A DNA stretch of 50,381 nt from Desulfobacterales bacterium (GTDB lineage Bacteria > Desulfobacterota > Desulfobacteria > Desulfobacterales > SpSt-501), in contig JAUQXK010000083.1 of assembly GCA_030834695.1 (NCBI GenBank), positions 1 through 50,381 of the forward strand. The letters are read 5' to 3'. The position numbers and the translations under genes are program-made. Positions 1-50,381 of this stretch are shown here, piece by piece (position 1 is the first letter of the stretch; each line of letters begins with the position of its first letter). The notes under the pieces are model-generated. The model did no database searches. It worked only from the letters and a program-made list of their open reading frames with translations, and was not told the origin of the DNA.

Positions 1-1
1 C

Positions 2-133
2 CGGTTCGGCCACACCCTTTACACCCAGATGCAGAACTCAGCCGGCTTGAACGAACTTCAGGAGACCCTGGATGCATTCTTCGCCACCCCCCCCGAGCTG
101 ACCTCCGCTCCGAACATGAACTACTTCCAATAG
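2..133 (+). CDS. C-terminal end of a truncated, unrecognised protein
   Basis: An open frame runs in from the left edge of the window and gives 43 residues before a TAG stop. The tail reads sensibly as protein (it contains LYTQMQNSAGLNELQETLDA and ends NMNYFQ), with no internal stop and balanced composition, so it is probably the end of a real gene whose body lies outside the window. I do not recognise the family and no domain can be called from this length. A repeat copy begins about 28 bases downstream. Confidence 0.5.
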   Translation, partial: RFGHTLYTQMQNSAGLNELQETLDAFFATPPELTSAPNMNYFQ

Positions 134-160
134 TGGCTTATTAATCGTCTCGAAATAGTA

Positions 161-267
161 CCGTCATGCCGGACGTGATCCGGCTTCCAGAACGGGTTGA
201 ATTCACTGGATTCCGGCTAAAAGCCTGTCCCGGAAATTGGTAATCCGGGGCATGCCGGAATGATGAC
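161..267. repeat. Dispersed REP-like repeat, copy A (divergent)
   Basis: The copy opens with CCGTCATGCCGGACGTGATC and contains the second-half word CTGGATTCCGGCT, then ends near CATGCCGGAATGATGAC. The same core words recur at about 1261, 23539 and 42685. This copy is the most diverged: it carries an insertion in its second half, and the outer inverted ends seen in the other copies are not clear here. Confidence 0.7.
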
Positions 268-709
268 GTAAAGACAATTATGAGACCCTCAATATCTGCT
301 CGTCCGTCTGAGAAATTGCACTAGGTCGGCTCATCGAAAATTTTCCCAATGACCAAGAAGATTGGATTTAGGGCACGGAAACTACGGCTCTGATGCGTAT
401 CGTGCTGAACTGCAGGGGGGCGAACGCTAAGGCTCCGATAGGTTTTTAAGTGTCAGACAAATGCGGACAGTAAAAATGCGGGGGGCCCTACTTGAATTTC
501 AGACGAAACCCGATTGCAGGCGTTTGTCCTTCTGTTTACTGTTTGGTCGAAATCGATGTGAATGGTGTTCCGATAGGTATTTTGGAGAACCAGGGCCTTT
601 ATTACCCGGCCCCGCCTCGGCGGAAATCGGGTTAGGGTCATTCGCATCACTGGCGAACGCCAGAGAAAACAGCTTCATATCCAATGCTATCGTGAAGGAG
701 GTATCGGTT
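268..709. other. Intergenic stretch without a convincing gene
   Basis: Open frames cross this stretch on both strands but have poor protein composition and no ribosome site. A short plus-strand segment near 550-630 translates into something protein-like (VEIDVNGVPIGILENQ) but is bounded by stops and lacks a start, so it may be decayed coding sequence. No promoter stands out. The ribosome site of the next gene is at 694-701. Confidence 0.4.
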
Positions 710-1174
710 ATGATTGCTATCAAGAGTCGATCAGTGAAGGCAGTAATTGTTGTCTCCGTCTTTCTGCTCGCCGGATTGATTTTGCCGGGGCTTTCCCTCG
801 CATCCGCTGGGGGCTTCCAGATCAGCAAGGCATTGAGTCAAGATTTCGAAACGAAACATTTCAACTCTGAATACCACTACTACGCTTTGATGGATGGCGG
901 CGCCCCCTATGCCATCGTCGGACTGGAGAAAGGCTATCGGGTCATTGGCCCTGACTGGAGACCGGTAAACATGGACTCGCTCAGACTTTCCGCTCTCGTT
1001 AGCCGTGTGGAGGAGTCCCCGGTCGAGGGCTCGTGCGCATATGGGGCCTACATTCTAGATTCACAAAACAGGAAAATAGGAGCTTGGTATTCTAGTTATA
1101 TGGCCGGCGAGGTTGTAAACGAGCAAACCAAGACGGTTTCAATTACGCTCCACCCCAACTGGCTTCTAAACTAG
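710..1174 (+). CDS. Secreted hypothetical protein
   Basis: The ATG at 710 is preceded by a strong GAAGGAGG site at 8-9 bases spacing, so it is preferred over upstream in-frame starts. The 154-residue product begins with a basic N-terminus (KSRSVK) and a hydrophobic stretch (VIVVSVFLLAGLILPGLSLA) that ends in LASAGG, a good type I signal peptidase site. The mature part of about 120 residues is soluble-looking and contains YHYYALMDGGAPYAIVGLEK. I do not recognise a family. It is probably periplasmic or secreted. A repeat copy follows 56 bases downstream. Confidence 0.65.
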   Translation: MIAIKSRSVKAVIVVSVFLLAGLILPGLSLASAGGFQISKALSQDFETKHFNSEYHYYALMDGGAPYAIVGLEKGYRVIGPDWRPVNMDSLRLSALVSRVEESPVEGSCAYGAYILDSQNRKIGAWYSSYMAGEVVNEQTKTVSITLHPNWLLN

Positions 1175-1230
1175 AAGACACTATGAGGTTAATCTCTGAC
1201 TCAGGGTAGGGTAGCGCGCCATCTATAAAG

Positions 1231-1360
1231 TTACTAGACCGGCAGCGAAATACGCAAATACCGTCATGCCGGACTTGATCCGGCATCCACTCCCGCTCTG
1301 GATTCCGGCTTTCGCCGGAATGACAGATCTTGGCATATTTAATTGCCGAAGTAATAAATT
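1231..1360. repeat. Composite repeat, copy B (complete)
   Basis: The left end reads TTACTAGACCGGCAGC and the right end AATTGCCGAAGTAATAAATT, imperfect inverted repeats of each other. Between them lies the REP-like core CCGTCATGCCGGACTTGATC followed by GGATTCCGGCTTTCGCCGGAA, itself a small hairpin. The layout matches copy C at 23508-23636 nearly point for point, including the linker TACGCAAATA. Confidence 0.8.
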
Positions 1361-1449
1361 GCAGGGCAGTCGTGCCGCTCTTTATCGCAGGCGCGCTACT
1401 TGCCTTCGGAGCTGATCTGAACGGAATCTCATTTTTCAAATTAGGTTAG

Positions 1450-1560
1450 GAAACCTACAAGCGCACCCGCCACGAATTGGGCATCGTTGCGGAGGACAAT
1501 TGGCTGGCCGACCCATTTCCTTTGAACAAGGCCACCGGAAAGATTCGGTCCGTTTATTGA
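1450..1560 (+). pseudogene. Gene remnant, C-terminal fragment only
   Basis: A 36-codon open stretch directly follows an in-frame TAG and ends in TGA. It contains TRHELGIVAEDNWLADPFPL and then NKATGKIRSVY, which reads as the C-terminus of a normal protein but has no start codon or upstream coding sequence. The simplest reading is a gene remnant whose 5' part was lost, perhaps in the rearrangement that left repeat copy B 90 bases upstream. The family was not identified. Confidence 0.4.
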
Positions 1561-1762
1561 GCTGCCAGCGTCCATGTTGAACACCGAGAGCTCCGCCTTG
1601 GGCCTAAATTACATTAGCGGGGGTATTTATGCTTAATGCGCTAAACCCTTATTGCCATCCATGGAACAGGTTCCCGAACTGGGGACCAGGAATGATGAAC
1701 GGGCATGGCTTGAGCCGGCATTTCAGCATCCCTGTGCACAACCCAATCAAGGAATGCAGATC

Positions 1763-2149
1763 ATGAGGACAGTCTATATCGTCGATGATTCGCAGGCGGT
1801 TCGCGAGCGTCTCATCGGCATGATCTCGGAACTGGAAGGAACCACCCTTGCCGGCGCAACCGGGGAGCCATTGGAAGCGGTCAAGGCCATTCGCCGACTG
1901 CGCCCGGATTCGGTGATCCTGGATATCCGGATGCCCGGGATGAGCGGCATCCAGATTCTGAGAGAGATCAAACAGGACCTTCGTGCACCGGTAGTCATCA
2001 TGCTAACCAACTACCCGTTCGGACAGTATCGTCGCGAATGCGCAGAGGCCGGGGCGGACTACTTTTTAAACAAGTCGACCGAGTTCGAAAAAATCAACGT
2101 GATTTTGGCAGGGATCGCTTGCGCCGATCTTTACTCTGCCAAACAGTAG
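1763..2149 (+). CDS. Single-domain (CheY-like) response regulator
   Basis: The 128-residue product is a receiver domain with no output domain. The acidic pocket is at D8-D9 (YIVDDS), the phosphoacceptor is D54 in VILDIRMPG, the conserved Thr is in MLTNY, and the conserved Lys is in FLNKS. The start at 1763 is chosen because MRTVYIVDDS is the usual receiver N-terminus and AAGGAA lies upstream; longer in-frame starts add only unstructured sequence. The gene stops 10 bases before a Deg-type protease gene, so the two are probably cotranscribed. No kinase is adjacent; the nearest kinases are in the minus-strand block at 8.6-17.4 kb. Confidence 0.85.
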   Translation: MRTVYIVDDSQAVRERLIGMISELEGTTLAGATGEPLEAVKAIRRLRPDSVILDIRMPGMSGIQILREIKQDLRAPVVIMLTNYPFGQYRRECAEAGADYFLNKSTEFEKINVILAGIACADLYSAKQ

Positions 2150-2159
2150 GGAGGTTAAG

Positions 2160-3638
2160 ATGAATCAACTCTTATTGAAAAGACGCTATGTGTCGGTTGC
2201 ATTGACCCTGATGCTGGTCAGCCTGGTTATATCCGGCTGCAAGGAACAATCTCTCGCGCAGACCACTGCTGTTCTTCCTGCCCTAACGCAGGCGCTGCCG
2301 CCCCCCCAACCGGCGGCTTATAATTTGAGCACAGCCATCGCTAAGGTGGCCCAGACCGCTATACCCGCCGTGGTTCACATCGAAGTGACCCAACGCAGCG
2401 AAGTCAACAACTCCATGCTGCCCTTTGAGAACGACCCCTTCTTTCATTTCTTTTTTAACGGACCGCACATGCCCCGGAAATTCAAACAAGAGATGAAAGG
2501 CATCGGCAGCGGCATCCTGATGGACGCCCAGGGCCATATCCTGACCAACAACCATGTCGCAGGCGGTGCCAGCGAGATCCAGGTAACGCTGGCTGACGGC
2601 AGACATTATTCGGCCAAGGTAGTCGGCACAGACCCTAAAACGGACCTGGCGGTCATCAAAATCCAGGAGAGCGACCGGCTGTCCCATCTGACTTTTGGGG
2701 ATTCGGACAAGGTGGGGGTCGGTGAGTGGGTGGTGGCCATCGGGGCTCCACGCGGTCTGGACCAAACCGTCACTCAGGGCATCATCAGCGCCAAGCACCG
2801 CACGGGGATTTCGGACCCCAGCAGCTACCAGGACTTCCTGCAGACCGACGCGCCGATAAACCCCGGCAACAGCGGCGGGCCGCTGCTGAATCTGGAAGGT
2901 GAAGTGATCGGCATCAACGCCGCCATCGCCACGGATTCGGGGGGCTCGGAGGGTATCGGCTTTGCCATCCCCAGCAACATGGCTGTGAAGATTGCCGACA
3001 CCCTGATCGCTCATGGCAAAGTCGAGCGCGGCTGGCTTGGAGTGAACATCAGCGACCTGAAACCAGATACTACCAAGTCTATAGGGCTGCCTTCTAACAA
3101 TGGCGCCTTGGTGGCCGATATCGTCAAGGGAAGTCCAGCGGCCGAAGCGGGCTTGAAGCGCGGTGATGTGGTGCTTTCTTATCAGGATAAGCCGGTTGCT
3201 GACTCCTCCGCTCTGCGCAACGCGGTCGCAGACACCCCTGCCGGTCAGCAAGCCAAAATGATCATCTGGCGGGACAAAAGAAGGCAGGAACTTGTTGTCA
3301 AGATCGGCAGCATGGAGGATGCCGTGAGGACGCTTGTGGCTTCGGTGGACGACCGCCTGGGGGTAACCGTCAGGCCGATCACGCCGAAAGAAGATGAAAA
3401 ATACAGCATCGATCCCGGCGAGGGCGTCGCCTTGGCCACGGTCAGCCCTAAGGGAATATTTGGGCAGGTGGGTCTAGAACCAAAAGATTTCATCCTGCAG
3501 GTCAACGGCCAGACGATCAAGGGAGTGGACGGGTTTGCCGAACTGTTGAGTTCGTTGCCTGCCAAACAGCCGTTGGTGGTCCTGGCCATGGACCACCGCA
3601 GCGGCCAGTCGGGTTATATGCAGATGATGTTGAATTAG
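2160..3638 (+). CDS. degP: Deg/HtrA-family periplasmic serine protease (lipoprotein)
   Basis: The 492-residue product has an N-terminal lipoprotein signal ending in VISGC (lipidated Cys27), a trypsin-like domain at about residues 55-295 and two PDZ domains at about 300-385 and 400-490. The catalytic triad is H132 (LTNNHVAGG), D162 (KTDLAVIK) and S238 (NPGNSGGPLL). Deg proteases degrade or refold misfolded envelope proteins. The lipobox suggests anchoring to a membrane rather than free periplasmic location, which is less common than the cleaved signal of E. coli DegP. A GGGAGG ribosome site lies before the ATG. Neighbours (receiver protein, UspA, small secreted protein) suggest an envelope-stress unit. 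DegP versus DegQ/MucD cannot be separated from sequence alone. Confidence 0.9.
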   Translation: MNQLLLKRRYVSVALTLMLVSLVISGCKEQSLAQTTAVLPALTQALPPPQPAAYNLSTAIAKVAQTAIPAVVHIEVTQRSEVNNSMLPFENDPFFHFFFNGPHMPRKFKQEMKGIGSGILMDAQGHILTNNHVAGGASEIQVTLADGRHYSAKVVGTDPKTDLAVIKIQESDRLSHLTFGDSDKVGVGEWVVAIGAPRGLDQTVTQGIISAKHRTGISDPSSYQDFLQTDAPINPGNSGGPLLNLEGEVIGINAAIATDSGGSEGIGFAIPSNMAVKIADTLIAHGKVERGWLGVNISDLKPDTTKSIGLPSNNGALVADIVKGSPAAEAGLKRGDVVLSYQDKPVADSSALRNAVADTPAGQQAKMIIWRDKRRQELVVKIGSMEDAVRTLVASVDDRLGVTVRPITPKEDEKYSIDPGEGVALATVSPKGIFGQVGLEPKDFILQVNGQTIKGVDGFAELLSSLPAKQPLVVLAMDHRSGQSGYMQMMLN

Positions 3639-3660
3639 GACCAATATAAGGACACATGCC

Positions 3661-4176
3661 ATGAAAGATATCAAGAATATTCTGGTTGTTACCAATTCAA
3701 CCGAGGACTACCGCAAGGCACTTCATTATGGAATTTCGATGGCCGGTTGCAGCCAGGCAAGACTGCACGTCCTGCGCCTGATACACGACCCTTTCGGCCT
3801 GAATCACTGGCAACTTCCCTTGCCCTCTTTGAAGAGCATTCGCAATGAGTATCAGGACATTCGCACCCGGGCGAAGAAGGAGCTGGATGGGGTGATTGCA
3901 GCCGTGCAGGCTAAGGGGCTGACCATTGAAGTCAACATTGCCGAGGGGCGTCCCGACAAGGAGATTCTACGTTCCGTTAAAGATAATCACATCGATCTTC
4001 TAATCATGACCGCCCATGAAGAAGGTCATTTGGAACAGATGTTGTTCGATCAGCTAAATGAAGAGATCCACCGAAAGCTTCCCTGCACGATCATGTTCGT
4101 CAAACAGGAACCATCCCGCGTGAAGCAGTCCTTCTGCCTACGGCGGGATCGGGTGCAACCATGTGAGGCCTATTGA
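3661..4176 (+). CDS. Universal stress protein (UspA family)
   Basis: The 171-residue product has the UspA fold signature: strand one KNILVVTNST, a central segment with EGRPDKEILRSVKDNHIDLL and the strand LLIMTAHEEG. The ATP-binding glycine pattern (GxxG-9x-GS) is absent; GHLEQMLFDQLNEE stands in its place, so it may be a non-nucleotide-binding member. The last 20 residues (RVKQSFCLRRDRVQPCEAY) go beyond the usual domain end. The gene lies 22 bases after the Deg protease and probably belongs to the same transcript. Confidence 0.8.
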   Translation: MKDIKNILVVTNSTEDYRKALHYGISMAGCSQARLHVLRLIHDPFGLNHWQLPLPSLKSIRNEYQDIRTRAKKELDGVIAAVQAKGLTIEVNIAEGRPDKEILRSVKDNHIDLLIMTAHEEGHLEQMLFDQLNEEIHRKLPCTIMFVKQEPSRVKQSFCLRRDRVQPCEAY

Positions 4177-4199
4177 AGCCCCACCCGAAGGAGGAAAAT

Positions 4200-4613
4200 A
4201 TGAAAACGAAAGTTGCCCTGCTATTTGGATGTCTGATGCTGATGCTGAGCCCGCTGGCTTCTAAGGCCGCTACCTCGGCCTTCATCACCGAAGGCAAAAG
4301 CAACGGCGTGATGCACGTATCCGGCGGAGTCGGCAAGGATGAGCGGGCGAAAATGGATGCCATGGCGAAGGACTACAACCTCAAATTGGTGTTTGCCCAA
4401 GCACCGAAAAATTATGTCTCCGGCGTCAAGATAAAAATTGAAGACCACAGCGGCAAAGCGCTCATCCAGACCACCTCCAGCGGCCCCTGGTTTTTGGCAA
4501 AGCTTCCCCAAGGGGATTACCGCATCATCGTCAGCTTTCACGATCATTCTGAAATGAGACATCTGAAGATGGCGGCCGGCGCAAAAACCGTCGAGTTTTT
4601 CTGGAAGGCGTAG
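4200..4613 (+). CDS. Small secreted protein with a carboxypeptidase-regulatory-like fold
   Basis: The ATG at 4200 has an excellent AAGGAGG site. The 137-residue product starts with a signal peptide (KVALLFGCLMLMLSPLASKA). The mature part contains YNLKLVFAQAPKNYVSGVKI and IEDHSGKALIQTTSSGPWFL, then LPQGDYRIIVSF, the pattern of small Ig-like carboxypeptidase-regulatory domains seen in periplasmic proteins. No catalytic residues are expected. It is the last gene of the plus-strand run that starts with the receiver protein. The molecular role is unknown. Confidence 0.7.
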   Translation: MKTKVALLFGCLMLMLSPLASKAATSAFITEGKSNGVMHVSGGVGKDERAKMDAMAKDYNLKLVFAQAPKNYVSGVKIKIEDHSGKALIQTTSSGPWFLAKLPQGDYRIIVSFHDHSEMRHLKMAAGAKTVEFFWKA

Positions 4614-4798
4614 GGCTGTTTTGCTCAATCAACTGGTTGGCTGATGCCCGGCGACTTGCAGAAATAAATGCTTCGGCCGCCGATTATACAGCATTGACAG
4701 TATGTGCCTACCTGGATTTTTTGTCTAGCCTTTAGCGGCATCAGCCAATTTCTCAAGAATGATCTAAATCTGAAACTAAATTCCAAGGGGGGCTTCGC

Positions 4799-5050
4799 AT
4801 GGCCGCTTACGACAAAGTTTGGCGTAATATGACAACGCAGCCGAAGACAAAGGTGGAATTCTACCAAATCGCCGGAATAACCCCCGAGCTTGAAGAGTTT
4901 GTGGATGAATTTATCAAAAGACCCGAACTGTTGAAATCGTTGCCGATAGAGGAGCAACATCAAGTCGAGGCAAAAATGAATTCGATTATTGCTTTTTTTG
5001 CCAGTAGTCTTGACATCGATTTTGCATTACGGAAGAGGCGAAAATTGTGA
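4799..5050 (+). CDS. Small hypothetical protein (83 residues)
   Basis: An AAGGGGGG site precedes the ATG by about 8 bases, which favours this frame over the overlapping minus-strand frame. The product is soluble and charged, with a helical segment (ELEEFVDEFIKRPELLKSLP) and a basic tail (ALRKRRKL). There is no membrane segment or recognised domain. It precedes a broken PilZ gene by 46 bases. Confidence 0.45.
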   Translation: MAAYDKVWRNMTTQPKTKVEFYQIAGITPELEEFVDEFIKRPELLKSLPIEEQHQVEAKMNSIIAFFASSLDIDFALRKRRKL

Positions 5051-5096
5051 CGCCCTTTGCCTGAGGCTATTCGCGCGGCGCAAAAGGAGCTCTCCG

Positions 5097-5455
5097 ATGA
5101 AGCATGACCTGCATGCACCTGAATACAATGCCGACAGAAGACAGGAACGACGATTCGATGTGTGCGGGCCGGTCAAATTTTCCCCTTTTGGTTCGACTAA
5201 TATCCCCTACCAGGCGGCATCCAGCATAGATCTGAGCGGGGGCGATTTGTGCTTGAAGACAGATAGCCTGCTGAAGTCGGGCATGAATTTGTGCGTTCGA
5301 ATCCAGGGCTGAATGGGGCCGCCGATTGCAAAGAGGCAACACGTTTCGCCCGGATACTGTCTATTCCAGAGGTAAGATGGCGTCGGGAAGTAAAAGACGC
5401 GAAAAGGGGTAGCGATCTCACCGGCATCAAACACTTAACCAGCGATTCTCTATAA
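5097..5455 (+). pseudogene. PilZ-domain protein, frameshifted
   Basis: The ATG at 5097 follows AAGGAG. The first frame gives 71 residues containing DRRQERRFDVCGPVKF and ASSIDLSGGDLCLKTDSLL, typical of the RxxxR-DxSxxG region of PilZ domains, then hits TGA at 5310. The next frame continues directly with GLNGAADCKEATRFARILS and EVRWRREV before stopping at 5455. Joining the two frames gives about 118 residues, the usual PilZ domain length. One lost base near 5305-5311 (the GGGCTGAATGG context) explains the break. PilZ domains bind cyclic di-GMP; the key residues are in the N-terminal part. A sequencing or assembly error cannot be excluded. Confidence 0.6.
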
Positions 5456-5673
5456 CCATTGGGAAGGCTCAAAGGCTTTTCCCGGGTCCCGCCCTCGCCT
5501 GTATGAACTTCTATCGATGTGCATTCAATTGTCTTGTCAGCGAGCAACTCATCCATCCGTACCAAATTTTCCTGCAAATGGGTGAGACTTGCTCCGGATT
5601 TTTAAGAACCTGGTGAGAAGGTTGACGACGCCAAGGCGTCGGACCCATGGAATCGTTTCGGGCAACAGTCAGG

Positions 5674-6321
5674 TCAGACCTCCCGGTCCAGCCTATATAG
5701 GACAACTACCACCAATACCGACCCGCTAAGCATCCAGAAAGGTCCGAAGAGCCATAAGCCCAAAGGAATCGCAAGATAAAATCCCCGCATTCCCAGCGTG
5801 TAATGCAATGCGCCGTGGTTCAAAATCAAGGCAACCGCATCGACACTGCTCGACGGCTCGAGGCTTTGAGGCACGTTTATCAGAAGGCTTGCGTGGTTGT
5901 AATATCGGATGGATAGGGTGAAATTGAAAAACGCATAAAAGAAAAGCGCCGATAGGACGAACAACTTGATGACCCACAGGGTTTCGCTGGGATGACCGAA
6001 GACATTCAACGCCTGGGTTGCGCTGGAGGTGATTTCCGTGCGAAATGCAGATGCTACGAGTCCCAAGCTGATCAGGATAGCGGTTGATGCCAGAAAGGTT
6101 GATGCCATCACCCAGTTGCGAAATGTCTGAACGGCCAGGATATCTCTCTTGTTATCAACGATGCTTTGCACCCAGGCTCGTCTGGCATGATTGGTCAAAC
6201 CGATTGCGGTTGTCAGAGGGTCATTGCGCACCTGGCGATAGAGCTGAAAGTGATAGATAAAGAGAAGTCCGAGAGAAACCAGGGCCAATCCGATCTCAGT
6301 AAACTGCGGCTGCAGCGACAT
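5674..6321 (-). CDS. DUF599-family membrane protein
   Basis: The start at 6321 is chosen because AAGGAG lies 6 bases upstream; an upstream in-frame start adds only a basic tail. The 215-residue product has four clear hydrophobic segments (IGLALVSLGLLFIYHF; TFLASTAILISLGLV; LFVLSALFFYAFFNFTLSI; GFYLAIPLGLWLFGPFWML) and the phrase NKRDILAVQTFRNWVMAS, which matches DUF599 family proteins. It is an inner-membrane protein of unknown function. It is the last gene of the minus-strand block. Confidence 0.7.
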   Translation of the reverse strand: MSLQPQFTEIGLALVSLGLLFIYHFQLYRQVRNDPLTTAIGLTNHARRAWVQSIVDNKRDILAVQTFRNWVMASTFLASTAILISLGLVASAFRTEITSSATQALNVFGHPSETLWVIKLFVLSALFFYAFFNFTLSIRYYNHASLLINVPQSLEPSSSVDAVALILNHGALHYTLGMRGFYLAIPLGLWLFGPFWMLSGSVLVVVVLYRLDREV

Positions 6322-6383
6322 TTGTTTCTCCTTCCAAAAACGTTTCTTTTTTCCGCCACGTGGCCCCACCGCGCCAACATTCG

Positions 6384-6719
6384 CTAGTTTGGAAGATCAA
6401 TAATTTTAATACGTTTTTGCGTTAGCTTCAAAATTTTCCGATTTAGGCGACGGATGCGAATGAGAGGATAAACAACAAGATAGATGGAGATACCCAGCAA
6501 AAACACGGCAAGGACCGCAAGTGCCCCCTTATAAGGCATTGCCTGAAAAAAGGCATGGTTTCTAAAGGCCGTGGCCAAAAATCCAATCGCAGATATCTGT
6601 GCCAAGATGACAGCTACCCCCATTCTAATCGCCTTCAGGGCCGTTCTCTTCTCCTGGTGAAGGGATTGAATTTCTTCGACAACCAATGCGTCTTCCTCTT
6701 CCGTGCAATTTCTGTTCAT
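6384..6719 (-). CDS. Small two-helix membrane protein
   Basis: The 111-residue product has an acidic N-terminal helix (EEEDALVVEEIQSLHQEK), two predicted transmembrane segments (MGVAVILAQISAIGFLATAF and GALAVLAVFLLGISIYLVVY) and a strongly basic C-terminus (RIRRLNRKILKLTQKRIK). AAAGGTAGG lies upstream of the ATG. It sits between the DUF599 gene and a TauE/SafE exporter gene on the same strand. No family was recognised. Confidence 0.6.
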   Translation of the reverse strand: MNRNCTEEEDALVVEEIQSLHQEKRTALKAIRMGVAVILAQISAIGFLATAFRNHAFFQAMPYKGALAVLAVFLLGISIYLVVYPLIRIRRLNRKILKLTQKRIKIIDLPN

Positions 6720-6792
6720 TGAAACCTACCTTTGCCGGAGCTCCTTTCGGCTCGATTGTCTAACAGCGTCGCATTCATTCCAGAGGACGGGC

Positions 6793-7629
6793 CTACCAAG
6801 CAACCGCCAAAATTCTCAGCCCGACGACACCCAAGGCTATCGCCAGCCCTCGGATAATCCACCTCCCCTGAATTTTCTCAGACAACCGTGCGCCGATTTG
6901 AGCACCCAGCAATACCCCAATCGCCAAGGCAATCGTTCGGTGTACGCCGTGGGCGAAGGTTCCAGTAGCAATGTGAACAACCGTTCCGGCCAACGCCATG
7001 ATAGCTAAAACGAAATGCGAGGTTGCTGTGGCAATATGGACTGGAAAACCAAGAAAATAGCTGAGTGCCGGGACGTGAATGATACCCCCGCCGATTCCCA
7101 AAAAACTCGAGACGTAACCGACCACAACGCTGATCGCCATCCCGAGGAGATAATTAAAAGAATACTGGTACTCCGTTCCGTGGCTGTCGACCAAGTGACG
7201 AGCCATACAGTACCGACTGAAGCGCGATGCGTTACAACTGGTGACTCGCTGACGAGGTCGGCTGCTAAGGAAAATAGCGGCTGCAACCAGCAATACTCCG
7301 AAAATGAGATCAAATTGTCGGCGCGGAATATAGGACGTATTAAGGGCGCCCAGAACAGCGCCTGGTATGGTCGCCGATGCGAACATTATTCCGGATCGAT
7401 AGTCGATGCGCCTCATCAGTGCATACGCCTCCGAACCGGACAGTGCGTTGAAAAAAACCACTGCCAGCGATATGCTCGTCAGCAGGTCCGCGCTCTGGTT
7501 CGGATATACCAATAGAAGCAACGGCATTAATACAAATCCACCCCCAGCACCGATCAGCGTGCCATAGGCTCCGACGCCTATCCCTAATGCGATCAATCCC
7601 AAATAGTGCTCAAATCCTGGCACGTTCAT
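6793..7629 (-). CDS. TauE/SafE-family anion exporter (first of two)
   Basis: The 278-residue product has eight hydrophobic segments in two repeats with the family's glycine-rich signatures: GAYGTLIGAGGGFVLMPLLL in the first half and VGYVSSFLGIGGGIIHVPAL in the second. TauE/SafE proteins are inner-membrane permeases linked to export of sulfite, sulfoacetate and related organosulfur anions. The ATG at 7629 is preferred over a TTG one codon upstream because GAGGGG is well spaced from it. The substrate cannot be told from sequence. A larger relative lies at 11196-12323. Confidence 0.85.
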   Translation of the reverse strand: MNVPGFEHYLGLIALGIGVGAYGTLIGAGGGFVLMPLLLLVYPNQSADLLTSISLAVVFFNALSGSEAYALMRRIDYRSGIMFASATIPGAVLGALNTSYIPRRQFDLIFGVLLVAAAIFLSSRPRQRVTSCNASRFSRYCMARHLVDSHGTEYQYSFNYLLGMAISVVVGYVSSFLGIGGGIIHVPALSYFLGFPVHIATATSHFVLAIMALAGTVVHIATGTFAHGVHRTIALAIGVLLGAQIGARLSEKIQGRWIIRGLAIALGVVGLRILAVAW

Positions 7630-7954
7630 CAATTCTGTCCCCCTCTGAGTGCAAAATTAGCAAGCCAATCAACTTGAAAGAGTCGGCATATTTTCATTTA
7701 GGACCCTGGTTGGCCTGCACTCTCCAACATGCACCGTGCCGGATTCTGGGGTAGAAATAGGGTTGGGCTATGGCGGTGAAACGTCTCCAGAGTGAAAGTT
7801 TTGTCTGCCACATCAACTGGGATTCCTTTCCAGGCAGAGGAATGATCCTAAGGGGCTATTTGCACTTTGGAGTTTGAAACCTGATCCACAGATTTAAGCC
7901 GACGTGCTCGCTGCTCAAGAGGGCCGCGCCGTGGTTGCATTCGGAAACTGCGGC
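7630..7954. other. Intergenic region between exporter and NarL-type regulator
   Basis: About 325 bases without a supported gene. It should hold the promoter of the TauE/SafE gene (read leftward) and the end of the kinase-regulator transcript. I looked for a sigma-54 site (GG-N10-GC) and found only a misspaced near match (TTGGCTTGC...TTGCAC on the minus strand). I see no clear sigma-70 promoter or terminator. Confidence 0.4.
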
Positions 7955-8587
7955 TTAATCGACCAAGGCGTGTTTGATACCATAGTGGATCAACTCTGCA
8001 TTGCTTTTCATGTTCATTTTTTCCAGGATGCGGCTACGATACGTGCTGATGGTTTTTTCGCTAAGAGACAGCTCTGAAGCAATCTCCTTTACTGTTTTCC
8101 CCGACGCGATCATGCACAACACCTGGTATTCACGGTCGGAGAGAGCCTCATGCGGCCATTCGGCCCCGCCCGCCTGAAGTCCAAAGGCCATCTTTTCCGC
8201 AAGTGATGGGCTCACATACCGGCCGCCGCGATGGACCTTCCGAATGGCACCAACCAGTTGATCCGGAGCGGTCGATTTCATGAGGTAGCCCGCTGCACCG
8301 GCCCTCAGAACTCGTATCCCATACTGGTCTTCCGGGTGCATGCTCAAAACCAGGATAGGAAGGTCCGGCTTCTCGACTTTGATCTGTTTCAAGGCGTCAA
8401 GGCCCATAAAGCCAGGCATCGTAATGTCCAAAAGCACGACATCGACCTTTTCCCTTCGAATTAGTTTCAACAGCTCATGGCCATCACCGGCCTCGGCCGA
8501 AACCTCGATATCGGAAGCGTCAACCAATATCTGTTTCAATCCGGCCCGGACTATTGGATGATCGTCTGCTATTACGGTCTTGATCAT
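7955..8587 (-). CDS. NarL/FixJ-family response regulator
   Basis: The 210-residue product has a receiver domain (residues 1-120; acidic D8-D9, phosphoacceptor D54 in VLLDITMPG, K in YLMKST) and a LuxR-type helix-turn-helix at about 145-205 (LSDREYQVLCMIASGKTVKE followed by SLSEKTISTYRSRILEKM). It is a DNA-binding transcription regulator. It starts 6 bases after the stop of the HisKA_3 kinase gene, so the two form a cotranscribed two-component pair. Targets are unknown; the adjacent TauE/SafE exporter is a reasonable candidate. Confidence 0.9.
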   Translation of the reverse strand: MIKTVIADDHPIVRAGLKQILVDASDIEVSAEAGDGHELLKLIRREKVDVVLLDITMPGFMGLDALKQIKVEKPDLPILVLSMHPEDQYGIRVLRAGAAGYLMKSTAPDQLVGAIRKVHRGGRYVSPSLAEKMAFGLQAGGAEWPHEALSDREYQVLCMIASGKTVKEIASELSLSEKTISTYRSRILEKMNMKSNAELIHYGIKHALVD

Positions 8588-8593
8588 TTTGCG

Positions 8594-10375
8594 TTATCCC
8601 TTCTTATCGAGTGGAATGGTAACAGCTACGGTGGTCCCACAGCCGGGCTGCCCACTGATAACGAGTTTTCCCTTTAATGCGAGCACCCGTTCCCGCATAC
8701 CGATCAGACCGAACGCCTTGGGATTTTCGAGTTCCCTCACGGTGATACCTTTGCCGTTATCCTTCACTTCTAGTACCAATTGTGCTCCTTCCGCCTGCAG
8801 GCGCACTTCCACCATAGAGGCCTCGGCATGGCGGATGACATTGGTAACGGCCTCTTGAAACAAACGGAATAGCGCCGTGGCATGCTCTCGACTCAGCAAT
8901 GTGCCTCGGAGGTCCGCACGGACGACACAAGGTACCCCGGTCCGTTTCTGAAATTCTTCGGATTGCCACTCTATCGCGGCGCCAAGACCGAGGTCGTCGA
9001 GGAGTCCTGGCCGCAACTCGCCGGACAACCGTTGGACGGTGTGAATGGTCGCATCGATGAGCTCCGCCATGGAGAGTGTTTTTTCATGGATAGGCTTTTC
9101 ATTCGGACTGAGCTTGCGATTCAACCACGCAATGTCCATCTTCAAGGCAGTCAATGCCTGGCCCAGCTCATCGTGTATTTCGCGGGCCAGTCGAGTTCTT
9201 TCCTCCTCGCGTACGGATTCCAGGTGCAGAGCGAGGCTGCGCAGCTCTTCCCGGGAGTCCATCAACGCCTGCTCCGCGTACTGACGTTGTGCTTCGCGAT
9301 CTTCCAATGCCGCGGCCATGTCGTCAAAGGCTCCGGCCAGTTCATATAGTTCCCCGGTTCGCCTGCGGGTTCCTGTGCGAACGCTTAAGTCCCCGGCAGT
9401 CAGTTTTCGAGTCGCGGACAGCATGGACTTCACCTGACGTAGCACAAGCAGATTGCTCCCGAACCAAGCCGTTAGAAGGATTAAAACCGTTACCCCTCCC
9501 AGCAACGAGAGATTATGAAACAATTGGCGATTAGCTTCCGCAAAGACAGAACCCTGCGGAACGCCCATCAGAAGATGGATCTTTTGGTTTCGCAATGTGC
9601 TGTGCAAATCGGAAATGGCGTAAAACCATAGCTGGCCATCCGCCTCCGGCAGGGTGGTCAGGCCTTTCGAGCCGGAATGGAAAGCCTCGAGAAGGGCGTT
9701 TCGGATAGCTGGCCAGCCCCCCCAGACTTCCGAAGCAGGGGGATGTGTCAAAATGTCACCATGTTCGTCCACCTGAACGACGACAGCCCCATTGGGCAAA
9801 TTCTTTTCCATATTTCGGTTGAAGTGGTTGAGCCATTTGATGTCTAAAATGGCAAATGCCACTCCGATTAATTGATCAGCAGCGTCAACTACGGGGTAAG
9901 CGAGCGTCACCGTTGGTTTTGTGGTGCGACCTCTATTTCTATTGTCGCCGACAGAGAACTCCCGCCGGTTGGCTGTTTGATTGAACCATGACTGCCCGCC
10001 TGCATCAAAATCGTCATCGAAAGGTGCAGCGCTGTATAAAAGCTTTCCGTCTAAGTTAACCACTCCCAAATTCTTATAGCGCCGGTAGTGTTTAAAGAGC
10101 TCGACCAGATAAGCCCTGCATTCGGATGGAGCAGACCAGCAGCGGCTTATGGTTAAGGAAAGACCGACCAGCATCTGCCGGCTACCGTCGATCATCTGTT
10201 CTTCCTCACGCGCAGCGAACTCAGCCATCTCGAGAACATTGCGCTCAATTGCCGTCACGCTCCGCCGTTTCTGCTCGGAGGCAGTGAAAAACAGGAGGCC
10301 TGCCAGGGGGATGACGGCCGTGAGGACCAAAGCAATCAAACGGTAGCGCAACTGTCCAAAAGAAAAATATTTCAC
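8594..10375 (-). CDS. Sensor histidine kinase, NarX/HisKA_3 type with extracytoplasmic sensor
   Basis: The 593-residue product has TM1 at about 11-31, a periplasmic double-Cache-like sensor at about 35-285 (GVVNLDGKLLYSAAPF, VTLAYPVVDAADQLIGVAFA), TM2 at about 291-313, HAMP at 315-365, and a HisKA_3 dimerisation domain with phosphoacceptor H401 (LAREIHDELGQALTALKMDI). A HATPase domain follows (FRLFQEAVTNVIRHAEAS, LEVKDNGKGI). The start is GTG at 10375, with GAGG six bases upstream. Such Cache sensors usually bind small molecules directly, so a periplasmic ligand is likely. The NarL-type partner follows at once. Confidence 0.9.
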   Translation of the reverse strand: MKYFSFGQLRYRLIALVLTAVIPLAGLLFFTASEQKRRSVTAIERNVLEMAEFAAREEEQMIDGSRQMLVGLSLTISRCWSAPSECRAYLVELFKHYRRYKNLGVVNLDGKLLYSAAPFDDDFDAGGQSWFNQTANRREFSVGDNRNRGRTTKPTVTLAYPVVDAADQLIGVAFAILDIKWLNHFNRNMEKNLPNGAVVVQVDEHGDILTHPPASEVWGGWPAIRNALLEAFHSGSKGLTTLPEADGQLWFYAISDLHSTLRNQKIHLLMGVPQGSVFAEANRQLFHNLSLLGGVTVLILLTAWFGSNLLVLRQVKSMLSATRKLTAGDLSVRTGTRRRTGELYELAGAFDDMAAALEDREAQRQYAEQALMDSREELRSLALHLESVREEERTRLAREIHDELGQALTALKMDIAWLNRKLSPNEKPIHEKTLSMAELIDATIHTVQRLSGELRPGLLDDLGLGAAIEWQSEEFQKRTGVPCVVRADLRGTLLSREHATALFRLFQEAVTNVIRHAEASMVEVRLQAEGAQLVLEVKDNGKGITVRELENPKAFGLIGMRERVLALKGKLVISGQPGCGTTVAVTIPLDKKG

Positions 10376-10465
10376 GAGATGCCTCGATCGTTGCGAGGAG
10401 ACCGTTAAAGAAAAAGCGGCTTATCGCTGCCGTGGGGCTTAATATGGAATTATGGCTTCGTGCAA

Positions 10466-10630
10466 TCATCCTGATGTACCGAGCCATCTATTCATTTTCT
10501 CTTTCCAACAGGCATAGGTGTAGGCCAGCTTACGGAAAAAGGTCTTCATCGGCTCCTTGGTGCTGGTAACGACGGTGTTTTCCTCTTGTTGCTCCAATAT
10601 TTTTTCCATTGGGCTTCTGTAGATAGCCAT
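10466..10630 (-). CDS. Putative 54-residue small protein between two regulators
   Basis: An ATG at 10630 is preceded by GGAGGG at 7 bases and opens 54 codons ending TGA. The product begins MAIYRSPMEKILEQQEENTV and ends WKEKMNRWLGTSG; it is charged, with a basic aromatic stretch KTFFRKLAYTYACWKEK and no membrane segment. An in-frame ATG at 10645 would add five residues. The ribosome site and position between a single-domain regulator gene and the Cache-kinase gene, all on one strand, argue that it is real. The family is not recognised. Confidence 0.5.
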   Translation of the reverse strand: MAIYRSPMEKILEQQEENTVVTSTKEPMKTFFRKLAYTYACWKEKMNRWLGTSG

Positions 10631-10646
10631 AACGTAGCCCTCCATA

Positions 10647-10672
10647 GCCTTCAGCCGCCAGCGGCTGAAGGC
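10647..10672. terminator. Perfect 12-bp inverted repeat, possible terminator
   Basis: GCCTTCAGCCGC and GCGGCTGAAGGC are perfect inverted repeats around a 2-base centre, so the folded loop would open a few inner pairs. The hairpin lies between the single-domain regulator (end 10719) and the small ORF. No uninterrupted T-run follows on either strand, so it may be a processing site, a weak terminator or a regulator-binding dyad. Confidence 0.45.
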
Positions 10673-10718
10673 ATAAATTATTCTTCTGGTTTAATGTCTG
10701 GATGGGTTGTCTTTAATA

Positions 10719-11132
10719 TTATCCCACCACAGCTTCTCTGCTTATACGCGGGCTGCTTTTTTCAAGCGACTCCATTGCCTTTTCAATCGTCCGCCTTATT
10801 TCCTTCAGCTTGAACGGCTTGGCAATGAAATCGAAAGCGCCCTTCGTCAGTGACTCCCGAGCCAGCTCCAGCGTGGCGTAGCCAGTAATCATGATAACCT
10901 TCGTGCGCCTAGATGACTGAAACACGTGTTGCATTACCTGGATGCCGTCGACCTCGCCCATGCGAATGTCGCTGATCACAATATCGAAATCCTTTTCCTC
11001 CAAACGCTTCAATGCTGCCGACGGATCGACAAAGGTTTCCACGCGATGGCCGTCTTTTTTAATGAACGCCTTCAGGCGGTCGCCCACGATCGGTTCATCA
11101 TCGACAATGAGAATATCGCACTGATAACTCAT
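10719..11132 (-). CDS. Single-domain response regulator
   Basis: The 137-residue product is a receiver domain: D11-D12 (LIVDDEP), phosphoacceptor D55 (IVISDIRMGEVDG), T in MITGYAT and K in FIAKPFK. A short helical tail follows and there is no output domain. GGGAGG upstream of the ATG at 11132 sets the start. The sequence resembles receivers of NtrC-type regulators, so it may be a phosphate sink or shuttle for the sensor kinase at 15922-17373. It follows the TauE/SafE gene by 63 bases. Confidence 0.85.
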   Translation of the reverse strand: MSYQCDILIVDDEPIVGDRLKAFIKKDGHRVETFVDPSAALKRLEEKDFDIVISDIRMGEVDGIQVMQHVFQSSRRTKVIMITGYATLELARESLTKGAFDFIAKPFKLKEIRRTIEKAMESLEKSSPRISREAVVG

Positions 11133-11195
11133 AGCTTCCTCCCAGGCAGAGCGCCGAATTCCTTTCACAGCGCCCGCATTTTTCGTTAAACTTCA

Positions 11196-12323
11196 TTAGG
11201 CTGCCTCGGCAGTTTCCGTCGAAATTTGTGCCGGTTGGCGAATCACCAGCAACGTTTTCTGCATCCGGCGTCTATGGCGGTACGCGCGTATGACCTGCAT
11301 GAGGATAACTAAGGCGCCGCTGACACCGCTTGCGAATAGGAAGAATTTGCTGGTCAGGTTAAAGACGCCATCCCAACCGGCATCCATGTTCAAATACCCG
11401 AGCTGCCTCAGATAAACCGGGATCGCGATGACCCGGCTGAACACGCATAGTAGTATAATCAAACTGGTGACCACACGGATGTACTTCTCGTTGACCACCT
11501 TCACCCCGTAAACCCCCAGGTGAATGCCCACCAGGGATCCGAGATAGAGGAGCATCGTCAGGCGTAAATCCACGAAGCCCTGATAGGCATAACTCAGAGC
11601 GCCATAGGCACCCATGAAGACCGCCAGGAAAAGCTCCGTCCCGGTGGCCACAGCCGTGGGTACGCCAAAAACGTAAATCATGGCCGGCACGCCGATAAAC
11701 CCGCCCACACCGATCGTTCCAGCCAGGTAACCGGTCGCGGTGCCCACGGCCATCAACACCCAGAGGCTGACCTTGGTGTCGGCCACCCCGAATTGAATGA
11801 CCGGGGGCAGGTTCAGGCGGGATAGGTACTCGGCAATTTTCATGGAAGGACCGGCCCCGGCCTCCCCGTTGGCTTTGGACTTTAGGATGTCCCGGAGCAT
11901 GGAAACGGCAACAGCGGTCAAAATAACAGCGAACACCAGGCTGATGTAAAGGTTGGCTCCGGCGCCTTTATCGGCACCGTGGCCGTCGCCTCCGCCCATG
12001 AACAGGAAGCTGTTGATCCAGACGGCGATCTGAACTCCGATCAGGGCGGTGCCCAGCATGAAAGCCGCCAGTTTTTTGTCCACGTTGCCCGCTGCAGCGT
12101 GCTTTTTCGATCCAACCAGCGCTTTCCCAAATTTATGAGTGATGTTGCTCGCTACGGCGATAACACCGTCCACCCCTAGGTTCATCATGCCGGGTGTCAT
12201 GAAGAAGGCCCCTCCGCTGCCGATGAACCCGCTCAGAATGCCACCGATGAAACCGAGCAAAACCACCTGAAGTGCCGATGCCATGTTGATGTCGATGAAA
12301 TTTCCCCCAAATAACTCGTGCAT
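11196..12323 (-). CDS. TauE/SafE-family anion exporter, long form
   Basis: The 375-residue product has paired signatures LLGFIGGILSGFIGSGGAFF and GYLAGTIGVGGFIGVPAMIY, each with the conserved GSGG/GVGG loop. It is longer than the usual 250-280 residues: an inserted loop follows the third segment (MGGGDGHGADKGAG) and the C-terminus carries a basic cytoplasmic tail (RAYRHRRRMQKTLL). The start at 12323 is chosen for the GGGAGG just upstream; a TTG at 12353 overlaps the preceding gene. The location beside a kinase-like membrane protein and UspA suggests a regulated exporter of sulfite or an organosulfur anion; this is inference. Confidence 0.85.
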   Translation of the reverse strand: MHELFGGNFIDINMASALQVVLLGFIGGILSGFIGSGGAFFMTPGMMNLGVDGVIAVASNITHKFGKALVGSKKHAAAGNVDKKLAAFMLGTALIGVQIAVWINSFLFMGGGDGHGADKGAGANLYISLVFAVILTAVAVSMLRDILKSKANGEAGAGPSMKIAEYLSRLNLPPVIQFGVADTKVSLWVLMAVGTATGYLAGTIGVGGFIGVPAMIYVFGVPTAVATGTELFLAVFMGAYGALSYAYQGFVDLRLTMLLYLGSLVGIHLGVYGVKVVNEKYIRVVTSLIILLCVFSRVIAIPVYLRQLGYLNMDAGWDGVFNLTSKFFLFASGVSGALVILMQVIRAYRHRRRMQKTLLVIRQPAQISTETAEAA

Positions 12324-12349
12324 GGTTCCTCCCAGCTGATTTAAAGAGA

Positions 12350-13870
12350 TCAATCAACGTTGATGATCTTCAGGGTCAATCCGGAAACATTGCCGTAGAC
12401 AAAAGCTAGTACGGGGCTGAAAACGGCTACCGCCACTGCCGCCAGCACCTTGAAATTTTGATGAAGCGAGCCGCCCAGAAAATCCAGGATCGGCTTTTGG
12501 TTTGCAAAAACTATTGCATAAATGAATACCGTCAGGACGAGATACCCCAGCAGGGCGGCGGCTTGGCGCTTGCCGAAAAGCAACTGGGACTTGAGCTCGT
12601 CCGCAGTGATCACCGGTGCCTTGAGGCGATCCCGGATGTTCAAAGCCAGCTCCCTCGTCTGGCGCATGCGCGCCGAATTTCCCTTGGACATGAACATCTC
12701 GCCGATGACGACCAGTGTGTATCGACCGCTGGTTTGCACCCGCGTCAGGACCTGGTCATAGTCACCGCAGACGGTGTGGCGGCCACCGAAACGCCCCAAA
12801 TCGACCAGTTCCTCTTGCGTCCGATCCATCCCTCCATCGTCCACGCTCCGCTCCGGCTCATCATCCTGCACCCCGCCGTCATCGGCGAGGGCACATCCCC
12901 TGCGGCCATAACCGTATTCCGATTCGCCGGCTGCGCCTTCCACGCCCATCGGGGCTTCTTCGGCAGGGATCAACCGCATCAGCTCTACGGCCGCACCCCA
13001 GCGTTGCGCCAGGCGGATAATGCGGCCGAAATTTTCCGATTTCGGATCAAACCTCTCTTGCACCCACAGGATATTGGTTTCGGCCATGGTGCATTGAATC
13101 TCCCGGCACCCGGGCAGTTCCGTCAGCACCTGGGGGATGCAGGAGGCGACCTTGGCCTGATCCGGTGGATAAGTGACGGTGATCACGCCGTTGTCGGCAT
13201 GGACTTGGAGGTCGGCCTGGAGCGTGCGTTCATCCAGCGCCAGCCGCAGCTTGGTCTGAGACGAAAGATTCAGGTCCTCCATCAGCTTCAGACTGACCGG
13301 AGTGGGGTGGAAATCCGGCAGCTCCGCCGTGGAACAAAGGATTCCGGCGGCGTTGGACAGCCCCATGTTCTCCAGGTTCAAAAACAGGTCGAAATGATTG
13401 GGGTCGCGACCGTCCACCCGGTGGATGTAGCGAATCCATTTGGCCACATCCTCATCCAGTTGGGAAAGATACGTTTCGGCTTTGTCCGGGGTCAGGTTCA
13501 GGGCCTGAGCCGTGCGTTTGATCCGGACCTCCTGCGGAGCCGTCAGCCCCACCCGAAGACGATGACTAACCCCCGGCAGCAACAGGTGCCCGGCCCTGCC
13601 GTGATAAATGAGGTTGCCCCGGCGGGTTTTTTCGCAAAGCGTTGCCGTCAGGAACGCGAGATAGACCTCCTTTTCACGGGCCAGCTTTTCAGACAACCCC
13701 GGCGCCTTGAGCATGGCCATTTCGAGCCGGCCCATCTTGATGCCCAGTTTGCGAGCCCCGTCGAGCATTTCTTCCCGGCTCAGCACCGGCCACCCTGTTT
13801 TGCGTGCCAGGGCCTGGGCCAAGTCCTCCCTTCCGCTCTGATGCATGCTTGAGATCATTACGATGGTCAT
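12350..13870 (-). CDS. Cytidylate-kinase-like protein with BON-like segment and two C-terminal membrane helices
   Basis: The 506-residue product starts with a domain similar to the cytidylate-kinase-like (AAK_26) family: MTIVMISSMHQSGREDLAQ, then GWPVLSREEMLDGARKLGI and GNLIYHGRAGHLLLPG. The glycine-rich P-loop is degenerate (MHQSGRED where family members have a GSGGRE-like loop), so nucleotide binding may be lost. A BON-like segment at about 215-270 contains LQADLQVHADNGVITVTYPP. A low-complexity acidic linker follows (about 315-355). Two hydrophobic helices near the end (AAALLGYLVLTVFIYAIVFA and FKVLAAVAVAVFSPVLAFVY) indicate membrane anchoring. The start codon overlaps the UspA stop (ATGA) and the stop is 26 bases from the exporter start, so all three are coupled. 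Confidence 0.7.
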   Translation of the reverse strand: MTIVMISSMHQSGREDLAQALARKTGWPVLSREEMLDGARKLGIKMGRLEMAMLKAPGLSEKLAREKEVYLAFLTATLCEKTRRGNLIYHGRAGHLLLPGVSHRLRVGLTAPQEVRIKRTAQALNLTPDKAETYLSQLDEDVAKWIRYIHRVDGRDPNHFDLFLNLENMGLSNAAGILCSTAELPDFHPTPVSLKLMEDLNLSSQTKLRLALDERTLQADLQVHADNGVITVTYPPDQAKVASCIPQVLTELPGCREIQCTMAETNILWVQERFDPKSENFGRIIRLAQRWGAAVELMRLIPAEEAPMGVEGAAGESEYGYGRRGCALADDGGVQDDEPERSVDDGGMDRTQEELVDLGRFGGRHTVCGDYDQVLTRVQTSGRYTLVVIGEMFMSKGNSARMRQTRELALNIRDRLKAPVITADELKSQLLFGKRQAAALLGYLVLTVFIYAIVFANQKPILDFLGGSLHQNFKVLAAVAVAVFSPVLAFVYGNVSGLTLKIINVD

Positions 13871-14286
13871 CTTGCTCCTTCCTCTTGTTTCAGGTGGTTG
13901 ATATGGTCCTTCTCCTTTACCTGGATGATTTGGCTCGGGATCAGCGGCTTGATCTGCGACAAAAGGCGTTCACCGGCCCCGTCGTCATCGCCGAAGACAA
14001 GCACGTCAATCCCCTCGTTCCGCACCAACTCCACGATCTCCTCTTCAAAAAGCCTGCGAGTGACATGATGCGACACCCCCAAGCCTGCCTGACGAGCGCT
14101 GTTGATCAGTTCCAACAATGCCTCATCCATCCAAATTGAAATCGCGTCCGGAGCAGGGCCGGCAATCAGTTGAAGGATGAACACGTGGGCACAAAGCCTT
14201 TCGGCCAAGGCCATGGCATAATGCACGCCCTTGAGTCCTTTTACGGAGGGCATCAACGGAACCAGTATCTTTTTTTTAGGGGACAT
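13867..14286 (-). CDS. Universal stress protein-like protein
   Basis: From the ATG at 14286 the product is 139 residues: strand one KKKILVPLMPSVKGL, helix GVHYAMALAERLCAHVFILQ, then EEEIVELVRNEGIDVLVFGD. This is the UspA fold, but the C-terminal ATP-binding glycine motif is replaced (DDDGAGERLLSQIKPLIPSQ). An in-frame ATG at 14345 would add 20 residues; neither start has a good ribosome site. Its stop overlaps the ATG of the kinase-like membrane protein by four bases, so the two are translationally coupled. It probably acts as a cytoplasmic regulator of the membrane partner, by inference from the operon. Confidence 0.65.
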   Translation of the reverse strand: MSPKKKILVPLMPSVKGLKGVHYAMALAERLCAHVFILQLIAGPAPDAISIWMDEALLELINSARQAGLGVSHHVTRRLFEEEIVELVRNEGIDVLVFGDDDGAGERLLSQIKPLIPSQIIQVKEKDHINHLKQEEGAR

Positions 14287-14567
14287 TAACGGCACTCTCG
14301 CCAGAAGAAAAAATCGCTGCTTCACCGTTATCTTGTCAATTTTCATGCCGAAACAATATTTAATAATAAATCCAGATAGTAACCAGTTAGGCAGGCCTTT
14401 TGTCACGGCAGTGTTCGTTTCGTATTGGAACACCAACGCCGATCGTTGCGTAGGAGGTTGAAATATAATCGAATTAATTCAGTATACTAATTTGATTGTT
14501 TCAAATCGGAACAAAAAAGGATGTTTGGGTTTTGATGAAAGGGAATCCAGAGGAGACGTTCGAAGGG

Positions 14568-15917
14568 TTATTCCAAACCGTACTGCTTCATTTTTCGCCA
14601 GAGGGTTGTGCGCGGCAAGCCGAGAATTTCGGCGGCGAGGCTCTTGTGGTGGTGGGTTTTGGCCAAAACTTCTTGGATGTATTTTTTTTCCATTTCTTCG
14701 AGCGTCAGCTTGGGTTCAGTCTCCAGGTTTTTTATGGAAAGTTCTCTGAGATCGGAGGGAAGATCGCGGTCCGAAATTTCAAGTTCGTCGGAAAGGGCCA
14801 CGGCCCGCTCGATGATGTTTTCAAGTTCGCGCACGTTGCCCGGGAACGGATAGCGGGAAAGGATTTCCAGCACCTCAGAGGATACACCCTTCATTTTTTT
14901 ACCGAAAGCACGGCTGTATTTTTCCAGAAAGTGTCGAATCAGCAAGGGGATGTCGTCCGGCCTGGCCCGCAGCGGGGGCAGTTGGATCAGGACGACATTG
15001 AGACGATAGAAAAGATCTTCCCGAAAGGCATGCGCCTTGACCATCTCCTTCAGATCCTGGTTGCTGGCCGCAATCAAGCGCACGTCGATCGGCAGCTGCT
15101 TGACTCCACCGACCCGCAGCAACTTGCGCTCCTCGACGAAACGCAGCAGCTTGACCTGCATGCTGTGGGGCATCTCGCCAATTTCGTCCAGGAATATTGT
15201 GCCCCGGTGCGCGGCTTCCAGCAGACCGATCTTGGTTTCGGTGGCACCGGTGAAGGCCCCCTTTTCGTGGCCGAACAATTCGTTGGCAATCAGCTCCTCG
15301 GTGAATCCGCCGCAGTTGAAGGAAATATGCGGCTGTTGCTTCCTCCCACTGCGTTGATGAATAGCACGGGCAATCATTTCCTTTCCAGTTCCGCTTTCGC
15401 CCTGGATCAGCACGTTGCTGTCCAGAGGGGCAACCTTTTCGATCAGCCGGAACACGTTCAGCATGGCCTTGCTGTTGCCGATGATTTCCGAAGGGCGGTT
15501 CTGGGAGAAAAGCGCTTCCTTTAACGCCTCCTTTTCTCGGACCAGGGTCACCTTCTCAAGCGAGCGTTTCACCAGAAGCCTGAGGTCCGCCATCTTGACG
15601 GGTTTGGTTAGGTAGTGGAAAGCCCCCGCCCGTATGGCTTCAATGGCTGAATCGACGGAGCCGTGTGCCGTTATCAGGATGACTTCGCAGCTTGGGATCC
15701 GCTTGCGGGCCTCCTGCAGTACCTCCAGACCGCTCATTCCAGGCAACCTCAGGTCGCACAGGAGCAGATCGAAGCCTACCTGCACCAACCGCTGCAGGGC
15801 GGACTCACCATCCAAAAACGTTTCGACCTCGTAGCGGGGCTCCTTGGACAGGCCGCGCTTTATCTCCCGGCCGATGATGGGTTCATCGTCGATGACAGCG
15901 ATCCGGAAGCGCTCCAT
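14568..15917 (-). CDS. Sigma-54-dependent response regulator (NtrC family)
   Basis: The 449-residue product has a receiver domain (D10-D11-E12, phosphoacceptor D55 in LLLCDLRLPG, K in YLTKPVK), an AAA+ domain with Walker A GESGTGKE, the sigma-54 contact loop GAFTGA, Walker B GTIFLDEIGE, and a Fis-type helix-turn-helix at the C-terminus (HKSLAAEILGLPRTTLWRKM). It activates sigma-54 promoters. The start at 15917 lies 4 bases after the kinase stop; a far upstream start is rejected because it would run through the kinase gene. The Usp/kinase-like/exporter genes directly downstream are likely targets, although I could not find a clean sigma-54 promoter by eye. Confidence 0.92.
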   Translation of the reverse strand: MERFRIAVIDDEPIIGREIKRGLSKEPRYEVETFLDGESALQRLVQVGFDLLLCDLRLPGMSGLEVLQEARKRIPSCEVILITAHGSVDSAIEAIRAGAFHYLTKPVKMADLRLLVKRSLEKVTLVREKEALKEALFSQNRPSEIIGNSKAMLNVFRLIEKVAPLDSNVLIQGESGTGKEMIARAIHQRSGRKQQPHISFNCGGFTEELIANELFGHEKGAFTGATETKIGLLEAAHRGTIFLDEIGEMPHSMQVKLLRFVEERKLLRVGGVKQLPIDVRLIAASNQDLKEMVKAHAFREDLFYRLNVVLIQLPPLRARPDDIPLLIRHFLEKYSRAFGKKMKGVSSEVLEILSRYPFPGNVRELENIIERAVALSDELEISDRDLPSDLRELSIKNLETEPKLTLEEMEKKYIQEVLAKTHHHKSLAAEILGLPRTTLWRKMKQYGLE

Positions 15918-15921
15918 CTGC

Positions 15922-17373
15922 TCAGCCCTCAACCGCCGTGGCGTCACTGGCCAGCGGCAGAAAGATGGAAAAACAGGCGCCCTGGCCCGGTCGGCTGTCG
16001 ACTTCCATCCGGCCGCCGTTCTTCTTGATGATGTTGTAGCTGACGGACAATCCGAGCCCCGTTCCGACGCCGACCTTCTTGGTGGTGAAAAAGGGATCAA
16101 AAATCTGGTTGAGGTGCTCGGGCGGAATTCCGGGGCCGGTGTCGATGACATCGATGCGAGCCTCGGTATCAGATTCGGTGGACCGGATCACCACTTTCAG
16201 CTCGCCGCCGTTTTCCATGGCCTGAATGCTGTTCATGAAAAGATTTAGCAGAACCTGCTGCAACCCGCTTTTATCAATGCGAAACGGCGGGAAATCGGAG
16301 TTCACTTCCTTGATGAAGCGGATGTGATGCAGATCCATTTCATTTTTGACCAGGCGGAAGGTTTTGTCTACGACCTCTTCTATGCGCGTTTCCTCCATCC
16401 GTGGATGACTGGCTCGCGAAAACTCCAGGAGGTTCTTGACGATTTCACTGGCGCGGTCAGCCTGGTCCATGGCCTCCTGGTAGAGTCGACGGCGTTCAGC
16501 ACCGTCCATCTCGTTTTCGCCTTCGACCAGAGACTCCAGAATCAGAGAAATGTTATTGATGGGGTTGTTGATTTCGTGAGCAATCCCGGCCGTCAACGTG
16601 CCGATGGAGGCGATCTTACGGGATTGAATCAGCTGCTCCCGGCGTTTCTCCAACTCACCCACCATGCGGTTGATGGCAGCCACCAGGTGGTGGATTTCGT
16701 TCTGGTCATCACCGTAAGGTGTTATGCGCTCGAAAGCCCCTTGGGCCACGGCTTCGGACTCACGCGTGATGCGTGCTAGGGGGCGGATCACTTTCTCACC
16801 GATAAAAAAGATCACGAACCCAAGAAGCACCACCAGGAGCAACAGGCTGATCAACGGCAATGGAATCATCTGCTGCAAAAGACCATGGATGGTGCGCCGT
16901 TCCACCGACACCAACTGATCCGCGAGCGTCAGCAAGTTTTGACCGACGCCGCGTATGAGAGACTGAAGCTCGGCGCACCCATCGGGTCCACACGGTGTCT
17001 GGTGAAGTTTTGACATCAGCGCAGAGTATTCCTGCACATACTTGCCGAACAAGTTGAAGTTGTCCTCGCCGATGGCTTCGATCAGTGTATCTTTTTCTCG
17101 TTGCAGGGTTAGCACCAGCTGGTTGGTGAAGGTGACGTTTTCCTCGTAGCTGAAGTTCTGTCGGTACAGAAAATAGTTTTTTTCATAGCGCCTCATCTCG
17201 AGGATGTTGCTGTTCAACCCTTCGGCCACCTCGAAAAACTGCATAGAACGGGACAGCCGACTGAAGTTGCTGTAGTTGATGGCAATGATCGCGGCCATGA
17301 AAACAAAACAGACCATAAAAGACATCATGATTTGAGAGCGCAGAGTTTGGGGCAGGTATTTCATGCCATTCAT
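15922..17373 (-). CDS. Sensor histidine kinase partner of the sigma-54 regulator
   Basis: From the ATG at 17373 the product is 483 residues: TM1 at about 13-33, an extracytoplasmic helical region (34-165) with a CGPDGC pair that could form a disulfide, TM2 at about 170-192, HAMP to about 245, HisKA with phosphoacceptor H266 ([20 protein letters not shown]), and HATPase ([42 protein letters not shown]). The N-terminus resembles helical-bundle sensors rather than Cache. The upstream 111 codons of the open frame lack coding character and are left out. The regulator gene starts 4 bases after the stop. Confidence 0.9.
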
Positions 17374-17726
17374 AGTAGCACCTGCAATATCCTTGTAAAT
17401 GTAATTTTCGGGTCTGCGATGACTCTCACTCCGGCAAACGAGGTGAGTCATGTATGGCAGATTCTGTCTGTCGGATAAATACCTACACAAAAATCGGATT
17501 CCCCCCGACAGAGAATCGCTGAGACAGTGATTAAGTGGAATGCTAATCACGAATACTACAACCTTTAGAATATCAAACTCAAACCACCCCTCATTGAAAT
17601 CAGTTTTTTTCAAATTGGTTTGAAAAATCCGCAAATCTTTATGACGGGACCCGCGTTTGATTTTGGAGCTGCCGATCACTACTAATGCGCCTGAAGTGAG
17701 CAGCATATTGCAATGGAGATGGCAAT
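17374..17726. promoter_or_regulatory. Divergent intergenic region with two dyads
   Basis: This 353-base stretch must carry promoters for the kinase operon (leftward) and mntH (rightward). Two dyads are visible. One at 17606-17627 is perfect: TTTTTCAAA, loop TTGG, TTTGAAAAA. The other at 17419-17451 is imperfect, with arms ATGACTCTCAC and GTGAGTCAT. The first lies about 100 bases upstream of mntH and could be a metal-regulator operator or an AT-rich hairpin; the second lies in the leader of the kinase gene. No confident -10/-35 pair was found. Confidence 0.4.
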
Positions 17727-19034
17727 GTGAATGAGCCGACCGCCAGTCCGGGAATGCGCAGAGATGAGGTGACCCTGAGCGACGCCTCCGATGTGCTTAC
17801 GGGGGAGAGCCGCAAAAAAGGGCTGGCGCGATTGTGGCCGTTTCTCGGCCCGGCGTTCATCGCGAGTATCGCCTACGTCGACCCGGGCAATTTTGCCACC
17901 AATATCCAGGGAGGGGCCAAGTTCGGCTACTCTCTGCTGTGGGTGGTGGTCTGCAGCAACCTGATGGCTATGCTGATCCAGTCGCTGTCGGCCAAGCTCG
18001 GTATCGCCACCGGCCGCAACCTCGCCGAACTCTGTCGGCTGCACTTTCCCCGGCCGCTGGTGTGGTCGATGTGGGTACTCATGGAGGCAGTGGCAATGGC
18101 TACTGACCTCGCTGAATTTCTCGGCGCTGCCATCGGATTCAACCTTCTGTTCGGCATCCCCCTCTGGGCGGCCGGGTTGCTCACGGCGCTTGCGACCTTT
18201 CTCATCCTGAGCCTGCAGGTGCGCGGATTCCGGGCGTTGGAAGCGGTGATCACGGGCATGCTGGGTGTTATCGTTTTGTGCTATCTGGTCGAGACGATCC
18301 TGGACAAACCGGATTGGAAGACTCTGGCTTACCACGCGGTCGTGCCGCAGTTTTCCGGGGCGGAGAGCGTGCTGCTCGCGGCCGGCATCCTGGGGGCCAC
18401 CGTGATGCCCCACGTGATTTTCCTGCACTCCTCGCTGACCCAGGACCGCATCGTGGTGGACAGTCCGGCCCTGCGGCGTAGGCTTTTCCATTTCGAGCTG
18501 GTGGACGTGACCGTGGCCATGGGCGTGGCGGGGTTTGTCAACGCCGCTATGCTAATCATGGCCGCGGCGACCTTCAACCGCGCCGGCCTCGGCCATATCG
18601 CCACCATCGAGGAAGCCTACATCACGCTGGAGCCGCTGCTCGGGACGGCGGCGCGTTACCTGTTCGCTGTTTCGCTTTTAGCCTCCGGGCTTTCCTCCTC
18701 GGCGGTCGGTACTATGTCGGGGCAGGTGATCATGCAGGGTTTCCTGGAGCGGCACATTCCGGTTTGGTTGCGCCGCCTGGTCACTATCTTGCCTTCGCTG
18801 GTGGTGATCTTCCTTGGCTTCGACCCGACGCACACGCTCGTGATCAGCCAAGTGGTTTTGAGTTTTGGTCTACCGTTCGCGGTCATCCCGCTGGTGCTCT
18901 TTTCGCGGCGGCGCGAGCTCATGGGGGAACTAGTCAACCACCGACTGACCACCACTGCCAGCTGGGCGGTGGCCGCGCTGATCGTCGCGCTGAACCTATA
19001 TCTGCTATATCAAACCCTCCTGGGGGGTGAGTGA
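17727..19034 (+). CDS. mntH: NRAMP-family divalent metal transporter
   Basis: The 435-residue product is an NRAMP transporter importing Mn2+ or Fe2+ with protons across the inner membrane. The metal-site motifs are present: DPGN in TM1 (IAYVDPGNFATNIQGG) and MPH in TM6 (ILGATVMPHVIFLHSS). About 11 hydrophobic segments are visible. The start is GTG at 17727 with GGAG 8 bases upstream; the N-terminal 30 residues are hydrophilic. The stop overlaps the next gene's ATG (TGATG), so a tandem UspA is translated with it. Confidence 0.9.
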   Translation: MNEPTASPGMRRDEVTLSDASDVLTGESRKKGLARLWPFLGPAFIASIAYVDPGNFATNIQGGAKFGYSLLWVVVCSNLMAMLIQSLSAKLGIATGRNLAELCRLHFPRPLVWSMWVLMEAVAMATDLAEFLGAAIGFNLLFGIPLWAAGLLTALATFLILSLQVRGFRALEAVITGMLGVIVLCYLVETILDKPDWKTLAYHAVVPQFSGAESVLLAAGILGATVMPHVIFLHSSLTQDRIVVDSPALRRRLFHFELVDVTVAMGVAGFVNAAMLIMAAATFNRAGLGHIATIEEAYITLEPLLGTAARYLFAVSLLASGLSSSAVGTMSGQVIMQGFLERHIPVWLRRLVTILPSLVVIFLGFDPTHTLVISQVVLSFGLPFAVIPLVLFSRRRELMGELVNHRLTTTASWAVAALIVALNLYLLYQTLLGGE

Positions 19035-19942
19035 TGTTCAAGCACCTTCTTCTGCCGCTGGACGGTTCGGCCTTGGCCGAGGCGGCCCTGCCGGTGGCCC
19101 GATACCTGGCCGGCGTACTGAACGCCAAGATCACCCTGATCCACGTCGTTGAGAAAAATGCAGCGGCCTCCATCCACGGGGAGCGGCATCTCACCGGGCA
19201 CGCGGAGGCGGAGGCTTATCTGGAGCGGATTCGGCAACGCGTGTTTCCGGTGGAGAATCCGGTCGCGTTGCACGTGCATGAACCGGCCGTGGAAAACGCG
19301 GCCGAAGGCATCGTCGCGCATCAGGACGAATTAGCTCCGGATCTGATCGTCATGTGCAGTCACGGCTGGGGAGGCGTCCGGGATCTGCTCTTCGGCAGCA
19401 TCGCCCAGCAGGTCATCACGGCCGGGCGGGTGCCGGTTCTGCTCGTACGACCGACGGCGGCTAACGGCCGTGCTCATTTTGAATGCCGCAATATTCTATT
19501 ACCGACGGACGGCCGGCCGGACCACGAGGAAGGTCTTTTTATCGCAGCCCGCCTCGCGGGGGCACTGCATTCGCATTTAAGCCTTGTTTCCGTGGCGCCG
19601 ACCCCGGAAACCCTCGCGGGGCGGCAGGCGGCTGCCGGCCGATTCATGCCGGGCGCCACCCGGACTATGCTCGATATGGTTGAAGACCAGCTACGAACCT
19701 ACTTGGAAGGAATGGCCGAGCGTTTCCTCGCTGAAGGCGTGTCGGCAAGTGCGAAGGTTTTCCGCGGAGATCCGGCGGACAGGATTGCGCGCCACGCTGA
19801 AACCACTCGTGCGGATCTTATCGTTTTCGGCACCCACGGCAAGGCTGGTACGAAGGCCTTTTGGGCTCATAGCGTCGGCGCGCGGGTGCTTGCAAAGACG
19901 TCACGACCAGCGCTGCTCGTGCCGGTCAAACGAATAGTATAA
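19034..19942 (+). CDS. Tandem-domain universal stress protein
   Basis: The 302-residue product carries two UspA domains. Domain one (1-145) starts MFKHLLLPLDGSALAEAALP and ends SIAQQVITAGRVPVLLVRP; domain two (about 155-302) starts RNILLPTDGR and has the ATP-binding pattern GTHGKAGTKAFWAHSVGARV. The gene is coupled to mntH through a TGATG overlap; a GTG one codon earlier is possible. UspA paired with a transporter commonly acts as a nucleotide-sensitive regulator, here presumably of metal uptake, which is inference. Confidence 0.88.
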   Translation: MFKHLLLPLDGSALAEAALPVARYLAGVLNAKITLIHVVEKNAAASIHGERHLTGHAEAEAYLERIRQRVFPVENPVALHVHEPAVENAAEGIVAHQDELAPDLIVMCSHGWGGVRDLLFGSIAQQVITAGRVPVLLVRPTAANGRAHFECRNILLPTDGRPDHEEGLFIAARLAGALHSHLSLVSVAPTPETLAGRQAAAGRFMPGATRTMLDMVEDQLRTYLEGMAERFLAEGVSASAKVFRGDPADRIARHAETTRADLIVFGTHGKAGTKAFWAHSVGARVLAKTSRPALLVPVKRIV

Positions 19943-20267
19943 ATCGCTTAATCAATCATAAAATCTTCAAAAATTAGATCGAGCTATTTGCTGCTCATGG
20001 AGGAGGGCATGCGTCCGATGCGGTCGATCGGTTCGGAATGATTTGTAAGTCTGCTATCAAGACGGTTTGAGTAAGGCGGCAGTCATAAGCTTTGGGTATA
20101 TCGGAGAGCCTTCAAGCGAATGGGACAAGTCTATATTCGATTGCTTTCCCATTTGTAACGCATCTCGGCGATGAATCTAAAAAAACCGACCTTTTAAGAT
20201 TGCTTCTAATAAACCGGAATTTCTACAACCGGCGAAGTCGTGCCGGTTGACGGCCTAACATCGGTCT
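19943..20267. other. Intergenic region between convergent genes, with one hairpin
   Basis: This 325-base stretch lies between the ends of two convergent genes (uspA and the methyltransferase). It contains a perfect 8-bp inverted repeat CAACCGGC/GCCGGTTG at 20226-20249 with an 8-base loop. No T-run follows, so an intrinsic terminator is possible but weak. No gene is supported. Confidence 0.45.
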
Positions 20268-21389
20268 TCAAAACAAGGAGAGTTGCCCGTTTGACTCCGG
20301 ACGGAGGGCTGCGGAAAAGGATCTCTGCGGGTCGAGGATGCGACCGGGGTCGTTCGAGTAGGTTGCGTGAAGGCTGTCGCGTTCGGAAGGGGATAGTTCT
20401 TCGAGCAGGTCGAACAAGAGTTCGGTTTCCTGGCGCGTAACGACCGGGAAGCGATAAGGGCGGTTGATGTGTTTGATTTCCCGGCCGTCCGCCCGGCGCT
20501 GTTCGATAAATGCCAGATGCTCGTCGATCCGTGAACGGATCCTTTGATTGGCCAGGGCAATCAGGCCGCCCGTGTCCGCAAAAATGTCCTGGCGAAACTC
20601 CGGCTCGATCTCATAGCCGATGCTGTTTCGGCCGGCTGCGGCGGCGGCTTTCAGGGTGGTGCCGGTCCCCAGGAACGGGTCGACCACCGTGTCGCCCTTG
20701 ACCGAGAACATGCTGATCAGGCGGTAGGCGAGCTCAAACGGGAAGGCGCCGCTGCGGCTGCGCGATCCTTTCTTGGACAGGGTTTGGCGCGTGCCTTTCA
20801 GCTCCATCCACACATCGGAATACCAGGCATTGCGCTCCTCCCAGAAGATGGCGCTTTCCCGCCGGCGCGTTTTTTCCTCCTCCGCCGCGAATTCGCGTTT
20901 GCTGCCCTTGCGCACGATGAGGATGTACTCGTGTTCGAGGGTGACGTAGGCGCCGGCCGGATACATGCCGGAGCCCATGAACTTGTTGGGCGCGTTGGTC
21001 TGCTTGCGCCACAGCACGGCCGGCAGCGGCGTGAACCCGAGTTCCAGCAGGCAGGCGAGAATGCGCGCGTGGTTCGGGTAGAGCATGAAGTCGTCCCCGA
21101 CGGTGCGGGCGGCGTCGCCGATGTTGATGCAGGCAAACCCGCCGGGCTTCAAAATTCGATGGGTTTCCTTCCAGACCAAGTCCAAATCGGCGTGCATGAG
21201 CGCGAAGGCCGCGCGGCCGTCGTAGCGTTTCAATGCCTTGCGAACGGCCGGGTTGTGCGCGCTGAACCCCTCGTCCCACATTTCGATCATGGGATAGGGC
21301 GGGGAGGTGACCACCAGTTCGACGCTCTTCGAGTCGATCGCCTGCATGCTGCGCGAGTCCGTGAAATAGGCGCGGTGAAGGGTTTGCAT
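20268..21389 (-). CDS. Solitary DNA methyltransferase, beta-class (N4-cytosine/N6-adenine)
   Basis: The 373-residue product has the catalytic motif TSPPY at residues 28-32 ([15 protein letters not shown]) before the AdoMet motif DPFLGTGTT, the order that defines beta-class amino-methyltransferases. SPPY rather than DPPY/NPPY favours N4-cytosine methylation. Other support: the ILKPGG-type strand ([16 protein letters not shown]) and GYEIEPEF after the FxGxG loop. The last 90 residues form an extra C-terminal region. No restriction endonuclease or specificity subunit is next to it, so it is probably an orphan regulator of gene expression or a remnant of a restriction system. It is divergent from pgk. 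Confidence 0.85.
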
Positions 21390-21520
21390 GGGGGGTTCTC
21401 ATTTCACAAGCGCTCGAAGAAGTCAACGACGCGCGCCCTATGGGACTTGAATTTTCGAAGCATCCGGGTAAAATGGAAAACAGTTCAATGACCCGCCATC
21501 TGCTTCCAAGGGAGGAGCGC

Positions 21521-22717
21521 ATGCAAAAGCTGACGATCGAAGACCTGGATGTCCAAGGCAAGAGAGTATTAATGCGGGTGGACTTCAACGTGCCGCTGAA
21601 GAGCGGCAACGTCGCCGACGATACGCGCATCCGGGCGGCGCTGCCTACGATTCGATACATCCTGGGCAGGGGCGGCCGGCTGGTATTGATGTCGCATCTG
21701 GGCCGCCCGGACGGCCAGCGGGTGGAAGACATGTCGATGCGGCCCTGCGTGGCGGTGCTGGCGAAGGTGCTCGGCCAGGGTGTGCGCTTTGTGGAAGACT
21801 GCATCGGTGAGCAGGTCGAAGCCGCCGTGGCGCAACTGAAAGACGGCGAGATCCTGCTGCTTGAAAACCTGCGATTTTACGGCGAAGAGGAGAAAAACGA
21901 TCCGGGCTTCGCCCAAAAGCTGGCCCGATTGGGCGAGCTTTATGTGAACGATGCCTTCGGCACGGCCCACCGCGCCCATGCATCCACCGAGGGGGTCACG
22001 CGCTTTTTCAAGCAGTCCGCGGCCGGCTACCTTATGATGAAAGAGCTGGATTATCTCGGCAAGGTCATCGGCAAGCCGGTAAAGCCCTACATGGCTGTTT
22101 TGGGCGGCGCCAAGATCTCAGGCAAGATCGACGTGATCACCAACCTGCTGCCGAAGGTGGATAAAATCGTCATCGGCGGCGGCATGGCCTTCACCTTTTT
22201 CAAGTCTCAGGGGGTAGAAGTCGGCAGTTCGCTGGTCGAGGCGGACAAAGTGGACTTTGCGGGCGGACTTCTGGCCGAGGGCCGGGATAAAATCGTTTTG
22301 CCGGTCGACTTTTTGGTGTCCGATGCTCTGGATATCAAGGCCCGCAAGGTGGGCGAAATCAAGGAAGTGGCCTCCGCCCGGATTCCGGCCGGGTGGAAGG
22401 GCGTGGACATCGGGCCCAAAAGCGTCGAGATATTTCGCGCACTGCTGAAGACGGCCAAAACCGTCGTCTGGAACGGGCCGATGGGAGTGTTTGAAATCGA
22501 CCGGACCGCCCAGGGAACTTTCGCCGTCGCCGGAATCATGGCCGAGATCACCGCAGCGGGTGCTACGACGGTGATCGGGGGGGGCGATTCGGCTGCGGCC
22601 ATCGAAAAGGCTGGAATGACCGATAAGGTGTCGCACGTGTCGACGGGCGGGGGCGCATCGCTGGAATTCATCGAGGGCAAGACCCTGCCGGGGGTAGCGG
22701 CGCTGACCGACAAATAG
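21521..22717 (+). CDS. pgk: Phosphoglycerate kinase
   Basis: The 398-residue product is full length for bacterial phosphoglycerate kinase, which transfers phosphate between 1,3-bisphosphoglycerate and ADP in glycolysis and gluconeogenesis. Diagnostic segments: [41 protein letters not shown]-equivalent [30 protein letters not shown] and the C-terminal [11 protein letters not shown] and [10 protein letters not shown]. The ATG at 21521 has GGGAGG upstream; earlier in-frame starts are not used. It is divergent from the methyltransferase gene. Confidence 0.97.
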
Positions 22718-22800
22718 CAGGGAGTGTCTGGGTGTTTGGGTATTTTGGCTTCGACCCAACCAGATAGGCACATCAAAACTCAACTAACGGCTTTTCACGC

Positions 22801-23460
22801 ATGCTCAAAGCCATCGTCTTCGACTACAACGGCACCCTGGTGGACGATCTTGATCTGGCGGTGGAATCGTATTTCCGCGCCGGAAACGAACGAGGATACT
22901 CTCTAGACCGGGAAAAGGTACGGAAGCACATCTCCCAGCCCCCTTCGGCAAAAAGGGGCATATACTTCGGGGCCATCTCGGATGCCGAGTGGACGGCGAT
23001 CATCGGCCGGCGCAAACAGATATATGCCGAACTGGCGCGTTCCGCCTTCAAGCTGTTCCCCGAGACGGAAAAAACCTTGACCGAATTGTCGGGCCGGTAT
23101 CGGCTGGGGGTTCTGTCCAATACCTTCCGATCGCTTTACGAGATGCTCTTCCCTCGGCGCCTCGCCGGCCTTTTTCAGGCGAGCCTGTTTTTCGACGAGG
23201 TACCAGATCCGAAGCCCTCGCCGGCGCCGATGCAGAGCATGCTGCAGGCGCTGGGGATCCGTGCTCATGAATGCGGCTACGTCGGCGATGCGGTCGAGGA
23301 CGTGCAGATGGCCCGGGCCGCCGGGGTCCGATCGTTCGCTCTCGCCACCGGGGCATGCAGCGCGCAGGAACTGAGCGCTGCCGGCGCGGACTGGGTGGGT
23401 CCGGATCTCGGCGTTCTGACCGCATGCCTGTTGGATGGAAGCGGTTCAGAAAAAGCTTGA
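22801..23460 (+). CDS. HAD-superfamily hydrolase (phosphoglycolate-phosphatase-like) with DxN motif
   Basis: The 219-residue product has HAD motif I FDYNGTLVDD, motif II LSNT, motif III Lys in PDPKPSP and motif IV GYVGDAVEDVQMARAAG, with an alpha-helical cap between I and II. The nucleophile Asp8 is present, but the general-acid Asp two residues later is Asn10 (DYN instead of DxD). This change is known in subgroups of the superfamily and can reduce or alter phosphatase activity. The ribosome site before 22801 is weak. The likely substrate is a small phosphate ester; phosphoglycolate phosphatase is only a family-level guess. Confidence 0.8.
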   Translation: MLKAIVFDYNGTLVDDLDLAVESYFRAGNERGYSLDREKVRKHISQPPSAKRGIYFGAISDAEWTAIIGRRKQIYAELARSAFKLFPETEKTLTELSGRYRLGVLSNTFRSLYEMLFPRRLAGLFQASLFFDEVPDPKPSPAPMQSMLQALGIRAHECGYVGDAVEDVQMARAAGVRSFALATGACSAQELSAAGADWVGPDLGVLTACLLDGSGSEKA

Positions 23461-23507
23461 CGACTGTCCGGGTTTCGTTTAGGGGTGGTTTGATTTCAAC
23501 GTATGAG

Positions 23508-23636
23508 TTATTAACCCGGCAGCTAACTACGCAAATAACGTCATGCCGAACGTGATCCGGCATCCACTTTTGTCCTGGATTCCGGCGGTTCGCCGGAATG
23601 ACTAATTGGGGCCAGTTTAACTGCCCGAGTTGCAAC
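23508..23636. repeat. Composite repeat, copy C, abutting the aro leader peptide
   Basis: The left end is TTATTAACCCGGCAGC and the right end TTAACTGCCCGAGTTGCAA, imperfect inverted repeats. The core is CGTCATGCCGAACGTGATCC plus CTGGATTCCGGCGGTTCGCC. The right end stops one or two bases before the ATG of the aromatic leader peptide, so any promoter for the aro operon must lie inside or upstream of this element. Confidence 0.8.
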
Positions 23637-23637
23637 A

Positions 23638-23718
23638 ATGACGCAAGCGTCTTCAGGCAGATTCTATTCTTACGATTGGTACTATTACTTTAGCACCGAT
23701 CTGCCTGCGGTGCGCTGA
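23638..23718 (+). CDS. Aromatic-amino-acid leader peptide (attenuator)
   Basis: A 26-codon frame from ATG at 23638 to TGA at 23716-23718 contains a dense aromatic run, residues 9-18 FYSYDWYYYF: two Phe, five Tyr and one Trp within ten codons. Such density is very unlikely by chance and matches leader peptides that sense charged aromatic tRNAs. The codons (23662-23691) sit in the loop of a hairpin whose arms CAGGCAGAT (23654-23662) and ATCTGCCTG (23699-23707) are perfectly complementary. A terminator hairpin and then aroF (DAHP synthase) follow. The ribosome site is weak (GAG in CCCGAGTTGCAACA). Confidence 0.75.
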   Translation: MTQASSGRFYSYDWYYYFSTDLPAVR

Positions 23719-23746
23719 GGGACACTCACCAGTAAAAGCGCAAAAA

Positions 23747-23833
23747 AAAGCCGGGGCGGATCTGAGGCGCCTGCGGCTTTATGTTTTAAACGAAACGGCC
23801 GCGGGAGCGAAAACACCCGCGGCCGTTTCGTTT
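23747..23833 (+). terminator. Attenuator hairpins upstream of aroF
   Basis: Two hairpins lie in tandem. The first has outer arms AAAGCCG (23747-23753) and CGGCTTT (23774-23780) with an inner GGCG/CGCC stem, followed by TTTATGTTTT. The second is a perfect 18-bp stem, AAACGAAACGGCCGCGGG (23788-23805) with CCCGCGGCCGTTTCGTTT (23816-23833), loop AGCGAAAACA, ending in a T-rich tract: a strong intrinsic terminator. The word CCTGCGG occurs at 23704-23710 and 23770-23776 and can pair (one G-U) with CCGCGGG (23799-23805) in the terminator's left arm, giving a possible antiterminator. Confidence 0.7.
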
Positions 23834-23856
23834 AATCAATGCGTGGGAGGAAAAGG

Positions 23857-24909
23857 ATGCAGGCTCATACCGACGATTTGAGAGTCAAGGGATACACTCG
23901 TCTGATTTCGCCGAAAGAAATGAAGCAGGCCATACCCGTCAGCGAGGCTGCCGGACGGACGGTGATGTCGTCCCGCGACGCCATTGCCCGGATCCTGCTT
24001 AAAGAAGACCGACGACTACTGCTCGTGGCCGGGCCCTGTTCGATTCATGACGAAAAGGGCGCGCTGGAATACGCCGAGCGGCTGCAGGCGCTGCAGCAAA
24101 AAGTCGCCGGTGTCATTTTCATCGTTATGCGGGTCTACTTCGAGAAACCGCGGACCACAGTGGGGTGGAAGGGGTTCATCAACGACCCTGGCCTGGACGG
24201 CGCCTGCGATATCAACCAGGGGTTGCGCAAGGCGCGTCAGTTGCTGCAGCGCATCAATGAGATGGGGCTCCCGGCGGGAACCGAGATGGTCGAGATGGTC
24301 ACCCCGCAGTACGTCGCCGACCTGGTCAGCTGGGGGGCGATCGGCGCGCGCACGACCGAATCCCAAGCCCACCGCGAGTTGGCCAGCGGGCTTTCCATGC
24401 CCATCGGATTCAAGAACAGCACCGACGGCAACCTGCAGACGGCCATCCATGCGATGGTCGCGGCGCGCACCCCCCAGACCTTTCTCGGCGTCGACCAGGA
24501 AGGCTACACCTGCATCGTTCAGACCACCGGCAATCCCATGGGGCACATGGTCATGCGTGGCGGAAAGCGGCCGAACTACGACCCCATCAGCATTGCCGAG
24601 GCTCAGCTGGGCTTGATCGAACACCAGTTGCCCGAGGCGATCATGGTGGACTGCTCGCATTCCAATTCATGGAAAAAATTTCAGGGGCAGGAGATGGCCT
24701 GGCGCAGTGTCGTCGAACAGCGGGTCGGCGGCAACGATGCGCTGGTCGGGCTGATGCTCGAAAGCAACCTGTTCGAGGGCAAGCAGAAATTCGGCAGCAG
24801 CCCCGCCGGGCTGGCCTACGGGGTCTCCATCACGGACGAATGCATTTCCTGGGAGACCACCGAAAAACTGGTGGCATGGGCCGCCGAAAAGATCGCCGGG
24901 GCCGTTTGA
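23857..24909 (+). CDS. aroF: 3-deoxy-7-phosphoheptulonate (DAHP) synthase, type I
   Basis: The 350-residue product matches the E. coli AroF/G/H class in length and sequence: LLLVAGPCSIHDEKGALEYA, VMRVYFEKPRTTVGWKGFIN, GARTTESQAHRELASGLSMP, IGFKNSTDGN, PEAIMVDCSHSNSWKK and LMLESNLFEG. It condenses phosphoenolpyruvate with erythrose-4-phosphate, the first step of the shikimate pathway. The N-terminal 45 residues correspond to the allosteric extension of this class, so feedback inhibition by an aromatic amino acid is expected. The start at 23857 has GGGAGG upstream. First gene of the operon aroF-aroB-aroE fusion-aroA, behind the leader peptide and terminator. Confidence 0.95.
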   Translation: MQAHTDDLRVKGYTRLISPKEMKQAIPVSEAAGRTVMSSRDAIARILLKEDRRLLLVAGPCSIHDEKGALEYAERLQALQQKVAGVIFIVMRVYFEKPRTTVGWKGFINDPGLDGACDINQGLRKARQLLQRINEMGLPAGTEMVEMVTPQYVADLVSWGAIGARTTESQAHRELASGLSMPIGFKNSTDGNLQTAIHAMVAARTPQTFLGVDQEGYTCIVQTTGNPMGHMVMRGGKRPNYDPISIAEAQLGLIEHQLPEAIMVDCSHSNSWKKFQGQEMAWRSVVEQRVGGNDALVGLMLESNLFEGKQKFGSSPAGLAYGVSITDECISWETTEKLVAWAAEKIAGAV

Positions 24910-24944
24910 GGCCTGGGGAGGCGGGAAAGGGGTACGCTCGAGTC

Positions 24945-26000
24945 ATGCAGGTGGTTGGGATTGAAAGCGCTTCCGGGCGATCATCGATTTTCATCGGGGA
25001 ACGGCTGAACAACCTGCCGAACCATCTCCCGCCGGGTCGGGCCATCGTCATCACCGACGACAATTTGCTCCGGCTGTACCGCGCCGAGCTGCCTTCGCTG
25101 CCGGTGCTGAGCATCGGATGCGGCGAGTCGGTCAAGACCCTGGAAACCGTCAAGAGTCTCTACGAAACCCTGGTGGATCTGGAGGCCGACCGCAGCACCT
25201 TTCTCATCGGAATCGGCGGCGGAGTGGTCTGCGATGTCGCCGGTTTCGTGGCCTCCACCTTCATGCGGGGGCTGCGCTTCGGTTTCGTGGCCACGACCCT
25301 CCTGGCGCAGGTCGACGCCAGCGTCGGCGGGAAAAACGGCGTCAACCTGGGAGGGTTCAAGAACCTCGTCGGGTCCTTCAACCAGCCGGAATTCGTGCTC
25401 TGCGACCTGCGTCTTCTCGACTCCCTGCCGGAAGGTGAGGTGGCCAACGGCATGGCCGAGATTGTCAAACATGCCCTGATCGCCGATGCCGGTATGTTCG
25501 CTTTTCTGGAGGAGCGCGCTGAGGAGGCCTTGGCGCTCGATCCGGCGACGATCGAAAAACTGGTCGGCCGATCGATCGCGATCAAGGCGGGAGTGGTCGG
25601 GCGCGACGAGCGCGAAGCCGGCGAGCGGCGCATCCTCAACTTCGGCCACACCTTCGGGCATGCCCTCGAAAAGGTCGGCAGATGGTCCCATGGTGAAGCC
25701 GTGAGCGTCGGCATGGTGCTTGCGGCCGGCTTGTCGGTTAAGATGGGAAGGCTGCCCGAAGCGGCGTACCAACGGATGACCGCATTGTTGCGCCGCTTGA
25801 GGCTGCCGGTCGCGGCCGCCGCCGACCCCAAGCAGGTGCTGGAAGCGCTGCGCCGGGACAAGAAACGGGAAGCCGCTGTGATCCACTTCGTGCTGTTGGA
25901 CGACATCGGACGAGCCTCGGTGAAGGAGGTCGAAATACGGGAACTGGAAAGGCAGTTAGTGGAATTCCCTGAAATTCTAAGGCAGGAATCGCGTCCATGA
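24945..26000 (+). CDS. aroB: 3-dehydroquinate synthase
   Basis: The 351-residue product converts DAHP into 3-dehydroquinate using NAD+ and a divalent metal. Diagnostic segments: IGIGGGVVCDVAGFVASTFM (NAD binding), TTLLAQVDASVGGKNGVNLG, EIVKHALIAD (metal-binding Glu), RRILNFGHTFGHALE and WSHGEAVSVGM (metal His). The ATG at 24945 lies 35 bases after aroF; a much longer in-frame extension overlaps aroF and is rejected. The stop overlaps the next ATG (ATGA), coupling it to the chorismate mutase-aroE fusion. Confidence 0.95.
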   Translation: MQVVGIESASGRSSIFIGERLNNLPNHLPPGRAIVITDDNLLRLYRAELPSLPVLSIGCGESVKTLETVKSLYETLVDLEADRSTFLIGIGGGVVCDVAGFVASTFMRGLRFGFVATTLLAQVDASVGGKNGVNLGGFKNLVGSFNQPEFVLCDLRLLDSLPEGEVANGMAEIVKHALIADAGMFAFLEERAEEALALDPATIEKLVGRSIAIKAGVVGRDEREAGERRILNFGHTFGHALEKVGRWSHGEAVSVGMVLAAGLSVKMGRLPEAAYQRMTALLRRLRLPVAAAADPKQVLEALRRDKKREAAVIHFVLLDDIGRASVKEVEIRELERQLVEFPEILRQESRP

Positions 26001-27145
26001 AAAAAATGCCGCCATCGGAAAAGAGCGCGCAGCACCTGTCCGGTGATGAGGAAAAACAACTTGCGGAACAGCGCGGGGCCATCGACCGTCTGGACCAAGA
26101 GATCCTCCGGCTGTTCAACGAACGGCTGGCAGCCGCCGGCCGGATCGGCGAACTCAAACGGCGTTTGGGCCTGCCGGTCCGGGACAACCGCCGCGAAGCC
26201 ATAGTGTTCCGGCGGCTCATGGACATCAACCGGGGCGGCCTCCTAGCGAACCGTTACGTGGTCAAGGTGTTTGCCGCCCTCATGGCGGCGGCCCGTGACG
26301 TCCAGGGAGCGCCGTCGCACGCTGCCGACGGCTTCGGGACCCCGGCCCTGTTTGCGGTTTTCGGCAACCCCGTGGTTCACAGCCTCAGCCCGGTGATGCA
26401 CAACGCGGCCTTCGCCGCCACCGGGTTCAACGGCGTTTACGCAGCCATCCGCGTCAGGGACATCCGCCTGGCCGCAGCAGGCGTCCGTTCGCTGGGACTC
26501 AGGGGCGCCAGCGTCACGCTGCCGCACAAAGAGTCGGTCATGGCCTGCCTGGACACCATCGACCCGGCGGCCCGGCGCATCCAGGCCGTGAACACCATCG
26601 TCAACGATGACGGTACGCTCAGGGGTTTCAACACGGACTGTGCCGGCGCCATGCGGGCGCTCGAGGAGAAAATCACCATATCCGGCCGGCAGGTCGCCGT
26701 CATCGGCGCCGGCGGTTCCGCACGGGCTGTGGCCCATGGCGTTCTGTCGGCCGGCGGGAAGGTGTGCGTTTTCAACCGTTCCAGGGAAAAAGGGGAGGCG
26801 CTGGCAAAGGAGTTGGGCGCGGAGTTCAGGCCCTTGGAGGCGTTCACGGCCGAGCGCATCGAGATTCTCGTCAACACCAGCCCGGTCGGAATGACGCCGC
26901 AGGTGGGACAGAGTCCCGTGCCCCGGGAAAAGCTGCGGCCGGGGATGGTGGTGATGGACATCGTCTACAATCCGCTGAAAACCAGGCTTTTGCTCGAAGC
27001 CGAAGCAGGGGGGTGCGTGACGATCGACGGGCTTGCCATGTTCGTCTACCAGGGGGCGCGGCAGTTCGAGCTGTGGACCGGACTGTCCGCGCCGGTCGAC
27101 ATCATGCGCATGGCAGTCGAAGCCGAGTTGACATCCCGTCCGTAG
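25997..27145 (+). CDS. aroE: Fusion: chorismate mutase (AroQ type) - shikimate dehydrogenase
   Basis: The 382-residue product is about 100 residues longer than a normal AroE. Residues 20-103 match AroQ-class chorismate mutase: EQRGAIDRLDQEILRLFNER, IGELKRR with K54, RDNRREA with E68. Residues 116-382 are shikimate dehydrogenase: FGNPVVHSLSPVMHN (shikimate-binding serines), LPHKE with catalytic K179, GFNTDCAG with D215, the dinucleotide loop GAGGSARAV and the C-terminal VYQGARQFELWTG. The enzyme would join two non-consecutive steps, dehydroshikimate to shikimate and chorismate to prephenate. The start overlaps the aroB stop by four bases. Whether the mutase domain is active or mainly regulatory cannot be told from sequence. 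Confidence 0.88.
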   Translation: MKKMPPSEKSAQHLSGDEEKQLAEQRGAIDRLDQEILRLFNERLAAAGRIGELKRRLGLPVRDNRREAIVFRRLMDINRGGLLANRYVVKVFAALMAAARDVQGAPSHAADGFGTPALFAVFGNPVVHSLSPVMHNAAFAATGFNGVYAAIRVRDIRLAAAGVRSLGLRGASVTLPHKESVMACLDTIDPAARRIQAVNTIVNDDGTLRGFNTDCAGAMRALEEKITISGRQVAVIGAGGSARAVAHGVLSAGGKVCVFNRSREKGEALAKELGAEFRPLEAFTAERIEILVNTSPVGMTPQVGQSPVPREKLRPGMVVMDIVYNPLKTRLLLEAEAGGCVTIDGLAMFVYQGARQFELWTGLSAPVDIMRMAVEAELTSRP

Positions 27146-27149
27146 CAGT

Positions 27150-27267
27150 TCTTAACTCCGGCAATAAAATAGGTTCCATGCGGCCGTATCCCTCATCGGC
27201 GGGGCCGAAAACCCGCCCCGCCGGACCGCGGCTGAAGGTGTACCGGTTCAATTGCCGGAGTAATAAT
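27150..27267. repeat. Composite repeat, copy E, with a different core, inside the aro operon
   Basis: The outer ends TTCTTAACTCCGGCAATAAA and TTCAATTGCCGGAGTAATAA are inverted repeats and match the ends of copies B, C and D. The interior lacks the CGTCATGCC core and instead holds a GC-rich hairpin, CGGCGGGG (27197-27204) with CCCCGCCG (27216-27223). The element exactly fills the gap between the aroE fusion and aroA and could act as an mRNA stability or processing element. Confidence 0.65.
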
Positions 27268-27292
27268 TATCCGCTTGAGAAAGAGCGACTCT

Positions 27293-28552
27293 ATGCGCGC
27301 CGTCAAAACACTTTCGTCGCCGAACCAAGTGCAGGTATCCGTGCCGGGTTCCAAGAGCTACACGCACCGGGTGCTCATCGCCGCCGCGCTCTCGGACGGG
27401 CCTTGCGTGATCCAGAACGCTCTCGACAGCGAGGACACTCGGTTTACGCTTGAGGCTTTGAAAAAATGGGGCGTTCAAGTAGCAGAATCGGAGCAAGACC
27501 TGGTGGTGCATGGGTGCCAGGGCAGGCTGGCGGCCTGCTCCGAGCCGATTTTTTTAGGAAACTCCGGAACATCCATGCGCCTGCTGACCGCCGTGGCCGC
27601 ACTGGCCGAAGGCAGGTCGGTGCTGACCGGGACCGAGCGCCTCCGGGCGCGTCCGATTCAGGACCTGTTGGAGGGGCTCAATCAGCTGGGCGTGACGGCT
27701 CGATCACTGAACGGCAACGGATGCCCGCCGGTTGAAGTCGCAGGGGGCGGCGTGGCCGGCGGAAGGGCGGCTTTGAACTGCGCCCTCAGCAGCCAGTTTC
27801 TCTCGGCGTTGCTGCTGATCGGTCCGTGCACCCGCGACGGCATCGAGATCCAGGTGCTGCGGGGACCGGTATCGCGGCCTTACATCGATATCACGCTGGA
27901 GACCATGGCCCGGTTCGGAGTCCATGCCGATCGCCAGGCGTATGAATGGTTCAGAGTCCCGGGGGGCCAGCACTATCGATCCGGACCATACCGGGTGGAG
28001 CCGGACTGTTCGCAGGCCGGGTACTTCTGGGCGGCCGCGGCCATTACCGGTTCAACCATTGCGGTCAACGGAACCAGCCTGGAATCCCGACAGGGGGACA
28101 TCCGCTTGGTGGAAATCCTGGCGCGCATGGGATGCACGGTCAGCGCACGCGCGAGCGGGATCGCCGTCACGGGCGGCGAGCTGTCGGCAACCGATATCGA
28201 CATGGGCGACATCCCGGACGTGGTTCCCACGCTCGCGGTAGTGGCCGCCTTTGCCCGCGGCCGAACGATCATCCGCAGCGTGGCGCACCTGAAGGAAAAG
28301 GAAAGCGACCGGCTGGCGGCCGTATGCGCCGAGCTGAGCAAAATGGGGATCGAGTCCGGATATGACGAAGATGGGCTCTGGGTGCAGGGCGGACGGCCCA
28401 ACGGTGCGGCCATCGACTGCCACAACGACCATCGCATTGCCATGAGCTTCGCCGTAGCCGGGCTGAAGGCCGCTGGCGTCAGAATCTTGGATGAAGGCTG
28501 CGTGCAAAAGTCTTTTCCCGCCTTCTGGGAGGTCTTCGAGGGGCTTTATTGA
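27293..28552 (+). CDS. aroA: 3-phosphoshikimate 1-carboxyvinyltransferase (EPSP synthase)
   Basis: The 419-residue product catalyses the sixth shikimate-pathway step, joining shikimate-3-phosphate and phosphoenolpyruvate. Diagnostic segments: VPGSKSYTHRVLIAAALSDG (substrate Lys-Ser), LGNSGTSMRLLTAVAAL (GNSGT), SSQFLSALLLIGP, the DIPDVVPTLAVVAAFARG region with catalytic Asp, HLKEKESDRLAAV and HNDHRIAMSFAVAGL. The GNSGTSMR loop (Gly-Thr context, no GNAGTA) is a variant of the glyphosate-interacting loop. The ATG at 27293 is preferred over a TTG six codons earlier. Last gene of the operon; chorismate synthase and shikimate kinase are not in the window. Confidence 0.95.
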   Translation: MRAVKTLSSPNQVQVSVPGSKSYTHRVLIAAALSDGPCVIQNALDSEDTRFTLEALKKWGVQVAESEQDLVVHGCQGRLAACSEPIFLGNSGTSMRLLTAVAALAEGRSVLTGTERLRARPIQDLLEGLNQLGVTARSLNGNGCPPVEVAGGGVAGGRAALNCALSSQFLSALLLIGPCTRDGIEIQVLRGPVSRPYIDITLETMARFGVHADRQAYEWFRVPGGQHYRSGPYRVEPDCSQAGYFWAAAAITGSTIAVNGTSLESRQGDIRLVEILARMGCTVSARASGIAVTGGELSATDIDMGDIPDVVPTLAVVAAFARGRTIIRSVAHLKEKESDRLAAVCAELSKMGIESGYDEDGLWVQGGRPNGAAIDCHNDHRIAMSFAVAGLKAAGVRILDEGCVQKSFPAFWEVFEGLY

Positions 28553-28563
28553 GCGGCCGGCCG

Positions 28564-29109
28564 TTAGTTGGAGTAGTGATAGGACTTGACGAGCTGCGCG
28601 ATAAAATCCGAGACCTCCTGCTGCGTGCCCGCCAGGAACAATTCCAATTTCGTTTTGCGCGACGGGTCTGTTTCAGAACCGACGACATTGGCCCTGATCT
28701 GAACGTCGCGGTTGTCCAGATTGATGAACGACACCAAAACGCAATCCGGTATGGTGCTGCAAAAGACCTCTATGCATAGTTCCGCCGGGCCGACCTCGGT
28801 GATCAGGCCGATGTAAAAACTCAACGGGTTGCCCTCGCCGTCGATTGCAATGCAGGACACCGGTACCGACACGGTTATGCGTTGGTGCTTTTTCTTGCTT
28901 GCCTGCGGATCAGACGCGCCGGGGGCGGCCTCGCGCCGGTTTCGAAGTCCCTTCCCGTCCTCGGATTCGGCTCCGGGCCCGCCAGTGCCCGGCGGAACCG
29001 CGATGAAAATGGCGCCACACTTGGTGCATCGGACCTTTGAGCCATCCGACTTCAACAGCTTTTCGTTCAAGCTGAATTTGCGCGAGCAGCCGTTGCATTC
29101 AATGATCAT
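28564..29109 (-). CDS. Zinc-ribbon plus PilZ-domain protein
   Basis: The 181-residue product begins with an MJ0042-type zinc ribbon, MIIECNGCSRKFSLNEKLL then KVRCTKCGAIF (CxxC...CxxC), followed by a low-complexity linker (about 45-80) and a PilZ-like beta barrel (HQRITVSVPVSCIAIDGEGN onward). The canonical PilZ RxxxR and DxSxxG motifs are weak, so cyclic di-GMP binding is uncertain. The start at 29109 follows AAGGAGG with 11-base spacing. Such fusions are common in Desulfobacterota. It is cotranscribed with the DUF6982-like gene upstream (20-base gap). Confidence 0.75.
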   Translation of the reverse strand: MIIECNGCSRKFSLNEKLLKSDGSKVRCTKCGAIFIAVPPGTGGPGAESEDGKGLRNRREAAPGASDPQASKKKHQRITVSVPVSCIAIDGEGNPLSFYIGLITEVGPAELCIEVFCSTIPDCVLVSFINLDNRDVQIRANVVGSETDPSRKTKLELFLAGTQQEVSDFIAQLVKSYHYSN

Positions 29110-29129
29110 CGCGGACACGTCCTCCTTGG

Positions 29130-29516
29130 TTAAACCATTTCAATGGCCTCGGTCGCTGACGCGACCACGAAAATACGTTCATTGTTCCCCTTCAGGTCGG
29201 CCGGGACTAAATAAAAACCGGATCGGTCCGGGGAATAGCCGGTGGTGTACCCCACTATGGTTTCGCCGTCGCTGAACTTCACTTGGATCTTCCGGCCGCC
29301 GCCGGGCACCTTGTCGCCGTAGTTCTTCTTGTGCTGTTTGTCGCCCTCGTAACTCTTTACGAAAAACAGCGCCTTCAGCTCTTCAACGTGGATTTCCATC
29401 TGTTCACCGTTGACCAGCTCCAGATGAAAGTTGGTTTTATTCGGAAAAAAATTATTGGTCTTACCTTTGAGAATCGTGTTGTCCTTGAAGCGGACCACCA
29501 CCTTGTTCGTAACCAC
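29130..29516 (-). CDS. DUF6982-like small protein
   Basis: The 128-residue product has two similar halves: KVVVRFKDNTILKGKTNNFF in the first and KIQVKFSDGETIVGYTTGYS in the second, each an RF/KFxDGxxxxGxT strand pattern typical of a small beta-barrel domain (DUF6982-like). It is cytoplasmic with unknown function. The start is GTG at 29516 with AGGAGA at 8-9 bases. It lies directly upstream of the zinc-ribbon/PilZ gene; both recur together as putative signalling or RNA-associated proteins, which is inference. Confidence 0.65.
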   Translation of the reverse strand: MVTNKVVVRFKDNTILKGKTNNFFPNKTNFHLELVNGEQMEIHVEELKALFFVKSYEGDKQHKKNYGDKVPGGGRKIQVKFSDGETIVGYTTGYSPDRSGFYLVPADLKGNNERIFVVASATEAIEMV

Positions 29517-29782
29517 GCCGCATTCTCCTGAGTAGCTGTTATTGTTTGAATAACTGCTATCATTTTAACACTATTTTTCTCGGATGGCTATTGATTCCTA
29601 TGGCAATAGAAATAACCGCGGCGCGCAGCGGCCGAAACCCCGCCGCAGCGGAGGCCGGCGGATGGCGAACGGGCTCACTGGCCGGAGTCAGAAAACCGAG
29701 GGGGCTTTTCACCAACACGGAACGGGCGAGGGAGCCTCCGCGCCCATTTTGGGTGCCGTTGTTCCTGGGGGCAGACGAGCGT

Positions 29783-30481
29783 CTATTTCGACTGCTTCAG
29801 GTAGCGGTAATAGCTGTCCAGGGTATAGACGGCAGCGAGCGGATTGTGGCCGAAGACCCGGTCTTTGGCAGCCAATACCGTGCAGAAGGCGTCGCTGTAT
29901 TTAAAGACCAGGGAATCGTGCCCGACGCACAGCCCCAGCAGAACGTTGAACTCGGTCTTGGCTTTATTCATCAGCATGGCCTGGGAAATGGGATTGCACA
30001 TGGACTCGTGCCGGCCGATCGCGATCTTCTGGTGGTCGGCGATGCCGATGGTTTCCTTCGGAACTTGGCCGACCTTGCAGATGGCCGATACGACGTCAAA
30101 ACCCCTGGAGCGCAAAAAGTCGGCAACGATCTTGCCTTCCCGGGCCAGCCCGGCGCAGAAGATGAGCCCGAGGCGCCGGTAGTTCATGCGCTGGGCGAAT
30201 TCGGCGATCTCGAGGATCCGCGGCTTCAATGGCTTCACATTGGCATAGCCGTGCTCACGCTCGGCGTAGCCTTCCCCTTCTTGGACGGACGCGGCCTGGG
30301 CAAAGGCGCGGATGTCGGGCTTTTCGTATTCCAGCTTCGCCTGTGCGATCGTGTCGGTCTGGTTGCGGGTCGGGCAGGTTTCCGGATGTTTTCCGTCCAG
30401 GTTCATGCAAAACCGATCCGCATTCTTGAACGGGCAGGCGGCGCAATCGGATGATTCGGCAGAGCAGCGATCCAACGTCAT
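29783..30481 (-). CDS. DUF1847 cysteine-rich metal-binding protein
   Basis: The 232-residue product starts with a cysteine cluster (CSAESSDCAACPFKNADRFC, then CPTRN) typical of DUF1847, followed by the conserved segments RILEIAEFAQRMNYRRLGLI, FCAGLAREGKIVADFLRSRG and LLGLCVGHDSLVFKYSDAFC. Family members are predicted to bind a metal or iron-sulfur cluster and are common in strict anaerobes. The start codon overlaps the MerR regulator's stop (ATGA), so the two are coupled. The role is unknown; the context suggests a sensor or accessory factor for the neighbouring catabolic genes. Confidence 0.8.
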   Translation of the reverse strand: MTLDRCSAESSDCAACPFKNADRFCMNLDGKHPETCPTRNQTDTIAQAKLEYEKPDIRAFAQAASVQEGEGYAEREHGYANVKPLKPRILEIAEFAQRMNYRRLGLIFCAGLAREGKIVADFLRSRGFDVVSAICKVGQVPKETIGIADHQKIAIGRHESMCNPISQAMLMNKAKTEFNVLLGLCVGHDSLVFKYSDAFCTVLAAKDRVFGHNPLAAVYTLDSYYRYLKQSK

Positions 30482-31233
30482 GAGATTCCTTTCTGATTCC
30501 TGGTTTTCCCCGAAGGGGTTGCAAGTTTTCTGCGGCTTTTTGGGCGTCGCAAACCGTGGTACTCTTCTCGCACCAATTTACGGTACATATGGTAAAAAAA
30601 CAAACTCATGATTTCGGCAAATTTGCTGCCCTTTTCGTCCAGTTCGGTCGAAGAAAGCCGTTCCAGATTGCGCTGGTAATAATCGCGGTGCGAACTGCGC
30701 ACGAACCGCCGGATGAAATCGGCGATACGCTTCAATTCCTCGGGATCATAGCCGTTTTTGGGCCCGAAGCCAAGCCGGTCCATATCGACCATCAGGCGCC
30801 CGATGATAAGATCGTCACGCGAGTACAGCGGTTCGCCGTCTTTCGGGTGGGCGGTGATGATCCCCCAGTCCTCCATGACCGCGAGCCATTTGCGGCCGAT
30901 GCCGGTGGCTTGCCGAAAGGCCTCCCGACCGACCACTTCCGTGGCCAGCAGGCGGTCGAGCGGCCGGAAATATTTGTTGTGGAGGTCCGCCACGGCCTGA
31001 TCCGAGGCCGATTGCCGCCGGTTCTGCCGGAGGATTTTTTTGATCTCGGGAATCGGCAGGAAAAAACTGTCCCGCAGCTCCTTGATCAGAAGAATGCGGT
31101 CGACATGGGTGGCGGTGTAGTCGGCGGTGTGGGTGCCGGACCGCCGCGGCTTATGAATAAGACCCTCCCGAAGGTAGAAGTGGATGGTCTCCTTGGGGAC
31201 GCCGGTTTGTTTGACAAGCTCGCCGATACGCAT
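30478..31233 (-). CDS. MerR-family transcription regulator
   Basis: The 251-residue product has an N-terminal MerR helix-turn-helix (MRIGELVKQTGVPKETIHFY, LREGLIHKPRRSGT) and a long C-terminal region (about 110-251) unlike metal-sensing MerR proteins. The C-terminal part contains FIRRFVRSSHRDYYQRNLER and ends in a basic tail. The start at 31233 is chosen because MRIGELVK is the standard MerR N-terminus; upstream in-frame sequence is basic and unstructured. Divergent transcription from the fadB-like operon makes it the probable local regulator, perhaps responding to an acyl-CoA. Confidence 0.82.
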   Translation of the reverse strand: MRIGELVKQTGVPKETIHFYLREGLIHKPRRSGTHTADYTATHVDRILLIKELRDSFFLPIPEIKKILRQNRRQSASDQAVADLHNKYFRPLDRLLATEVVGREAFRQATGIGRKWLAVMEDWGIITAHPKDGEPLYSRDDLIIGRLMVDMDRLGFGPKNGYDPEELKRIADFIRRFVRSSHRDYYQRNLERLSSTELDEKGSKFAEIMSLFFYHMYRKLVREEYHGLRRPKSRRKLATPSGKTRNQKGIS

Positions 31234-31364
31234 GCTGAATTCCGTTGTGCCGGGCGCACCCGGGGAATAGCCAGTTGCCGCTTTTCTTTTCCGCCGAGCG
31301 CGAAAAGGCAACCGGCGAATCAACAGTTACTCGGGGCCGGCCGTAAAAGTCAACAAAAAAAGTA

Positions 31365-31392
31365 TTGACAAATTTATACATTAATATAGACA
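31365..31392 (+). promoter_or_regulatory. Candidate sigma-70 promoter of the fadB-like operon
   Basis: TTGACA at 31365-31370 is a perfect -35 hexamer. A -10 candidate TAGACA lies 16 bases downstream (31387-31392), with an alternative TATAGA at 31385-31390. The spacer is entirely AT-rich (AATTTATACATTAATA) with partial dyad symmetry, where a MerR-type regulator would bind. The surroundings are GC-rich, so the AT-rich island stands out. Confidence 0.55.
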
Positions 31393-31484
31393 TGATGAAT
31401 CATTTAACGTGTAGCACGATACACGCTTTTTCCCAGCGGCCGGCGCGTCGGGTCATGCCCCAGCCGATCATCCGGCGCGCTGCG

Positions 31485-31507
31485 GTGCCGGTCATGATGA
31501 CCGGCAC
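31485..31507. promoter_or_regulatory. Perfect 11-bp inverted repeat in the leader of the fadB-like gene
   Basis: GTGCCGGTCAT and ATGACCGGCAC are perfect inverted repeats around a single G. The site lies about 95 bases after the candidate promoter and 48 bases before the ATG of the fadB-like gene. It could be an operator or an mRNA hairpin controlling translation. No T-run follows. Confidence 0.45.
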
Positions 31508-31554
31508 CCGTGCAAGGCCAGCAACCATCTTCCAACCAGAGAGGATGCCGAAAC

Positions 31555-33684
31555 ATGAAAATGGATTACAAGACGGTCAAGGTCGAGGTCGCGGAGGGGA
31601 TCGCGGTCTTTCGGATGGACAACCCTCCGGTGAACCAGCTCTCAGAGCACTTCGTTAGGGAACTATCCGATGCATTTGCGGAAGCCTTCAAAGACGGCGC
31701 GGTGAAAGCGGTCGTGCTGACCGGCACCGGCAAGAATTTTATCGCTGGCGCCGACATCACCCAGATCAAGGACGTCCGGACGCGCGAACGGATCCTGGCA
31801 CTGCTCAAGGACAACAACCGCTTCCTCAACTCCATTGAAACCGGCCCCAAACCGGTGGTGGCCGCTATCAACGGGAACTGCCTAGGCGGCGGCCTGGAGC
31901 TCGCCATGGCCTGCCACTACCGGGTGGCGGTCCGGGGTGTGGACCTCGGTCAAGCCGAAGTCCAGATCGGGCTCATTCCCGGCGCCGGCGGAACCCAGCG
32001 TCTGCCGCGGCTGATCGGGCTGCCCAACGCGCTCGACATGATCACGACCGGCAAGGCGATCAAGGCCGAAAAAGCCCTGGATCGCACCCTGGTGGACGAG
32101 CTTGCGGATGCATCGCGGTTGGTGGAAACCGCCGTGCAGGCCGCGCGGCGCTTTATCTCCGGCCAGCTGAACCTGAAACTGCGCGCGACCCGCCATCGTC
32201 ACGAACGGCTGCCGAGCGCGGCCGAGAAAAAGGCGCTGCTGGACTTCGCCAAACTCATGACGGCCGCCAAGGGTAAAGGCTACATTGCCCCGCTCAAGGC
32301 CATCGAGGCCTTTGAAAAGGGGCTCGGCTACGATCTCGAGGCTGACCTGGATCAGGAGGCCGAGCTGTTTGCCGACTGCCTGCTCTCCGATGTGGCCCGC
32401 AACCTGATCGGCATCTTCCTCAACACGCGCGCGGCCGGGCGGCTGCCGCGCATCGAGGGGATCAAGCCGGGCGCGATCAAGAAAGTGGCCATGCTGGGCG
32501 GCGGGGTCATGGGGTCCGGAATCGTGCACCTGCTCTTGACCGGTGGCTTTAAGGCCGTGCTCTGGGACATCAACCCAGGGGCCGTCGAGAAGGGGCTGGC
32601 CGCCGTCCGGGGAACCTTCGACTATCACATCAAGAGCAAGAAGATGTCGGCCGAAGAGTTGGAGCGCCTGTTGAAGGACGGACTGGCCACCACCTCGTCG
32701 CTGGAGGACCTCAAGGATGTCGATCTGGTCATCGAAGCGGTCCTGGAGGACATGCGGGTCAAACAGGACATCTGGAAAAAACTTGAAGCGGCCTGCCGGC
32801 CGGAAGTGATTTTCGCCACCAACACCTCGGCCCTGCCCATCACCGAGATGGCCTCGGTGCTCAAGGACCCCCGGCGCATGATCGGCCTGCATTTCTTCAA
32901 CCCGGCCCACCGCATGCAGCTGCTCGAAACCATCTGCGCGCAGAAGACCTCCGACGGCACTCTCGCCACGAGCGTTGCGTTCGGCCGGGCCATCAAAAAG
33001 ATCCCGATCGTCGTCAACGACGGCCCCGGATTTTATGTGTCGCGCCAGCTCAGTGCGCTGATGAGCGGATCGATTTTCCTGATGGCGGACGGCGTGGACG
33101 GCGCCGCCATCGAAAGCGCCATGACCGAATTCGGCATGCCCATGGGACCGGCCGCGCTTTCCGATCTGACGGGGATCGACATCAACTACCACGTCAACCG
33201 CACCTTCGAAAAACGTCTGGGCGAGCGCTGGAAGGTCCATCCCCTGACCGAGGCGATCTACCAAACCGGCTGCTACGGCCGCAAGACCGGCGCCGGCTAC
33301 ATGGATTACAGCGGCCCGACGCCGGTACCCAACCCCAAGGTCGTCGACGTGGTCCGGGCCTACCTGCAGGAGCACCGCATCCCCCCGAAGAAGGTCGCCC
33401 AGCAGGAGATCGTCGATATCATGCTGGCCGCCGCCATCAACGAGGCCGCCTTCATGATGGAGGAGGGCATCTGCGACCGGCCCCAGGACATGGACCTGGC
33501 CATGATTTACGGCACAGGCTTCCCGCCCTATCGCGGCGGTATCCTGCGCTACGCCGACAAATGGGGGCTGGCGAACGTCCTTCACCAGCTGGTGGAGCTC
33601 GAGAAGCGCTACGGAACGCGCTTCACGCCTGCCAAACTGATCGGCGACATGGCGCAGAGCGGCAAAACCTTTTACAAAGATTGA
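31555..33684 (+). CDS. fadB: Bifunctional enoyl-CoA hydratase / 3-hydroxyacyl-CoA dehydrogenase
   Basis: The 709-residue product has an N-terminal crotonase domain (about 1-190; FIAGADITQIKD, AINGNCLGGGLELAMACHYR, IGLIPGAGGTQRLPRLIG), then a 3-hydroxyacyl-CoA dehydrogenase: the NAD loop VAMLGGGVMGSGIVHLLLTG, FATNTSALPITEMA, IGLHFFNPAHRMQLLE with catalytic His, and two C-terminal helical domains (FGMPMGPAALSDLTGIDI). It hydrates and oxidises acyl-CoA intermediates of beta-oxidation. The ATG at 31555 has GAGG upstream. First gene of an operon with thiolase, a dehydratase pair and an amidase. Confidence 0.93.
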   Translation: MKMDYKTVKVEVAEGIAVFRMDNPPVNQLSEHFVRELSDAFAEAFKDGAVKAVVLTGTGKNFIAGADITQIKDVRTRERILALLKDNNRFLNSIETGPKPVVAAINGNCLGGGLELAMACHYRVAVRGVDLGQAEVQIGLIPGAGGTQRLPRLIGLPNALDMITTGKAIKAEKALDRTLVDELADASRLVETAVQAARRFISGQLNLKLRATRHRHERLPSAAEKKALLDFAKLMTAAKGKGYIAPLKAIEAFEKGLGYDLEADLDQEAELFADCLLSDVARNLIGIFLNTRAAGRLPRIEGIKPGAIKKVAMLGGGVMGSGIVHLLLTGGFKAVLWDINPGAVEKGLAAVRGTFDYHIKSKKMSAEELERLLKDGLATTSSLEDLKDVDLVIEAVLEDMRVKQDIWKKLEAACRPEVIFATNTSALPITEMASVLKDPRRMIGLHFFNPAHRMQLLETICAQKTSDGTLATSVAFGRAIKKIPIVVNDGPGFYVSRQLSALMSGSIFLMADGVDGAAIESAMTEFGMPMGPAALSDLTGIDINYHVNRTFEKRLGERWKVHPLTEAIYQTGCYGRKTGAGYMDYSGPTPVPNPKVVDVVRAYLQEHRIPPKKVAQQEIVDIMLAAAINEAAFMMEEGICDRPQDMDLAMIYGTGFPPYRGGILRYADKWGLANVLHQLVELEKRYGTRFTPAKLIGDMAQSGKTFYKD

Positions 33685-33778
33685 GCCTCGGCGGGCCCGC
33701 GCGTCATGGCCGAACATCAAATACCAAATTTAATAAACACCAATCGTTACAACACCCATTCAACATAAGGAGGAGTCC

Positions 33779-34990
33779 ATGAAAGAAGTTGTGATCGCAG
33801 GATACCTGAGGACGGCCCTGTCGCGCTCGCGCCCCAACGAGCCGGCCCGCGACTGGTTCTGCCGGATGCGGGCCGATGAGCTTCTCGCCAAGCTGCTGCC
33901 CGAACTGATCAAACGCACGGGCATCCCGGCCGAGGCGATCGACGATTTCCTGGTCGGCTGCGCCACGGCCGTGGGCGAGCAGTGGGCCTACGGCGGCCGG
34001 ATCCCCATTTTCATGGCGAACCTGCCGCATACCATCCCGGCCAAGTTCGTCGACCAGCAGTGCGGCTCTTCCATGGCCGGGGTTCAGATCGGCTTCATGG
34101 AGATCGCCCAGGAGTTCGCCGACGTGGTCCTGTGCGCCGGCTACGAGCACATGACCCGCGTGGCCATGGGCATGAGCAACGTGGAAAAGGGTCTTCTGGC
34201 CCCCAACATGACGCTGTTCCTCAGCCCCGAGTATCAGCATTGGGACATCATGACCAGCATGAACATGGGGCTGACCGCGGAGAAGCTGACGGCCCAATCC
34301 AAGATCGCCCGCAAGGAGATGGATCACTGGGGGGCGCGGTCGCATCAGCTGGCCGCACAGGCGAGGAGCCAAGGCTTCTTCAAGGACGAGATCCTGCCGA
34401 TCGAGGCGGTGCAGGCCGACGGCACCGTACTGCGGGTGGACACGGACCAGACCGTGCGCGACGACGCCACATACGAGGGCATGGCCGAGCTCAAACCGGC
34501 CTTCAAGAAGGACGGCGCGATCACGCCCGGCAACGCCTCGCCGCTGAACGCCGGCGCCACGGCCATGATCTTGATGTCCAAGGAAACGGCGAAAAAGAGA
34601 GGCATCCGGCCGCTGGCCACCATTCGCTCGATCGGATTCGCCGGGGTGGATCCGACCATAATGGGCGCCGGCCCGGTTCCGGCCAGCCGGAAGGCGCTCG
34701 AAAAAGCCGGGCTCCAGGCGGGCGACATCGACTTCTGGGAAATCAACGAGGCTTTCAGCGTCGTCGCCTTGAACTGCATCAAGGAACTGGGCATCGATCC
34801 GGACAAGGTCAACGCAATGGGAGGGGGCATCGCCATCGGCCATGCCTTGGGCGCCACCGGCGTTCGCTTGATCGGAACCTTGGCGCGGATTCTAAACGTC
34901 AAGGGCGGCCGTTACGGCTGCGCCAATGCCTGCGTGGGAGGCGGGCAGGGGGTCGCGACGATCATTGAAAAAGAGAGTTATGACTGGTAA
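33779..34990 (+). CDS. fadA: Thiolase (acetyl-CoA C-acyltransferase)
   Basis: The 403-residue product has the thiolase active residues: nucleophile C95 in VDQQCGSSMAG, His in GHALGATG, and the C-terminal NACVGGGQG cysteine. NEAFSVVALNC is the third conserved block. It cleaves 3-ketoacyl-CoA to acetyl-CoA and a shortened acyl-CoA. AAGGAGG precedes the ATG at 33779. The gene follows the fadB-like gene by 94 bases, and the pair would complete a beta-oxidation round. Confidence 0.93.
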   Translation: MKEVVIAGYLRTALSRSRPNEPARDWFCRMRADELLAKLLPELIKRTGIPAEAIDDFLVGCATAVGEQWAYGGRIPIFMANLPHTIPAKFVDQQCGSSMAGVQIGFMEIAQEFADVVLCAGYEHMTRVAMGMSNVEKGLLAPNMTLFLSPEYQHWDIMTSMNMGLTAEKLTAQSKIARKEMDHWGARSHQLAAQARSQGFFKDEILPIEAVQADGTVLRVDTDQTVRDDATYEGMAELKPAFKKDGAITPGNASPLNAGATAMILMSKETAKKRGIRPLATIRSIGFAGVDPTIMGAGPVPASRKALEKAGLQAGDIDFWEINEAFSVVALNCIKELGIDPDKVNAMGGGIAIGHALGATGVRLIGTLARILNVKGGRYGCANACVGGGQGVATIIEKESYDW

Positions 34991-34999
34991 AAAGGTAAC

Positions 35000-36121
35000 G
35001 TGTTCGCACCATTCTACGCGGCGATTGCCGACATTTCCGCAACCATTCGAAGGCACCGGGACCGGTTGGGCCGGCCGGTCATCGGTGTGCTGCCGGCTTA
35101 TTTCCCGCTGGAGCTGATCCATGCCGCCGGCGGATACCCGGTACAGCTCTGGGGCGCAGGGGTCGCGATCGATCACGCCGAAGCCTACCTCCAGCCCTAT
35201 TGCTGCTCGGTCGCGCGTTCGGTGCTTGAACTTGAAATGCGCGGCAGCGCGGGGCTGATCCAGGCCTATGTGTTCACCTCGCTCTGCGACACTCTGATCA
35301 ACCTACGAGAGCTTTATCGGCGCCTTTTCGATAAGCCCATCCTGGGGCTTTCCTTCCCCGTCACGCAATTCGCCGAGGGCCGGCGCGCCTTTCTCGCCGA
35401 TGCGGCCGAAAAAATCATAAAAGGGCTCGAAGCGGTTACCGGCCGCCGGGTGTCGGCTGATGCCCTGCGGGCGGCCGCCGGGCAGTTCGGCCGTGTGCGC
35501 TCGCTCCAGCGCGAGCTTTACCGCCTGCGCCGGGAAAGGCCCGGGGCGATCAAGAATGCGGATTTCCATGCCGTGCTCAAGGCCGGATTCTTTCTGCCGG
35601 TTGACGAATACGGCCGCTTGCTTGAAGACCTGCTGGTCCGGCTTGAATCGATTGCGGCACCGGCCGGCCGACGGCCGCGGCTGATATTAAGCGGAATGGT
35701 GTTCGACCCGCTGGAGGCCCAACGGCTTTTCGACGAGGTCGGCGCCGATGTGGTCGACGACGACTTTGCCAGCGGCTGGCGCACCGTATCCAAAGCGACC
35801 CTGCCGGTGGACGATCCGGTCGAAGGCATCGCGACGCACGTGTTCGGCGGCGCCCCGTGTTGCTGCATTCACCATCCGGAAAAGGATCGCCATGACTACC
35901 TGGTGAAGAAGATCAGGGACGCGGGCGCGGACGGAGTGGTCTTTTGGTATGTTAAATTCTGCGAACCGGATGCCTTTGACCGGCCCCAGTTGCTCGCGCG
36001 GCTCAAGCAGGAAGGTATTCCCGCCACCGTGTTGGAAATGGATCTCTCGATGAAAAGCGTCGAGTCGCTTCGAACTCGCATTCAGGCTTTCTGCGAGATG
36101 ATAGGAGGGTTGGAGATTTGA
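35000..36121 (+). CDS. 2-hydroxyacyl-CoA dehydratase/benzoyl-CoA reductase family subunit (BcrC/HgdB-like)
   Basis: The 373-residue product belongs to the HGD-D family: VIGVLPAYFPLELIHAAGGY near the N-terminus, PYCCSVARS (C68-C69), FTSLCDTLIN (C96), and GAPCCCIHHPEKDRHDYLVK then VKFCEPDAFD. The cysteines could ligate a [4Fe-4S] cluster. Family enzymes dehydrate 2-hydroxyacyl-CoAs or reduce benzoyl-CoA-type rings by radical chemistry, and need an ATP-hydrolysing activator. The start is GTG at 35000 after AAAAAGG. It overlaps the next subunit gene by four bases. No activator gene is in the window, so the exact reaction is open. Confidence 0.85.
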   Translation: MFAPFYAAIADISATIRRHRDRLGRPVIGVLPAYFPLELIHAAGGYPVQLWGAGVAIDHAEAYLQPYCCSVARSVLELEMRGSAGLIQAYVFTSLCDTLINLRELYRRLFDKPILGLSFPVTQFAEGRRAFLADAAEKIIKGLEAVTGRRVSADALRAAAGQFGRVRSLQRELYRLRRERPGAIKNADFHAVLKAGFFLPVDEYGRLLEDLLVRLESIAAPAGRRPRLILSGMVFDPLEAQRLFDEVGADVVDDDFASGWRTVSKATLPVDDPVEGIATHVFGGAPCCCIHHPEKDRHDYLVKKIRDAGADGVVFWYVKFCEPDAFDRPQLLARLKQEGIPATVLEMDLSMKSVESLRTRIQAFCEMIGGLEI

Positions 36122-37323
36122 CCCAGCTCGGCGCCTTCAAGAAAATGAAAGAGCTGATGACGCTCTATTACATTGAAGCCAAAACCGCTGCGGACAAGCC
36201 CGTCGCCTGGCTCACCAGCGGCGCACCGGTTGAATTCGTCTACGCCATGGGCGCCGTTCCGGTCTATCCGGAGAACTATGCCGCCATGTGCGCCGCCAGT
36301 CACCAGTCGGTCGCCCTCATGGAAGCGGCCGAGGCGGCCGGTTTTTCGCAGGACATCTGCGCTTACGCCCGCACCGATTTCGGCCAGGACCTGGTGCGCG
36401 GGGGCCCGGCCGGTGGGCTGCCGGCGCCGCATTTCCTGGTGTGCTCCACCAATATCTGCAAGACCGTGATCAAATGGTATGAGGTGGTCGCGCGGAAGTA
36501 CCAGGTGCCGCTCTTTGTGGTGGACACCCCCTTCCTGCACGATGGGCTGACGCCGGGGCTGGTCGATTATGTCGTCGCGCAATTCAGGCAGCTGGAACGG
36601 TTTCTGGAGAGCATGTTGAAGAAGCCGTTCGACCGGGACCGGCTGATCGAAGTGATCCGGCTGAGCCGGCAGGCCACCGGCCTGTGGAGAAAAATTCTCG
36701 ACCTGGGCCGGACCGTGCCAGTGCCGTTTACCTCGCTGGACGCCTTCATTCACATTGCGCCCATCGTAACCCTGCGCGGCACGCCGGCCTGCGTGGACTA
36801 CTACCAGCTGCTCTACGACGAAGTGTCCGGATTAGCCGAACGCCGGGTCGGATCGGTATCGGATGAGCGTTACCGCGTGCTCTGGGACAACCTGCCCATT
36901 TGGTTCAAGATGCGCCCGTTCGAAAAATTCTTCGGCGAGCGCCGCTGCGCCCTGGTCGCCGCCACCTATGCCAACAGCTGGGGCGGCCTGGAGGATTTCG
37001 CCGGCATTCAGACCCGTGACGCCATGGAGGCGTTGGCGGTATCTTACCTCAACATCTACATCAACTACGGTTTCGCGCAGCGCATCCGCTACCTCGCCCG
37101 GCTGATCGACGAATTCGGCCTGACCGGGTTCATCATGCACTCCAACCGTTCGTGCAAGCCTTATTCCGTGGGAATGTACCGCCTGAAGGAGGAACTCTCG
37201 CGGCTGACCGGCAAACCCGGCGTGGTCATCGAAGCCGACCAGAACGATCCGCGGGTGTTTGGCGACGCCCAGGTGGAGGCGCGTCTGGACACGTTTATCG
37301 AATCGATGGCGCCCGCCGCCTGA
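36118..37323 (+). CDS. 2-hydroxyacyl-CoA dehydratase/benzoyl-CoA reductase family subunit (BcrB/HgdA-like)
   Basis: The 401-residue product is the partner subunit: PVAWLTSGAPVEFVYAMGAV, AYARTDFGQDL, LVCSTNICKTVIKWYEVVAR with paired cysteines, a central helical region, IMHSNRSCKPYSVGM and the C-terminal VVIEADQNDPRVFGDAQVEA. These are typical of HgdA/BcrB-like chains. The start is TTG at 36118 overlapping the upstream stop (TTGA), with AGGAGGG 8 bases before it, which indicates coupled translation of a heterodimer. The reaction is unresolved: dehydration of a 2-hydroxyacyl-CoA or ring reduction are both possible. Confidence 0.85.
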   Translation: MTQLGAFKKMKELMTLYYIEAKTAADKPVAWLTSGAPVEFVYAMGAVPVYPENYAAMCAASHQSVALMEAAEAAGFSQDICAYARTDFGQDLVRGGPAGGLPAPHFLVCSTNICKTVIKWYEVVARKYQVPLFVVDTPFLHDGLTPGLVDYVVAQFRQLERFLESMLKKPFDRDRLIEVIRLSRQATGLWRKILDLGRTVPVPFTSLDAFIHIAPIVTLRGTPACVDYYQLLYDEVSGLAERRVGSVSDERYRVLWDNLPIWFKMRPFEKFFGERRCALVAATYANSWGGLEDFAGIQTRDAMEALAVSYLNIYINYGFAQRIRYLARLIDEFGLTGFIMHSNRSCKPYSVGMYRLKEELSRLTGKPGVVIEADQNDPRVFGDAQVEARLDTFIESMAPAA

Positions 37324-37405
37324 TCCCGGAGGCGCCGTTTCTTAACGCTCTGTTCGGTGCGACGGAAGACGGTAGTTCCGAGCAAAGCGCCGCCGACTGA
37401 AACCC

Positions 37406-38899
37406 ATGACCGATTTCAAGGAATACGACCAATACGACGGCCTTGGCCTGGCGGAGCTGATCCGTACCCGGCAGGTATCCGCGGCCGAGGTGTGCGAAGC
37501 GGCCGTGGCCCGCATCGAACGGTTCAACCCGAAGCTCAATGCGGTGGTGACGCCCCTGTTCGAGCTGGCCCGCCGAACGATCGCCCAGGGTCCGCCGGCA
37601 GGAGCTTTTCAGGGCGTTCCGTTCCTGCTAAAGGACCTGCTGGCGGCACTGGCCGGCGCGCCGCTTTCCTTCGGCTGCCGGGCGCTCAGGGACTTCGTGC
37701 CGGATCATGACAGTGAACTCGTCCGGCGCTTCAAACAAACCGGCCTGGTGATCCTGGGCAAGACCAACACGCCGGAGTTCGGTCTGGTGGCTTACACCGA
37801 ACCGGATCTGTTCGGCCCGACACGCAACCCCTGGGACTTGGGCCGTACGCCGGGCGGCTCCAGCGGCGGCGCAGCGGCTGCCGTGGCCACCGGCATGGTG
37901 CCCCTTGCCGGCGGCGGGGACGGCGGCGGGTCGATTCGAATCCCGGCCGCGTATTGCGGGCTTTTCGGTCTGAAGCCCTCGCGCGGGAGAAATCCAACGG
38001 GGCCCGATTTCGGGGAACTGTGGCAGGGGGCCGTGGTCGAGCATGTCATCACCCGGACGGTGCGGGACAGCGCCGCGATGCTGGATGCCACCTCCGGCGC
38101 GGATGCCGGCGCTCCTTTCGTGATCGCCCCGCCCGAGCGGCCCTATATCGAAGAGATCCGGCGCGAGCCGGGCCGTTTGCGAATCGCCTTCAACCTGTGT
38201 TCGCCGATCGGCACTGCCGTTCACCCGGAGAACGAGAAGGCCGTTCTGCAAACGGCGTTGATGCTCCAGCGGCTGGGCCACGAGGTCGATGAGGCCGCTC
38301 CGGACCTCGACGGCCGGGCCCTCGCCCGAAGCTATCTCACCATGCTGTACGGAGAGGTTGCGGCGGACCTCAAGGATCTGGGGTTGGTGCTGGGCCGGGC
38401 CGCCCGGCCGGATGACGTGGAAACGGGGACCTGGACCCTCGGGCTGCTCGGCCGCTGTGAACCGGCGGCCGCGATGGCCGCGGCCCGGCGCCTGTGGGGA
38501 AGGGCCGCCCGCGCGATGGGCCGTTTTCATGAAACCTACGATCTTTACCTGACTCCGACCACGGCCCAGCCGCCGGCCCGGATCGGCGAGCTCAAACCCC
38601 GGCCGTTCGAAGTCGGCGCCTTGAGGCTGGTCAACCGCCTCGGGCTCGGCCGCTGGCTGCGGCGCAGCGGCGTCATTGACCGGATCGCCATCCGGAATAT
38701 GGCGCGCACCCCGTTCACGCAGTTGGCCAACTTCACCGGCCAGCCGGCGATGTCCGTTCCGCTGCACTGGACGCGCGACGGCTTGCCCTGCGGCGTGCAT
38801 TTCATGGCGCGCATCGGCGACGAAGGGATGCTGTTCCGCCTGGCGGCTCAATTGGAGAAAGCGAGCCCCTGGTTTCACCGAAGACCGGCCCTCCTTTGA
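37406..38899 (+). CDS. Amidase-signature family hydrolase
   Basis: The 497-residue product has the Ser-cisSer-Lys triad of the amidase signature: K76 (PFLLKDLLA), cis-Ser S152 ([17 protein letters not shown]) and nucleophile S176 ([20 protein letters not shown]). The C-terminal half ([37 protein letters not shown]) resembles enzymes acting on aryl or cyclic amides such as 6-aminohexanoate-cyclic-dimer hydrolase. It is cytoplasmic, with no signal peptide. It lies 82 bases after the dehydratase pair and could release an acid from an amide before CoA activation. Subtypes cannot be separated by eye. Confidence 0.85.
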
Positions 38900-39012
38900 C
38901 ATTCGACGCATTTTAATTTAGGGTTCAGTTCGTACGGGTGACGGTGAAATGGCCAAACCTCTTCCAGCTGAGAGGTCTACCATGAATACCGGAAGCCAAA
39001 ACGAGCGTGCCG

Positions 39013-39054
39013 AAGGCCTCTGAGGGGATGTTTCGACCTTTAGAGGCCTTTTTT
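39013..39054 (+). terminator. Intrinsic terminator between amidase and uspA genes
   Basis: AAGGCCTCT (39013-39021) and AGAGGCCTT (39042-39050) form a 9-bp stem with a 20-base loop, followed by TTTT, making a six-T run with the stem end. Upstream, CCTCT and AGAGG (about 38965-38985) form a second small stem whose AGAGG could instead pair with the CCTCT of the terminator. So it either ends the catabolic operon or acts as a switch before uspA. Confidence 0.75.
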
Positions 39055-39113
39055 GTCCCTGCCGGGTCTCAACGGTCCAAGCCCGGGTTTCGAAAGAGAA
39101 AGGGGGTGCGAGC

Positions 39114-39554
39114 ATGTACGCGAAAATCCTGGTTCCGCTGGACGGGTCTGCCAGAGCCGAGAGAATCCTGCCGCATGTGGAGCAGATGGCCCGGTCATTC
39201 GGGTGCAAGGTCATCCTGCTGCAGGTGGTCGAGCCGATCGTCACCGTGAGCAGCGCGGACGTCTTCGTTCCCGTGACCGATTCGTTCAGCGCCAAACTGG
39301 AGCAGGCCCAGGTCTACCTCAACGATCTCAAGAGAAAGCTTCAGGAAAAGCGGATCGATGCGGAGTCGCGCGTGATCGGCAGCACCATCGTCGATGCCAT
39401 CTGCGAGGCGGCCGAGCTTGAAAAAGCGGACCTGATCGCCATGGCCAGCCACGGCCGCACCGGCGCGGCCCGGGTATTTTACGGCAGCGTGGCCGCGGGG
39501 GTTCTGCACCGGGTCGACCGGCCCCTGCTGATCATTCGTTCACGCGAAGACTGA
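39114..39554 (+). CDS. Universal stress protein (UspA family, ATP-binding type)
   Basis: The 146-residue product is a single complete UspA domain: YAKILVPLDGSARAERILPH, VVEPIVTVSS, and the ATP-binding segment MASHGRTGAARVFYGSVAAG (GxxG-9x-G-S). It starts 60 bases after an intrinsic terminator, with GGGGGT upstream of the ATG. The downstream ThDP-enzyme gene is convergent, so this is a single-gene transcript. Role is stress-linked nucleotide sensing by family knowledge only. Confidence 0.88.
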   Translation: MYAKILVPLDGSARAERILPHVEQMARSFGCKVILLQVVEPIVTVSSADVFVPVTDSFSAKLEQAQVYLNDLKRKLQEKRIDAESRVIGSTIVDAICEAAELEKADLIAMASHGRTGAARVFYGSVAAGVLHRVDRPLLIIRSRED

Positions 39555-39572
39555 CGGGCGTAGACAGCGGAT

Positions 39573-41321
39573 TCAGTAGGGGTCCTCGCTCAAGGGCTCG
39601 ATCCCGGATTCCTTGAGCCAGGAGTAGACCGGCGGAATCCGCTCCTCGATCGGCCGGGTGACCACATCGATGAAGCACGGCTCCTCACCGGAGAAGGCGG
39701 CGGCCAAGCCGCTCTCAAGCTGCTGCGGGGTCTCGACCCGGAACGAACGCAGGCCGAAGGCCGACGCCACCCGGGCCATGTCGAGGGCCTTGAAGTCGAC
39801 GGACAGATAACGGCTTTCGGAATGGATTTTTTGCAGGGTCTTGATCCAGCCGAAGGAGCCGTTGTTGAAATGGATCAGGACGGCCGGAACCCGGTAGCGA
39901 ACCAGCGTTTCCAGCTCGCCGCAGGACATGCCCATGCTGCCGTCGCCGAAAAGCCCGACGGGCCTTGCTTCCGGGCGCGCCAGCCAGGCACCGGCCACTC
40001 CCGGAATGGCGTAGCCGAGTCCGCCGTAGGCGCGCGGAATGATGAAGCGCGAACGGTCGTGGTTGAGCTTGAGGTAGCGCGTCACGTACGGAGTGGCCGT
40101 GCCGGCGTCGGCGATGACGACGGCCGGCTCGCACATGATCCGGTTGAGCGAGCCGATGACGCGCTGCGGCGACAGCGGGGTTTCATCGCCGGCCAGGACC
40201 GCCGCGGCCTTGGCCCAGAACTGATGGCGGCTGCGGTTGAGATGTTCGATCCAGCCCTCCGCATCGGGCCGGCTGCCCTTTCCCAGTTCGGTCAGGATAT
40301 CTTCCAGGACCAGCCGGGCATCGCCCACGACCGCGTCCTCGACCGTATAGTTGTTGCCGATGATGCGCGGATTGATATCCACCTGCAGGATCTTGCGCCC
40401 CGGCCGTTCGGACGGCAGCGTCCAGCGCACCGTCGACACCGATCCCAGCTTGCAGCCGACGTACAGCAGCACGTCGCCTTCCTCGACGGCCCGCATGGCA
40501 TGCGGGTGGTAGCCGTTGTCGCCGATCACACCCAGCGCCAGGGAATGCTGGTCGGGCATGATGCCCTGGCCGGAAATCGTTGTCACCACCGGCGCGTTGA
40601 TGCGCTCGGCCAGCGCCAGCACCGCGCTGCGCGCCTGGGAATGGTTGGCGCCGCCGCCGACGATCAAGACCGGGCGTTTGGCTTCGGTCAGATGCCGGGC
40701 GACCCGCGTGATCGCATCCGGACTGCCGCGGAAGCGCATGGACGGGTAAGTTTTGCACTCCGGTTCGGCGTGCAGCGAAACCTGGTCGACGGGGATCCGG
40801 CCGACGACGGTTTCGGTCGGAAAGGCGAGATGGACCGCACCCGGACACCCTGAGGTGGCCACCCGGAACGCCCGGCGCACCGTTTCGGGGATTTTAACGG
40901 CCAGTTTGAGGAAGTTGGACCATTTGCTGATGGACTCGAAGAACACATGATGATCCATTTCGGTAATGGTGCCCTTGCCTTCGCCGGACAGGCTGACCCC
41001 GCTCGTGAACAGCAGGATGGGAATGGACGATGCGTTGGCCTCGGCGATCCCCGGCGCCGAATAAAGCGCGCCGGCACCCGAAGGGCATTCGCACACGCCG
41101 GGCCGGTGGGACAGGCGGGCGTACACATCGGCCATGAAGCCGGCCGAGCGTTCGTCGCGTGCCAGAATGTGGCGAATGGCGTCGCGGCGTTCGTAAAGGG
41201 CCTGATAGAGCGGCACGGACGTGTCGCCGGGTACGCCGAACACATAGCGGACATCATAGGCCTCGAGGATCCGGACCAGGGCCTGAGCGCCGTTGATGGA
41301 AGCAGCATCCGTTGCGTTCAT
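39573..41321 (-). CDS. Thiamine-diphosphate-dependent enzyme (acetolactate-synthase-like)
   Basis: The 582-residue product has the three-domain architecture of the POX/ALS family. The catalytic Glu lies in ILARDERSAGFMADVYARLS, the central FAD/DHS-like domain contains KRPVLIVGGGANHSQARSAV, and the ThDP/Mg motif is GDGSMGMSCGELETLVRYRV followed by NNGSFGWIK. It cleaves or forms a C-C bond next to a carbonyl; acetolactate synthase, 2-hydroxyacyl-CoA lyase, oxalyl-CoA decarboxylase and benzaldehyde-lyase-type activities all share this fold. No acetolactate-synthase small subunit is nearby, so true ALS is less likely. CAGGAGG precedes the ATG. Confidence 0.85.
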   Translation of the reverse strand: MNATDAASINGAQALVRILEAYDVRYVFGVPGDTSVPLYQALYERRDAIRHILARDERSAGFMADVYARLSHRPGVCECPSGAGALYSAPGIAEANASSIPILLFTSGVSLSGEGKGTITEMDHHVFFESISKWSNFLKLAVKIPETVRRAFRVATSGCPGAVHLAFPTETVVGRIPVDQVSLHAEPECKTYPSMRFRGSPDAITRVARHLTEAKRPVLIVGGGANHSQARSAVLALAERINAPVVTTISGQGIMPDQHSLALGVIGDNGYHPHAMRAVEEGDVLLYVGCKLGSVSTVRWTLPSERPGRKILQVDINPRIIGNNYTVEDAVVGDARLVLEDILTELGKGSRPDAEGWIEHLNRSRHQFWAKAAAVLAGDETPLSPQRVIGSLNRIMCEPAVVIADAGTATPYVTRYLKLNHDRSRFIIPRAYGGLGYAIPGVAGAWLARPEARPVGLFGDGSMGMSCGELETLVRYRVPAVLIHFNNGSFGWIKTLQKIHSESRYLSVDFKALDMARVASAFGLRSFRVETPQQLESGLAAAFSGEEPCFIDVVTRPIEERIPPVYSWLKESGIEPLSEDPY

Positions 41322-41359
41322 TGGGCCTCCTGATTCGTTTTGGCGGATTCTGGTTGCGG

Positions 41360-42544
41360 TTATGCTTTTTCAGGCAGACGCATGGACAACAGCGCCGTCA
41401 ACAGCGGTACGACCGGAAGCCAGGCCAGGACCGTCGGAAGCGAAAAGACGTCGGCCAGGCTGCCGATAATGGGGCTCATTACACCGCCGATGCCGAGCGA
41501 AAGACCCATCATCAGGCTGGAAACCATCGACCGGCCCCGAGGCGCGAGCTGCTGGCCCAGCGCCACCCCGAGCGGCAGGGTCGCCATCGAGAAAAATCCG
41601 GACAAAAAAGAGCACGGGTAGACCCACGCATCGCGTAGATACAGCGAAAGCAGCAGGGCCGGGGCGGTGATCAGATGGCTCACAATAAAAATCGGTCGGT
41701 AGCGGGTGCGGTCGGCCAGGCTGCCGGCCACCAGCCCGCTGAGTGCGCCCGCGAGCGTGAACAACGCCGTCACCACACCGATCGATACCAGTGAATATCC
41801 CTCGCGGGCGTACATCAGGGGAAAGAATGTGACGAAGACCTGGCTGACGAAGGCCCGCAGCACCATCACCAGCCAGAGCACGGCGATCGACTTCCAGGCG
41901 CCGCCCAGGGCTTCCTTCAATGAGCCGATGAACCCGTGGGCCGCCAGGCCTTCGCCCTGAGGCATCGGCACCATCTTGAACAGGATCGCCATGAGCGGCA
42001 GCCCGATGACCATGGACAGCAGCGTGCCGCTTGGACCATAGGCCGCCACGAGGGCGGTGATGATGATCGGCCCGACCCCGAAGGCCAGGGTGCCGCCCGC
42101 ATTGAAGACGGACATGCAGAAGCTGAAGTGCCGGCCGGAAAAGGAGGCGATCATGCCGGCCACCGGCGGGTGGAACATGGACTGGCCGATCGAGCCCAGA
42201 CACACGAACAGGATCAGGGCCAGGAAACTCGGCGCCACCCCCACGAGCGGGATGAAGATCAGGGACAGGATCGGCCCCCCGAGAATGAAGAGCCGCGTTC
42301 GGTAGTGGTCCGCGAAATAGCCCGAAATCGGCTGGACGATGAACATCAGGAAACGGTGGATGCCGGCCAGCAGCCCAACTTGAGCGAGGCTCAGCGTAAA
42401 CATGTCGGCGAAGACCGGCAGCAGCGGGCTGACGAACGAGCCGTACAGGTCACCGGTGAAGTGCACCAGCCAAAGGGCGAATATCACGCGGATGTTGGCC
42501 TTGGTTGGATCCGCCGTGAAGCAGCTTGTTCGATGGTCAGACAT
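41360..42544 (-). CDS. MFS transporter (fosmidomycin-resistance-like, FSR type)
   Basis: The 394-residue product has about 12 hydrophobic segments: FALWLVHFTGDLYGSFVSPL in the first, GLLAGIHRFLMFIVQPISGY with the loop-2 region YFADHYRTRLFILGGP, and later GALSGLVAGSLADRTRYRPI. It is an inner-membrane proton-coupled exporter or importer. The ATG at 42544 lies 5 bases after the T-run of an intrinsic terminator and has no ribosome site, so the true start may be internal or the gene's 5' control region may have been altered by rearrangement. It is cotranscribed with the ThDP-enzyme gene (38-base gap). The substrate is unknown. Confidence 0.82.
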   Translation of the reverse strand: MSDHRTSCFTADPTKANIRVIFALWLVHFTGDLYGSFVSPLLPVFADMFTLSLAQVGLLAGIHRFLMFIVQPISGYFADHYRTRLFILGGPILSLIFIPLVGVAPSFLALILFVCLGSIGQSMFHPPVAGMIASFSGRHFSFCMSVFNAGGTLAFGVGPIIITALVAAYGPSGTLLSMVIGLPLMAILFKMVPMPQGEGLAAHGFIGSLKEALGGAWKSIAVLWLVMVLRAFVSQVFVTFFPLMYAREGYSLVSIGVVTALFTLAGALSGLVAGSLADRTRYRPIFIVSHLITAPALLLSLYLRDAWVYPCSFLSGFFSMATLPLGVALGQQLAPRGRSMVSSLMMGLSLGIGGVMSPIIGSLADVFSLPTVLAWLPVVPLLTALLSMRLPEKA

Positions 42545-42549
42545 AACGC

Positions 42550-42575
42550 AAAAAAAACCCAGTCTCGAGGACTGG
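42550..42575 (-). terminator. Strong intrinsic terminator, probably of a former tRNA-Pro gene
   Basis: On the minus strand CCAGTC (42575-42570) and GACTGG (42564-42559) form a 6-bp stem with a 5-base loop, followed by G and eight T (42557-42550). It lies 15 bases downstream of the tRNA-Pro remnant on the same strand. Confidence 0.8.
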
Positions 42576-42590
42576 AGTAAAGGGCAAAAT

Positions 42591-42636
42591 CGGTCGGCGC
42601 GAGCGGAGTCGAACCAACGACCCCGCGTCCCGAACG
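42591..42636 (-). pseudogene. Displaced 3' half of tRNA-Pro(CGG)
   Basis: Read on the minus strand this segment (CGTTCGGGACGCGGGGTCGT... to ...CGCGCCGACCG) aligns with the anticodon loop through the 3' end of the intact tRNA-Pro at 47259-47335. About 8 of 46 columns differ, one of them a gap. The D-arm half is missing, the T-stem pairs poorly, and the terminal CCA is CCG. A terminator follows. It is best read as the 3' fragment displaced when an island integrated at this tRNA. Confidence 0.6.
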
Positions 42637-42652
42637 TAAATTCCAGCTTTTG

Positions 42653-42733
42653 TTAATAAACCGGCAGCCAACCACGCAAAGGTCGTCGTGCCGGACCTGA
42701 TCCGGCTCCACTTCAACTGCCGAAGTAATAATT
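42653..42733. repeat. Composite repeat, copy D (internally deleted)
   Basis: The left end TTAATAAACCGGCAGCCAAC and right end TTCAACTGCCGAAGTAATAA match copies B and C. The core CGTCGTGCCGGACCTGATCC is present but the second-half word (CTGGATTCCGGC) is deleted, leaving about 80 bases. It lies about 17 bases from the tRNA-Pro fragment. Confidence 0.7.
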
Positions 42734-43392
42734 GAGGCTTTCTATCATCAATTTTCAATGATTAAAAGACCCCCTGCCCAATGCAAGCAGTCCCTCATAG
42801 CTATTTCTCCGCCCAGCCCCCATATAGCCAATCTCCCGCCAATGCAGCCGTTGCCGGGAATATCGGCGGAGCATGAAAATCCATCTCTCCGGGCAATTGA
42901 CTTGTCTCGGTATTCTTGATATCATCTTGTAATTGCTTGAAAATTGATAACGATTCCCAAGTCTGGTCGACCTGTCAATTCACCCCCTTAGCCAAGCCGG
43001 GCGGATGATGCACACCCTGCGAGGATTTAAACCCGCCACACCCGGTCCCGTACCGACACCATTTCTGCGCCTGAAACAATCGGCCTTGACCACGCCGCCG
43101 GAATTCAATTTCGAGCGCAGTGAGGGGGCTGTTCCATGAAGTTGACTGGCGGCGCTGACGGATGCAGGGGGGGGCTGATTCCCCGTCACGAAAGATCTAT
43201 CGTCCGGCAAAATATTTTGTGAAAAATGCCCGTTTACCAGCAATCTTTTTGAAAAGAACGCATCGTTAGAAATTATTAGGATTGGACATTCCCATCAGAT
43301 TAACCGATAAAGGCAACCGGCAATGCGACATTAGGTACGGCGGTTGCTCAAGGCGGGGAGTGCCAGCAGTTTTTTTCCCGCTCCCATCGGAC
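42734..43392. other. Gene-poor stretch at the island's left end
   Basis: About 660 bases with no supported gene. A minus-strand frame at 42980-43243 has NSGGVVKADCFRRRNGVGTG but no ribosome site or recognised family, and looks like residual mobile-element sequence. No integrase is present. Composition is more AT-rich than neighbours between 42736 and 42960. Confidence 0.4.
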
Positions 43393-43680
43393 ATGCCCAG
43401 CGAACGTCCCTTCAGTGAGTCTGATTGGTTGGCCACGCCAGAGCCGGTGCGCCGGTATATTGAGCATTTCGAGCAGCGCATCGAGCGGCTTGAAGTCATG
43501 GTGGCACGGTTGGTCAGGCGCATCGAAGAGCTGGAGAGCCGCTTGAATCGGAACTCGCAAAACGCCAGCAAAACGCCCAACTCCGATCCGCCGTATCAGC
43601 GGCCGGCGCGGGGATCGAATGGAGCCGATTTTATTGCGCGCCGGATGATGCTGCCGCCCAATCTGGGTTGGCTGGGGTGA
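43393..43680 (+). pseudogene. Truncated IS66-family transposase, N-terminal part
   Basis: Residues from the ATG at 43393 read MPSERPFSESDWLATPEPVR, then a coiled coil (IERLEVMVARLVRRIEELES) and RLNRNSQNASKTPNSDPPY, the N-terminal zipper and NSxNSSKPPSSDPP-like linker of IS66 transposases. The normal protein is over 450 residues with a DDE catalytic core; here the frame ends after 95 residues with an unrelated tail. A hairpin GGGGTGAT/ATCACCCC lies across the end (43674-43698). No terminal inverted repeats of an intact IS were found. Confidence 0.7.
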
Positions 43681-43744
43681 TTTTTACTGGATCACCCCGT
43701 GAACGTTTACAAATAATCAGCAATTTTTCGATATTGGAGGGCAA

Positions 43745-44443
43745 ATGCAGGAGTGGGTTCACGGTAGCCAGATCAAGGATATGGGTGAATTGGTGGATGT
43801 CGATATACTTCAGGGGTGTATAACCAAAAGCCTTACACCTCACAGTGACAATGGGCTGCCTATCATGCCCGCCGATGTCATGGCTCAACACATTTCAGAC
43901 TTGGAGCTCGAACTTTCAAGGCTTGATGAACTTGCTTGGGATTTAAGCGGAGATGAAAGAGAAAGAATGATCCATGATAACATCGAGCCCTTGCAGGAAA
44001 GACTGCAGAGCTGCCGGACATACCTTGAATCAATCAGGACCGCGAATTGGGATGAGTTTGAACTGCCGGCAGAACAGGACATGTTGGGCCGTTTTTCAAG
44101 TTTTCTGATAAACGCCAGATACCCAGCCGGAGAAGTCGATAAATTTCTGCGCAAACCATCTGAAGCCGGCGGAGTTGAAGAGACGCCTCCAAGCGAGGCT
44201 AAATCTACGCGGTCGCTGCACGCTCAGAGGACAAACGAAAAATGCCGTGAAATCGCAAAGCGAATATGGGAAAGGCAGCCATATTTCACTATTGCTGCCA
44301 TGATCAACCACAGCGAGATGGTTCGCCAGGCCCGAAAGCCGGATGGAAGCCCCTATTCGGAAATTACCATCCGAAACTGGATCAGGGACCTATGCCCAAA
44401 CCCAAGACCCGGCCGAAGATCCGCAGTGGGCGCATCCGAATAA
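43745..44443 (+). CDS. Unknown accessory protein with putative DNA-binding C-terminus
   Basis: The 232-residue product has a middle helical part (ISDLELELSRLDELAWDLSG, ERLQSCRTYLESIRT) and a distinct C-terminal 60 residues: REIAKRIWERQPYFTIAAMI, HSEMVRQARKP, YSEITIRNWIRDLCPNPRPG. The last part resembles helix-turn-helix segments found in unannotated accessory proteins. GGAGGG precedes the ATG. It sits between a transposase fragment and the RidA gene in the proposed island. No family name can be given. Confidence 0.6.
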   Translation: MQEWVHGSQIKDMGELVDVDILQGCITKSLTPHSDNGLPIMPADVMAQHISDLELELSRLDELAWDLSGDERERMIHDNIEPLQERLQSCRTYLESIRTANWDEFELPAEQDMLGRFSSFLINARYPAGEVDKFLRKPSEAGGVEETPPSEAKSTRSLHAQRTNEKCREIAKRIWERQPYFTIAAMINHSEMVRQARKPDGSPYSEITIRNWIRDLCPNPRPGRRSAVGASE

Positions 44444-44458
44444 TTGTCCGAACTTGGC

Positions 44459-44545
44459 TTTGAAATCTCCCCCGACCCCTCTATTACATGGAAGGGGATG
44501 TGTGCCTCTCTTTGAAAAAGGGAGGGCAGGGAGGGATTTTCGGGA
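44459..44545. repeat. Short palindromic intergenic repeat
   Basis: AAATCTCCCCC (44463-44473) and GGGAGGGATTT (44529-44539) are imperfect inverted repeats around a C/G-skewed centre (CCCCTCTATTACATGGAAGG, TTTGAAAAAGGGAGG). This composition is typical of a widespread family of small palindromic bacterial elements that give spurious open frames on both strands. Confidence 0.5.
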
Positions 44546-44587
44546 ATCAATTCTATTCAATTTCAGGGCCGCCAATATAAGGAACTC

Positions 44588-45070
44588 ATGGCCGACATTG
44601 AAAAGAAGCTGCTGTCGCTTGGCCTGGTGCTTCCGCCGCCGGTCAAGCCGCCTGCCGGGGTGCTTCTACCGTTTCAGTTCGTCCGCATTGTCGGAGATCG
44701 TGCATACATCTCCGGGCACGGCCCTCAAAACCCGGATGGTTCGATCGCCGCCCCGTTCGGGAAGGTGGGACGCGACCTCACTGTCGAGCAAGGTTACGCT
44801 GCTGCCAGGCTCACGGCCCTGTCGATTCTCGGCAGCCTGAAGCGCGCACTGGGCGATTTGGATCGAGTTGTGCGCTGGTGTCGCGTTTTTGGGATGGTGA
44901 ACTCCGCTGCCGGGTTCAGCCTGCAGCCCGCCGTAATCAACGGGTTCTCGGACCTCATCCTGGAACTCTACGGCTCGGAAGCAGGTGGGCACGCTCGCAG
45001 TGCCGTAGGCATGGCCGAGCTTCCCTTCAATATTCCCGTTGAAATCGAAGCCGAAGTACAACTTGCGTGA
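44588..45070 (+). CDS. RidA/YjgF-family protein
   Basis: The 160-residue product matches the RidA family: RIVGDRAYISGHGPQNPDGS near the start, GYAAARLTALSILGSLKRAL in the middle and ARSAVGMAELPFNIPVEIEA at the end, where RidA-type proteins carry the active-site Arg. This long form (about 150-160 residues with an N-terminal LLSLGLVLPPPVKPPAG) is a separate Rid subgroup from the 128-residue RidA that hydrolyses enamines from threonine or serine dehydratases. AAGGAA lies upstream. Its stop overlaps the DUF2284 start (GTGA). Confidence 0.85.
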   Translation: MADIEKKLLSLGLVLPPPVKPPAGVLLPFQFVRIVGDRAYISGHGPQNPDGSIAAPFGKVGRDLTVEQGYAAARLTALSILGSLKRALGDLDRVVRWCRVFGMVNSAAGFSLQPAVINGFSDLILELYGSEAGGHARSAVGMAELPFNIPVEIEAEVQLA

Positions 45071-45702
45071 TTCAAGTATCATCATCTAATGGAAATTCCG
45101 GGGTGCCGGAAAGCCGGTTCGATCAAGTTGCGGTAGACTTGATCGCAAAAGCGGTTCAAATGGGCGCGTCGGGCGCTGCGGTTATTGCCGTCGATAGAAT
45201 CGTTATTGAGGATGGCCTTGCCAGTCTGTGCCGGGAGCCTCGGTGTGAAAATTTCGGTCTCTCGGCGAGTTGCCCCCCTCATGTCCCGGGTCCCGCCAGA
45301 TTTAAGCAATGGATGCAGGCTTCAAAAGGAGCCGTTTTCTTTAAAATCGAGGTGCCGTCCGATAGCCTGTTTTCCGACGACCGGCGGGAGATCATGGGGC
45401 TGCTGCACGATATCGCCGCGCAGATCGAACAGCATGCAATCGAGCGGGGATATTCAAATTCAAAGGCATTCGCCGGCGGCTCCTGCAAGATGATCTTCTG
45501 CCGGGAGCAATCCAATTGCGCTGTTCTCGCGAATGAAAAATGCCGAAACCCTGCGATCGCCCGGCCTTCGATGTCCGGATTTGGCGTAAACGTCGGGAAA
45601 TTGATCGAGGCATCCGGGTGGGGAAACGGCGATCTGCAAAGCGGTGGCGCAGTGAGGCACGGTTCCTTTGTTGCTCTTTATGGGCTGGTTTTGATCGGGT
45701 GA
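45067..45702 (+). CDS. DUF2284 cysteine-rich protein
   Basis: The 211-residue product has a cysteine pattern typical of DUF2284: LCREPRCENFGLSASCPPHV with spaced cysteines, CKMIFCREQSNCAVLANEKC and RNPAIARPSMSGFGVNVGKL. These are predicted metal or iron-sulfur binding proteins, mostly in anaerobes. The start is GTG at 45067 overlapping the RidA stop, so the two are translationally coupled. The reaction is unknown. Confidence 0.82.
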   Translation: MIQVSSSNGNSGVPESRFDQVAVDLIAKAVQMGASGAAVIAVDRIVIEDGLASLCREPRCENFGLSASCPPHVPGPARFKQWMQASKGAVFFKIEVPSDSLFSDDRREIMGLLHDIAAQIEQHAIERGYSNSKAFAGGSCKMIFCREQSNCAVLANEKCRNPAIARPSMSGFGVNVGKLIEASGWGNGDLQSGGAVRHGSFVALYGLVLIG

Positions 45703-45908
45703 CGCTTTCCACTGCAGGAATTGTGAGCGGGGTTCGCGAAGCAGGGGGGGGCTATTGAACCGGCTGGTGGATGCCGCGCTTGGCGATTGTGAGCGGTCTT
45801 GAAATCGGATCGACTGGATCATAGCAAATCCCTCCCGCAAATTTGGGCTTTTCTTATTTTCAGGTAGGCAAGTTCCGCGGCTCCTGCGGAGGTTAATCCG
45901 CTTAATCG

Positions 45909-45978
45909 CCGCATAATATGCGGATATACTTCTTGCTTTTGCAAAAAATAGCGGGCATAATGTCCGCATTGGATGCGG
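45909..45978 (+). promoter_or_regulatory. fic promoter bracketed by two 15-bp palindromes
   Basis: CCGCATAATATGCGG (45909-45923) and CCGCATTGGATGCGG (45964-45978) share identical 6-base arms around 3-base centres, 55 bp apart centre to centre. Between them lies a good sigma-70 promoter: TTGCTT (45933-45938), a 17-base spacer, and CATAAT (45956-45961). The second palindrome covers the expected transcription start and the first ATG. This is the layout of a double operator allowing repression, possibly by looping. The Fic protein has a C-terminal winged-helix-like part that could bind it. Confidence 0.7.
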
Positions 45979-45981
45979 AGA

Positions 45982-47091
45982 ATGGCGACCTACATACATG
46001 AATTGAAGGGGTGGCCGGGCTTCCGATGGGACGAGAGCCTGGTGGCTAAGCAGCTTGCAGCCGTCCGCCACCGCCAGGGCCGTTTGATCGGGCGTATGGA
46101 AGCGCTGGGATTTAATCTGCGCCGCGAGGCGGTTCTTGCAACGCTGACCGAAGATGTCCTCAAATCAAGCGAAATCGAAGGCGAAATTTTGGACAAGAAC
46201 CAGGTGCGATCCTCGATCGCGCGACGGCTGGGCATTCACATCGGCGCGTTGGCCCCCGCCGACAGGCATATAGAGGGGGTGGTCGAGATGATGTTAGATG
46301 CCACCCAGAAATATGTCGAGCCGCTGGCCGATGAGCGCCTGTTCGCATGGCTTGCCGCGCTGTATCCCACCGGGCGCAGCGGTATGGCCAAGATCATTGT
46401 CGGGGCGTGGCGCGACGACAGCACAGGCCCCCTGCGGGTGGTCTCCGGGCCGATGGGGCATGAGCGGGTGCACTTCGAGGCTCCTATCGCATCGCGTCTC
46501 GAAGCGGAAATGTCCGGCTTTCTCACGTGGTTCAATGAGGAAGGCGTGCTCGACCCCGTACTAAAGGCGGCGCTGGCGCATTTGTGGGTTGTCACCATCC
46601 ATCCGTTCGCTGACGGCAACGGGCGTATCGCGCGCGCTATCGCCGATATGCTGCTCGCGCGCTCGGAGCAAAGCGCACAGCGCTTCTACAGCATGTCTGC
46701 GCAAATTCGGCTGGAGCTTAACGCCTACTACGACATCCTGGAAGCTACTCAAAAAGGCGATCTTAGAGTCACCGCATGGCTGGAATGGTTTCTTGGTTGC
46801 CTTGACCGCGCGATCGGGGGCGCGGAGAACACGCTTTCGAGCATTCTGCGCAAAGCGCGTTTCTGGGAAGCAATCAAGGGCCAGCCGCTAAACGAGCGCC
46901 AGCGCAAGGTCATAAACCGGGTGTTGGATGGCTTCGAAGGCAAGCTCACTTCATCCCAATGGGCGAAGCTCACAAAGAGCTCACCCGACACGGCACTTCG
47001 CGACATCAATGATCTGGTTAAACGGGGCATCTTCGTTCAAAACCCCGGGGGTGGACGCAGCACGAATTACTCGCTCGCCAAGGTGGATTAA
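45982..47091 (+). CDS. Fic-family protein with DUF4172 N-terminus and C-terminal winged helix
   Basis: From the ATG at 45982 the product is 369 residues. The N-terminus MATYIHELKGWPGFRWD matches DUF4172. The inhibitory helix motif is S62xxxE66G67 (KSSEIEGE), so it is a class II, self-inhibited Fic. The active site is H207 in HPFADGNGRIAR (207-218). The C-terminal 80 residues (LNERQRKVINRVLDGFEGKL, SSQWAKLTKSSPDTALRDIN) form a winged-helix-like domain. Fic enzymes transfer AMP or other nucleotide groups to protein hydroxyls. An ATG nine bases earlier is possible. No antitoxin gene is adjacent. Confidence 0.88.
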   Translation: MATYIHELKGWPGFRWDESLVAKQLAAVRHRQGRLIGRMEALGFNLRREAVLATLTEDVLKSSEIEGEILDKNQVRSSIARRLGIHIGALAPADRHIEGVVEMMLDATQKYVEPLADERLFAWLAALYPTGRSGMAKIIVGAWRDDSTGPLRVVSGPMGHERVHFEAPIASRLEAEMSGFLTWFNEEGVLDPVLKAALAHLWVVTIHPFADGNGRIARAIADMLLARSEQSAQRFYSMSAQIRLELNAYYDILEATQKGDLRVTAWLEWFLGCLDRAIGGAENTLSSILRKARFWEAIKGQPLNERQRKVINRVLDGFEGKLTSSQWAKLTKSSPDTALRDINDLVKRGIFVQNPGGGRSTNYSLAKVD

Positions 47092-47207
47092 AGAAACGGC
47101 AGTGATGATCCTAACTTGTGTTCATCCACGGCAAGAAATAGATGAATTGCTGAAGCATTTGTAGCTTTAGCTGCAACCGACACAATTATCGGGTATTAAA
47201 AAAGTAA

Positions 47208-47241
47208 TAAAAAATGGGGTCCCGGATTACCAGGACCCCAT
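47208..47241 (-). terminator. Intrinsic terminator of tRNA-Pro(CGG)
   Basis: On the minus strand ATGGGGTCC (47241-47233) and GGACCCCAT (47222-47214) form a 9-bp stem with a 10-base loop, followed by a T-run (47213-47208). It lies 18 bases after the tRNA 3' end and terminates it. Confidence 0.85.
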
Positions 47242-47258
47242 CCACCGATTGACTTTGT

Positions 47259-47335
47259 TGGTCGGGACGAGTGGATTTGAACCACCGACCCCAGCGTCCC
47301 GAACGCTGTGCTCTACCAGGCTGAGCCACGTCCCG
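47259..47335 (-). tRNA. tRNA-Pro (anticodon CGG)
   Basis: The 77-base gene folds as a complete cloverleaf on the minus strand: acceptor CGGGACG/CGTCCCG, D-arm GCTC-AGCCTGGTA-GAGC, anticodon stem CAGCG/CGCTG with loop TTCGGGA (anticodon CGG), T-arm with TTCAAAT, discriminator A and encoded CCA. It reads proline codon CCG. A terminator follows at 47208-47241. Its 3' half is duplicated at 42591-42636, so it is the probable attachment site of the island to its left. Confidence 0.95.
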
Positions 47336-47403
47336 ACTGAATTTTGCCTTTTAAAAGAAACGACCCCGGATGTCAACTGCTAACTGCCGGCTCCCGTTTT
47401 GAG

Positions 47404-49210
<1,807 letters not shown>

Positions 49211-49468
49211 TTCGTGCTTCTCCTTCTCTCGATCATGGCCTCGGAGCCGGGTATAAGCGAGTCCTGGTTACCCGATAACTGCTTATTTTTCAAACGGTTT
49301 GACACGCCAAGACGGTTTTTTCAATTATATTGACCTGCACCGAGGGATGGAGTACTGGACTTGGCATGCAGACATGCGGCAGGAGCGGGAAAACCCGCAT
49401 TTTCGCAGACGAAAAGCACCCCGAAATTTCCCGGGTCGGATGGGAAAACTTAAAAAGGAGGTAGCGCC

Positions 49469-50176
49469 ATGAGAAACATTTGCTTGCTCGGTATCAGCCT
49501 GGCATTTGGTATGATCTATCTGGCCGTGTCGGCTTTCACTGCGGCCGCTGACGGAGCAAAAGTCGGAGTGATCGTTGTCGATCTCCAAGGCGATTTCACG
49601 ACTCTCAAGAAGGGCTCGCTTGCCGTCGCGGGCACGGACCAGGATTATATGGACAAGGTCACCGCCGCTACGGAAGCACTGCGCAAGAGAGGCTACCCCA
49701 TCTTCGCCACCCAGGACTGGCATCCGGCGGATCATGTTTCGTTCTATACCAACCATAAGGGCAAAAAAGCATTCGATGTAATCGACGTGGCCGGAAAGAA
49801 ACAGGTCCTTTGGCCGCCGCATTGCGTACAGAAAACGGAGAACGCCAAGGTGCTGCTGGACAACAAGATGTTCGTCGCCGTCGTGCAAAAGGGCAAGGAC
49901 AAGAAATACGACAGCTACTCAGGGTTCCAGGATGACGGCGGCGCTAAGACCGAAATGAATCAACTCCTGAAGAAAAACGGCATCCAGGAGTTGATCGTCT
50001 ACGGACTAGCGACGGATTATTGCGTTAAGGCCACTGCCCTGGACGCTGCCAAGGCCGGATACAAGGTGACGGTTATCGAAGGATTGAGCAAGGGAGTAGC
50101 GCCGGATACGACCGCCAAGGCCCTGGATGAGATGAAACAACTGGGGATAGCGATCAAACCGCAGATCGACAGTTGA
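49469..50176 (+). CDS. Exported isochorismatase-family hydrolase (nicotinamidase-like)
   Basis: The 235-residue product starts with a signal peptide (residues 1-26, ICLLGISLAFGMIYLAVSAF, cleavage near TAAA-DG). The mature part is a nicotinamidase-type hydrolase: catalytic D38 (VIVVDLQGDF), metal ligands D83, H85 and H89 (QDWHPADHVSF), catalytic K141 (VVQKGKD) and C185 (LATDYCVKATALDA). It would hydrolyse nicotinamide or a related amide. Nicotinamidase is normally cytoplasmic, so a periplasmic form is unusual. A strong AAGGAGG precedes the ATG. It is divergent from tadA. Confidence 0.85.
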   Translation: MRNICLLGISLAFGMIYLAVSAFTAAADGAKVGVIVVDLQGDFTTLKKGSLAVAGTDQDYMDKVTAATEALRKRGYPIFATQDWHPADHVSFYTNHKGKKAFDVIDVAGKKQVLWPPHCVQKTENAKVLLDNKMFVAVVQKGKDKKYDSYSGFQDDGGAKTEMNQLLKKNGIQELIVYGLATDYCVKATALDAAKAGYKVTVIEGLSKGVAPDTTAKALDEMKQLGIAIKPQIDS

Positions 50177-50282
50177 CCCTCCGCAGAGGTGAAGACGGGG
50201 ACTCCAAGTGCATTCGGCGGACAAGAACCGATTGACAGGCAGTGTACTTTCGGCTAAAAAGCCGAATACATTTCATCCTGAC

Positions 50283-50360
50283 GCGCCCGTAGCTCAGCCC
50301 GGATAGAGCGCCGGACTACGAATCCGTAGGTCGCGTGTTCGAATCACGCCGGGCGCACCA
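50283..50360 (+). tRNA. tRNA-Arg (anticodon ACG)
   Basis: The 78-base gene folds as a complete cloverleaf: acceptor GCGCCCG/CGGGCGC, D-arm with AGCTCAGCCCGGATAGAGC, anticodon stem CCGGA/TCCGG-like with loop CTACGAA (anticodon ACG), T-loop TTCGAAT, discriminator A and encoded CCA. Its A34 is the substrate of TadA, whose gene is about 1.1 kb upstream. Confidence 0.95.
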
Positions 50361-50381
50361 GTTAAATCAAGGGGTTACAGA

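Follow-up and report, generated by a model that had tools for sequence, protein, structure and literature searches.

The leaders of pheL and pheST are Phe-centred. According to the relevant part of PMC11802643, the E. coli pheA (pheL) and pheST attenuators are set by charged tRNA-Phe, and in Corynebacterium glutamicum the AroR leader, with the residues Phe-Tyr-Phe, precedes aroF and responds to Phe and not to Tyr (Neshat et al. 2014, in PMC11802643). In the Salmonella his attenuator, as outlined in the section of PMC4046918 drawn on here, A:B is the default pairing, and a stall gives B:C together with D:E, which prevents the terminator E:F. The uORFC-13-1 motif, excerpted from PMC8632094, is a candidate Phe-coding upstream ORF with a terminator that lies before aroF in Acholeplasma, and for Actinobacteria the passage concerned in PMC1262725 reports that no attenuator was seen for Phe or Tyr. 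Among the literature matches listed, in a search whose scope excluded subscription papers, there was no description of aromatic attenuators in Desulfobacterota, and the portions of PMC545781 and PMC2965389 consulted hold no account of them.

The locus described here lies in a window of 50,381 nucleotides, the whole stretch of Desulfobacterales DNA that was analysed, and its features are collected in Table 1. Our analysis indicates that the aroF operon is very probably controlled by a ribosome-mediated transcription attenuator that senses charged tRNA-Tyr and tRNA-Phe and, in leaders that have a Trp codon, tRNA-Trp as well. An earlier sequence-only reading had proposed a 26-codon frame with FYSYDWYYYF at residues 9-18, ending at 23718, in front of an aroF-aroB-aroE-aroA operon; reading of the ORF confirmed the frame, and the operon was borne out by matches to TIGR00034 for aroF, TIGR01357 for aroB and TIGR01356 for aroA, with a fusion of chorismate mutase and shikimate dehydrogenase between aroB and aroA; the true start of aroB probably lies after aroF. 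The ribosome site of the window's leader is weak (CGAGTTGCAACAATG); among 111 homologous leaders an SD-like 4-mer is found at -18 to -4 in 83 and an ATG start in 96. A scan for a sigma-70-like promoter found none for the leader. The Rfam scan of the whole window returned two tRNAs only, with no Phe, Trp, His, Leu or Thr leader above the curated cut-off; at the site itself, with E up to 10, no leader family matched the plus strand (Thr_leader gave a weak match on the minus strand), nor did any Rfam T-box or metabolite riboswitch model. The 261 nt around the element fold with a z of -5.0, none of 200 shuffles being equally stable.

Table 1. Leader, pairing regions, terminators and aro genes, with positions in the window
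Feature	Position	Strand	Support or remark
Dispersed repeat, 127 bp, just upstream of the leader	23505-23631		41 matches in own genome, itself included
Leader ORF, 26 sense codons plus TGA, encoding MTQASSGRFYSYDWYYYFSTDLPAVR and stop	23638-23718	+	ORF reading; homologous leaders
Region 1 (CAGGCAGAT), just 5' of the control codons; partner region 2	23654-23662	+	1:2 duplex swap test
Control codons TTC TAT TCT TAC GAT TGG TAC TAT TAC TTT (FYSYDWYYYF, residues 9-18)	23662-23691	+	
Region 2 (GATCTGCCTGCGGTGCGC; DLPAVR), 3' end of leader ORF, partner region 1 or 3	23698-23715	+	
T1 terminator (regions 3 and 4), tail ATGTTTT, -17.2 kcal/mol	23747-23780	+	
Region 3 (GCCGGGGCGGATC), T1 left arm, complementary to region 2	23750-23762	+	2:3 duplex -21.4
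Region 4 (GGCGCCTGCGGC), T1 right arm, complementary to region 5	23766-23777	+	4:5 hairpin -18.6
T2 terminator, regions 5 and 6 in a perfect inverted repeat of 20 bp (23786-23805 with 23816-23835)	23786-23835	+	
aroF ribosome-binding site GGGAGGAAAAGG	23845-23856	+	
aroF, type I DAHP synthase	23857-24909	+	TIGR00034, 463 bits
aroB, 3-dehydroquinate synthase (ORF as listed)	24669-26000	+	TIGR01357, residues 126-425
Chorismate mutase/shikimate dehydrogenase fusion, between aroB and aroA	25997-27145	+	CM_2 26-103; TIGR00507 118-378
aroA, EPSP synthase	27275-28552	+	TIGR01356

AroF was searched for in 58 relatives, of which 19 gave a match, and, across the order, in 389 genomes, of which 150 did. 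We analysed 121 aroF upstream regions in the order; a further 31 low-ranking aroF places, and those that were not listed, lie outside this count, and the duplicates L024-L026 (the same as L002-L004) were left out. An aromatic leader, defined as a short ORF with at least five aromatic residues in eight, is present in 111/121 regions. Downstream of every one of these 111 leaders, at a distance of 6-49 nt from the stop codon, lies a hairpin that resembles a terminator, T1. The comparison supports the earlier proposal of an aromatic attenuator of the shikimate operon. When the 400 nt upstream of aroF were compared with dinucleotide-shuffled sequence, a leader-like ORF was found in 110/121 real regions versus 50/1210 shuffled ones, and when the 100 nt that follow the stop were shuffled, a T1-like hairpin arose in 53/333 cases. 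The leader-to-T1 sequences are distinct in 108 of the 111 loci (L027/L119 are one locus counted twice; L012/L128 and L177/L178 are identical). The runs contain 512 Tyr, 301 Phe and 46 Trp codons, with a mean of 7.7 aromatic codons in 11 per run. Of the three aromatic amino acids whose sensing had been suggested for the window, Tyr is found in 111/111 leaders and Phe in 106, whereas Trp is not constant, occurring in the run of 45/111; all three residues are found in 47/111 leaders.

Close relatives had been expected to keep both the run and the hairpin, and same-genus genomes whose AroF is 92, 80 and 72% identical to the window's all have both. At 68-69% identity this expectation holds for L005, which has run and hairpin, and fails for L104 and L105, which have no leader; the absence of a leader is therefore not confined to distant AroF copies. 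The ten leaderless regions among the 121 are L017, L020, L021, L104, L105, L136, L145, L151, L172 and L184. By eye, L020 and L105 sit after an aroB-like reading frame, and their aroF may be internal operon genes. In Chlorobiaceae, aromatic-looking frames precede aroF, with no constant position or motif seen by eye. Two Fibrobacteres MAGs have the frames MCNVPSNAYFFYFWRETSGG (L029, -150 to -87) and MRHVSSNSYFFYFWRETTGG (L030, -189 to -126), each followed by a CCCGGG hairpin and a T-run; these two, from outside the phylum, are probably aroF attenuators of the aromatic type with a different peptide end.

Across loci, the consensus of region 2, GGUCUGCCUGGGG, is complementary both to region 3, the T1 left arm CCGYGGGCAGACC, and to the GGCAG of region 1, which precedes the run. 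In the window the corresponding leader hairpin, already pointed out from the sequence, joins CAGGCAGAT (23654-23662) with ATCTGCCTG (23699-23707), and these arms are complementary. In an alignment of 46 loci chosen from the 111, standard pairs fill 83.0% of the cells of the 2:3 helix versus 31-44% when the strands are slid, and 38 cells are changed on both sides versus a shuffle mean of 9.0; the number of 2:3 pairs with any both-side change showed no clear excess in these loci (7 versus 5.1 in shuffles, a value reached by 78/500). The U-A pair of columns 29/88 in this helix is replaced by C-G in eight loci. For T1 (3:4) in the same alignment 93.7% of cells are paired, and both-side changes number 31 versus 9.7 in shuffles. 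Terminator and antiterminator exclude each other through a common strand, and both helices covary. Matched duplexes are also more stable on average than duplexes swapped between loci, by -20.8 versus -15.8 kcal/mol for 1:2, -20.6 versus -18.3 for 2:3 and -20.3 versus -18.3 for 4:5, with 0/10000 permutations as good in any of the three tests, in which kinship among loci was ignored. Reading and comparison of the sequences thus establish the leader frame with its aromatic run, the hairpins, complementarities that exclude one another, covariation and conservation.

The sequence-only reading had named a perfect 18-bp terminator at 23788-23833, just before the aroF ribosome site. This hairpin, T2, is perfect and correctly placed, but its stem is 20 bp long (its core, 23794-23827, has -24.6 kcal/mol), and the conserved hairpin, the main switch of the proposed attenuator, is T1, which that reading had not named: T1 is found in 111/111 leader loci versus 34/111 for T2. 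The motif CCTGCGG occurs at 23704-23710, within region 2, and at 23770-23776, in the T1 right arm, and both copies had been proposed to pair with the T2 left arm. For the second copy this is the conserved relay pair, whereas the conserved partner of the first is the T1 left arm; in the window 2:5 is possible (-16.8) but weaker than 2:3 (-21.4), and we rejected that wiring. A consensus terminator scan of the plus strand listed neither T1 nor T2, probably because it is limited to loops of at most 8 and to a T-run right after the stem.

In our folding models the ribosome was assumed to cover -14 to +15 around the P site. For RNA ending before region 4, P(2:3) exceeded 0.5 in 109/111 loci with the ribosome on the first aromatic codon; the count was 107 for the third codon, 97 for the fifth and 72 for the last, fell to 14 at the stop, and was 86/111 without a ribosome; the values for the window were 1.0, 1.0, 0.99, 0.99, 0.01 and 0.99, respectively. 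Since 2:3 is high without a ribosome, both in the family and in the window, 1:2 would have to form first for the operon to be off by default. At full-length equilibrium the mean P(3:4) over the 111 loci stood at 0.92 with no ribosome, dropped to 0.76 for an early stall and was 0.94 when the ribosome sat at the stop; an early stall lowered P(3:4) below the no-ribosome value in 61/111 loci, and the switch was full in 20/111, the window not among them. In the window P(3:4) was 0.32 without a ribosome, 0.39 with an early stall, 0.82 in mid-run and 0.50 at the stop, with P(5:6) at 0.93 and P(4:5) at 0.01-0.02 in every state. The two kinds of model therefore disagree on the effect of ribosome position (109 versus 14 of 111 with truncated transcripts), and equilibrium folding of the full-length RNA supports the switch only weakly. 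Because equilibrium switching is weak, the mechanism needs the co-transcriptional order of folding, as attenuators do, and the window's own equilibrium values mean that its switch rests on this order.

When aromatic amino acids are ample, the ribosome would reach the stop codon and cover region 2, or would depart and let 1:2 form; with region 2 occupied, region 3 would pair with region 4 to give T1, and any escaping polymerase would meet T2 (5:6). When they are short, the ribosome would stall on the early aromatic codons and cover region 1, leaving region 2 free, and 2:3 would form before region 4 is made, so that T1 could not. The freed region 4 would then pair with region 5, T2 would be prevented and transcription would enter aroF. 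One stall could in this way disarm both terminators, in a relay of the his kind in which the middle hairpin doubles as a terminator. We infer that the leader is translated, that ribosomes stall in it, that transcription terminates at T1 and T2, that the relay operates in vivo, and likewise which amino acid would be the most important.

The tandem arrangement is a recurrent variant. A second hairpin lies 7-17 nt after T1 in 35/111 loci, of which that of L115 was rejected as a T2 by eye (it is still included in the 4:5 swap test), leaving 34 tandem loci. In all 34 the complementarities of a six-segment relay are found, 1:2, 3:4 and 5:6 versus 2:3 and 4:5, and in 33 further tandem loci at the phylum level 3:4, 5:6 and 4:5 were found also. 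At equilibrium, an early stall in the 34 loci reduced the mean P(3:4) from 0.87 to 0.52 and that of 5:6 from 0.85 to 0.66, and increased that of 4:5 from 0.10 to 0.29. For RNA ending before region 6, 4:5 exceeded 0.5 in 34/34 loci once region 3 was taken away.

A simpler account is that the attenuator has a single working terminator: 2:3 would regulate T1 alone, T2 would be a leaky or inactive terminator-like hairpin that stabilises the 5' end of the mRNA or stops read-through from upstream, and the 4:5 pairing would be a by-product of the resemblance of T1 and T2. We regard this as possible though doubtful. It is favoured by the 77/111 aroF loci, L115 counted here, in which T1 stands alone and suffices, and by the GCCGYGG core common to T1 and T2, which gives 4:5 pairing for free, swapped duplexes still averaging -18.3 kcal/mol. 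It agrees too with the persistence of T2 at equilibrium in every state of the window and with the formation of 4:5 above 0.5 before region 6 in 23/34 loci with region 3 present (window 0.87), which means that 4:5 is not strictly gated by 2:3. Against it, a strong T2 without regulation would hold the operon shut, and 4:5 is better kept than its mirror pairing 3:6. Among 67 tandem loci (34 at the order level and 33 at the phylum level, a count without L295 and without L217, whose site is that of L014), 4:5 is the stronger in 51, the weaker in 15 and equal in 1 (stronger in 50/66 distinct loci). The means are -15.6 and -12.3 kcal/mol (Wilcoxon P = 4e-8, kinship ignored), a comparison in which the pairing of region 3 with region 2 could bias T1 relative to T2. 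A plain duplication of T1 into T2 would keep 4:5 and 3:6 alike, so the excess of 4:5 counts for the relay. When one locus was drawn per family from 17 families, matched 4:5 exceeded permuted 4:5 with P = 0.0068 for run length and P = 0.0034 for energy, L012 and L128 counting as two families in this test yet having an identical leader-T1 sequence. The first variable 4:5 pair is G-C in 17 loci, A-U in 8, G-U in 8 and A-C in 0, plus one misanchored row (L003). Finally, L232 and L289 keep the relay although their T1 has no U-tract, the U-tract being on the second hairpin only, and antitermination there would act through 4:5 only. The evidence as it stands supports T1 as the main terminator and T2 as a tandem terminator that the relay can join.

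The same element was followed through the phylum with a covariance model of the leader end and T1, which included the window's copy. In the window's own genome there was one strong match, the window site itself (E 3e-12, not independent because that copy is in the model); five weak matches (E 0.027-0.085) were rejected as terminators without aromatic leaders. Matches at E up to 0.01 occurred in 230/395 genomes of the phylum, a figure that includes plain terminators and is not a count of attenuators. We analysed 89 matches, made up of 29 model loci and 60 places at E up to 1e-5, mostly top-ranked with several skipped and a few lower ones; one of them, L217, is an aroF site already counted. With a criterion of at least four aromatic residues in eight, 86/89 have an aromatic leader (L245, L272 and L275 do not). 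The genes downstream are DAHP synthase in 33 cases, of both the AroFGH and the ferredoxin-domain type, 2-amino-3,7-dideoxy-D-threo-hept-6-ulosonate (ADH) synthase in 23, shikimate kinase in 11, a LIV-type ABC substrate-binding protein in 8, MBL-fold proteins in 3, acetate-CoA-ligase-like proteins in 2 and an unassigned cluster in 2, with seven single cases that include an aminotransferase, a TrpB-like protein and 3-dehydroquinate synthase II; the names come from hmmscan of one member each from nine clusters, with two for DAHP synthase. In the search of 58 relatives, G009, G029, G050 and G026, which gave no AroF match, have the same kind of switch before ADH synthase, the other entry to the pathway, so regulation seems to follow the pathway and not the enzyme. 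Among 21 genomes outside the phylum the best model match had an E of 5e-4 and 5/21 had a match at E up to 0.01; of six such matches, the three inspected have no aromatic leader.

The codon runs match the gene that follows: WWWW stands before the TrpB-like gene, Phe-dominated runs such as FFFFD and FFYFF before the ABC transporter, and F/Y(/W) runs before the genes of the common pathway. The Phe-rich leaders before LIV-type substrate-binding genes are those of L237, L242, L243, L252, L254, L257, L282 and L293, and their codons suggest that this transporter may import phenylalanine or another aromatic compound; L237 has FFSFFFFC in a leader that ends early. Aromatic leaders are likewise seen before MBL-fold genes (L249, L269, L276) and acetate-CoA-ligase-like genes (L247, L279), hinting at possible roles of these genes in aromatic amino-acid metabolism. 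Two tandem model matches with starts about 185-245 bp apart occur in G393 (contig C248, L231), G429 (contig C288) and G437 (contig C16) and are possible double attenuators in series.

On this evidence we lean towards the view that Desulfobacterota have an aromatic regulon that spans the phylum and is built on one RNA chassis, consisting of region 1, the run, region 2 at the end of the ORF and a terminator with a GCCG core. In it the run would be fitted to the gene (F/Y/W for common-pathway entry enzymes from unrelated families, WWWW for the TrpB-like gene, F for the transporter), and a recurrent tandem relay would couple the two terminators.

Two further explanations fare much worse. The first is nascent-peptide arrest, in which the GLPxVR end or the aromatic run would stall the ribosome through the peptide, as in TnaC, with the free amino acid and not uncharged tRNA as the signal. 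The leader 3' end is indeed alike in many families, commonly GLPxVR or GLPVLR (GLPVLR in 12, GLPGVR in 10 and HLPGLP in 6 of the 111), but this conservation is explained by the complementarity of the region 2 RNA to regions 3 and 1. Moreover, the end drifts, partly with the pairing kept (in several loci GLP has become GPP, GAP or GSP and region 3 has changed too), no residue of the run is fixed, F, Y and W replacing one another, and codon identity fits the pathway branch of the downstream gene, all of which makes peptide arrest very unlikely.

The second concerns the 127-bp repeat beside the window's leader, which is flanked by GAGTT direct repeats, has a further copy at 1229-1347 and looks like a MITE or REP-type element. 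It is absent from G005, whose AroF is 92% identical, and separates the leader from upstream DNA common to the window and G005; the start context of the leader is alike in both, and the leader's promoter may lie upstream of the repeat. That the window's copy is non-regulatory, either a chance aromatic frame before an ordinary pair of terminators or an attenuator decayed after the repeat was inserted, would agree with this separation by a repeat of 41 genome matches, the weak ribosome site and the absence of a promoter match, but is highly improbable, as every part of the element, from the frame with its run and region 2 to both terminators, is intact in the window and can be aligned with the 92% relative that has no repeat, and chance is excluded by the family-wide signal set against its shuffles.

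If the tandem attenuator works as proposed, a stalled ribosome disarms both terminators and basal leakage becomes the product of two small leaks, which would make the two-terminator relay a compact low-leakage device. In this phylum, whose members reduce sulfate and metals, it would also be a shared and testable means of controlling aromatic synthesis. The runs can offer clues to the substrates of the LIV-type transporter and of the MBL-fold and CoA-ligase-like genes.

Compared with the described systems, the element differs from uORFC-13-1, which, in the entry in PMC8632094, has at least one Phe codon and comprises 24 sequences from Acholeplasma and environmental DNA only. With pheA and pheST, in the account excerpted from PMC11802643, it shares a leader that controls aromatic genes, but the target genes are others. 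A leader with all three aromatic residues in front of such an operon had earlier been taken for a distinct design; for Phe and Tyr codons there is a precedent in C. glutamicum AroR, in the same account likewise an attenuator that works through the ribosome and precedes a gene for DAHP synthase (PMC11802643). Unlike AroR as described there, the Desulfobacterota leaders have longer F/Y(/W) runs and a conserved region 2 at the end of the ORF, and belong to another phylum, features that set the two apart by description, and a third of the Desulfobacterales aroF loci have tandem terminators. With the Salmonella his attenuator the window shares a run of control codons and the same alternation of strands (PMC4046918, in the section on his). 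In his, E:F is the terminator that this section names, whereas in the window and the counted tandem loci the middle hairpin 3:4, the equivalent of C:D, has its own U-rich tail; L232 and L289, with a single terminator, have the plain his form.
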